DNA of 39,548 bases, from positions 1 to 39,548 of IMG/VR virus record IMGVR_UViG_3300034093_003652. One strand, 5' to 3'. Below are positions 1-39,548 of this stretch, in pieces (within the stretch, counting starts at the first letter, position 1; each line of letters begins with the position of its first letter). The notes under the pieces are model-generated. The model ran no database searches and was not told the DNA's origin. It saw only the letters and a program-made list of their open reading frames with translations. Both the position numbers and the translations under genes were made by a program. This stretch comes from a virus.

Positions 1-2
1 TT

Positions 3-128
3 TTATTAACTGATATTAGCGATCCTAATCACAAAGAAAATCGAAAACTATTAGAAACTGGATTGCGCCTTGCATATAATAATCACGTTCCAAAAGGTGT
101 TAGATTTTCATACGAGAAAACCAAATGA
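3..128 (+). CDS. C-terminal end of an unknown protein (partial)
   Basis: An open frame enters from the left edge and ends at TGA 126-128, giving the last 41 residues, ending in YEKTK. Its stop overlaps the next start in an ATGA junction, the same translational coupling seen at many junctions in this window, which supports it as a real gene. There are too few residues to assign a family, and I see no recognisable motif. Confidence 0.6.
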   Translation, partial: LLTDISDPNHKENRKLLETGLRLAYNNHVPKGVRFSYEKTK

Positions 129-529
129 CAAAAGTAGCAGTTATAGGAAATACGGGTTGGCAAAATAAACGCAAAGTACAAGAAACGTTGCAAATGTTAA
201 AACGTAAATTTCCGGAAGATTTAATTATTATCGGTGCTGGAGGCAATGAAGGTGCTAATAGCATGGTTCGCAAATATGCATTAGAATTCGGAATGGATTA
301 TCATGAATATAATCCTTCATTTTCTGGATATAATTTATATTCAGCAATGCCAGAATCATATTACGGCAAAGCATATCATTTTAGTCAACTTCATCATCGC
401 ATGAAACTAATTGCACAACATTGTGATTACATGATGATTATGACAAATGAAGATGCATTAGATCCTGTGTTAAAAACAGCATATACCAATGTTAACAAGT
501 TAAAAAAGCCAGTAGTTATACTAGGCTGA
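125..529 (+). CDS. SLOG-fold (YspA/DUF2493-like) nucleotide-binding protein
   Basis: This 134-residue protein has a Rossmann-like pattern: a beta strand with GNTGW near the N-terminus, then IIIGAGGNEGAN followed by MVRKYALEFGM at about residues 35-57. That glycine-rich turn followed by a helix with an (A/V)xxYAxExG pattern is typical of the YspA/DUF2493 branch of the SLOG superfamily, which is thought to bind nucleotides or nucleotide-derived ligands. Such proteins are frequent in phages, but their role is not settled. It is coupled by ATGA to the partial gene upstream and separated by a promoter-like box from the glycan island. The family call is moderately firm. The ligand and biological role cannot be read from the sequence. 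Confidence 0.6.
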   Translation: MTKVAVIGNTGWQNKRKVQETLQMLKRKFPEDLIIIGAGGNEGANSMVRKYALEFGMDYHEYNPSFSGYNLYSAMPESYYGKAYHFSQLHHRMKLIAQHCDYMMIMTNEDALDPVLKTAYTNVNKLKKPVVILG

Positions 530-540
530 TATTTATAATA
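528..540 (+). promoter_or_regulatory. TATTTATAATA box before the glycan island
   Basis: GATATTTATAATA lies 19 bases before the start at 560 and is followed by an AAGGA ribosome-binding site. The same box recurs at 17091, 22585, 30004, 31285 and 33373, each before a gene. Here I see no TTGGWW element 17 bases upstream, so it may belong to a second promoter class that has only the downstream element. It contains TATAAT at 534-539. Confidence 0.5.
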
Positions 541-559
541 AAGTTATAAGGAATAATAA

Positions 560-2047
560 ATGGAGTTACCAAAGTTACAAAAAATCGATCCAAACAAGCC
601 TAAGAAAAAGAAAATTTTATTGTTATCTGATGATTTTCGCCTCCCGTCGGGTATTGGTACAATTAGCAAAGAAATTATCTACAATACGGTTAAAGAATTT
701 GACTGGGTGCAATTGGGTGCAGCAATTAATCATCCCGATGCGGGAAAAGCATTTGATTTATCTCAAGAAGTATCAAAAGAAACGGGAGTTCATGATGTTT
801 CGGTAAAATTGATTCCGTGGAACGGATATGGCGATAGAAACATTTTATTCGCAATATTGAATCAAGAACAACCAGATGCGATTCTTCATTTTACAGATCC
901 AAGATATTGGGTTTGGTTATATCAATTAGAACATGAAATAAAAACTACGTTCCGAGTTCCAATTACGTATTATTCAATTTGGGATGATTTACCATATCCA
1001 ATGTGGAACGCTCCTTTTTACGGTAGTTGTGATATGATCATGGGCATTAGTAAGCAATCCGATAATATCCACAGAGAAGTACTTAAACAGAACGGATTTG
1101 GCGTTGTAGATTACGATAACGGAGTAGTTTCAAAAAATTTAAAATGGAATCAGGTAGTTACCGGATTCGTACCGCACGGATTAAATCATAACACGTTTAA
1201 ACCTATACCAAAAGACGATTCTGTATATCAAACAATGCATGATAAAATTAAAACTGCGAATGGAGTTGATTTTGTAGTATTTTGGAATAACAGAAACATC
1301 AGAAGAAAACAACCAGGAGATTTAATTATTGCATTCAAGCATTTTGTAGATCAACTTCCTGCAGAAAAACAAAGTAGCGTAGCATTACTAATGCATACCC
1401 AAGCAATTGACGAAAATGGAACGGATTTACGTGCGGTAGCAAAAACATTGGCACCTAATTGTAAAATATTGTTTTCGGAACAAAAATTAAATGCACAAGA
1501 TTTAAATGCAATGTACAACGTTGCTGATGTTGTAGTAAATATTGGTAGCAACGAAGGTTGGGGACTTAGTTCAACCGAAGCAATGCTAACCGGTACTCCA
1601 ATCATTAACAACGTAACTGGAGGATTGCAAGATCAATGCGGGTTTACGGATGAAAATGGCGAATGGATTCGTTTCAATGGCGAATTTTCAACTAATCATA
1701 ACGGTAAATACACAAAACATGGTAAATGGGCATATCCAGTATTTCCTAGCAACAGATCGCTTCAAGGATCGCCACAAACTCCGTATATTTTTGATGATAG
1801 AGTGCGGTTTGAAGATGTATCTAAAGCAATCATGTATTGGTATAGCATTGTTGAAGATCAACGCACCGAATATGGTTTAGCAGGTAGAGAATTTTGTTTG
1901 AATAACGGATTAACTGCAGAATCGATGGGTAATAAAATGATTGAAATGTTTAATTATTTATTCAATACCAATAAACAATCTAGAGCATTATACACCGTAA
2001 CAAAAGTAGAACAACCAAAATACGAACAAACAGGAATAGTAGCATAA
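560..2047 (+). CDS. GT-B glycosyltransferase, GT4-like
   Basis: This 495-residue protein has the layout of a retaining GT-B glycosyltransferase. The C-terminal half carries the EGWGLSSTE segment, an E-x7-E pair at residues 332 and 340, followed by AMLTGTPII and a second glycine turn. In GT4 enzymes this segment contacts the nucleotide-sugar donor. The start at 560 has AAGGA 8-12 bases upstream. The N-terminus MELPKLQKIDPNKPKKKK is an odd basic leader that echoes the LPKLKK repeats at the C-terminus of the next protein. The stop TAA shares a base with the next ATG. Donor and acceptor cannot be predicted. It is probably a cytoplasmic enzyme that opens a long glycan operon. Confidence 0.85.
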   Translation: MELPKLQKIDPNKPKKKKILLLSDDFRLPSGIGTISKEIIYNTVKEFDWVQLGAAINHPDAGKAFDLSQEVSKETGVHDVSVKLIPWNGYGDRNILFAILNQEQPDAILHFTDPRYWVWLYQLEHEIKTTFRVPITYYSIWDDLPYPMWNAPFYGSCDMIMGISKQSDNIHREVLKQNGFGVVDYDNGVVSKNLKWNQVVTGFVPHGLNHNTFKPIPKDDSVYQTMHDKIKTANGVDFVVFWNNRNIRRKQPGDLIIAFKHFVDQLPAEKQSSVALLMHTQAIDENGTDLRAVAKTLAPNCKILFSEQKLNAQDLNAMYNVADVVVNIGSNEGWGLSSTEAMLTGTPIINNVTGGLQDQCGFTDENGEWIRFNGEFSTNHNGKYTKHGKWAYPVFPSNRSLQGSPQTPYIFDDRVRFEDVSKAIMYWYSIVEDQRTEYGLAGREFCLNNGLTAESMGNKMIEMFNYLFNTNKQSRALYTVTKVEQPKYEQTGIVA

Positions 2048-3333
2048 TGAGAAAAGTAGTTATAGCGTCGCCGGTAGCGACACAATCGGGTTATGGTCAT
2101 CATGCACGTGAAATCATAACTAATATCATAGAACAACGAGGATCCGACTGGGATGTTAAATTAGTATCATTGCCGTGGGGCGGAACTCCGATGACTTATC
2201 CAATTCCTGTGGATTGGCAATTAAGAATCATTCCGTTGCCTTTACAATATCAACCAGACATATGGATTCAAATTTCAGTACCAAATGAACTTCAAGCAGT
2301 AGGTAAATACAATATTGGAGTAACGGCAGGCACTGAAGGTGATATATGTCCGGAAAAATGGATTGACAATTTAAATGCAATGCAATTAGTAATTGTACCA
2401 AGCGAATTCACTAAAAAAGCATTTGAAGATACGGCTCGACAAAAAAATAAATCGCTCACTACGAGAATTGAAGTAATTCCTGAATATTTTGACGAAACGG
2501 TATACAATAACACAAACATAACTACGGAAATTGCTGAATTAAATGATATCTCAGAATCATTTGCATTTTTAGCGGTAGGACATTGGTTGCAAGGTGTTAT
2601 TGGTGAAGACAGAAAGAATTTAAGCGGATTGATTCATTGTTTTTTCAATACATATAAAAATACAAAAAACACTCCCGCATTAATCATGAAAACGAGTGGT
2701 GCAACTTATAGCATTGTAGATCGTATGGAGATTGAAAATAAAATTGGACAAATCCGGGAGATGTTCGGTGACGCAAAACTTCCTAATGTGTATTTAATCC
2801 ATGGAGAATTAACAGATGCAGAAATGAATGCTATGTATAATCATTCTAAAATTAAAGCTATGGTATCGTTTACTAAAGCAGAAGGATTCGGAAGACCTTT
2901 ATTAGAATTTGCAACAACCGGAAAACCAATTATTGCACCACATTATTCGGGTCAGGCAGATTTCTTGAAAAAAGATTTTATTTGTGCATTATTAGGTGGA
3001 TTAACAAACATACATGATTCAGCAAAAAATGACTGGTTGATTAAGGAAGCTAAATGGTTTACTCCGGATTATGGATATGCTAGCAAAATGCTAAAAGATG
3101 TTCAAAAGAATTACAAGAAATATGTAGATTTAGCTAAACGTCAACGTTATTTTGTAAATTCTGAATTTACTAAAACTGCAATTGCATCAGTATATGAAAA
3201 AGTATTAAACATAGTAGATGGTTCATTAACATCGGTACCGCAACAAGTACAACTTCAACTTCCTAAATTGAAAAAAGCGAAAACGGAAACACCAAAAATT
3301 ACATTGCCAAAATTGAAAAAAATAGAAGCATGA
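2047..3333 (+). CDS. GT-B glycosyltransferase, GT4-like, with LPKLKK tail
   Basis: This 428-residue protein is a second GT4-like enzyme. The donor-site signature EGFGRPLLE (E-x7-E, residues 279 and 287) is followed by ATTGKPIIAP. The N-terminus VIASPVATQSGYGHHAREI fits the glycine loop of a GT-B N-domain. The C-terminus is unusual: two copies of LPKLKK at residues 405 and 420 in a lysine-rich tail, resembling the leader of the upstream enzyme. It starts in a TAATG junction and ends in an ATGA junction, so it is tightly coupled on both sides. Substrates are unknown. Confidence 0.85.
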   Translation: MRKVVIASPVATQSGYGHHAREIITNIIEQRGSDWDVKLVSLPWGGTPMTYPIPVDWQLRIIPLPLQYQPDIWIQISVPNELQAVGKYNIGVTAGTEGDICPEKWIDNLNAMQLVIVPSEFTKKAFEDTARQKNKSLTTRIEVIPEYFDETVYNNTNITTEIAELNDISESFAFLAVGHWLQGVIGEDRKNLSGLIHCFFNTYKNTKNTPALIMKTSGATYSIVDRMEIENKIGQIREMFGDAKLPNVYLIHGELTDAEMNAMYNHSKIKAMVSFTKAEGFGRPLLEFATTGKPIIAPHYSGQADFLKKDFICALLGGLTNIHDSAKNDWLIKEAKWFTPDYGYASKMLKDVQKNYKKYVDLAKRQRYFVNSEFTKTAIASVYEKVLNIVDGSLTSVPQQVQLQLPKLKKAKTETPKITLPKLKKIEA

Positions 3334-3959
3334 AAATAAGTTATGCAATTACAGTATGTAATGAGTTCATTGAAATTCAACGACTCATTACATTTCTTCT
3401 AGAACGCAAAAGACCACAAGATGAGATTGTAGTATTAGTTGATACGACAAAGGCAGTACCTGAGTTAATATCCTACCTAGCGCATTGCGAAAGACACCAT
3501 GAAGGTCATATGACAACATGGAAGGATGAATTTAAAGGTAATTTTGCAGATTGGAAAAATAAACTAACGTCATATTGCAACGGAGACTATATTTTTCAAA
3601 TTGATGCCGATGAGATGCCATGCACTCCTATTATGGAAGCATTACCGGGTATATTAAGTGCAAATGATGGCGTTGATATGATATGGGTGCCAAGAGTTAA
3701 CACGGTGCCTGATATAACCGTAGACCACATTAAAAAGTGGGGGTGGCGTGTTAATAGCGAGGGTTGGATTAATTGGCCGGATTGGCAAGGACGAATCTAT
3801 AAGAATCATCCATCAATTCAGTGGGAGAATAAGGTACACGAAAAGTTAACTGGCATTAAAACATTTGCACAGTTACCAATGGAAGAAGATTATTCTTTAT
3901 ATCATCCAAAAACAATTGAACGTCAAGTAAAACAAAACGAATATTACGATACATTATAA
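3330..3959 (+). CDS. GT-A glycosyltransferase, GT2 family
   Basis: This 209-residue protein opens with MKISYAITVCNEF, the classic first strand of family 2 enzymes. Its metal and donor-binding DxD motif is in FQIDADEMP, with D92 and D94. The downstream WPDWQGRIYKN and KVHEKLTG segments resemble the acceptor side of short GT2 proteins that extend polysaccharides. It is slightly shorter than many GT2 enzymes but has the full catalytic core. It is coupled by ATGA upstream and TAATG downstream. It probably adds one sugar of the glycan assembled by this operon. The sugar is unknown. Confidence 0.85.
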   Translation: MKISYAITVCNEFIEIQRLITFLLERKRPQDEIVVLVDTTKAVPELISYLAHCERHHEGHMTTWKDEFKGNFADWKNKLTSYCNGDYIFQIDADEMPCTPIMEALPGILSANDGVDMIWVPRVNTVPDITVDHIKKWGWRVNSEGWINWPDWQGRIYKNHPSIQWENKVHEKLTGIKTFAQLPMEEDYSLYHPKTIERQVKQNEYYDTL

Positions 3960-5395
3960 TGGCAACTTTTTGGAGAACATACAACAATAAATTATATGAT
4001 ATTGGTCAAACTGATCAACTAGGATTTTCAATATCAGATCCTTCTTATATTCCAGATGAATATTTAGAACAACAAAATTTTGTAATATTACGTACATGTT
4101 TTGGCATTGGTGATTGGGGTATTATATCAGCTATGCCTAGAAAATTAAAAGAACGTTATCCGGATTGCAAAGTTTGGATACCTTCTCCTAAATTATTAAA
4201 ATCCATGTTCGAACATTTAGAACAAAATTGGTCATCGTGGGATGATCCATTTCAAGTAGTTCATACTATATTTGATAACAATCCATGGATCGATGGTTTT
4301 ATTGATTCTTTCGAAGAGGATGTGTTTAACGATCATTATCGGATATATTCGGATAATGATGAACCATTATTAGAACAAATTTTAAGATTTTGGCAGTTTA
4401 ATGATATTAATGATATTCAGCCCGAATTGTATTTTTCTAAACAAGAACAAGAATTAGGAAATTCGATAATTAAACACCATGTCGGCAATTCGGAATTTGG
4501 TTGTTTTTTGTTATCTAATCGATATAATTACGAATCCGATAACGTTTTGATAAATGAATTAAATAAATTTGATGTTCCTTATTTTTATTGGACAAAAGAT
4601 CCTATAGAAATGACGCGTTTTAATTTTATTAATAAAGCGTTAAACATGAGAAACATTGATACTCGTATTCAATTGTATATTAAATCTAAAGCTAAAGTCA
4701 ACATAGGAAATCAAACAGGTATGACACAATTAGTAACTAGATATTCGCAAGTAATTGAATTGCAACGGCAATTTCCAATTGGCTCTAATATAATAGAAAA
4801 TGAAATTTTAATATCGGATCCTTTAAAGGTAAAATTATTAAAAAATGTTCCGGATAAATGGGAATCTAAAACTACTACATCTTTAAAATTTAAATCAGAA
4901 TTAATAGATTTCTTTAATAAATCTGAATATAAAAATTTAACCGCATTGGAAGTAGGGTCGTCTACGGGGTATACTACAAGAATATTAAGTAATTTATTTA
5001 ATCGAGTTACTGCAGTTGACGTATTACCCGATCGACATGAATATTCAAGAAACAACGTAAATTTTGAAAATTCAAATATTACTTATGTAATAGCAGATGT
5101 ATACAACGAAAAATGGATGTTTGGACATCATGATATCGTATTAATCGATTGCATTCATACATATCAACATGTTAAACAAGATATACTTAATGCAATTGAA
5201 CTTTGTAATAAACCAATATTGGTGTTTGATGACTACGGCTTATTTCCAGATATTAAACAAGCTATTGATGAATTTATTGATAATGGCACTTTTGAAGTAC
5301 TTCAATATATAGGTCATGCTTTAGGAACGATTATTCCTAAAACGCAAAATAAAATTTTAAAACATTATGAAGGTATAATATGTCAAGTAAAATAG
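3959..5395 (+). CDS. Fusion: GT9-like glycosyltransferase domain plus SAM methyltransferase
   Basis: The 478-residue protein has two parts. Residues about 1-290 look GT-B like: LRTCFGIGDWGIISAMPRKL resembles the first loop of heptosyltransferase-type (GT9) enzymes, and KVNIGNQTGMTQLV resembles their GxxTGxxHLA donor segment. Residues about 300-450 are a class I methyltransferase: motif I LEVGSSTGYTTRIL from residue 330, an acidic post-I strand ending AVDVLP, then VLIDCIHTYQHVKQD and ILVFDDYG. The second half resembles the class I fold used for sugar O-methylation. A single chain could transfer a sugar and methylate it. The GT half is the less certain assignment. It overlaps the next gene by 16 bases. 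Confidence 0.7.
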   Translation: MATFWRTYNNKLYDIGQTDQLGFSISDPSYIPDEYLEQQNFVILRTCFGIGDWGIISAMPRKLKERYPDCKVWIPSPKLLKSMFEHLEQNWSSWDDPFQVVHTIFDNNPWIDGFIDSFEEDVFNDHYRIYSDNDEPLLEQILRFWQFNDINDIQPELYFSKQEQELGNSIIKHHVGNSEFGCFLLSNRYNYESDNVLINELNKFDVPYFYWTKDPIEMTRFNFINKALNMRNIDTRIQLYIKSKAKVNIGNQTGMTQLVTRYSQVIELQRQFPIGSNIIENEILISDPLKVKLLKNVPDKWESKTTTSLKFKSELIDFFNKSEYKNLTALEVGSSTGYTTRILSNLFNRVTAVDVLPDRHEYSRNNVNFENSNITYVIADVYNEKWMFGHHDIVLIDCIHTYQHVKQDILNAIELCNKPILVFDDYGLFPDIKQAIDEFIDNGTFEVLQYIGHALGTIIPKTQNKILKHYEGIICQVK

Positions 5396-6102
5396 CAATA
5401 TATACATCCATATTTGGAGGATACGATAATTTAATTGAACATGAAATTAAATTTCCTGGCATTGATTTTATTTGTTTTTCAGATCGACAATTTGAATCAA
5501 AAACATGGAACGTAATACAATATCCTAAAATTTATTCGGATTCAAATAGAAATGCAAAAAAATTTAAAATACTTCCGCATCGATATTTAAAAGAATATGA
5601 TTATAGTATATGGATTGACGGAAATATGATAGTTAAAGAAAATCCAATTGAATTAATAAATTTATATTTATCTGATTCAAATGTAGCATTTTTTAGTCAT
5701 GCTAATAATGTATTAGATTCAAGAAATTGTATATATCAAGAAGCTCAATATATTTTAGATATAGGTCATAAAAATTATCAACAACGTCCGGATAGAGGAA
5801 ATCTTTGTTATAAAGATAATCCTGCTTTAATTACGAAACAAATGGAAAACTATATACATGCTGGATATCCTTCAAATAATGGATTAATAACTGGAATGGT
5901 TATTGCGAGACGTCACAACGAAACAGACTGTATACAAGCTATGGAAGATTGGTGGACGGAGATTTGCTACAATTCTAAACGAGATCAATTAAGTTTTAAT
6001 TATTGTGCATGGAAAAATAATTTAAAATTTAATTACATACCAGGAGATTCTCGAGACAATATCTTTTTTAAGAATTTAGGAAAACATATAGGAAAACAAT
6101 AA
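5380..6102 (+). CDS. DUF616/TOD1-like glycosyltransferase
   Basis: This 240-residue protein has the features I associate with the DUF616 group of putative glycosyltransferases. These are an N-terminal IAIYTSIFGGYDNLIEH strand-loop, a DFICFSDR segment, a conserved FKILPHRYL block and an acidic YSIWIDGNM that acts as the DxD-like metal site. It then has the long QEAQYILDIGH helix. Related proteins in plants and bacteria are linked to polysaccharide synthesis. The start lies inside the previous gene, with AAGG shortly upstream. Specificity is unknown. The family call is fairly firm, but the chemistry is inferred from it. Confidence 0.7.
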   Translation: MSSKIAIYTSIFGGYDNLIEHEIKFPGIDFICFSDRQFESKTWNVIQYPKIYSDSNRNAKKFKILPHRYLKEYDYSIWIDGNMIVKENPIELINLYLSDSNVAFFSHANNVLDSRNCIYQEAQYILDIGHKNYQQRPDRGNLCYKDNPALITKQMENYIHAGYPSNNGLITGMVIARRHNETDCIQAMEDWWTEICYNSKRDQLSFNYCAWKNNLKFNYIPGDSRDNIFFKNLGKHIGKQ

Positions 6103-6112
6103 TAAAAATAAT

Positions 6113-6823
6113 ATGATACAAATAGAACAATTAATTAAAACATATCATGAAGATGATATGGGCGGACATGATGTTAATATATTACATATGTCTGAAATAC
6201 ACACGAATTTCGTTCAGCCTGATTTGAACAAATTTACGTATAATCCAAATGATGATAACGATCAATCTGAATGGTATACAAAACAAAATTTTAATTACGA
6301 TAATGCTAGAAAGGAAGAACATAGATTACGTAAATTTAGAATTTTTCATACGTATATGAAAAAGTATAATTGCAAATCTGTTTTAGACGTAGGGTTCGGT
6401 AGCGGATATTATACTTGGAATTCTGCTATTAATGGATATGATACATTAGGAGCTGACTTTGAAAATGGTGCATATTATACTATGAAAAATATGTTAGAGA
6501 CTAGTAATATTAAAAATTTAAGATTGTATAGTTTAAATTCAAATAGTATAGATAATTTAAATGAAACATTCGATGCAGTACTATCTATAGAAGTATTAGA
6601 ACATATTTTAGATCCTATGCCTTTACATGAAAGTCAAATTAAATTATGTAATAAGGTATTTTTTCTTGAAGAGTATTGTGGAGATCGTACAGTCACGGGA
6701 CATATCGCACCCGAAGCAGCAAAAAAGCAAATTGTTGAAATGTGTTATGATTATGGTTTTGTAGAAGTACCGATGACATATGGATATCCTCCTCAAATAT
6801 TTATTAAAAAAGAATTACTGTAA
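6113..6823 (+). CDS. Class I SAM-dependent methyltransferase
   Basis: This 236-residue protein has a central Rossmann methyltransferase core. Motif I is VLDVGFGSGYYTW, with D and three glycines for AdoMet. It is followed by an acidic strand end (TLGADFEN) and a motif IV-like FDAVLSIEVLEHI, typical of the Methyltransf_11/23 groups. An N-terminal region of about 80 residues has no clear family. It sits between two glycosyltransferase genes, so a sugar or glycolipid substrate is likely but not shown. Its stop shares a base with the next start (TAATG). Confidence 0.8.
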   Translation: MIQIEQLIKTYHEDDMGGHDVNILHMSEIHTNFVQPDLNKFTYNPNDDNDQSEWYTKQNFNYDNARKEEHRLRKFRIFHTYMKKYNCKSVLDVGFGSGYYTWNSAINGYDTLGADFENGAYYTMKNMLETSNIKNLRLYSLNSNSIDNLNETFDAVLSIEVLEHILDPMPLHESQIKLCNKVFFLEEYCGDRTVTGHIAPEAAKKQIVEMCYDYGFVEVPMTYGYPPQIFIKKELL

Positions 6824-7629
6824 TGAAAAATATAGTTTTTATACCTTTTATTAAACGAGAAGATTCATTTACAACAAGATCTGGTATAGGTAAAGCGGGT
6901 CGTACTGACGGATATGAATATGGAATTGATTCATGGAAACAATGGTGTAAAAAACACGATTGCGAATTAGTTATAATGGATCAACTACTTATGCCAGAAT
7001 CTGAAATGTTAATAACTTGGCAACGTTGGTGTGTATTAGATATATTAGAACATAATGAAATTGAATATGACCAAGTTTTAGTAGTAGATGCCGATTCAAT
7101 TGTACACCCAGATTGTCCTAATTTTTTCGAATTAACTGATAATAAATTTTCAAGTCCGTTAACGGATGGAGATTATGAATGGGTATGTCGCGCCATTAAT
7201 GGATATTCTAAAATGTTTTTTAATAAAGAATATTGTTTGCCATCATATGAATTTTTTATGACTGGTTTCGTAATCGTTAATAAAACACATAAAGAATTTT
7301 TATCCAAAGTAACAAATTGGTATTTAGAAAATAAAGATGCGGTTAAACAATCATATGATATTTTATTAACTGGTAGTGATATTGCTTTAATGAATTGTTT
7401 ACGTAAAGAATTTGATATCGAATTAAATATACTTCCTAGAGAATACGGAGTAATGGATTTACATCGTAAAAATTTATTGTATGTATCGAACCAATGTTGG
7501 TGGAAAGACGATTTAACTAATTTATACAATTCCGGATGGGTATATCAATTTAATGCAATACCACAAAACGAACTAGGAAGAACTAGAGCATATTTTATGC
7601 AACGTATATACAATGATTTATATAAATAA
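6823..7629 (+). CDS. GT-A fold glycosyltransferase-like protein
   Basis: This 268-residue protein shows a GT-A pattern. A long N-terminal region ends in YDQVLVVDADSIVHPDCPNF, where D89-x-D91 is the likely metal and nucleotide-sugar site, as in GT8-like enzymes. A later block, FFMTGFVIVNKTHKEFL, fits the acceptor-side strand that commonly reads NxGv in that group. GSDIALMNCLRKE resembles the distal acidic helix. It closes the first transcription block of the island: the gap after it holds a strong promoter match. Substrate unknown. Confidence 0.7.
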   Translation: MKNIVFIPFIKREDSFTTRSGIGKAGRTDGYEYGIDSWKQWCKKHDCELVIMDQLLMPESEMLITWQRWCVLDILEHNEIEYDQVLVVDADSIVHPDCPNFFELTDNKFSSPLTDGDYEWVCRAINGYSKMFFNKEYCLPSYEFFMTGFVIVNKTHKEFLSKVTNWYLENKDAVKQSYDILLTGSDIALMNCLRKEFDIELNILPREYGVMDLHRKNLLYVSNQCWWKDDLTNLYNSGWVYQFNAIPQNELGRTRAYFMQRIYNDLYK

Positions 7630-7630
7630 T

Positions 7631-7659
7631 TTGGTTAACTGTAAAAAAATGATTATATT
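7631..7659 (+). promoter_or_regulatory. Promoter: TTGGTT-N17-TATATT
   Basis: TTGGTT at 7631-7636, 17 bases, then TATATT at 7654-7659. It fills the 36-base gap between two glycan genes. Six other sites in the window have the same layout with exactly 17 bases between elements. The hexamer ends 6 bases before ATG 7666, so the transcript should start at or very near the initiation codon. TTG and TANNTT also fit the -33 and -7 elements of Bacteroidota promoters. Confidence 0.65.
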
Positions 7660-7665
7660 CATAAT

Positions 7666-8844
7666 ATGAAAAAAAATAAAATAGAATTTTTAAATTTAGG
7701 CAAACAGCCAATAGCTAATAAATTTATTGAAAAAACAGATATTGATAATGAGTTTTTCTACAATTTATCAGTTGGCTTTGATAATGAAACCAATTTAATA
7801 ACTCATATGGAATATGTAGATCCGCCATTAATGTTTAACGAAACTTATGCATACAGAGGGTCTATGTCTAAAACAATGCAAACACATTTTAAAAATTTTA
7901 GTAAAATGTTAAATTTAGACTCAAATAGTAAAGTATTAGAAATTGGAAGTAATGATGGAGTTTTTTTAAAAAATTGGAATCCGTTAACAACATTTGCAGT
8001 TGAACCATGTAGTAATTTTGCAAAAGAAACAAATGACATGGGATACAAAACATATTCAGAATTCTGGACTACTAACTTAGCTAATCGTATTAAATCGGAA
8101 CATGGTACCATGGATTTAATTTTTGCGGCTAATTGTATATGTCATATTCCGGATTTAGATGAAACGTTTAAAGCGGTACATACTTTATTATCCGATACAG
8201 GCTTGTTTATTTTTGAAGACCCATCGTTAGCTCAAATGATAAACACTAATTCATATGATCAGATATATGACGAACATCCTCATATTTTTTCAGTAATAGC
8301 ATTACGTAATTTACTATCAAGAAATGGTTTAACAATTGTTAAAGTAGATAATATACCCGTACATGGCGGTTCTAATCGTATATACGTAATGAAATCTGAA
8401 TTTGCAAATGTAGATTCTAGTGTAGAAAATAATATTCAATTTGAATTAATGTTAGGGTTAGATAAGTTAGAAACGTTTCAAAATTTCGCAAACAGGGTAG
8501 CTCAATCAAAAACAGATTTAATTGAATTGTTAACTAGATGTAAACGATTAGGTAAAAAAATTATTAGTTATGGAGCAACTTCAAAATCTACTACCGTATT
8601 TAATTATTGCGAAATCGATACATCATTAATTGATTATGTAATTGATACTACTCCAGAAAAAATAAGAAAATTAACTCCCGGATCGCATATTCCAATTAAA
8701 AATTCAAACGGAATTGATTCCGATGTTGATGTAGTATATTTAGGTGCATGGAATTTTGCAACAGAAATTATGAATAAAGAATCAGAATTCATCGAACGCG
8801 GTGGTAAATTCATTACACACGTTCCAATAGTAAAATTTATATAA
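7666..8844 (+). CDS. Sugar C-methyltransferase (TylC3-like), zinc cysteines missing
   Basis: This 392-residue protein follows the layout of NDP-hexose C-methyltransferases. An N-terminal LGKQPIANKF block is followed by an AdoMet core with LEIGSNDGVFL, IFAANCICHIPD and IFEDPSL. The C-terminal domain holds ISYGATSKSTTVFNY and DTTPEKIRKLTPG. Family members usually begin with a cysteine-rich zinc-binding domain. Here there is no cysteine at all in the first 100 residues, so that site is lost while the domain remnant is kept. These enzymes methylate a ring carbon of 4-keto sugars, which fits the nucleotide-sugar genes just downstream. Confidence 0.8.
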   Translation: MKKNKIEFLNLGKQPIANKFIEKTDIDNEFFYNLSVGFDNETNLITHMEYVDPPLMFNETYAYRGSMSKTMQTHFKNFSKMLNLDSNSKVLEIGSNDGVFLKNWNPLTTFAVEPCSNFAKETNDMGYKTYSEFWTTNLANRIKSEHGTMDLIFAANCICHIPDLDETFKAVHTLLSDTGLFIFEDPSLAQMINTNSYDQIYDEHPHIFSVIALRNLLSRNGLTIVKVDNIPVHGGSNRIYVMKSEFANVDSSVENNIQFELMLGLDKLETFQNFANRVAQSKTDLIELLTRCKRLGKKIISYGATSKSTTVFNYCEIDTSLIDYVIDTTPEKIRKLTPGSHIPIKNSNGIDSDVDVVYLGAWNFATEIMNKESEFIERGGKFITHVPIVKFI

Positions 8845-8854
8845 TATAGAATAT

Positions 8855-9238
8855 ATGACATTTCATGAAGATGACAGAGCGCAACGATTTCTGGATGTTT
8901 TTAACAACATTGACGGGCAGATTAACGTGTCATATGTTAATTCTATAGAACATATAGTAGCGTGGCATAAACATAAAATACAAACAGATTATTGGATTTG
9001 TTTAAAAGGATCGTTTAAGGTTGGATTAGCATATGAAGATGGCACAGTTAAATGGGAATATCTGTCAGATAAAAATCCAAGAGTATTAGAAATTACACCA
9101 GGTATTTATCATGGATATAAAGCATTAGAACCAGGATCGATTTTATTATATTATTTAACAAAAAAATATAATCCCGATGACGAAATGCGCGCTGCGGTCG
9201 GTGCATTCAATGAAAGTTGGGATACTATAAATAAATAA
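8855..9238 (+). CDS. RmlC-like cupin (dTDP-4-keto-sugar epimerase-like)
   Basis: This 127-residue single-domain cupin resembles dTDP-4-dehydrorhamnose 3,5-epimerase. Features are an AWHKHK block (H38, H40) at the position of the RGLH active-site segment, ICLKGSFKVGLAYEDG, ITPGIYHGYKAL matching the usual P-x-G-x-x-HG turn, and LYYLTKKYNPDDE near the end. It is much shorter than the usual 175-185 residues, so it may be a minimal or altered epimerase. Ten bases separate it from the C-methyltransferase. In that context it probably epimerises the methylated 4-keto sugar, but another cupin reaction is possible. Confidence 0.7.
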   Translation: MTFHEDDRAQRFLDVFNNIDGQINVSYVNSIEHIVAWHKHKIQTDYWICLKGSFKVGLAYEDGTVKWEYLSDKNPRVLEITPGIYHGYKALEPGSILLYYLTKKYNPDDEMRAAVGAFNESWDTINK

Positions 9239-9241
9239 CTT

Positions 9242-9655
9242 ATGGTTACATTAAATAACGTTTTAACATTTAGGCTGCGACAATACGTCGAACAGAATGG
9301 TAATTTATTGCCGATAGAATTCGATAAGACTATTCCATTTAAACCTAAACGTACTTTTTTTGTATGTAATGTCCCTGATCAACAAATACGTGGTTGTCAT
9401 GCACATTATAAAACAAAACAATTAATAATATGTCTTAACGGTGAAATAACAGTTAAATTACATGATGGTAATAATGCACGATCATATGTATTAACAAGTG
9501 GCGATGCTATTTACATACCAAATTTAATTTGGGACGAACAGATGTATCATTCAGTAGATACCGTGTTAGTATCGTTATGTAGTACACACTACGATACGGA
9601 TGATTATATTCATAATTTCGACGAGTTTGTAAAATTAAAAAAAAATAAAAAATGA
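9242..9655 (+). CDS. FdtA/QdtA-like sugar 3,4-ketoisomerase cupin
   Basis: This 137-residue cupin matches the FdtA/QdtA/WxcM C-domain family. It has RGCHAHYKTKQLIICLNG with H53 and H55 at the active site, KLHDGNNARSYVL, an IPNLIWDEQ block and a C-terminal THYDTDDYIHNFDEF. These enzymes convert dTDP-4-keto-6-deoxyglucose to the 3-keto sugar, which is then aminated by a DegT-type transaminase. That transaminase is encoded 1.4 kb downstream. Four bases separate it from the RmlC-like gene. It points to a 3-amino-3,6-dideoxyhexose such as Fuc3N or Qui3N. I leave the symbol blank because FdtA and QdtA cannot be told apart by eye. Confidence 0.8.
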   Translation: MVTLNNVLTFRLRQYVEQNGNLLPIEFDKTIPFKPKRTFFVCNVPDQQIRGCHAHYKTKQLIICLNGEITVKLHDGNNARSYVLTSGDAIYIPNLIWDEQMYHSVDTVLVSLCSTHYDTDDYIHNFDEFVKLKKNKK

Positions 9656-9671
9656 ATTTTTTAGAAGAATT

Positions 9672-10313
9672 ATGAATAAATGTAAAATACCGCATCTATC
9701 AATAGATAATTTTATTCCATCAAATGCATTAGTACGAGCAGCTGCTAATAGTTTCCATCACGGTATGGATTGGGTTAAGTATGATGCTAGTGATAATCAA
9801 ATACAATATTGTTCTAAGCTCGGCAGAGAAAACTTACCACTGGCTGCAGCACTTTGTTTGGATTACATAGCAACTAATTTTGACCCTAATACAGCTTTTA
9901 ACGGTCTGACAACAAATGCATTTCCAGACTTAACACATTATGGGGGAGGAATGATGATAACTCCTAATTCAAATAATGAGGGTGGATTCTTAGGAATGCA
10001 TATAGATGCAGAAGTCCATGGACTGCATAACGATTGGAAACGAGAATATAGTGCTATACTTTGTTTATCTGAAGAATTTGACGAATCTTTTGATCTTAGA
10101 CTACATGATGGCGTAAACCATACTCGAGTACCTTATAAGTTTAATACATTAAATATTTTTAAGTGTAGTGAATATTCATGGCACGGATTTCCAGAAATAA
10201 CAAACGGCATGGATCGTAAAACGTTAGGAGTTATGTTTTGGTCTAAAATGACTGATGAAGATAAAAAGAGAGAGAAGATAAAAGCTAGATTTAATAATAA
10301 TTTACAGTTTTAG
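9672..10313 (+). CDS. 2-oxoglutarate/Fe(II)-dependent oxygenase
   Basis: This 213-residue protein has the facial triad and co-substrate residues of 2OG-Fe(II) oxygenases. HID at residues 110-112 is the HxD, H171 in SWHGFPE is the distal histidine, and R182 in MDRKTLGVMFW would bind 2-oxoglutarate. The beta-strand spacing matches prolyl-4-hydroxylase-type jelly rolls. It sits in the middle of sugar genes, so hydroxylation or oxidation of a sugar or of a glycosylated protein side chain is likely. The substrate is not readable. Phages often carry such enzymes. Confidence 0.8.
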   Translation: MNKCKIPHLSIDNFIPSNALVRAAANSFHHGMDWVKYDASDNQIQYCSKLGRENLPLAAALCLDYIATNFDPNTAFNGLTTNAFPDLTHYGGGMMITPNSNNEGGFLGMHIDAEVHGLHNDWKREYSAILCLSEEFDESFDLRLHDGVNHTRVPYKFNTLNIFKCSEYSWHGFPEITNGMDRKTLGVMFWSKMTDEDKKREKIKARFNNNLQF

Positions 10314-10323
10314 TATTACTACA

Positions 10324-11031
10324 ATGAAAATTCTTATCTCAGGTGGCGACGGTAAGTTTGCAAAAGAATTGCAAATTCAGAATTCGAATTTTGAATTAAT
10401 TTTATTGTCTAAAACCAAAATGGATATTACTAATTTATCATCGATAAATAATGCTATTGATAAGTATAAGCCTGATGTCTTTATTCATACAGCTGCATTA
10501 TCTCGTCCAATGATAGTACATGATACGAATCCAGATAAAAGTATTCAGTTAAATATCATAGGTACTTCTAATTGTGTATTAGCATGCATGCAGCATAACA
10601 TTAAAATAGTATACATCTCTACCGATTTTATTTATCCTGGGATTAATGGAAATTACAAAGAAACTGATCCGATATATCCCGTCAATAAGTATGCTTGGTC
10701 AAAGTTAGGCGGAGAATGTTCTTGTATGTTGTATGAAAATTCTTTAATATTACGTATAGCAATGTTTGTTAAACCATTTCCGCACGATAAAGCATTTGTA
10801 GATAGTTTTAAAAGTCCTTTATGGAATGATGAAGCTGCAAAAATACTACTAAGATTAATTGAATTAAATGCTACCGGAATTTATAATATCGGAGGAGAAA
10901 AAAAATCAATATATGATTTTGTAATACGAGAAAATTTCAATATATTAAAAGAAAATAAAGCTAATATCAAAGAAAACGTGCCAACAGATGTTAGTATGAA
11001 TCTTACTAAATTAAATGATATTTTGTTATGA
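10324..11031 (+). CDS. RmlD-like NAD(P)-dependent sugar reductase/epimerase
   Basis: This 235-residue short-chain dehydrogenase has a dinucleotide-binding turn SGGDGKFAKEL at the N-terminus. It has the YxxxK catalytic pair Y123 and K127 in KYAWSKLGGE, preceded by the strand VYISTDFIYPG. The sequence resembles dTDP-4-dehydrorhamnose reductases (RmlD) but is shorter than the usual 280-300 residues, mainly in the C-terminal substrate domain. It overlaps the next gene by ATGA. It is likely to reduce or epimerise the 4-keto sugar made by the neighbouring cupins. Confidence 0.8.
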   Translation: MKILISGGDGKFAKELQIQNSNFELILLSKTKMDITNLSSINNAIDKYKPDVFIHTAALSRPMIVHDTNPDKSIQLNIIGTSNCVLACMQHNIKIVYISTDFIYPGINGNYKETDPIYPVNKYAWSKLGGECSCMLYENSLILRIAMFVKPFPHDKAFVDSFKSPLWNDEAAKILLRLIELNATGIYNIGGEKKSIYDFVIRENFNILKENKANIKENVPTDVSMNLTKLNDILL

Positions 11032-11951
11032 TACAATTATTTAACATTCCAAATTATACAATCGATACTTCGAAGTTTTCGCATTATTTGCATGGCACTA
11101 ATGTAACAGATTTTGAACAACGTTTTGCAGAATATGTAGGTGCAAAATATGCAGTTAGCGTTAATAGTGCAACAAATGCTATTTTTTTAATGTTTTTAAA
11201 CAAAAACTTAACTATTAATGTTCCGTCAATGATTCCTCCGGTTGTACTAAATGCGTTAATTACATCTGGAAATAAAATTAATTTTATAGACGATACTGAG
11301 TGGATTGGCGGATCGTATACATTGCATAAATTTGAAGATTATAAAATTATTGATTCTGCGCAACGAGTAGATGCAAATCAGTTTAAAATAGAAGCTAATG
11401 AAAATGATTTAATGTTTTTTAGTTTTTATCCTACAAAACCAGTAGGCAGTACGGATGGTGGTATTATAGTTAGTAACGATAAACAAAAAATCGATTATTT
11501 ACGAATGTTATCATTTAACGGAATGTCGTTTGCTGAAAACAATTGGGATAGGAAAATATGTATGCCTGGTTATAAGTTTTATATGAATAGTATTCAAGCA
11601 TATATTGCAAATGAAAATTTATCTAAATTAGAACATAAAAAACAACGATTATTTGAAGTACGACATATTTATAATAAAGAATTAGGTTATAATAATACAA
11701 GCGAACATTTGTATAGAATTAATGTTAAAGATCGCGATGAGTTTATAAAACATATGAAATCCGTCGGTATATTATGTGGTATTCATTACGAATCGCAACA
11801 TTGCAATGATGTTTATACTAAATCTGTAAAATTTATTTGTCCAAATTCTGAATTAGAATCATTAACTACCGTCAGTATTCCATTTCACGAATCTTTAACT
11901 AAAAACGAAGTAATCCACATTATTAAAAATATTAAGTATGCGACTATGTGA
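11028..11951 (+). CDS. DegT/DnrJ/EryC1/StrS-family aminotransferase
   Basis: This 307-residue protein matches the PLP-dependent sugar aminotransferases. The N-terminus has GTNVTDFEQRFAEYVGAKYA and VNSATNAI, then IIDSAQR at the PLP-ring position, and FFSFYPTKPVGSTDGGI with K137 as the expected Schiff-base lysine. A late MCMPGYKFYMNSIQA-like block fits the GyNyRm segment. It is shorter than the usual 370-400 residues, with loss in the C-terminal small domain. Together with the FdtA-like isomerase it should make a 3-amino sugar. It overlaps both neighbours. Confidence 0.85.
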   Translation: MIQLFNIPNYTIDTSKFSHYLHGTNVTDFEQRFAEYVGAKYAVSVNSATNAIFLMFLNKNLTINVPSMIPPVVLNALITSGNKINFIDDTEWIGGSYTLHKFEDYKIIDSAQRVDANQFKIEANENDLMFFSFYPTKPVGSTDGGIIVSNDKQKIDYLRMLSFNGMSFAENNWDRKICMPGYKFYMNSIQAYIANENLSKLEHKKQRLFEVRHIYNKELGYNNTSEHLYRINVKDRDEFIKHMKSVGILCGIHYESQHCNDVYTKSVKFICPNSELESLTTVSIPFHESLTKNEVIHIIKNIKYATM

Positions 11952-12468
11952 ACAACATAAATATCAAGAAAATGAACGATGTATTCATGAATTTGTAAAA
12001 ACACATCAACCTAAAACAATTGTTGAATTAGGCTACGGCTCTGGTGCATTAACGGTTGCTATGAGTTATGCTTGTAGAGAATACAATGGTTTGATTTTTT
12101 CTTATGATATGATATCTCCAAATTTAGCTATTTCTAGATTAACGGAACGAAATTTATATGATTTATGTACTATAACTCAAGGAAACGTTTACAAAACGTA
12201 TTTAGTTGACCCAATACCATTTGATATGATATTGATAGATATTGATAATACATGGGAACTGATATTTGATGTTGTTATTAACAATGAATTTATCAATAAA
12301 CAAATTAAACAAGGTTCTAAAGTGATTATCGAAGGCGGTGCTGATTTACATCCTCGAATAAATAAAACTACATTGAAACATTTTCATAATACAATTGGAA
12401 AAGACGTATTCGAATTTACACACATATCAGGCCCTCGAACTAGTTTATCTATTTTAAATTTATTATGA
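11938..12468 (+). CDS. Class I SAM-dependent methyltransferase, short
   Basis: This 176-residue protein has motif I IVELGYGSGALTVA and a later FDMILIDIDNTWELI that resembles the D-x-D/N post-III segment of CmcI- or FkbM-like methyltransferases. KVIIEGGAD follows as the next strand. The start ATG lies 14 bases inside the aminotransferase gene, and the stop overlaps the next start. It is probably an O- or N-methyltransferase for the amino sugar or for another glycan residue. The exact substrate is unknown. Confidence 0.7.
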   Translation: MRLCEQHKYQENERCIHEFVKTHQPKTIVELGYGSGALTVAMSYACREYNGLIFSYDMISPNLAISRLTERNLYDLCTITQGNVYKTYLVDPIPFDMILIDIDNTWELIFDVVINNEFINKQIKQGSKVIIEGGADLHPRINKTTLKHFHNTIGKDVFEFTHISGPRTSLSILNLL

Positions 12469-13331
12469 AAAAATTAGCAGTTATAGCCTCCGGCTGGCAT
12501 TATGCATATCAATTTTATGAAGGCATCGCTTCGCAGAGTATTCCAGCTGATTTACATGTTGATTTATTTGTTATTAGTCATAGAAAACCTGATGATTTTA
12601 ATACGATAAATGAAAAAGAATACATCAGACAGTATAACGGCGATAATTTACTTTATAAATTAGATAAAGAGTTGTATAAAAAAGTTATTACGAAACAAGA
12701 TTTATCTAATATGGGTTGGAAATATCTCGAAAAGCCTAATACTATCGGAGATATGGAAGTTTTTAACCAATGGTCAGAAGATTATGATTTTAAAGATTAC
12801 GATATATTTCTTATCACGCACGATGATAATTTAATTTTATCTGACCAACTGTTCGTTGATATTTTTAGTAATGAAATTAAATTATTTAAACCTATATACG
12901 AATCTAGATATGGATCTACGGGACATCAATTTAAAACCCATATGGTACAAAATGAATTGGATTGGATGTTTTTAGATAATGGATATTCCGAATATATTCC
13001 TAAAGCATATACTCCACGTGGTTCTTTTAGTTTTTATACAAAAGAACTTATAAATTTATTACCAGAACATAAATTTCCAATGGATAATATATCATTAACT
13101 AGAGTCGGGTTAACTAATTCGGGTGAATACAAAGATTTAACCGAATGGAATACAAATGCTGGAAATTTTAGAAATTTTTTATATAAAGATTCGTTAGTAG
13201 AAAAAACTCGATGGTTATCGGAAACTAAACGAGTTAGTAAATATTGTATCGAAGGCGAACGAGGATTCATTCATAATAACAATAGCAATGAATTTCATTA
13301 TGAAAACGCCGTTAAAAACATTATATCATGA
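12465..13331 (+). CDS. Glycosyltransferase-like protein, family unclear
   Basis: This 288-residue protein has no motif I can place with certainty. It opens with KKLAVIASGWHYAYQFYEGI, and has YDIFLITHDDNLILSD near residue 115, where HDD could be a DxD-like metal site on a GT-A strand. PRGSFSFYTKELINLLP and NTNAGNFRNFLY come later. Proteins of this kind are common in phage and bacterial glycan clusters. It overlaps both neighbours by four bases, so it belongs to the same transcription unit. A glycosyltransferase role is inferred mostly from context. Confidence 0.5.
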   Translation: MKKLAVIASGWHYAYQFYEGIASQSIPADLHVDLFVISHRKPDDFNTINEKEYIRQYNGDNLLYKLDKELYKKVITKQDLSNMGWKYLEKPNTIGDMEVFNQWSEDYDFKDYDIFLITHDDNLILSDQLFVDIFSNEIKLFKPIYESRYGSTGHQFKTHMVQNELDWMFLDNGYSEYIPKAYTPRGSFSFYTKELINLLPEHKFPMDNISLTRVGLTNSGEYKDLTEWNTNAGNFRNFLYKDSLVEKTRWLSETKRVSKYCIEGERGFIHNNNSNEFHYENAVKNIIS

Positions 13332-14059
13332 TAACAAATCCTATAATACATGACAGACACATAGTTAAAAACTATTTTGAAAATATGGTTTTTAATAATA
13401 TACACAAAAATAAATTTATTACGCCAAAAGATCTTACAATTGTAACATGTAGAAACTTAGGTACTATGGAAGATAGAATTATCAATTCTTTATCTGGATA
13501 TGAACATAAATCAATATTAGAATGTAATTTAGAATATTTAGGAATTAATGATTTAGTTGTATTGACTGACAATCGATTGCCATGGCGAAATACTTTTAAA
13601 ATTGAAATGATTTATAATTATCTTCAATCTGGTAAGTGTACTACAAAATACATTATGTATTGCGATGCAATTGATGTAATTTTTATTGACGATCCGAATC
13701 GCGTAATAGATATTTTTAAAGCACATGAATGTAAAATGTTATTCATGTCAACGCCAGCTAAACATGGTTATGCACTTATGCCACAAATAAAACAATGGGC
13801 AGATAAACTTAGTACTAGATATTTAAATTCTGGCGTATGGATAGGTGAAACTGATTTCGTATACGATGTATTTCATGAAGCACGTAACTATATAACTCCA
13901 CATGGTGCTACAATGGATAAGTTATCCGAATATTGGAATTCGAAACCAGAAAATTTTCCAATTGGGTCTGATGATCAAGATATACTAAGATTTATTCAAC
14001 CTAAATTTCATCCAGAACTTAAAGTTGATTATGATAATATAATAGCATATAGAAATTAA
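13328..14059 (+). CDS. PLOD-like GT-A glycosyltransferase
   Basis: This 243-residue protein resembles the glycosyltransferase domain of procollagen-lysine galactosyl/glucosyltransferases (PLOD type), which also occurs in large viruses and bacteria. It has YIMYCDAIDVIFIDDP with D113 and D116 as the metal site, YLNSGVWIGETDF as the usual LNSGxxIG turn, and IGSDDQDILRF as the DDQ acceptor-side motif. In the collagen system the partner is a 2OG oxygenase that hydroxylates lysine. Here a 2OG oxygenase lies 3 kb upstream, although collagen-like repeats are not seen in the window. Confidence 0.7.
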   Translation: MITNPIIHDRHIVKNYFENMVFNNIHKNKFITPKDLTIVTCRNLGTMEDRIINSLSGYEHKSILECNLEYLGINDLVVLTDNRLPWRNTFKIEMIYNYLQSGKCTTKYIMYCDAIDVIFIDDPNRVIDIFKAHECKMLFMSTPAKHGYALMPQIKQWADKLSTRYLNSGVWIGETDFVYDVFHEARNYITPHGATMDKLSEYWNSKPENFPIGSDDQDILRFIQPKFHPELKVDYDNIIAYRN

Positions 14060-14085
14060 AAAAAAATTTTTTTATTTTAAAAAAT
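14060..14085. other. A/T palindrome between glycan genes
   Basis: The 28-base gap after the PLOD-like gene is almost pure A and T. It has a perfect seven-A plus seven-T palindrome at 14060-14073, followed by a second T-run and A-run. It could slow transcription or bend DNA. With no G-C pairs it is a poor intrinsic terminator, and no promoter element is visible. Confidence 0.35.
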
Positions 14086-14087
14086 AA

Positions 14088-15026
14088 ATGAAAATAGCAT
14101 TTTTTACAGAAATGGGATTTTCTGGTAAAATACCAAGAACCCATGATAACATGAGAACGGAATTTGCATGGATGTGTGCGTTGAATTCTGATCATATTAA
14201 CATAAATCACGCATTGACTGAATTTGAATATATAGAAGCACCAGTTTATGATTTAGGTATAGTTATTATTCCTAAACATGTTAAAGAATTTGATATCAAT
14301 AAATTAAAAACGATTTGTAATAAAATTGCAGTAATGCAAGAAGGTCCAAATTGGCTTTGGCAAGACTATTCATTAGAACAACAAATTTGGTATTTCAATA
14401 CATTAACATCTGCAGATATTATTTTTACACACAATGAAACGGATCGAAAATATTATCAAGGATTAACGACTCATCCGGATGTACGCGTATTGCCTAGTTT
14501 GATGATTGAAGATTCTATAGGAGAATTAAAAATTGAAGAACGCCAAGATGTTATTATAGGTGGAAATTTTGTGTCTTGGTATGGTGGATTCGATTCTATG
14601 ATTATAGCTAAAGAACTAGGAGATGTAGTATATGCGCCATCAATGGGTCGAAAACAACCCCTCGAAGACCAATTGGTTACGCATCTTCCATATATGAATT
14701 GGAAACAATGGATCCATGAATTAAATAAGTTTAAATATGGTATTCATTTAATGCGAACTCACGCTGCCGGTACATTTGCATTGAATTGTTCGTATTTAGG
14801 AATTCCGTGTATAGGATACAAAGGATTAGATACTCAAGAACAACTTCATCCGGATTTAACAGTTGAATTAGGAGACTTAACATCTGCTAGAAAACTTGCG
14901 GCAAAACTTAGGACGAATGAAGAATTTTATTTATATTGTAGTAATATAACAAAAAGATTATACGAAGAAAAATATCATGAAAATAAGTTTTATACAACCT
15001 TCACGGAACAATTTAAAGTATCTTAA
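14088..15026 (+). CDS. GT-B-like glycosyltransferase
   Basis: This 312-residue protein reads as a compact GT-B enzyme. It opens with MKIAFFTEMGFSGKIPRTH, has a mid-protein IAVMQEGPNWLWQDY and TSADIIFTHNETDRKYY (a strand-helix typical of N-domain ends), then VIIGGNFVSWYGGFDS opening the second domain. HLMRTHAAGTFALNCSYLGIPCIGY is the likely donor loop. The charged E-x7-E of GT4 is not present. It overlaps the next gene by 50 bases, the longest overlap in the window. Donor unknown. Confidence 0.65.
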   Translation: MKIAFFTEMGFSGKIPRTHDNMRTEFAWMCALNSDHININHALTEFEYIEAPVYDLGIVIIPKHVKEFDINKLKTICNKIAVMQEGPNWLWQDYSLEQQIWYFNTLTSADIIFTHNETDRKYYQGLTTHPDVRVLPSLMIEDSIGELKIEERQDVIIGGNFVSWYGGFDSMIIAKELGDVVYAPSMGRKQPLEDQLVTHLPYMNWKQWIHELNKFKYGIHLMRTHAAGTFALNCSYLGIPCIGYKGLDTQEQLHPDLTVELGDLTSARKLAAKLRTNEEFYLYCSNITKRLYEEKYHENKFYTTFTEQFKVS

Positions 15027-16185
15027 ATGGTCTTACGACGCAATCAGAAAAAATCAAGGCAATCATGAAGTAGAAATTTGCGTTGCAGATGATTTCAGCG
15101 ATAAAGATGGTACTTGGGATTGGTGTGTAGAAATGATGGAAAAAGATCCATTATTCAGAGCAATTCGTAATGAAGGTCCAGCTCGCCTAGGACATACAAT
15201 ATTGTATGATCGTTTAGTTAATGAAGTAGCATCATTCGATATTTGTATGATATATCATGCGGATATGTATCTATGTCCTGGAGCTTTGGATGCGATTGAA
15301 AAACATATTGGTTCCAAAAAAATTGTATCATTAACACGAATCGAACCTCCATTACATCCACCTGGACCAGAAAAGGTATTATTAAATTGTGGAGTTGAAC
15401 CGGAACAATTTAATGAAGATAAATTACTACATCATTTAGAAATGGAGTATGATATCGTATACGATGATAAAACAACTGAAGGTATATTTGCTCCATGGGC
15501 ATTCATGAAATACGATTTCCAAGAGATAGGAGGACACGATCCATTATATGCTCCGCAGTCAAAGGAAGATTCGGATATATTCAATCGATTTCAATTAAAT
15601 GGAGTTTCATTCATACAAACATGGGAAGGGTTTGTTTATCATATGACTTGCAGAGGTAGTAGATTTAATCCTACGTTAACAACCCCAGGACAAAATTCTC
15701 CGGAATGGGAAGCTCAGAATATAAGATCAACTCGAAACTTTATTCGTAAATGGGGACACTTTTGTAAACACGATACATTAATGAAACCTATAATACCGCC
15801 AAAATATAACATAGCATTTGTTGTTAAAAATTGCAATTCATATTTATTAGAAGCATTAGAACCATGGTGTGATAGAATATACATAGAAGATGATATGCAA
15901 GTATTAACGACGCATTACATTGATAAGGAACAATCTAACACGGCATTTGACTTAACAAAACGAGTATTTTGTATCGGATACAACGATCCAAATGCAGAAA
16001 ATGATATCGTTATTGAAATCGATAGAAATCGGTTTTCGGAACAAGATTTTCAATACATTCAAATGATGTCAGAAATCATACAAAGTTCCGGAGAAGTAGG
16101 AGACTTTAAATTAGAAAATTTAAAAGTAACAATTAATCATTTAGAAACATACGAAAAAGATTTAATAATATGCGAAATGCAATAG
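14977..16185 (+). CDS. GT2-family glycosyltransferase with extra C-terminal domain
   Basis: This 402-residue protein begins MKISFIQPSRNN. It has VADDFSDKDGT as the nucleotide-binding strand and IYHADMYLCPGALD at the metal-site position, with one aspartate where DxD is usual. FAPWAFMKYDFQEIGGHDPLY matches the GT2 acceptor block with GGxD. Residues beyond about 275 form an extra region (YNIAFVVKNCNSYLLEALE onward) that is not part of the GT-A core, and I do not recognise it. It overlaps the previous gene by 50 bases and the epimerase gene by 16. Confidence 0.75.
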   Translation: MKISFIQPSRNNLKYLKWSYDAIRKNQGNHEVEICVADDFSDKDGTWDWCVEMMEKDPLFRAIRNEGPARLGHTILYDRLVNEVASFDICMIYHADMYLCPGALDAIEKHIGSKKIVSLTRIEPPLHPPGPEKVLLNCGVEPEQFNEDKLLHHLEMEYDIVYDDKTTEGIFAPWAFMKYDFQEIGGHDPLYAPQSKEDSDIFNRFQLNGVSFIQTWEGFVYHMTCRGSRFNPTLTTPGQNSPEWEAQNIRSTRNFIRKWGHFCKHDTLMKPIIPPKYNIAFVVKNCNSYLLEALEPWCDRIYIEDDMQVLTTHYIDKEQSNTAFDLTKRVFCIGYNDPNAENDIVIEIDRNRFSEQDFQYIQMMSEIIQSSGEVGDFKLENLKVTINHLETYEKDLIICEMQ

Positions 16186-17078
16186 TAACAGGCGGTGCTG
16201 GATTTATAGGATCTACCATGACCGATCGTTTAATAAACGAAGGATACCATGTATTAGTAATTGATAATTTATCAACCGGCAAAGCTGAGAACGTTAATGA
16301 TTTAGCTGAATTTCATAGAAAAGATTTAGCAGAAATTGATATACATGAATTAACGGTATTATTCGGAGGAGCGGATGTAGTTTTTCATTTTGCAGCATTA
16401 GCACGCGTACAACCTTCAATTGAAGATCCGATTACATTTAATACAGCGAATGTACAAGGTACTTTAAAAGTATTATTAGCAGCACATCGTGCAAAAGTTA
16501 GACGTGTAGTTTACAGTGCATCATCTTCTGCATATGGGAATACTGTTATTTTTCCGACTCCAGAAACCCATGGCACCAATCCGTTGTCCCCATATGGTTT
16601 ACAAAAATTAATTGGCGAACAATATTGTAAAATGTTTAGCGAAGTATATGGATTAGATACGGTATCATTGCGTTATTTTAATGTTTATGGCGAACGTATG
16701 TCTACCGAAGGTGCTTATTGTTTGGTTATGGGAATATTTGCAAAACAATTGTTAAACGGGCAACCATTAACAATTACCAATGATGGCAATCAACGAAGAG
16801 ACTTTACTTATGTAGATGATGTAGTTGAAGCCAATTGGTTAGCTGCCAATTATTCGGAATCATTAAATGGAGAAATTTTCAACATCGGAAATGGAAGTAA
16901 CTATTCAGTTAATGAAGTAGCAGATATGATGGGTGGAGAAAAAACTTACGGCAATCCTCGTATAGAACCATTTGCAACATTAGCTGATAATTCTAAGGCA
17001 AAAGAAATTTTAGGATGGATTCCAAAAGGACACTTACCTACCTGGATTGAAAAATATAAAGAACAACTAGGTCTTTAA
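16170..17078 (+). CDS. NAD-dependent nucleotide-sugar epimerase, GalE-like
   Basis: This 302-residue extended short-chain dehydrogenase has a clear Rossmann GGAGFIGS, then VVFHFAALA and YSASSSAYG. The catalytic Y142 and K146 are in PYGLQKLIGE, and SLRYFNVYGERM follows. Length and motifs match UDP-glucose 4-epimerase and close relatives such as UDP-GlcNAc or uronate epimerases. It is the last gene of the glycan island. It probably supplies the galacto-configured donor sugar to the upstream glycosyltransferases. The precise substrate cannot be fixed by eye, so no symbol is given. Confidence 0.85.
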   Translation: MRNAIVTGGAGFIGSTMTDRLINEGYHVLVIDNLSTGKAENVNDLAEFHRKDLAEIDIHELTVLFGGADVVFHFAALARVQPSIEDPITFNTANVQGTLKVLLAAHRAKVRRVVYSASSSAYGNTVIFPTPETHGTNPLSPYGLQKLIGEQYCKMFSEVYGLDTVSLRYFNVYGERMSTEGAYCLVMGIFAKQLLNGQPLTITNDGNQRRDFTYVDDVVEANWLAANYSESLNGEIFNIGNGSNYSVNEVADMMGGEKTYGNPRIEPFATLADNSKAKEILGWIPKGHLPTWIEKYKEQLGL

Positions 17079-17090
17079 TTAGTAGTACCA

Positions 17091-17136
17091 TATTTATATT
17101 AAAGTTACAAGTTTTTAAAAAGTTACGCCAAGTTAC
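17091..17136 (+). promoter_or_regulatory. TATTTATATTA box followed by three AGTTAC repeats
   Basis: The 76-base gap between the epimerase and the first lysis-region gene holds the recurrent box at 17091-17101. Three direct copies of AGTTAC follow at 17103, 17121 and 17131. The first two are 18 bases apart start to start, the last two 10. A repeat array just after a promoter-like box could be an operator. No TTGGWW element lies 17 bases upstream of the box. Confidence 0.4.
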
Positions 17137-17154
17137 TAACTAAAAAGGAAAAGT

Positions 17155-17427
17155 ATGGCATTTCAAAACTTTAAACAAATCTTTAAAAACTCTAACGATT
17201 ACAACGAAAAAACTATTATCGGATTCATGTCTTTTGCTGTAATGGCAATTGCTATGATAGTTGATTTAGTTACCGGCGCATTTGGAAACGAACTTCGTTT
17301 AAATGAATACATTTACAATTCATTTGTAATTGTTACATTGGGAAGTTTAGGTATAGCTGGTCTAGAAAAATTTGCTAAAGGCGGAGGAGAAACTAAACAA
17401 AATAATAATGACGAAGAAATAGGTTAA
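17155..17427 (+). CDS. Two-helix membrane protein, holin-like
   Basis: This 90-residue protein has two predicted membrane helices, about residues 21-44 (IIGFMSFAVMAIAMIVDLV) and 52-72 (YNSFVIVTLGSLGIAGLEKF), and a polar tail rich in N, E and K. Size, hairpin topology and a charged tail match class II holins. It starts a cluster with an endolysin-like gene. AAAAGGAAAAG precedes the start. The next protein carries a similar two-helix hairpin at its C-terminus. A holin role is inferred from topology and location only. Confidence 0.55.
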   Translation: MAFQNFKQIFKNSNDYNEKTIIGFMSFAVMAIAMIVDLVTGAFGNELRLNEYIYNSFVIVTLGSLGIAGLEKFAKGGGETKQNNNDEEIG

Positions 17428-17456
17428 TTTGAAGTAAAATTGAAAGGACTATCGCA

Positions 17457-18575
17457 ATGAAAAACCTATCAAAAGAAGAGTTATTAAGCAGGATAGAAGC
17501 AATTAATAGGAGTAATGCTCTTATTTATTTCGATCTTAATGGTATTATATTAGGCGTTAATGACATTTTTTTGGAAGCAATGGGTTATGGTATAGGCAAT
17601 CACGAAGAACTTATCGGTAAACATCATAGCATTTTTGTATGTGAAGATTATTCAAAATCATATGAGTATGAAAAGTTTTGGGATATCTTAAGAAGCGGAA
17701 AGTATTATCAAGGTGAGTTTGAACGACGAAGAAAAGATGGAAGTCTTATCAATCTGCAAGCAACTTATAACCCTATTTTTGATGAAAGTGGTAAAATAAC
17801 CAAAATAATGAAAGTTGCGACTGACATTAGTGCAATTGTCAATAGTAAAAAACAAATAGATGCAATCAACAGAAGTACAGCTCTTATTAGTTTTAACACA
17901 GATGGTTTTATAACAGAGGTTAATTCTATATTTTTAGAAACGATGGGATACAAAGCCAATGAAAAAGCTAAAGTTATTGGTAAGCATCACAGTGTTTTTG
18001 TAAGCTATGAGTATTCTAAATCTGACGAGTATGCCAAGTTTTGGGAAAATCTAAGAAAGGGTAAATACTTTGATGGAGTATTTGAAAGAAGAAAAGTAGA
18101 TGGCTCTATTGTATATCTACAAGCATCTTATAACCCCGTACTTGATAGTAAAGGGAATATTACAGATGTAGTTAAGATTGCAACTGATATAACAGAAGCT
18201 GTAAATAATAAAACAAAAATAGAGGCTCTTACAAAGAATTTACAGGCAGAACTAGACAATTCACAAAAGCTAAAGAATGCAATAGAATTAGAAAAGGATG
18301 CAGCTTTGAATGACTTAGATGTAATGATGAAAAAAAGTCAGAGTGAGCTAATAAAAATCATTGTAAAAGTTGCCTTGTCTGTTATAGTTGGAGTTGGGCT
18401 TGTAACAACACTATTATATTGGGTTGCAATTATAACAGAGCAAGACACGCAAATAATAGGATCAACTTGGAGTAATATGTTTAGTGTATTACTAACAAAC
18501 GCATTTTCAATAGTAGGTACGATCATGGGTATCAAGTATGCTACTCATGAGCCTGGAAGTAAACAAAAAAAATAA
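17457..18575 (+). CDS. Tandem PAS sensor with coiled coil and two-helix membrane anchor
   Basis: This 372-residue protein has two closely similar PAS domains at about residues 12-128 and 134-250. Both contain AINRS(N/T)ALI, IGKHHS(I/V)FV, the YSKS-EY-FW segment, FERR-DGS and (V/I)ATDI(S/T), which resemble PAS domains of bacterial chemoreceptor-like proteins. A helical, coiled-coil-like stretch follows (about 251-300). Two membrane helices are at about 301-322 and 340-360, with a short basic tail. There is no kinase, methyl-accepting or cyclase domain. AAAGGA precedes the start. It sits between a holin-like and an endolysin-like gene. Two AGG arginine codons near the start look unlike its neighbours, hinting at separate acquisition. 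Confidence 0.75.
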   Translation: MKNLSKEELLSRIEAINRSNALIYFDLNGIILGVNDIFLEAMGYGIGNHEELIGKHHSIFVCEDYSKSYEYEKFWDILRSGKYYQGEFERRRKDGSLINLQATYNPIFDESGKITKIMKVATDISAIVNSKKQIDAINRSTALISFNTDGFITEVNSIFLETMGYKANEKAKVIGKHHSVFVSYEYSKSDEYAKFWENLRKGKYFDGVFERRKVDGSIVYLQASYNPVLDSKGNITDVVKIATDITEAVNNKTKIEALTKNLQAELDNSQKLKNAIELEKDAALNDLDVMMKKSQSELIKIIVKVALSVIVGVGLVTTLLYWVAIITEQDTQIIGSTWSNMFSVLLTNAFSIVGTIMGIKYATHEPGSKQKK

Positions 18576-18606
18576 ACATGGTAATAACAAAGAAAAAAGA
18601 TTGATT

Positions 18607-19410
18607 ATGGTACTAAAAAGAGGTGACAACAACGAACTAGTTAAAAAAGTTCAAGCAGTTTTAGGAGTAGAACAAGTAGGTAATTTTGGACCTAAAACGG
18701 AAGAAGCAGTTAAAGCGTGGCAAACTAAAAATGGTTTAACTCCCGATGGAGTAGTTGGACCAGCTACGTTAGCTAAAATGGGAATAGTAGTAGAAACGAA
18801 AGCTGCAGCTCCTGCAAAAGCTACTAAGTTTACTAGAGAACAAATCGAGACTGCAATCAAAGCTAAAGGATATAAATGGTTCGGTGATAAAGATTATGAA
18901 TTGAATATCATCGGAATACGAAATGCAGATACCGGACAAAAAGTAACAAATTTGTTTGATGATTGGTTAACGTTATCTTATAAACTAGAAGGAGTTTGGA
19001 AATTTCATATATGGCCAGCAACTACCGATCCTGGAACGAAAGGTGTTATGCAATATGGTAACAAAGCTGGAGTTGCTAGACTAGTAGAAGGACAATATAT
19101 CGGGTCACACATCATGAGACTTCATGCCGGCAAATACGAAGCTTTAGGACAAAATAAACCAGTTAAAGTATTTAGAGATCCAAACAAAGATATGAAGTAC
19201 GATGAAACCAAAATCCAAGAAGGAGTATTTGGTATCAATATTCATAAAGCCGGCGCGGATTCGACATATGTAGAAAATTGGTCAGAAGGATGTCAAGTAT
19301 TTAAACGTTCAGCAGACTTCGAAGAGTTTATGGCTATTTGTCGCAAAGCTAAAGCAGCACATGGAAATACATTTAACTATACATTGTTAAAATCAACAGA
19401 TATTAAATAA
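18607..19410 (+). CDS. Peptidoglycan-binding, endolysin-like protein
   Basis: I place the start at 18607, MVLKRGDNN. The frame is open back to 18538 but would then overlap the PAS gene and add a lysine-rich stretch with no family match. Residues 1-58 are a PG_binding_1 domain (VKKVQAVLG, FGPKTEEAVKAWQ, DGVVGPATL). After a short alanine-rich linker comes a domain with NIIGIR, HIWPATTDPGT, HAGKYEALGQ, VFRDPNKD and GINIHKAG with WSEGCQVF. The H and SxGC pattern resembles L,D-transpeptidase/peptidase folds used by phage lysins. It probably cuts the host cell wall. Its stop shares a base with the next start. Confidence 0.7.
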   Translation: MVLKRGDNNELVKKVQAVLGVEQVGNFGPKTEEAVKAWQTKNGLTPDGVVGPATLAKMGIVVETKAAAPAKATKFTREQIETAIKAKGYKWFGDKDYELNIIGIRNADTGQKVTNLFDDWLTLSYKLEGVWKFHIWPATTDPGTKGVMQYGNKAGVARLVEGQYIGSHIMRLHAGKYEALGQNKPVKVFRDPNKDMKYDETKIQEGVFGINIHKAGADSTYVENWSEGCQVFKRSADFEEFMAICRKAKAAHGNTFNYTLLKSTDIK

Positions 19411-19832
19411 TGAAAACAACAGTACTTGCAATATATTTTTCGTTATCGACTATGTTAACTTTTATTTGTACTTATTTCTTTAACCTAACAATGAATCATT
19501 ATGATCAATACTTGGCATTGATTTCTGTAGTATTCATCGATGGTTTTTTTGGCGTGATTGCAGGAATAAAACGCGAAGGATTTCAAACTCGTAAAGCAAT
19601 TAAAGTTTTAAAAACAGCAGCAGTATGGTGTGCATTCTTAACAGTACTGTTGTCAGTTGAAGATGCATATAAAGGTACTGGTTGGTTAAGTGAAACTATA
19701 TTGATACCTTTTATTGTATTTCAAATCATGAGTGCATTAAAAAATGCATCGATGGCTGGATTTATTAAAGCAAAATTGTTGAATCAAATTCTAGATAAAT
19801 TTGACGACCATAAAGGCGTACGAGATAAATAA
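19410..19832 (+). CDS. Phage holin (holin_4-like)
   Basis: This 140-residue protein has three to four hydrophobic helices. The segment VVFIDGFFGVIAGIKREGFQTRKAIKVLKTAAVW has the D-x-x-x-G, charged turn and K-x-x-x-K pattern of the Phage_holin_4 (toxin-secretion holin) family. A second hydrophobic block, SETILIPFIVFQIMSAL, follows. It is directly coupled (TAATG) to the endolysin-like gene, the classic cassette layout. It would form membrane lesions that release or activate the lysin. This is the best holin candidate among several in the window. Confidence 0.7.
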   Translation: MKTTVLAIYFSLSTMLTFICTYFFNLTMNHYDQYLALISVVFIDGFFGVIAGIKREGFQTRKAIKVLKTAAVWCAFLTVLLSVEDAYKGTGWLSETILIPFIVFQIMSALKNASMAGFIKAKLLNQILDKFDDHKGVRDK

Positions 19833-19834
19833 TC

Positions 19835-20149
19835 ATGTATAAAGCTGGCGGAATTGTAATGATAGCAGGAGTGATACTGTCGCTCCTGTTTATTGCCGCA
19901 TTCGTTTGGTATGTTAATCGACATATCGGCGAAAAATTAAAAACAAAAGTATGGTTAACACGTTACGTATCTTTGTTATTAACGGCACTAGTTGGATTAT
20001 TCATCGTTGACAAAGTAGTTAGTTTTCAAACAAAACTTCTTACCGACGAAATGAGTAATGGGTTATTTGAACTTATCAAAAGTATTGTACTAGTTATATT
20101 TGGTTATGAATTCGGCGGTAGCATAAAAAAAGATAACGATTCCGAATAA
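19835..20149 (+). CDS. Small three-helix membrane protein
   Basis: This 104-residue protein has three hydrophobic stretches: residues about 5-27 (GGIVMIAGVILSLLFIAAF), 43-62 (YVSLLLTALVGLFIVD) and 78-95 (LFELIKSIVLVIFGYEFGG). The tail is acidic and polar. It follows the holin gene by two bases. It could be an antiholin or second holin, or a spanin-like accessory, but no family motif is evident. Confidence 0.5.
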   Translation: MYKAGGIVMIAGVILSLLFIAAFVWYVNRHIGEKLKTKVWLTRYVSLLLTALVGLFIVDKVVSFQTKLLTDEMSNGLFELIKSIVLVIFGYEFGGSIKKDNDSE

Positions 20150-20184
20150 TTTTGATTCTTATTTTATTTTTTATATCATATAGT

Positions 20185-20532
20185 ATGAACTATAAATACA
20201 TCTTGTTATCCTTTTCGTTATTTTTGTTAGGACAGATATTAGTTTGGATACAAGTTAATGGCCCATTAATATGGCCATGGGCAAAAGAATGGCGTTGGGC
20301 TCTAATGATACTCGGAGTTCCTATAACTTGGTTATTCATGGAAGCTACTAGCTATGTTGTACAAGGATTTGGTGGACTTTTCTGGCCAGGACGATTCATA
20401 TCATTTTGTGCAGGTATATTCATATTCACTTTGATGACATATATTTTTCGAGATGAAGCTATCAATGTAAAAACTGCAGTATCATTGACATTAGCATTTG
20501 CTTTAATTTTAGTTCAATTGTTTTGGAAATGA
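20185..20532 (+). CDS. Small four-helix membrane protein
   Basis: This 115-residue protein starts at ATG 20185 (MNYKYILLSF). A longer frame begins with TTG 20152 but adds only hydrophobic residues. Four membrane helices are likely, and tryptophan-rich loops (WPWAKEWRW, GLFWPGRF) lie between them. No family is recognised with confidence. TTTGAT at 20151, 17 bases, then TATCAT at 20174 is a weak promoter-like pair before it. A role in lysis or membrane remodelling is suggested only by its neighbours. Confidence 0.5.
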   Translation: MNYKYILLSFSLFLLGQILVWIQVNGPLIWPWAKEWRWALMILGVPITWLFMEATSYVVQGFGGLFWPGRFISFCAGIFIFTLMTYIFRDEAINVKTAVSLTLAFALILVQLFWK

Positions 20533-20547
20533 TGATATTTATTATAT

Positions 20548-21897
20548 ATGATCCAAGAATACATTACACAGAAAACACTTAATCCAAAGCTTTGGAGCAA
20601 TGGTAAACTTCGTAAGAAACTTCGTGCTGGATTCTTAAAAATTGCCAATGAATTTTACAAGTTTCTAGATGTCGATGCAGCTGTAAAAGACATCATAATC
20701 ATTGGTAGTAGTGCCAATTACAATTGGACAGAACATAGTGATATAGATTTGCATGTAGTTATTAATTACGGTCAAGTTGGAGACAATTTGCATTTGGTTA
20801 AAAATTACATGCACGCTAAAAAAAGCATATGGAATGAAAATTATCCATTATCATTAAAAGGCATGAACATTGAATTGTATGCACAAGATGTTAACGAAAA
20901 ACTACATTCTACAGTAGCATCTTATTCTTTGATGCAAAATAAATGGTTAACGAAACCAACGGCTGATATGATTTCAATTGATGATGCTATCATACAACAA
21001 AAGGCAGAACCGTATGAATATGAAATTGATGAATTAAAAGATACAGACCCGCATATCGAAAAGAAAATACAAAGTCTTAAAACCAGACTACGTCATTTAC
21101 GACAAACCGGATTAGATGCGGAAGGAGAATATTCTATAGAAAATATGGCGTATAAACATCTACGTAATAAAGGCTATTTAGAACGTTTAAACCGTCTTGA
21201 ACAAAAGGTTACAATGGGTCGCCTTTCTGTAGAAGAAGCTGTAAATGAATTCAATATACCCCAAATGATAGACAAAGGCAAGTCTCAAGTAAAAACTTTC
21301 GTGTCAGCCATGAAAAATGAAACTTTAGAGACAAAACACGCATTAAAAATGATTCTAGATCATTTAAATGGAGAAAAATTAACTCCCGAAGAATGGTCAT
21401 GGGTTCGTGGCCAAATGAAAGATGTCGTTAAAATGCTAGGATTAACTACGATGGCAGTAGCTCCAGGAGGAAGTTTAGTAGCACTATTAGCAAAAGCACT
21501 TAAGGCCGATAAATACATTTTGCCGTCTTCATTTCAAAAACAAGATGAAAAAGAAGTTACCGAATCTTTAGTAATGCACGTTACTGGTAAGAAAACTTTA
21601 GATACGGATGGGTGGGATGATATAATTAAAAAAACCGGGGCTGTTACAACGCATCGGGGACAATGGGATCACCCCGGTCAATGCACAATGATTCCTGGTA
21701 ATCAAATTACAATGAAGAACGTTGCATATCCAGTAATGGGAATAGATGACACCGGACACGCACAAATGATGCACCCGGAACAAGATTATGATTATCCCGG
21801 TACTAAAGTTTTTGAAATACCACATACAGCACAATGGCAAACTATGTTAATGCGGCTTCAAAATGTAATACGTAATGGAACAAACTATGCAAAGTAA
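20548..21897 (+). CDS. Nucleotidyltransferase-fold protein with LETM1-like segment
   Basis: This 449-residue protein has a pol-beta-type nucleotidyltransferase signature, IIIGSSANYNWTEHSDIDLH, in the first 80 residues: GS followed by DxD at the usual distance. A helical region follows. At about residues 285-330, WSWVRGQMKDVVKMLG, then VAPGGSLVALLAKAL and YILPSSF recall the hydrophobic stretch plus LPS-x-F that precedes the LETM1 ribosome-binding-like domain. The C-terminal third (VTHRGQWDHPGQCTMIPG onward) is unassigned. The box TATTTATTATA ends one base before its ATG. Many tailed phages carry NTase proteins of this general type, with unproven roles. Confidence 0.6.
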   Translation: MIQEYITQKTLNPKLWSNGKLRKKLRAGFLKIANEFYKFLDVDAAVKDIIIIGSSANYNWTEHSDIDLHVVINYGQVGDNLHLVKNYMHAKKSIWNENYPLSLKGMNIELYAQDVNEKLHSTVASYSLMQNKWLTKPTADMISIDDAIIQQKAEPYEYEIDELKDTDPHIEKKIQSLKTRLRHLRQTGLDAEGEYSIENMAYKHLRNKGYLERLNRLEQKVTMGRLSVEEAVNEFNIPQMIDKGKSQVKTFVSAMKNETLETKHALKMILDHLNGEKLTPEEWSWVRGQMKDVVKMLGLTTMAVAPGGSLVALLAKALKADKYILPSSFQKQDEKEVTESLVMHVTGKKTLDTDGWDDIIKKTGAVTTHRGQWDHPGQCTMIPGNQITMKNVAYPVMGIDDTGHAQMMHPEQDYDYPGTKVFEIPHTAQWQTMLMRLQNVIRNGTNYAK

Positions 21898-22081
21898 AGG
21901 ATTAGGCGACGATATTAAACGAATAACTTCGGCAACTGGATTGGATCAACTTGCTAAAAAAATAGCACATCTTCTAGATGAAGATTGTGGATGTGATGAC
22001 AGACAAGCTTGGTTAAACGAACAAACAAAAGATTGGTGGCCTTACAAAAAAAGGAATATAGAAAATGGCGATAATAAATAA
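21887..22081 (+). CDS. Small phage protein with GLGD...DCGCD motif
   Basis: This 64-residue protein reads MQSKGLGDDIKRITSATG followed by DCGCDDRQAWLN. I recall GLGDxIxxxTxATG with a later CGCDxR(K/Q)xxLN as a recurrent small protein in phages of Bacteroidota, of unknown function, usually near virion or lysis genes. I chose ATG 21887, giving M-x-x-KGLGD as in such proteins; ATG 21875 in the same frame is also possible. It overlaps genes on both sides. Confidence 0.6.
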   Translation: MQSKGLGDDIKRITSATGLDQLAKKIAHLLDEDCGCDDRQAWLNEQTKDWWPYKKRNIENGDNK

Positions 22082-22580
22082 AACGGGTATTACCAATGGC
22101 GGTACTATTCAAGCAGAACATGTTACAAGAGCAATTGATGCATTAAGTGGAGGTAGTACAGATACTGTAGTAGCAACTGGATCGTTTTCGGGTTCATTAA
22201 CTGGAGAAGTATTAGGTAGTTCGACATCTACATTAACTGTTAATACCGCTGCGGGATCTGATAATAGTACACATTATGTATTATTTGGTGACGCAACAAC
22301 CGGACAACAAACACCATTAACTGATACTACATTTACATATAATCCGTCTACAAATACATTAACGTTAACAGGATCATTAAATGTTAGCGGAAGTACTAAC
22401 TCAAACATATCAGCAACGGCTACATCTAAAATTAATTTAAGTGCAATAAGTTCAAGTGGATATTTTGCATTACCATTATCTCAACCTAGCAATCCGGTTA
22501 CTGGATCTGTATATGTTGATTTTACTGCTGGAAATTTTGCAATATGGGATGGGGTTACGTGGAGACTTATATCTTTTTAA
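22065..22580 (+). CDS. Fibre-like structural protein
   Basis: This 171-residue protein has very low complexity, rich in S, T, G and N. It opens with INKTGITNGGTIQAEHVTRAIDAL, followed by beta-repeat-like stretches (GSFSGSLTGEVLG, TNTLTLTGSLNVSG). A C-terminal block, PSNPVTGSVYVDF and FAIWDGVTWRLISF, is typical of the ends of phage tail fibres or head decorations. It is probably a trimeric fibre or appendage protein. It starts within the previous gene, preceded by AAGGAA. Confidence 0.65.
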   Translation: MAIINKTGITNGGTIQAEHVTRAIDALSGGSTDTVVATGSFSGSLTGEVLGSSTSTLTVNTAAGSDNSTHYVLFGDATTGQQTPLTDTTFTYNPSTNTLTLTGSLNVSGSTNSNISATATSKINLSAISSSGYFALPLSQPSNPVTGSVYVDFTAGNFAIWDGVTWRLISF

Positions 22581-22584
22581 TTGA

Positions 22585-22595
22585 TATTTATAATA
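22585..22595 (+). promoter_or_regulatory. TATTTATAATA box before the 55-aa holin-like gene
   Basis: The box lies 15 bases before ATG 22611 and is followed by AAAGGAAAA. No TTGGWW element sits 17 bases upstream. Same form as the box at 528. Confidence 0.45.
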
Positions 22596-22610
22596 AAATA
22601 AAGGAAAATT

Positions 22611-22778
22611 ATGAAACTTACAAAAGAACAAATTTTAGGAATCGTTCGTCATGCATTAACATTTGTTGGGGGTATCTTTGTGATGAAAGGATTAATCGAA
22701 GAAACCGTAGTAACAGAAATCGTAGGTGGTGCAATGACACTTACCGGCGCTATTTGGTCTATCATAGAAAAGGCATAA
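22611..22778 (+). CDS. 55-residue holin-like membrane protein
   Basis: ATG 22611 to TAA 22776-22778 encodes 55 residues beginning MKLTKEQILGIVRHALTFVG. It has two short hydrophobic helices and ends in AIWSIIEKA. The pattern RHALTFVGG, one glycine-rich hairpin, then GAMTLTGAIWSIIEK resembles the Pam3-gp28 type of small holins. It is preceded by a TATTTATAATA box and an AAGGAAA ribosome-binding site, and the next gene starts two bases after its stop. It is easily missed because it is short. A longer frame (22544-22792) in another phase over it encodes an implausible peptide. Confidence 0.7.
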   Translation: MKLTKEQILGIVRHALTFVGGIFVMKGLIEETVVTEIVGGAMTLTGAIWSIIEKA

Positions 22779-22779
22779 C

Positions 22780-23250
22780 ATGGCACACTTGAATGAATGT
22801 GGTTGTAATTCAGAAATGGATCATAGCAATACTGATAACTACATGTTTTTTCAAAATTTAAAAACTATTAAGAAAATGGTAGATGCCATGTTGAAGATGG
22901 ATCCTGCACATGTAGATCAAATACTTTCAAATGGACATGGTTGGGCAGCAGATCATATTGCAACATCAAAAGATGATGTAGAAGAAGTTGGCGGATTTTT
23001 AATGAACTCCGAACATACAGATTACGGTCATATGTCTAATGACATTGCATACAATTCACAACAACCACAATTCGTTCCTGTTGGATTTAAGGATCAATTA
23101 AAAACTGTCATGCATGAAAAAATTCAAAAAGTCGATGGGGGTTGGGCAGTATATCCTAGTAAAGGCGGAAAACGTTTAGGTACGCATCCTACTAAAAAAG
23201 CTGCATTGAAACAATTAGCAGCAATTGAAATTTCAAAAATGAAAAAATAA
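22780..23250 (+). CDS. Phage protein with C-terminal KxxGGWxVY...KKAA module
   Basis: This 156-residue protein starts with a Cys/His-containing MAHLNECGCN, followed by a helical middle with GHGWAADHIATSKDDVEEVGGFL. It ends with a module reading KVDGGWAVYPSKGGKRLG and then TKKAALKQLAAIEISK. That last module recurs at the ends of many phage virion or maturation proteins, where its function is unknown. No enzymatic motif is visible. It follows the 55-residue membrane protein by one base. Confidence 0.55.
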   Translation: MAHLNECGCNSEMDHSNTDNYMFFQNLKTIKKMVDAMLKMDPAHVDQILSNGHGWAADHIATSKDDVEEVGGFLMNSEHTDYGHMSNDIAYNSQQPQFVPVGFKDQLKTVMHEKIQKVDGGWAVYPSKGGKRLGTHPTKKAALKQLAAIEISKMKK

Positions 23251-23253
23251 AGT

Positions 23254-23655
23254 ATGTTTGAACAAATTGTACATAGTATTAATTGCTATGGCAAAACAAA
23301 ATTAGCTCCGTCGCTTGTATGTGACGGAGTTGGTGTTTTCGCAATAACAGAAATCGATTCCAATTATGTACTATTTGATGATGTTGAGCCGGATACCATC
23401 CATATTCCGTATGAAATGATTACAGATATATCAGTACGAAAACATTTAACATCTACATGTAATTCAGATGAATTTGGAATTTGGCTTTCTAGAACATATA
23501 ATAATATTAATATGTCTTACTATATAAATCATTCAGACACGCCTAACGTATATCACGATTTAAAACAAGATAAATATGTTACAATACGTAGTATATTGCC
23601 AGGCGAAGAATTAACTTGTACTTATACTAAAGAGGAGATCGATTGGCTTACTTAA
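23254..23655 (+). CDS. SET-domain protein
   Basis: This 133-residue protein carries a compact SET methyltransferase domain. GVGVFAITEI is the opening strand, YYINHSDTPNVYHD contains the N-H-S-x-x-P-N pseudoknot motif (N92-N98), and TIRSILPGEELTCTY ends in Y124, the usual catalytic tyrosine. SET enzymes methylate lysine side chains on proteins with AdoMet. They are rare in phages, and the target here is unknown. A hairpin-forming inverted repeat (CTCCGTC/GACGGAG) lies within the gene at 23306-23329. It overlaps the next gene by 13 bases. Confidence 0.8.
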   Translation: MFEQIVHSINCYGKTKLAPSLVCDGVGVFAITEIDSNYVLFDDVEPDTIHIPYEMITDISVRKHLTSTCNSDEFGIWLSRTYNNINMSYYINHSDTPNVYHDLKQDKYVTIRSILPGEELTCTYTKEEIDWLT

Positions 23656-24281
23656 ACGCAAACATACCGACAATAACTTGTTACATACGAAACGAGTTTT
23701 TATTTAATCATGAAAAAGGCCATGGCGATTTTACTGCAGCCGATGTGCATTCAGTGGCTTCTATTCAGAAACGATCGCCATTGTTTGAAGCATTTCTAGA
23801 AAATGGGGTAAATTGGACAAGACGTCCTATACATGCATTTGCTTGGAAGAAAGATGCTGAACGATTACCATTAACAGAACATGTATATTGGGATTGTTTT
23901 TCATCATATATTGATGTACAAGTTCGAGAAAGAATGGCAGGATTACGGGCTGATTTAATTTCTATAACAGGAGTTAAACGACAAGGAGTATACATGTTTA
24001 CATTGGATTGGTCACATGAAAATCGAAATGTACTGGATACTAATTTTTCAGAAACACCAGAACATAAGTGTGGACATGTATTCAAAATGGATAATGGTAA
24101 TTATTTTATTTATCCTAACAATCGTATTATATGGATGGATAATGCATGGACATATAATAGAATAGAAAAAAATCCAGGTTATCAAATTGATATGACAGTT
24201 TATTCGGTTGAAGGTAAAGCTGGATATGAAACGGATTATTCATATATGACTGAGTTTAACAAAGATAAATCTACTAAGTAA
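23643..24281 (+). CDS. Conserved-looking phage protein, TTG start
   Basis: This 212-residue protein begins with TTG at 23643, within the end of the SET gene. The choice is supported by a strong AGAGGAG at 23630-23637 and by the lack of an in-frame ATG until much later. Features include FLFNHEKGHGDFTAAD, RPIHAFAWKKDAERLPL, an aromatic-rich HVFKMDNGNYFIYPNNRIIWMD and an acidic C-terminus. I do not recognise the family. The PNNRIIWMDNAW type of motif recalls uncharacterised proteins of large myoviruses. Confidence 0.5.
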   Translation: MAYLNANIPTITCYIRNEFLFNHEKGHGDFTAADVHSVASIQKRSPLFEAFLENGVNWTRRPIHAFAWKKDAERLPLTEHVYWDCFSSYIDVQVRERMAGLRADLISITGVKRQGVYMFTLDWSHENRNVLDTNFSETPEHKCGHVFKMDNGNYFIYPNNRIIWMDNAWTYNRIEKNPGYQIDMTVYSVEGKAGYETDYSYMTEFNKDKSTK

Positions 24282-24292
24282 TATATATTAAT

Positions 24293-24622
24293 ATGAAACT
24301 AATAAATTTACTATTCGAATCCAAACAAACTAACAATAAGTTTGAGGAATTTGCAGAGACTCGAGGAAAGGGTGCTGCCAAGATAGCTGCGACTGCTGAA
24401 GAAAAAGGCGGGTTAGCATTATTAACATGGCATCACTTTAAAGTAAAAGCTCCATACTATAAACGAGCTACCGCCGGTAAATTTGATATTGATTCTGCAA
24501 AAAAAGAATTTGATGAAACACTTAAAAAGATTTCATTGGATATGACTGCAATTGAATTTCAACGAGAAGTAGGACGTTTAGAAGTTTTAGGCGAATTGAT
24601 TATACGAGAACAGTCTAAGTAG
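24293..24622 (+). CDS. Small helical protein with MKLINLLFE leader
   Basis: This 109-residue, mostly helical protein begins MKLINLLFES. Its leader resembles the leaders at 24630 and 27113 and the capsid-targeting leaders of T4 (hydrophobic core ending in a glutamate where the prohead protease cuts). The rest is Lys/Glu/Ala rich without a family motif. Eleven bases after the previous gene; TATATA lies five bases before the ATG. It could be an internal head protein, but that is inferred. Confidence 0.45.
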   Translation: MKLINLLFESKQTNNKFEEFAETRGKGAAKIAATAEEKGGLALLTWHHFKVKAPYYKRATAGKFDIDSAKKEFDETLKKISLDMTAIEFQREVGRLEVLGELIIREQSK

Positions 24623-24629
24623 GAACGGT

Positions 24630-25517
24630 ATGATACGGTTAAAGTCGTTGTTGAATGAAGATGTCGATTGGTACATAAGAGAAGATGGAGATTGGAATTA
24701 TTCTAAAATCGAATCAAGTAAAAGTGCACGGGATATTGCGCAATTGCTTAGACGTTCCAGAGGCATATTCAACGATGACGAAGCTGTAGCAGAGGCTGCA
24801 TTTATTGCAATGACTAAATCTAATATTTATGATGCAGTAAAAAAGTCATTAAGCCGAGATCCATATGGATATGTTTCATCTTTTATATCAACTGGTAACA
24901 TGTATCACAAACAATCAATTGATACTTCCTATAGAAAAATTCTAGCCAACAAAAAGAAAGCTAGTACTACAGCTGCCGCAACTACTACACCCGCTCCATC
25001 CGGTAATCCCATGACTCAAAGTTTTAAAAATTTAATTAAAAGTTGGGAAAATAGCAAATCATATAAACCGGGAGGATGGAATCCAAAAAAAGAAAAATGG
25101 TATCCACATAAAAGTCCCGAAGGTGGAACTCCTACTATTGCATATGGACACAAATTAACAGAACAAGATGTACTCACCGGTAAATTTAAAAACGGATTAA
25201 CTGACAGTGAAGCATTGAGATTGTTTGATTCGGATCTATTAACAGCACAAAACAAAGCAATGAAGTTAATTCCAAAATTTGCAAAACTTCCAACAGCAAC
25301 AAAACAAGCATTGATTAATTCATGTTATCGAGGCGAGATGTCTAACGAAAAAATGCCGAAAACATTGAAATTGATGCGCGATGGGAAATGGAAAGAAGCT
25401 GCAGCTGAATATTTAGATAATGAAGAGTATCGCGAAGCTGGTGCTAACGTTCGTGGCAGAATGGAATGGAATGCACGTCAATTTGCGGCAACTAGTAAAT
25501 TTGGATTCGTTTCATAA
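24630..25517 (+). CDS. Lysozyme (GH24, T4-type) with leader and linker
   Basis: This 295-residue protein has three parts. An N-terminal part starts MIRLKSLLNEDVDWY. A Thr/Ala/Pro linker lies at about 112-127. The C-terminal part is a T4-type lysozyme domain with the general acid E140 in LIKSWENSKSY, TPTIAYGHKL as the Thr and G-H turn, and a late GRMEWNARQFAA block. The second catalytic aspartate of T4 lysozyme is not obvious, because a 17-residue insertion (KPGGWNPKKEKWYPHK) lies there. It may be a virion-associated lysin rather than the main endolysin. TAGGAA precedes the start. Confidence 0.75.
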   Translation: MIRLKSLLNEDVDWYIREDGDWNYSKIESSKSARDIAQLLRRSRGIFNDDEAVAEAAFIAMTKSNIYDAVKKSLSRDPYGYVSSFISTGNMYHKQSIDTSYRKILANKKKASTTAAATTTPAPSGNPMTQSFKNLIKSWENSKSYKPGGWNPKKEKWYPHKSPEGGTPTIAYGHKLTEQDVLTGKFKNGLTDSEALRLFDSDLLTAQNKAMKLIPKFAKLPTATKQALINSCYRGEMSNEKMPKTLKLMRDGKWKEAAAEYLDNEEYREAGANVRGRMEWNARQFAATSKFGFVS

Positions 25518-25529
25518 AATACTTATTAT
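25501..25529 (+). promoter_or_regulatory. Promoter: TTGGAT-N17-TATTAT
   Basis: TTGGAT at 25501-25506 lies in the end of the lysozyme gene; TATTAT is at 25524-25529, exactly 17 bases on. It ends five bases before ATG 25535, predicting a leaderless mRNA for the UVR-ClpS pair. Confidence 0.6.
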
Positions 25530-25534
25530 AAGTT

Positions 25535-25735
25535 ATGGAAACAGAAAATTTTATTAACAAGCTATTGATATCATCTATCAATCACATGAAAACCAATTCT
25601 TGGGAATGGCCCGAACATTGGGACATGTCTCGCAAATTGCGTTTTCTAGATCAATGTTTGAAATATGCTGAACAAAATGAGTTTTATGAACAATGCGCAA
25701 TTATCCGGGATGTCCAAAAAACAATCAACATCTAA
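25535..25735 (+). CDS. UVR-motif small protein
   Basis: This 66-residue protein ends in KLRFLDQCLKYAEQNEFYEQ followed by CAIIRD, a clear UVR motif: hydrophobic heptads, then (F/Y)E-x-x-A-x-x-RD. UVR motifs mediate the UvrB-UvrC contact and also occur in ClpC/ClpA-type unfoldases and their regulator McsA. The gene overlaps the clpS gene by 26 bases, so a link to the Clp machinery is at least as likely as DNA repair. It has its own promoter match, whose hexamer ends five bases before the start. Confidence 0.65.
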   Translation: METENFINKLLISSINHMKTNSWEWPEHWDMSRKLRFLDQCLKYAEQNEFYEQCAIIRDVQKTINI

Positions 25736-25982
25736 ACGAGGTCAATGGCAAATAATATTGCATGACGATGATCGTAATACATTTGATCATGTAATCGATT
25801 GTTTAGTTGAAGTTTGCGGCCATAATTATTATCAGGCAGTTCAATGTGCTACAATCACTCACAACAACAATCAATGTTCTATATTTGTAGATGATTGGTA
25901 TACTTGTGAAGATGTCGGTGATATGCTGCAACGAAATGGCTTAACGATATCAGTTACAAAATTTAAAAACAAAAAACGATGA
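25710..25982 (+). CDS. clpS: ClpS-like adaptor protein
   Basis: The start at 25710 gives 90 residues beginning MSKKQSTSKRGQW, as expected for ClpS: a short polar N-tail, then the core. The core reads QIILHDDDRNTFDHVIDCLV, then AVQCATITHNNNQ and GLTISVTKF, close to Bacteroidota ClpS as I recall it. ClpS delivers N-degron substrates to ClpA or ClpC. The key pocket residues of E. coli ClpS are N34, D35, D36 and H66. Here they read D, D, D and H, so the asparagine that holds the substrate N-terminus is replaced. It overlaps the UVR gene and is followed by an ATGA junction. Confidence 0.8.
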   Translation: MSKKQSTSKRGQWQIILHDDDRNTFDHVIDCLVEVCGHNYYQAVQCATITHNNNQCSIFVDDWYTCEDVGDMLQRNGLTISVTKFKNKKR

Positions 25983-26155
25983 ATTGGTTTCGTAAGATTA
26001 GAATCGGAATGCTTCATGCAACGTACCACAGAAACATGAAACGTGCTGAAGGTGCAAGACAACAGCAAGATGTCTTGCGTTTTAAAAAATACATTTACCG
26101 GGCCGAAGATGCTTGGAAACGATTGGTTATATTAACAGAAAAAATAAAAAAATAA
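25979..26155 (+). CDS. 58-residue basic protein
   Basis: ATG 25979 overlaps the clpS stop (ATGA) and the frame ends at TAA 26153-26155, which shares a base with the next ATG. The product is 58 residues, strongly basic and helical, beginning MNWFRKIRIGMLHATYHRN and containing AEGARQQQDVLRF. Coupling at both ends makes it very likely real. No family is recognised. It is too short for many gene finders. Confidence 0.65.
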   Translation: MNWFRKIRIGMLHATYHRNMKRAEGARQQQDVLRFKKYIYRAEDAWKRLVILTEKIKK

Positions 26156-26541
26156 TGGGAAAAAAATCAGCATATTCTGGCGAGTCAGCCAAAGATAGAT
26201 CCATCAACGCGATGGATAAATTTATTTCAAAAAATGCTGCTAAAAAGGCACATGAACAAATGTTACCGGGACGAAGAAAAGATCCTAACATTGCAATGGA
26301 ATTGTGGCCTTTGAAAGACCAACTTGAATATTGGGAAAACAGAACCGATGCAGATCGTTTTGATGAAATGTATTCAGCCTATTCTACGTGGTATGCTGAA
26401 GTAAAACAACGAAGCGGAGTATATCATGCAACCTTTTTAGACTTTACAAGCAAGTTAAAAACCGAAATGAAAACGATGTGGGAGACTAAAACAACTCCTA
26501 AAGATGCGGTATTAATGTTGAGAAAACACGGAGTATATTAA
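26155..26541 (+). CDS. Charged helical protein of unknown function
   Basis: The start at 26155 shares a base with the stop of the upstream 58-residue gene (TAATG). An upstream ATG at 26113 would overlap that gene and is less likely. The 128 residues begin MGKKSAYSGESAKDRSINAM and are mostly amphipathic and charged, with WPLKDQLEYWENRTDADRFDE in the middle. I see no catalytic motif. It is coupled to the HNH gene by a shared base. Confidence 0.5.
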   Translation: MGKKSAYSGESAKDRSINAMDKFISKNAAKKAHEQMLPGRRKDPNIAMELWPLKDQLEYWENRTDADRFDEMYSAYSTWYAEVKQRSGVYHATFLDFTSKLKTEMKTMWETKTTPKDAVLMLRKHGVY

Positions 26542-27092
26542 TGAGCCAACAGTATAAATACGTTTATGGACGAGGTCGATCTGCTTTTGATTTACCGGAA
26601 TCTGATATTCGTTATGCTATGGCTAATACTAAATCAAATGCAGAAGCGGCTAGGTTTTTAAAGATATCATTTACTACCTACAAGAAATATGCTAAGATGT
26701 ACGTTGATTCGGAAACGGGACGTACGCTGTATGATTTGCATACCAATCAAGCCGGTGTTGGAATAACAAAGGATGTATGCAAAGCATCGTCAGGCCCTTA
26801 TTCTATAGACCAAATACTTCAAGGAAAATATCCAAACTATCCTACATGGAAACTGCGTAATCGATTATTAGCATTAAACATTTTTCCGGAAGCGTGTGCT
26901 TGTTGCGGATATGCAGAACGCCGAGTAACTGATGATACAGTTCCTTTGTTATTGGATCATATAGATGGAGATGATACTAATCATCGCGTAGAAAATTTGC
27001 AAATGCTTTGCTTGAATTGTTACTATCAACAAGTAGCAAATCCATTTAAACGAGACAAAGAATTGTTTTGGAATTATAATATGTTGGGTTGA
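26541..27092 (+). CDS. HNH endonuclease with N-terminal helix-turn-helix-like region
   Basis: This 183-residue protein has a C-terminal zinc-supported HNH site. CACCGY and CLNC are the two cysteine pairs, and LLLDHIDGDDTNHRVENLQML supplies the DH, N-H and N residues of the beta-beta-alpha metal finger. The N-terminal part (SDIRYAMANTKSNAEAARFL, then FTTYKKYAKMY) looks like a helix-turn-helix that would choose the DNA site. It may be a free-standing homing endonuclease or an HNH nuclease for host or rival-phage DNA. Preceded by a TAATG junction. Confidence 0.75.
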   Translation: MSQQYKYVYGRGRSAFDLPESDIRYAMANTKSNAEAARFLKISFTTYKKYAKMYVDSETGRTLYDLHTNQAGVGITKDVCKASSGPYSIDQILQGKYPNYPTWKLRNRLLALNIFPEACACCGYAERRVTDDTVPLLLDHIDGDDTNHRVENLQMLCLNCYYQQVANPFKRDKELFWNYNMLG

Positions 27093-27096
27093 TATT
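27068..27096 (+). promoter_or_regulatory. Promoter: TTGGAA-N17-GATATT
   Basis: TTGGAA at 27068-27073 in the end of the HNH gene, 17 bases, then GATATT at 27091-27096. The start 27104 follows seven bases later. The hexamer has one mismatch to TATATT; the spacing is exact. Confidence 0.55.
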
Positions 27097-27103
27097 TATT
27101 AAT

Positions 27104-27853
27104 ATGATATCAATGAAAACTCTTATAATTGAAGGACGTTACGATAGCATAGTGTCGGATTTATCTAACCGATTACTAAGAATCGTAAAAGACAGTTACA
27201 GTGCCGTTAATCAACGCAATGGAGAGTTTTCCGGACAAAAGATATATTTTAAACGAGGTGAATCTGTACCTAGCATAGATGACGATACAGCATTTCCTCA
27301 CGTTTATTTTGAAGAAGTAGAAAACGCTACAATACCATTAGAATTCTATTTGCAATTCAAAATACAATGGATACAAGGATTTGATGATTATCGTGTCGGT
27401 GGAGATGCATACAACGAAACCAAACGAACTTCGGATGATATGCCTTTGATAGAAATACGATTGGAAATGGATCCGGCAGATTATCCTAAAATACTAAGCA
27501 CGGTTGCAATGGATCTGCGTGACACTTTGCGTCATGAAATAGAACACACAACGCAATCCGGATGGAATACAATTGATAGCAAATACATTCCATCAGATCA
27601 AGCACTACGTAAAAAGATTCAATCAGGCCAATTGCCACCATCGCGATACTTTACATTGCCAAAAGAAACGCCGGCAATGATTCAAGGTTTATACACCAAA
27701 GCCAAAAAAAGCAAACGTCCATTCGCACAAGTAGTGAATGACTATTTGAACTTGTGGGTTAGCAACGGAACTATTACGGAAACGGAAAAACAAAACATAC
27801 TTAAAACTTGGAAGACATATCTTCCTAAAATGGGAATACGTCAGGAGTTGTAA
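27104..27853 (+). CDS. HExxH protein with EGRYD leader
   Basis: I start at ATG 27104, just after the promoter box; ATG 27113 (MKTLIIEGRYD) is also possible, and TTG 27089 is unlikely. The product of about 249 residues contains DTLRHEIEHTTQ, an HExxH metal motif at residues 144-148, which suggests a zinc peptidase-like fold. The leader MKTLIIE-GRYD fits a T4-like prohead-protease site (small or hydrophobic residue, x, E, then G). Proteins starting with EGRYD are frequent in large myoviruses. Function is unproven. Confidence 0.55.
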   Translation: MISMKTLIIEGRYDSIVSDLSNRLLRIVKDSYSAVNQRNGEFSGQKIYFKRGESVPSIDDDTAFPHVYFEEVENATIPLEFYLQFKIQWIQGFDDYRVGGDAYNETKRTSDDMPLIEIRLEMDPADYPKILSTVAMDLRDTLRHEIEHTTQSGWNTIDSKYIPSDQALRKKIQSGQLPPSRYFTLPKETPAMIQGLYTKAKKSKRPFAQVVNDYLNLWVSNGTITETEKQNILKTWKTYLPKMGIRQEL

Positions 27854-28575
27854 TGACATTAGATGAATTTTTTAAAAACGAAGATTTACGACGTTGGGTC
27901 AAAGAAAAATGGGTTGACCAACATGGCAGACCTTGTGGCAATGACAAAACCAAAGGCGTAAAAAAATGTCGTCCTAGTCGCAAAGTTTCTAAGGATACTC
28001 CTAAAACATGGAGTTCATTTGATAAAAAAGAAAAAGATGCTCTCGTACGGCAAAAGCGTCGTGTTGGAATGGGTAAACGAACTCCGAAGGCTGAGGAAGT
28101 GTCATTAGAAGAAAAGAAAAAAGCAAAACGAGATGCGTGTTATCACAAAGTAAAGGCTCGTTACGATGTTTGGCCATCTGCATATGGATCATTAGCTTTA
28201 TCAAAATGTCGTAATGTCGGAGCAAAAAATTGGGGAAATAAAACAAAGGAATCTATGGAAGAAATGTCAATATGCAATGGATGTGCAATTGCAATGTTAG
28301 AAGATATTAAAGCTGGTAAATTTGATGTAATCTCAGAGGCTAAGTATCAAGGACGTACCGTTAAATTAGGTAAACCAATGCAAGGTGATGTTAAGAAGTT
28401 TAAAGTTTATGTTAAGAATGACAAAGGCAACGTTGTAAAGGTTAACTTTGGTGACCCTAATATGAGAATCCGTAAAAGCAATCCAGCACGTAGACGTTCA
28501 TTTAGAGCCAGACACCGTTGTGATACTCCAGGACCAAGATGGAAAGCAAGATATTGGTCTTGTAGAAAATGGTAA
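27853..28575 (+). CDS. Modular basic, cysteine-containing phage protein
   Basis: This 240-residue protein is a chain of short modules. WVDQHGRPCGNDKTKG and KKCRPSRKVSKDTPKTW form a DUF6321/DUF5872-like basic block. DACYHKVKARYDVWPSAYGS and LSKCRNVGAKNWG form a YDVWPSAYAS module. An acidic helix follows with CNGC. The C-terminus has VKLGKPMQGDVKKFKVYV and then FRARHRCDTPGPRWKARYW. The last block, ending in WSCRKW, recurs in phage head or DNA-binding proteins. It starts in a TAATG junction. A role in DNA packaging or as an internal protein is possible. Confidence 0.55.
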   Translation: MTLDEFFKNEDLRRWVKEKWVDQHGRPCGNDKTKGVKKCRPSRKVSKDTPKTWSSFDKKEKDALVRQKRRVGMGKRTPKAEEVSLEEKKKAKRDACYHKVKARYDVWPSAYGSLALSKCRNVGAKNWGNKTKESMEEMSICNGCAIAMLEDIKAGKFDVISEAKYQGRTVKLGKPMQGDVKKFKVYVKNDKGNVVKVNFGDPNMRIRKSNPARRRSFRARHRCDTPGPRWKARYWSCRKW

Positions 28576-28576
28576 T

Positions 28577-28605
28577 TTGGAATTTAAATTGTTTATTATT
28601 ATAAT
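28577..28605 (+). promoter_or_regulatory. Promoter: TTGGAA-N17-TATAAT
   Basis: TTGGAA at 28577-28582, 17 bases, then a perfect TATAAT at 28600-28605. It ends five bases before ATG 28611. One of the best matches to the window-wide pattern. Confidence 0.65.
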
Positions 28606-28610
28606 AGGAT

Positions 28611-28793
28611 ATGGATATGGCAGATCAAATTGAAGAAATAATGATGGAAGCGTACGCGTACGGAATCCATAATGAAGTATTAGATACGGTAACTCAACTA
28701 CAGCATCAATTCCTACATGATCGAGTTGCATTGTATGAAACTGCATTTCAACAAACTATGTCACGTTATGAACAACCAAACTCTGAAAATTAA
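28611..28793 (+). CDS. Small acidic helical protein
   Basis: This 60-residue protein begins MDMADQIEEIMMEAYAYG and is a single amphipathic acidic helix region without a family motif. Two starts are possible, 28611 and 28617. A TATAAT hexamer ends five bases before the first, which would make its mRNA leaderless; AGGAT lies six bases before the second. It overlaps the following basic gene by 26 bases. Confidence 0.5.
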   Translation: MDMADQIEEIMMEAYAYGIHNEVLDTVTQLQHQFLHDRVALYETAFQQTMSRYEQPNSEN

Positions 28794-28920
28794 TTTAGCG
28801 GCTTCAAGAGAGTCACAACGACAACAAGGTTACTTCGATGGCCGGTTTGTTCCGAGAGTCGAACAATCTAAAAAAACATACACCCGCAAACACAAACACA
28901 AAAAACATGCACATGAATAA
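28768..28920 (+). CDS. 50-residue basic protein, His/Lys-rich tail
   Basis: I start at ATG 28768, giving MNNQTLKINLAASRESQRQQ and a tail of lysines and histidines (RKHKHKKHAHE). An ATG at 28717 in the same frame would overlap the previous gene more deeply. Short basic proteins with such K/R/H tails are common in large phages and may bind RNA or DNA. It overlaps the following secreted protein by eight bases. Coding status is likely but not certain. Confidence 0.5.
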   Translation: MNNQTLKINLAASRESQRQQGYFDGRFVPRVEQSKKTYTRKHKHKKHAHE

Positions 28921-29977
28921 GATATTACTAGTATTTCTATTTTTAACTGGATTTGCAAATGCACAAACAGTTATTCGTTATGATTACATGGAAACATGGA
29001 ATTGGGCAGGGCTATGGTGGACTCCAGCAGCTACAGCCAATTGGTTTACTAATGCATCAGTTACTCCAACTGAAAGTGCTGTGTTGTATGGAATTGGCTC
29101 TGGTACTAGTGCTATAGAACAAGATTGGTATTCATTACCCAATGTCACCGGATTGGATGCTACAAAACAATATCAATTTAAATTTAGATTAGCTTCATAT
29201 ACATTTTCAAATCCAACAGCTACGACCCGTGGAGCTGATGTAGCTGACTATGTTTCCGTGCAAGTATCTACCAATGGCGGCGTATCTTACGTTAACGAAA
29301 TGAGAATAACGGGAAACAGCAACGCAACATGGCCATACACTGCAACGGGTACTATTACGCATACAGCAAATGGAACATTTACAAATTCAGCAGCACCCGT
29401 TGGCGATGTGTATCAAGCACCAAGCGGCGCATCCACTACCGGACCATCAACCATTACACTCAATTTACCTGCCGGCATTACGCAGGTTGCAGTTGATTTG
29501 TATTGCAGAGCCAATTCGGCAGGAGAAGAATGGTGGATTGACAACGTAGAACTAATTGAAGTTATTGCATTGCCGGTTGAGATGATATCATATGAAGCAC
29601 GAAGCACCAGCTTAGGCAATTTGTTAATTTGGAAAACTGCTTCCGAACACAACACATCTCATTACGAAATACAAAGAATGCAAGATGGTGACTTTAAAAC
29701 CATATCGCAAATACCTGCGGCAGGTAATAGTACTGAACTTCTTACATATACATTTGTAGACAATGAATTTGATTCGCAAATCAATTACTATCAAATTGTG
29801 CAATACGATAATGATGGATACTTTGAAATCTATGGACCAATATCAGTTGACAATAGCAAACAACGAGTAGTTGTAAAAGTCGTAAACATGTTAGGACAAA
29901 CTATCGATCCGCAATTTGAATCTGGAGCATACATTGAAATTTATGACGACGGTACCATGAAAAAAGTTATCAAATAA
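28913..29977 (+). CDS. Secreted protein with T9SS type A sorting domain
   Basis: I start at ATG 28913, giving a clean signal peptide MNKILLVFLFLTGFANAQ with cleavage after AQ. About 200 residues of beta-rich domain follow, with WWIDNVELIE at its end. Next comes an FN3-like module: LPVEMISYEARS, LIWKTASEHNTSHYEIQR, YTFVDNEF and YYQIVQYD are almost textbook for Bacteroidota secreted proteins. The last 36 residues (VVVKVVNMLGQTI, SGAYIEIYDDGTMKKVIK) match the T9SS type A C-terminal sorting domain. Such proteins cross the outer membrane by type IX secretion. Finding this inside a phage is unusual. Confidence 0.8.
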   Translation: MNKILLVFLFLTGFANAQTVIRYDYMETWNWAGLWWTPAATANWFTNASVTPTESAVLYGIGSGTSAIEQDWYSLPNVTGLDATKQYQFKFRLASYTFSNPTATTRGADVADYVSVQVSTNGGVSYVNEMRITGNSNATWPYTATGTITHTANGTFTNSAAPVGDVYQAPSGASTTGPSTITLNLPAGITQVAVDLYCRANSAGEEWWIDNVELIEVIALPVEMISYEARSTSLGNLLIWKTASEHNTSHYEIQRMQDGDFKTISQIPAAGNSTELLTYTFVDNEFDSQINYYQIVQYDNDGYFEIYGPISVDNSKQRVVVKVVNMLGQTIDPQFESGAYIEIYDDGTMKKVIK

Positions 29978-29978
29978 T

Positions 29979-30007
29979 TTGGTTTCGAACAAATAATTCA
30001 TTATATT
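29979..30007 (+). promoter_or_regulatory. Promoter: TTGGTT-N17-TATATT
   Basis: TTGGTT at 29979-29984, 17 bases, then TATATT at 30002-30007 within TATATTTATA. It starts just after the stop of the secreted-protein gene and precedes the AAA+ gene at 30028. The upstream 13 bases AAATAATTTGGTT are identical to those at 7624-7636. Confidence 0.7.
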
Positions 30008-30027
30008 TATAGTATAAAAAATGAGTT

Positions 30028-31170
30028 ATGAAAAGAAAGATTTTTGGTATTGTTAGAGATAACAAGGTATTTGAAGTGGGAACAGGCAGAGACATTTCAG
30101 CAATGTTCCGAGATGTTATGATTAAAGCCGCAGTTGAAAACGGCAAAGCATTAGCATTCGATGAAGAAACAGGTCGTGCAAGACAAGTAGAATTGTCAGA
30201 AGTACCAACCGAACCTATGCAACCTCAACAGAAAGCTGAACCCGTAGAAATGGATCCGGTGATGGCTCTTATTACCAATGCTGCTAACATTAAGCCCAAT
30301 GATTTAGAAATGTCTGACATCAAATGGAAGTATCTTGTTAGGTCGGCAGTTCGAGGCAAGAACATCATGATGGTTGGTCCTGCAGGATGTGGTAAGACAC
30401 AAGCAGCAAAGGCACTTCCCGTTGCAACGGATCGTCCATTCTTTTATTTTAACTTGGGTGCGACTCAAGATCCTAGAGCCACTCTTATTGGTAATACGCA
30501 TTTCAAATCCGGAGAGACTACCTTTGATGAATCTTCATTTGTTAAAGCAATTCAAACGGAGAATGCAGTTATTCTTCTAGATGAATTGTCCCGTGCGCAT
30601 CCAGAAGCTTGGAACATCTTGATGACAGTATTGGATGAAGGTCAACGTTATCTTAGATTGGATGAAGATATCGATTCGCCTACAATACAAGTAGCATCCG
30701 GAGTATCTTTCATTGCAACTGCAAACATTGGTACCGAGTATACATCCACCAGAGTATTAGATCGTGCATTGATGGATCGTTTTGAAATTATCGAAGTAGA
30801 CATTTTGACTTTGGAACGAGAAGAAGTATTGTTGGCTAAACGTTACGGTACCAAAGTGTCTGCAGATTTGATTCATGCAGTAGCAGACATTGCGGATGCT
30901 ACCCGTAAAGAATGGAGAAGTGAAACTGGCAAATTGACTACTATGATATCCACTCGTATGACGGTGCGTGTATGTGAATTGTTAGCAGATGGCTTTACGC
31001 TTTCCGAAGCATCCGAAGTAGCAATACTACCTTTCTTTGATGCATCAGGAGGTACGGATTCAGAAAGAACATTCGTTAAGCAGATTATTCAGAAACATAT
31101 GGCAACAGCCGAACAAGATATTTTCAATACAGGTACTGAAACTTCGTCAGACGAAGCAGTTCCATTTTAA
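30028..31170 (+). CDS. MoxR/CobS-type AAA+ ATPase
   Basis: This 380-residue protein has an N-terminal region of about 85 residues and then an AAA+ core. Walker A is GPAGCGKT at 117-124, Walker B is VILLDELSR with D185 and E186, sensor I is FIATANIG, and an arginine finger is in RVLDRALMDRFEI. This matches MoxR-like ATPases and the CobS subunit widespread in phages. These work with a VWA partner, which is the next gene, usually to remodel or insert metal into client proteins. A small helical C-terminal lid follows. It has its own promoter and a terminator downstream. Confidence 0.85.
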   Translation: MKRKIFGIVRDNKVFEVGTGRDISAMFRDVMIKAAVENGKALAFDEETGRARQVELSEVPTEPMQPQQKAEPVEMDPVMALITNAANIKPNDLEMSDIKWKYLVRSAVRGKNIMMVGPAGCGKTQAAKALPVATDRPFFYFNLGATQDPRATLIGNTHFKSGETTFDESSFVKAIQTENAVILLDELSRAHPEAWNILMTVLDEGQRYLRLDEDIDSPTIQVASGVSFIATANIGTEYTSTRVLDRALMDRFEIIEVDILTLEREEVLLAKRYGTKVSADLIHAVADIADATRKEWRSETGKLTTMISTRMTVRVCELLADGFTLSEASEVAILPFFDASGGTDSERTFVKQIIQKHMATAEQDIFNTGTETSSDEAVPF

Positions 31171-31187
31171 AATCTTTTTCATAGCTC

Positions 31188-31249
31188 AAAAAAGAAACAG
31201 TTACGGCTAAAACTCCCATTCGTTAATCAGCGGAGTCTGTTTCTTTTTT
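31188..31249 (+). terminator. Long-stem intrinsic terminator, possibly bidirectional
   Basis: The arms AAAAAAGAAACAG (31188-31200) and CTGTTTCTTTTTT (31237-31249) pair perfectly over 13 bases. The 3' arm ends in a U-run, and the 5' arm's A-run would give a U-run on the other strand. Inside, ACTCC (31212-31216) pairs with GGAGT (31232-31236), stacked directly on the outer stem on the 3' side and leaving an 11-base bulge on the 5' side. Confidence 0.75.
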
Positions 31250-31259
31250 AACTTTTCGG

Positions 31260-31288
31260 TTGGATCTTACTGAAAATTTCCTTATATT
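31260..31288 (+). promoter_or_regulatory. Promoter: TTGGAT-N17-TATATT
   Basis: TTGGAT at 31260-31265 and TATATT at 31283-31288 are 17 bases apart, just after the terminator. The preceding CGG is shared with the truncated site at 39520. ATG 31311 follows 22 bases later. Confidence 0.7.
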
Positions 31289-31310
31289 TATAATATAAAA
31301 TAATTGAGAT

Positions 31311-33371
31311 ATGAAAACAGACTTTGGATTTAAAGGTTATGAAAATCGTCAAGCATCTAGCTTTTGGTTACGCGAAGATTTCGATACATCATTTGCTAAA
31401 GGACGTAATATAGATTATACAAAATTAGCCGCAGCACAACGTGCAATTGGTAACTTTGTTAATATCGTTACTGGCAAACAAATTCCCGTAATATTCCAAA
31501 GCAATGACGATAGCTACACAGATGGCCGGAAAGTTGTTATCGGTACCAAATTGGACGATAAGAATTTTGATCCTACAGTAGGATTAGCATTGCATGAAGG
31601 ATCTCATATTGCATTTACCGATTTTTCATTGTTTAAAGGTGCAACATGGTTAAGTAATTCTCCGTTTGCCAATCACGTAAGAATGCAAGGATTGGATCCG
31701 GATATGTCAATGACGGAGCGCGACTTTAGCACAATCAAAGATTTATTGAATTGGATTGAGGATCGTAGAATTGATTATAAAATTTATACCAATGCTCCAG
31801 GATACCGTATGTATTATGAAGCAATGTATGATAAGTATTTCAACGACAAAGTTATCGATAAGGCTTTAGTATCCGGTGAGAAAGTTGACGAAACTTGGGA
31901 TAGTTACATGTTTCATGTTATTAATTTTACCAATCCGAACAGACAGTTAGATGCATTAACTCAGCTTCGAACTATATGGAATCTTATTGACTTAAGAAAT
32001 ATCAATCGTCTTAATACGACTTTAGATGCATTGAATGTAGCGTGTGAAGTTTATAAAGTAATAAAGTACGCAGTTAAAGATGCAGAAACGGATACCGCAT
32101 CTTCATCTGGGTCGTCTAGCACCGGTGCCAGTAAACCAGGCCAAACATCTTCTGAAGATTTAGACGATGCCGACGATAACGAAGATTTTGACAATGAACT
32201 TGCCGATAGCGATTTTGATAATGAAGATTCCGACGATGCACCTGGATCGTTACTTTCCCAAAAGGAACAAGATAAATTGGCAAAGGCTATCCAAGCACAA
32301 CGAGATTTCTTAAGAGATAACATTAAAAAGACGGGTAAATTATCAAAATCTGATGCTAAGATTGTTGATGCAATCAAAGAATCGGGAACGGAAACCAGAA
32401 CGGTATTTACAGATGATGGTGGTGTTGGTGCTCCTGTGACTGCAGTAGTTATCAAAAAAATAACTCCGAGTATCATTCAAAGTATACCATCGTTGTTTGC
32501 ATCATATGCTTATGAATTTGCATCAGGACAGAGAGTACTTGATACGGTTAATCCGATGTATTCTGCTAAAGAAATCATAAAAACAGATAATGCGGTTAAT
32601 CAAGGTATCATATTAGGAAAGCGTTTGGGTGCTAAGTTGCAACTAAGAAATTCGGATCACAGTTTGAAAACGACTCGACTCACTGCAGGAAAAATTGATC
32701 GTAGATTGATATCGCAGTTAGGATATCAAAATGTCAATGTTTTTCATCGCATCGTAACGGATCGATATAAAAATTATTTTATTCACATTTCAATTGACGC
32801 ATCCGGATCGATGTCAGGACGAAAGTTTCGTAATGCGATTACATCAGCAGTAGCAATTGCACAAGCAGCGTCCATGACAACTGGTATCCGAATACAAATA
32901 TCAGTTCGTGGTACTGAAAATGTAGGTAGTCATACCGAAAAATCCGTTACGATATACGCATATGATTCGGCACACGATAAAATGAATAAAATTAAAACAT
33001 ACTTTAAGTATCTAACTACATTTGGATGTACTCCGGAGGGAATTGCATTTAAGAGTATTGAACAAGATATTAGAAAAGATGCAAAAGGAGATGAATGCAT
33101 CTTCATTAATTATTCAGATGGAGAACCGACAAATGTTTATGGTTGTGCGGACCGTTACGAAGGAGTAAGATTTACCAAAAAAGTTGTTAACGGATTGCGC
33201 GAGGCGGGTATTACGATAATTAGTTATTTCATATACAATGACTATGTATCGGATAGTACTCGAAACAATTTTAGAACAATGTACGGACCAGATGCTGCAT
33301 TTATCAATCCGGTTGATATGACAGATGTTTCTAAGTCAATGAACTCAAAATTCTTGGAAATTTCTAAGTAA
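31311..33371 (+). CDS. VWA-domain protein (CobT/ViaA-like) with HExxH site
   Basis: This 686-residue protein is the partner of the MoxR-like ATPase. The N-terminal part contains LALHEGSHIAF, an HExxH motif at residues 95-99, which suggests metal binding. A long acidic low-complexity stretch (about 260-310, rich in D, S and E) follows. The C-terminal VWA domain has the MIDAS residues DASGS at 496-500 (D496, S498, S500), and a later NYSDGEPTN block. CobT and ViaA have similar acidic linkers before VWA. It probably presents clients to the ATPase. Client unknown. It contains the groL promoter in its last codons. Confidence 0.8.
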   Translation: MKTDFGFKGYENRQASSFWLREDFDTSFAKGRNIDYTKLAAAQRAIGNFVNIVTGKQIPVIFQSNDDSYTDGRKVVIGTKLDDKNFDPTVGLALHEGSHIAFTDFSLFKGATWLSNSPFANHVRMQGLDPDMSMTERDFSTIKDLLNWIEDRRIDYKIYTNAPGYRMYYEAMYDKYFNDKVIDKALVSGEKVDETWDSYMFHVINFTNPNRQLDALTQLRTIWNLIDLRNINRLNTTLDALNVACEVYKVIKYAVKDAETDTASSSGSSSTGASKPGQTSSEDLDDADDNEDFDNELADSDFDNEDSDDAPGSLLSQKEQDKLAKAIQAQRDFLRDNIKKTGKLSKSDAKIVDAIKESGTETRTVFTDDGGVGAPVTAVVIKKITPSIIQSIPSLFASYAYEFASGQRVLDTVNPMYSAKEIIKTDNAVNQGIILGKRLGAKLQLRNSDHSLKTTRLTAGKIDRRLISQLGYQNVNVFHRIVTDRYKNYFIHISIDASGSMSGRKFRNAITSAVAIAQAASMTTGIRIQISVRGTENVGSHTEKSVTIYAYDSAHDKMNKIKTYFKYLTTFGCTPEGIAFKSIEQDIRKDAKGDECIFINYSDGEPTNVYGCADRYEGVRFTKKVVNGLREAGITIISYFIYNDYVSDSTRNNFRTMYGPDAAFINPVDMTDVSKSMNSKFLEISK

Positions 33372-33382
33372 ATATTTATATT
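33354..33382 (+). promoter_or_regulatory. groL promoter: TTGGAA-N17-TATATT
   Basis: TTGGAA at 33354-33359 lies in the last codons of the VWA gene, 17 bases, then TATATT at 33377-33382. It drives groL 32 bases downstream, which also has a strong AAAGGA. No CIRCE-like inverted repeat is visible here. Confidence 0.7.
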
Positions 33383-33384
33383 AA

Positions 33385-35030
<1,646 letters not shown>

Positions 35031-35031
<1 letters not shown>

Positions 35032-35240
35032 TGAAAATTATCAAACATAATGATAAGGCATATGGTGTATTGAGGCAAGTCCCAATGCACCATTTTGCTA
35101 ATCGCATCGATACTTCACCTAACGGAGAATATGTTAACATGTTTAAGGAATGGTGTGGCGCTGATACAATAATACAGACAGACACGCATTTCATGTTTTG
35201 TGAAACAATTCCGGATGTGGATTTTGAAACAACGGAATAA
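35031..35240 (+). CDS. Small protein coupled to groL, unknown
   Basis: This 69-residue protein starts in a TAATG junction with groL. It contains MKIIKHNDKAYGVLRQVPMH and a middle of FANRIDTSPNGEYVNMF. It is shorter than GroES (about 95) and lacks the GroES roof and mobile-loop pattern, so I do not call it a co-chaperonin. Function unknown. A promoter-like pair begins within its 3' end. Confidence 0.45.
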
Positions 35241-35251
35241 TTTTATATAAT
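35223..35251 (+). promoter_or_regulatory. Weak promoter: TTTGAA-N17-TATAAT
   Basis: TTTGAA at 35223-35228 differs by one base from TTGGAA. TATAAT at 35246-35251 is 17 bases on and ends five bases before ATG 35257. Weaker than the other sites because the upstream element is imperfect. Confidence 0.45.
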
Positions 35252-35256
35252 AAGTT

Positions 35257-35511
35257 ATGACAGAAAGAGAAGTACAACTGCTAGGATTTGAACGAGAAGA
35301 ATTTAGTGATTGGGATGGAGATTGGCATTATTACGCTTACGAGATTACAAACGGATTGTCGTTTATAACATCAGCAACCAATGAAGTCACGAAAGATGGC
35401 GAATGGTTTGTAGAGATATTTAATACGCAAGATCCAGTCCGCTTTTATAAATTTGAAGAAGTTCAATCATTGATTAACTTATTAGAAAAACATTTAATTA
35501 AAACGGCATGA
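35257..35511 (+). CDS. Small conserved-looking phage protein
   Basis: This 84-residue protein begins MTEREVQLLGFEREEFSDW and has an aromatic middle (WHYYAYEITNGLSF). It ends in a helix, YKFEEVQSLINLLEKHL. The short length, beta then helix pattern and position suggest one of the small accessory proteins seen in Bacteroidota phages and mobile elements. I cannot name the family. It ends in an ATGA junction with a 35-residue gene. Confidence 0.5.
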   Translation: MTEREVQLLGFEREEFSDWDGDWHYYAYEITNGLSFITSATNEVTKDGEWFVEIFNTQDPVRFYKFEEVQSLINLLEKHLIKTA

Positions 35512-35615
35512 TAAAATGGTTTGAAATGAACCTAGGTTGGTTCTTTGTAAATGGAAGAAAGCGGGATCGTTGGGCCGCATATTTGAGAAAGAAATATGGA
35601 AATAACGCACAATGA
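35508..35615 (+). CDS. 35-residue protein, ATGA-coupled on both sides
   Basis: ATG 35508 overlaps the previous stop, and TGA 35613-35615 overlaps the next ATG. The product begins MIKWFEMNLGWFFVNGRKRD, then reads RWAAYLRKKYG. It is short and basic but the coupling at both ends argues strongly for translation. The aromatic GWFFVNGRK block may be a short membrane-associated or DNA-binding region. Function unknown; it falls below most gene-finder size limits. Confidence 0.55.
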   Translation: MIKWFEMNLGWFFVNGRKRDRWAAYLRKKYGNNAQ

Positions 35616-35884
35616 AAACTAAACTACTAAAAAAATTACGAAAAGATTGTAGTTGGACGTGTGTTAAACAAGAACATATGGGAGGAGTTGTAATGTACAC
35701 CTGGATATTATTACAACAAGGGTTTATTAGTAAGTACTCCAACTCAGAATTGTTAATACGACATATGTTAACACACAATGCTAATTATCATGATTCCGTT
35801 TTGGATTGGCGTTGGGATAACATATTGCATCGATATCATGTAAAAGTAAATGAACGTAAATTTAGAAAGTACAAACAACGATGA
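35612..35884 (+). CDS. Small protein before thyA
   Basis: This 90-residue protein begins MKTKLLKKLRKDCSWTCVKQ and has a middle of WILLQQGFISKYSNSELLIRHML. It is basic, with no motif I recognise. It is coupled by ATGA to both the 35-residue gene upstream and thyA downstream, forming one cistron chain. Function unknown. Confidence 0.45.
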   Translation: MKTKLLKKLRKDCSWTCVKQEHMGGVVMYTWILLQQGFISKYSNSELLIRHMLTHNANYHDSVLDWRWDNILHRYHVKVNERKFRKYKQR

Positions 35885-37149
35885 ACGCGTTAGATAAACA
35901 ATACACAGCCCTACTGCGAGACATCTTAGACAACGGAACTCAAAAAAGCGACAGGACCGGGACAGGCACACTTTCAGTATTTGGCAGACAAATCCGACAC
36001 CGCATGGCAGATGGATTTCCGCTTATCACTACAAAGAAGATGCCATTCCGGACGATAGCAACAGAGCTGATGTGGTTCCTACGTGGTGATACAAACATTA
36101 AATTCCTTGTTGATAACAATTGTAACATATGGACGGGCGATGCTTACAAGAACTACTCTAACCATTTTATAGGATATGATGATGTTCCCGATCAGGCCTG
36201 GTTTACCAATGAAATTAAAACAAACCCGGAGTTTGCTGAGCGTTGGGGCGAGCTCGGCTCTGTGTATGGAGCACAGTGGAGAGAATGGAGTGCTGCGGTA
36301 CCTATTAAAACAACTCTCAAAGATCCTTTATCCGGTGCAGATACATATGTCATTGGCACCAAGTACATTGACCAAATCGCAAACCTAATCCGTGATCTTA
36401 AAACAAACCCAGATTCAAGACGATTAATGGTTTCGGCTTGGAATGTAGGTGAATTAGACCAAATGGTACTTCCACCTTGTCATTATGGATTTCAAGTTTA
36501 TACAAGAGAGTTGAGTGACAAGGAAAGGATTGAGTGGATGGGTGGAAAAATACAAGAAAAATACCCAGCATTGGTTGAACAACAAATTAAACATTGTGAT
36601 GAACATAATGTTCCTAAACGAGCAATCTCATTGATGTGGAATCAACGTTCAGTAGATACATTCTTAGGTCTCCCATTCAACATTGCATCTTACGGCTTGT
36701 TATTAGAAATTATTGCTAAATCAGTTAATATGGTTCCTGATGAATTGATTGGTAACTTGGGTGATACGCATTTGTACGCAAATCACGTTGAACAAGCTAA
36801 AGAACAGATTGGTAGAGATTTGAGTTTGGATGAAAGATATGAGATAGCCCTTCCAATTTGGAAAGAAAACTACGGACCTTTAGCTGATATGATGGTTGCC
36901 ACTAATATAGATAACACACCTTATAGAATCCCAACCCGAACAAGAGAACCATATTCATTACCAACCTTAAATATTAACACAGAGTGGTGGCCAACAGAAA
37001 GCGGAGAGTGCGGTGTAGGTCCTATTGATGCACAAGCAGTATTCAACGGATTTACAAATGACAACTTTTGTAAGTGTTTGTTGGAAGAAGACTTGCAACT
37101 AAGCAACTATCAAGCACATCCACATATTAAAGCACCTTTATCAAATTAA
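35881..37149 (+). CDS. thyA: Thymidylate synthase ThyA, long form
   Basis: This 422-residue protein has every ThyA landmark. SDRTGTGT is near the start. The catalytic cysteine C200 is in LPPCHYGFQVY. RRLMVSAWN, SLMWNQRSVDTFLGLPFNIA and GDTHLYANHVEQ follow, and the end is HPHIKAPLSN. It makes dTMP from dUMP using methylene-tetrahydrofolate. E. coli ThyA has 264 residues, so this form carries large insertions, about 100 residues between the catalytic C200 region and the C-terminus among them. The first half looks visibly richer in G and C than its neighbours. It supports phage DNA synthesis. Confidence 0.93.
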   Translation: MNALDKQYTALLRDILDNGTQKSDRTGTGTLSVFGRQIRHRMADGFPLITTKKMPFRTIATELMWFLRGDTNIKFLVDNNCNIWTGDAYKNYSNHFIGYDDVPDQAWFTNEIKTNPEFAERWGELGSVYGAQWREWSAAVPIKTTLKDPLSGADTYVIGTKYIDQIANLIRDLKTNPDSRRLMVSAWNVGELDQMVLPPCHYGFQVYTRELSDKERIEWMGGKIQEKYPALVEQQIKHCDEHNVPKRAISLMWNQRSVDTFLGLPFNIASYGLLLEIIAKSVNMVPDELIGNLGDTHLYANHVEQAKEQIGRDLSLDERYEIALPIWKENYGPLADMMVATNIDNTPYRIPTRTREPYSLPTLNINTEWWPTESGECGVGPIDAQAVFNGFTNDNFCKCLLEEDLQLSNYQAHPHIKAPLSN

Positions 37150-37153
37150 AATT

Positions 37154-37393
37154 ATGAAAAAACTAGTATTAGTATTAGCAGTATTAGCACTAACAAGTTG
37201 TGTTAATCAAATAGATCGTTTAAACGACGCTCAGAAGAAGTATCCAAAATGCATAGTGCAACCGACAACTAGTTTGTTAACACGAGATGGGTATGAAGTT
37301 ATGGTAGAAGATACTATCAACAATCAAATCTACGTACTAGATTACTATGCATTTAGTTCAACTAGGATCTGGGATATTAGAAACATCAAGTAA
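37154..37393 (+). CDS. Small lipoprotein
   Basis: This 79-residue protein has a lipobox: MKKLVLVLAVLALTSC with the lipid-anchored C16. The mature part is short and polar, with KKYPKCIVQPTTSLL, an ending in YYAFSSTRIWDI and no clear fold. Lipoprotein signals direct export by Sec and lipid anchoring in the envelope. In phages, such proteins can block superinfection or coat the cell. That role is only a possibility here. It shares a base with the thioesterase start. Confidence 0.6.
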   Translation: MKKLVLVLAVLALTSCVNQIDRLNDAQKKYPKCIVQPTTSLLTRDGYEVMVEDTINNQIYVLDYYAFSSTRIWDIRNIK

Positions 37394-37794
37394 TGGAATT
37401 TTTAAACTCACATCCAATCAAGAAAAGTGATCTAGGCTTTCACGGCAATCTCTTTGGAGGTAAACTCTTAGCATGGATCGATGCATCAGCTGCTAGCTAC
37501 GCAATGCAATTGTGTGATACGCCCCGTATGGTTACGGTTTCAATTGATCAATGTAACTTTGAAAAACCAGCACGCGAAGGTCAATTGGTTAAAATATATG
37601 GACGTCCACAAGCAATAGGCAATTCTTCTATCAACTTGTACATGGAAGCACGTGCGCACAATGTATACACTGGCAATCAGGTTGTTGTACTCAAGACTCA
37701 TATTAAATTCGTACACATTGATGAAGAAGGACATCCTATTCCGTTAGGGGAAAAGGCTCGTAATCGAGTTGTTAAACTAGTAGAATCTAAATAA
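37393..37794 (+). CDS. Hotdog-fold acyl-CoA thioesterase (YciA-like)
   Basis: This 133-residue protein begins MEFLNSHPIKKSDLGFHGNL and has FGGKLLAWIDASAASYA, the typical hotdog active-site helix. VTVSIDQCNFEKPAREGQLV, GNSSINLYMEA and VVLKTHIKFVHID follow. This matches acyl-CoA hydrolases of the YciA/BFIT type, which cleave acyl-CoA to free CoA and fatty acid. Such a gene is rare in phages. It could remodel host lipid metabolism. TAATG-coupled to the lipoprotein gene. Confidence 0.8.
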   Translation: MEFLNSHPIKKSDLGFHGNLFGGKLLAWIDASAASYAMQLCDTPRMVTVSIDQCNFEKPAREGQLVKIYGRPQAIGNSSINLYMEARAHNVYTGNQVVVLKTHIKFVHIDEEGHPIPLGEKARNRVVKLVESK

Positions 37795-37798
37795 TTAA

Positions 37799-37809
37799 TA
37801 TTTATTAAT
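37799..37809 (+). promoter_or_regulatory. TATTTATTAAT box abutting ATG 37810
   Basis: TATTTATTAAT ends directly before ATG 37810. The same arrangement is seen at 27104 and nearly so at 20548. If TATTTA acts as the -10 element, the mRNA of the secreted cluster would be leaderless. No TTGGWW element 17 bases upstream. Confidence 0.4.
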
Positions 37810-38391
37810 ATGAAACGGTTATTACTATACATGATGTTGTTATGTGGCACTGCATATTCTCAATGCAATGGAACGCAATCATTCACACTCACACCACCTC
37901 CAGTAGGCAATCAATATCTTCCAGGACAAACGGTAACGATGTGTTATACCATGAACGGATACACTCAAGCAGGAACGAATTGGGTTGAAGGATTTGATTT
38001 AACTTTAGGACCGGGTTGGTCAAATGTACAACCAGCAACGCCTCCTGCTAATTGTGGAGGTAACACATCGGGAGGACAATGGATATGGACGTTGGCTGCA
38101 AATACTCCGGTAGGACTTGTAGGTCCAGGTTACTTCTTTGACTTAGACTTAGACGGCCAATCCGGAGATGATTTTGGAGACTCCGGATCGTGCACATGGA
38201 CCTTTTGTGTAACGCTTACAGTAGCACAAGGATGTACTCCACAAAGCTTAGCAATTGCCGTAACTCCCGGGTCAGATGGACTATGGGGAAGTTGGGGCAG
38301 TACAAGTTGCGATGCAGCAACACCATTTACAGTATTTAACGGAACTATTAACCCACAGCTACCTGGTATAGGAGCTATATCACACAATTAA
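37810..38391 (+). CDS. Secreted beta-rich protein, signal peptide
   Basis: This 193-residue protein has a signal peptide, MKRLLLYMMLLCGTAYSQ, with cleavage after SQ. The mature part is beta-rich, with conserved-looking cysteines (CNGTQSF, TMCYTM, PANCGG, SCTWTFCVTLT, GCTPQ, TSCDA) and aspartates (FFDLDLDGQSGDDFGDSG) that suggest a calcium-bound, cohesin- or Ig-like adhesion domain. It ends in ISHN. No sorting domain is present on this chain. The next two genes look like further modules of one surface system. Confidence 0.65.
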   Translation: MKRLLLYMMLLCGTAYSQCNGTQSFTLTPPPVGNQYLPGQTVTMCYTMNGYTQAGTNWVEGFDLTLGPGWSNVQPATPPANCGGNTSGGQWIWTLAANTPVGLVGPGYFFDLDLDGQSGDDFGDSGSCTWTFCVTLTVAQGCTPQSLAIAVTPGSDGLWGSWGSTSCDAATPFTVFNGTINPQLPGIGAISHN

Positions 38392-38393
38392 TG
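38377..38393 (+). repeat. 17-base gene-junction repeat, copy 1
   Basis: ATATCACACAATTAATG spans the end of the first secreted gene. It encodes ISHN then stop. A near-identical copy (one mismatch) is at 38945-38961. Confidence 0.6.
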
Positions 38394-38395
38394 TT

Positions 38396-38959
38396 ATGAA
38401 AAAACTATTATTATCATTGAGCCTATTGGCAAGTACAAGTGCGTATACGCAGTTAACAACAATTAATCCGGATACAGTTTGCTATCAAACTCCTGGATCT
38501 ATTTATTCAGTAACCAACACTCCGGGTAATACTTATACATGGACCGTAGCCGCTCCAGGAGTAATTACATCGGGACAAGGAACAAACCAGATTGGAGTCA
38601 ATTGGTCTGCAGCAGCTCCAGGCCTAATACCAAATGCTGTAAGTGTAGTAGCATCAAATGGTTCGGGTTGTAATTCGCCAGCATCAAACCTCAACGTATT
38701 CATTTTACAAATTGTTCCTAGCATCACAGCATTAGGTCCATTTTGTAGCACGGATGCGTGTGTAGCAGTAACAACCTCACCTGCAGGCGGTGTATTAACT
38801 GGAACGGGTGTTGTAGGTAATACATTTTGTCCACAAACTGCAGGAGCAGGAACATGGCCTTTAACATATACAGTAACACAAGGAGGATGTACATTCACAG
38901 CTACCACTTCAGTAACAGTTAATCCAACTCCAACCTTATCACCGATATCACACAACTAA
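38396..38959 (+). CDS. Secreted PKD-like domain protein
   Basis: This 187-residue protein has a signal peptide, MKKLLLSLSLLASTSAYTQ. Two Ig/PKD-like modules follow. The first has YQTPGSIYSVTNTPGNTYTW and TSGQGTNQIGVNW. The second begins with LGPFCSTDACVAVTTSPAGG and ends NPTPTLSPISHN. These are typical of the repeat domains of large Bacteroidota adhesins that end in a gliding-motility sorting domain. Here the chain stops after the second module with no sorting domain. It starts five bases after the previous stop. Confidence 0.65.
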   Translation: MKKLLLSLSLLASTSAYTQLTTINPDTVCYQTPGSIYSVTNTPGNTYTWTVAAPGVITSGQGTNQIGVNWSAAAPGLIPNAVSVVASNGSGCNSPASNLNVFILQIVPSITALGPFCSTDACVAVTTSPAGGVLTGTGVVGNTFCPQTAGAGTWPLTYTVTQGGCTFTATTSVTVNPTPTLSPISHN

Positions 38960-38961
38960 TG
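38945..38961 (+). repeat. 17-base gene-junction repeat, copy 2
   Basis: ATATCACACAACTAATG at the end of the second secreted gene, one mismatch from copy 1 at 38377. It also covers the ATG of the third gene. Confidence 0.6.
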
Positions 38962-39519
38962 AAAACGTTATTATTCATCATGATGTCATTCAATGTTGCA
39001 GCACAACAGCTTGTAACATTATGTAACGGACAATCGCAAACATATTTTTATTCCGCCGATGCCAATTTACCAGGCGACACGGAATGGGATGTAAATGGTA
39101 TTACATACACAGGCAACCCGGTTGGATTAACTTGGAGCGATACTGGAATCTATGTTCTCACAGCTACACATTGGTCATTGGATTGTCCTAGCGAGCCAGT
39201 AACATATACCGTAACGGTTAAAGAATGTGAACAATTAATATATTACATTCCAAATTCATTTACTCCCGACGGCAACGAATACAATCAAACGTGGGGTCCG
39301 GTGTTTACCGAAGGCTTTGATCCATACGATTTTCATTTATTAGTGTTTGACCGTTGGGGAGAAACCATATGGGAATCTTGGGACGTAACAACACAATGGG
39401 ATGGATCGTACAACGGTGCACCAGTTCAAGATGGCACTTATACTTGGGTAATTTGGTTTGGCGATAAGTATACCGATGCCAGATATACCAAAAACGGACA
39501 CGTAACAATTCTTAAATAA
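38959..39519 (+). CDS. Secreted protein with T9SS type B (gliding-motility-associated) sorting domain
   Basis: This 186-residue protein has a short signal peptide, MKTLLFIMMSFNVAAQQ. An Ig/PKD-like region follows (LCNGQSQTYFYSADANLPGD, LTWSDTGIYVLTAT). Residues 95-186 are a near-textbook CHU_C domain: IPNSFTPDGNEYNQTW, FDPYDFHLLVFDRWGETIWE, QWDGSYNGAPVQDGTYTWVI, then NGHVTILK. That domain routes proteins through the T9SS and onto the surface of Bacteroidota cells. The gene starts within the previous stop codon region (TAATG). In bacteria this domain usually closes proteins of a thousand or more residues. Confidence 0.88.
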   Translation: MKTLLFIMMSFNVAAQQLVTLCNGQSQTYFYSADANLPGDTEWDVNGITYTGNPVGLTWSDTGIYVLTATHWSLDCPSEPVTYTVTVKECEQLIYYIPNSFTPDGNEYNQTWGPVFTEGFDPYDFHLLVFDRWGETIWESWDVTTQWDGSYNGAPVQDGTYTWVIWFGDKYTDARYTKNGHVTILK

Positions 39520-39522
39520 CGG

Positions 39523-39548
39523 TTGGATATTTGAATTTTTATTCTTAT
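39523..39548 (+). promoter_or_regulatory. Promoter cut by the right edge: TTGGAT-N17-TAT...
   Basis: TTGGAT at 39523-39528 follows CGG, as at 31257. Exactly 17 bases later the window ends in TAT at 39546-39548, the first half of the expected TATAWT. The next three bases should read A, T or A, and T. Confidence 0.5.

Follow-up and report, generated by a model that had tools for sequence, protein, structure and literature searches.

The window analysed here is the whole 39,548-nucleotide stretch of IMG/VR virus record IMGVR_UViG_3300034093_003652, a viral fragment from a phage of Bacteroidota. It ends with three ORFs on the + strand at 37810-38391 (193 aa), 38396-38959 (187 aa) and 38959-39519 (186 aa), which are spaced by +4 and -1 nt, the last overlapping the second by 1 nt (TAATG). 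All three start with a signal-peptide-like stretch. In the Pfam search, PKD_6 was found in the second protein (E 1.7e-11) and CHU_C, the T9SS type B sorting domain, in the third (PF13585, E 3.1e-12, above the Pfam cut-off), whereas no match was found for the first. None of the three proteins matched PHROGs at E up to 1. The G+C content of the cassette is 42% against 34% for the window, and a promoter and terminator scan gave results at or below chance.

Gene 1 encodes a signal peptide, one beta-sandwich domain of unknown family and a C-terminal tag, I-S-H-N, at 38377-38388 (context GIGAISHN). Its AF2 model is of low to moderate confidence (pLDDT 58), with residues 182-193 below pLDDT 50 and the tag outside the folded domain. 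A fold search with this model gave only weak PDB matches (AgI/II and pilin-type beta sandwiches, Z about 8), hence no family was assigned. Gene 2 encodes a signal peptide, an N-terminal PKD_6 domain (38459-38698), a second Ig-like domain and the same I-S-H-N tag at 38945-38956 (context TLSPISHN). Gene 3 encodes a signal peptide, a PKD-like N-domain (39004-39234) and the CHU_C domain (39247-39510). Its AF2 model is confident (pLDDT 88) and shows two predicted beta domains, and its sequence profile matches the C-terminus of Aureispira GhpA (9flp, E 7e-10).

The surrounding window also carries baseplate-hub and thymidylate synthase matches. About 13 kb (560-13331) hold genes with glycosyltransferase, methyltransferase, nucleotide-sugar epimerase and aminotransferase matches, perhaps a sugar-modification island of the phage. 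A phage-encoded GroEL lies at 33415-35031 (PHROG E 8.7e-175) and a match to a PHROG family annotated as ferredoxin at 23643-24281 (E 1e-53). A 4HBT-family thioesterase gene (37393-37794) is directly upstream of the cassette, and similar genes lie near the cassette in several relatives (L003, L020, L050, L053 and L056; L numbers denote the related loci collected in this study). It is preceded by a small lipoprotein-like gene of 79 aa with an LTSC motif (37154-37393), which has a weak Rz-like spanin match (E 0.0012).

Conservation of the gene set

The earlier note had described three secreted genes in a row, each with its own signal peptide, with the sorting domain only on the last and spacing of -1 to +4 bases, and our analysis has confirmed this observation. 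A search with gene 1 retrieved 55 viral loci. Counting the window, 49 of 56 sequences hold the complete triplet in the same order; six more are incomplete, most of them cut by a contig end, and one (L056) carries a fused form. The gap between genes 1 and 2 is usually +3 to +14 nt (a single value of -41 reflects an over-long start) and that between genes 2 and 3 is -1 or 0 nt. Mean column identity is 81%, 72% and 61% for genes 1, 2 and 3, respectively. Searches with genes 2 and 3 and with more divergent anchors widened the set, one scan alone finding 488 relatives of the anchor. Signal peptides were judged by a hydrophobicity heuristic and not by SignalP; in 67 complete clusters the gene 1 product is signal-peptide-like in 60, gene 2 in 66 and gene 3 in 67. 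A frameshift or assembly error, which the note had named as one outcome that would overturn its observation, is excluded by these homologous clusters.

The shared C-terminal tag, the tips and the PKD domains

A feature absent from the earlier note is the identical C-terminal tag of genes 1 and 2 (GAISHN and SPISHN directly before the stop). Genes 1 and 2 are not detectably homologous, yet both end exactly in I-x-H-N in all aligned sequences. I190, H192 and N193 are invariant in the gene 1 alignment, and P183, I184, H186 and N187 in the gene 2 alignment. Over 76 tip-type (gene 1 position) and 70 gene 2-type proteins selected by the tag, the I is I or rarely V and the last residue is N or rarely D; tips almost always have G at -6 whereas gene 2 has P at -5. 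Codons for these residues vary synonymously, so the constraint is on the protein. A nucleotide-level reason for the tag, namely overlap with the next start, was rejected on this ground and because the gap after gene 1 varies. Among 1066 distinct ORFs of at least 100 aa in the first set of loci, 146 end in the tag; two were set apart in clustering, a likely spurious minus-strand ORF in L058 and a tip fragment in L065, and no other ORF ends in H[ND].

An unbiased test was made with a DNA pattern for [hydrophobic]-G-P-I-x-H-N-stop, which contains no information on CHU_C or PKD and was scanned over IMG/VR. It matched 68 stretches, of which 59 lie beside acceptor or CHU_C genes, two more are secreted tips of the same system (one cut by the contig end, one a second tip of the L065 contig) and seven have no ORF of 50 aa. 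The tag is a nearly specific marker of this system. In contrast, the tag pattern was not enriched in 395 Bacteroidota genomes (6 hits against 7 in the control), and none of the hits is a plausible secreted gene.

Gene 1 is an exchangeable tip. At least six unrelated tips occupy this position, comprising the beta-sandwich of this window, glycine-rich ALK_LTK_GRD-like proteins, SprB-repeat proteins, PKD_4/Ig_7 proteins, WD40-like propeller-type proteins and proteins with a weak GBD_T9SS_assoc match, and all of them are tagged. L050 and L096 have genes 2 and 3 that are 92% and 86% identical but unrelated tips, and 23 such pairs (gene 2 above 60%, gene 3 above 50%) were found. In L065, L244 and L284 a tagged tip lies downstream of the anchor gene. 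One contig (L418 1399-2553 and L065) has two tagged tips (384-aa propeller-like and 455-aa) with one adaptor and one anchor, possibly alternative tips, and a strict rule that the number of tags equals the number of acceptors therefore fails. In L077, a secreted-looking gene of 819 aa (1473-3932) abuts the tip gene, but it is untagged and has no PHROG match. Many tips have 7 cysteines and part of the anchors 3 or 5; these odd numbers could allow an inter-chain disulphide.

The N-terminal domains of genes 2 and 3 are homologous PKD-type domains (hhalign Prob 81%, E 1.3e-5; whole-length Prob 96%, E 6e-9). Such a domain starts gene 2 in 66 of 72 and gene 3 in 72 of 77 cases, and no tip (0 of 69). 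In L304, L301 and L373 gene 2 is about one PKD domain plus the tag, whereas in L284 there is no gene 2 and the anchor itself begins with PKD_6. This fits a chain of tip, adaptor and anchor in which each tag would meet the next N-terminal PKD domain, although some gene 2 N-domains of the T class described below match PKD models only weakly.

Besides I-x-H-[ND], two other tag classes were found, [IV]-[YF]-T-[ND] in six clusters and S-D-x-N in one. Tip and gene 2 share a class in 68 of 68 cases (61 H, 6 T and 1 S), which none of 100,000 permutations reached, without correction for relatedness. As the sequences are related the counts are not independent, and the T class may be a single event. The final residue, N or D, is not concordant between tip and gene 2 in 11 of 68.

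Fused counterparts and related systems

Single-chain phage CHU_C adhesins of 654-1670 aa (L056, L137, L179, LR745206 and LR756502), mostly of about 650-820 aa, were also found. Nearly all of those tested contain the gene 2 and gene 3 domains end to end, and none of those tested has I-x-H-[ND] inside. In a comparison of 60 split and 30 fused gene 2 regions, the split-specific invariant residues lie mainly at the new N-terminus (T-x-N-P) and at the tag H, which is absent from all 30 fused relatives, where P is commonest. Gene 3 shows almost no split-specific residue, only a Q at its new N-terminus. Split and fused sets occupy the same slots in different phages, after the tail tube gene (10 split, 11 fused) and near thymidylate synthase. 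L056 has a fused chain with nearly the same signal peptide as gene 1 of this window, in the same gene context. However, two large records (436 kb and 152 kb) hold both a short and a long CHU_C gene at different sites, so the two forms are not strict alleles. In the first set none of 16 long CHU_C genes has a tagged neighbour. A bacterial MAG and the huge phage LR756502 have gene 1-like domains in long CHU_C proteins.

The closest known proteins are T9SS type B surface adhesins such as SprB of Flavobacterium johnsoniae and GhpA of Aureispira, which share the CHU_C domain, Ig/PKD/SprB-type modules and the Sec signal. Those are one very long chain, whereas here the tip, adaptor and anchor are separate proteins of about 190 aa each, with CHU_C only on the last and a tag on the first two. 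In 44 genomes of the order of the MAG L059, the listed CHU_C frames were nearly all long, and of the shortest, the ones looked at lie at contig ends; stand-alone short CHU_C anchors in bacteria were thus not supported. Phage-encoded T9SS cargo has been reported for Cryophage (PMC7468147) and crAss-like cluster 2 (PMC6949934), where a phage gene uses the host T9SS and the cargo varies between phage variants. Cryophage cargo has type A signals on single enzymes or PA14 proteins, and no split set or shared tag was found in these reports or in the other literature searched, so the earlier note's suggestion that the system is undescribed holds as far as that literature goes. Cohesin-dockerin and donor-strand systems work in a way similar to the docking proposed here, with separately secreted subunits held non-covalently on an anchored partner and with exchangeable ends; no sequence relation to them is claimed, and the docking element proposed here is a free C-terminus of 4-6 residues.

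A proposed docking model and its alternatives

The explanation that we consider somewhat more likely than not is that the three genes encode one cell-surface adhesin made as three chains. In this view each chain enters the host periplasm through Sec, the tip docks by its C-terminal I-x-H-N tag on the N-terminal PKD domain of the adaptor, and the adaptor docks by the same tag on the N-terminal PKD-like domain of the anchor. The CHU_C domain of the anchor would then take the pre-assembled chain across the outer membrane through the host T9SS and PorP/SprF-type shuttles, which the host would probably supply, so that the complex is displayed on the infected cell. Splitting would let phages exchange the tip by gene replacement. 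T9SS moves folded proteins (PMC9251779), and type B CTD proteins need PorP/SprF-like shuttles and are anchored by them (PMC9143113, PMC12618676), but export of CTD-less partners through T9SS was not found to be established in these papers. No PorP/SprF gene was found in nine phage records, several of them possibly fragments, in a search whose control also gave no signal. The gene set, the tag, tip exchange, the acceptor rule, the class concordance and the fused homologues rest directly on the sequence comparisons, whereas the physical docking, its specificity, the role of the PKD domains as receptors, co-export through T9SS, surface display and the biological purpose (coating or adhesion of the infected cell, for example against superinfection) are inferred.

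The interpretation given in the earlier note is partly supported. Its view of one adhesin cut into parts is well supported by the fused single-chain relatives, sometimes at the same genomic site, and its suggestion that the first two proteins assemble on the third is supported only indirectly, by the shared tag, the acceptor rule and the class concordance. Its alternative of virion fibres built from host modules is not supported. The set directly follows the tail tube gene in 10 clusters (tail sheath and tube identity were checked in L046), which may point to a fibre or decoration of the virion. However, all three proteins carry signal-peptide-like N-termini and the last a T9SS signal, other clusters, including that of this window, lie beside thymidylate synthase or thioesterase genes, and phage tails assemble in the cytoplasm. 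The lack of a PHROG match points the same way but does not exclude a virion role, which is considered quite unlikely.

The main rival is that the tag is a sorting signal read by a host or phage factor (an unrecognised minimal T9SS or envelope signal), each protein being exported and anchored on its own with none docking on another. The strictly C-terminal position, like that of T9SS signals, its presence on unrelated proteins and the possibility that class differences mirror different hosts speak for this reading. It is nevertheless unlikely, since no bacterial protein with the tag was found in the 395 genomes, the tag replaces a linker that in fused chains runs into the next PKD domain, and it occurs with CHU_C anchors that begin with a PKD domain. 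It is also quite unlikely that the chains are independent secreted binding proteins sharing only a transcript, with the tag serving, for example, as protection from C-terminal proteases. The docking is only inferred, which leaves room for this reading, but the fused homologues, the PKD acceptor rule and the class concordance are against it. A decaying remnant of one long adhesin, like a frameshift or assembly error, might be suggested by the fused homologues at the same sites, but is all but ruled out because each chain has its own signal peptide, the first two have their tag, and the same gene order and junction recur in dozens of contigs with strong protein conservation.

A bolder reading, which has a good chance of being right though slightly less than even, is that phages of Bacteroidota have a modular multi-chain adhesin in which a free C-terminal tetrapeptide (I-x-H-N, with alternative cognate classes such as I-Y-T-N) is a plug-in docking code between subunits with N-terminal PKD domains, allowing any tagged tip to be mounted on a T9SS anchor and carried through the T9SS as a passenger. 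It would be a new assembly principle for surface proteins and a new way to export proteins without their own T9SS signal. A four-residue C-terminal code shared by unrelated secreted proteins, with cognate classes and natural tip exchange, would be a simple way to mount binding modules on the Bacteroidota cell surface. It would show that T9SS can carry non-covalent passengers and that phages remodel the surface of infected Bacteroidota with swappable adhesins.
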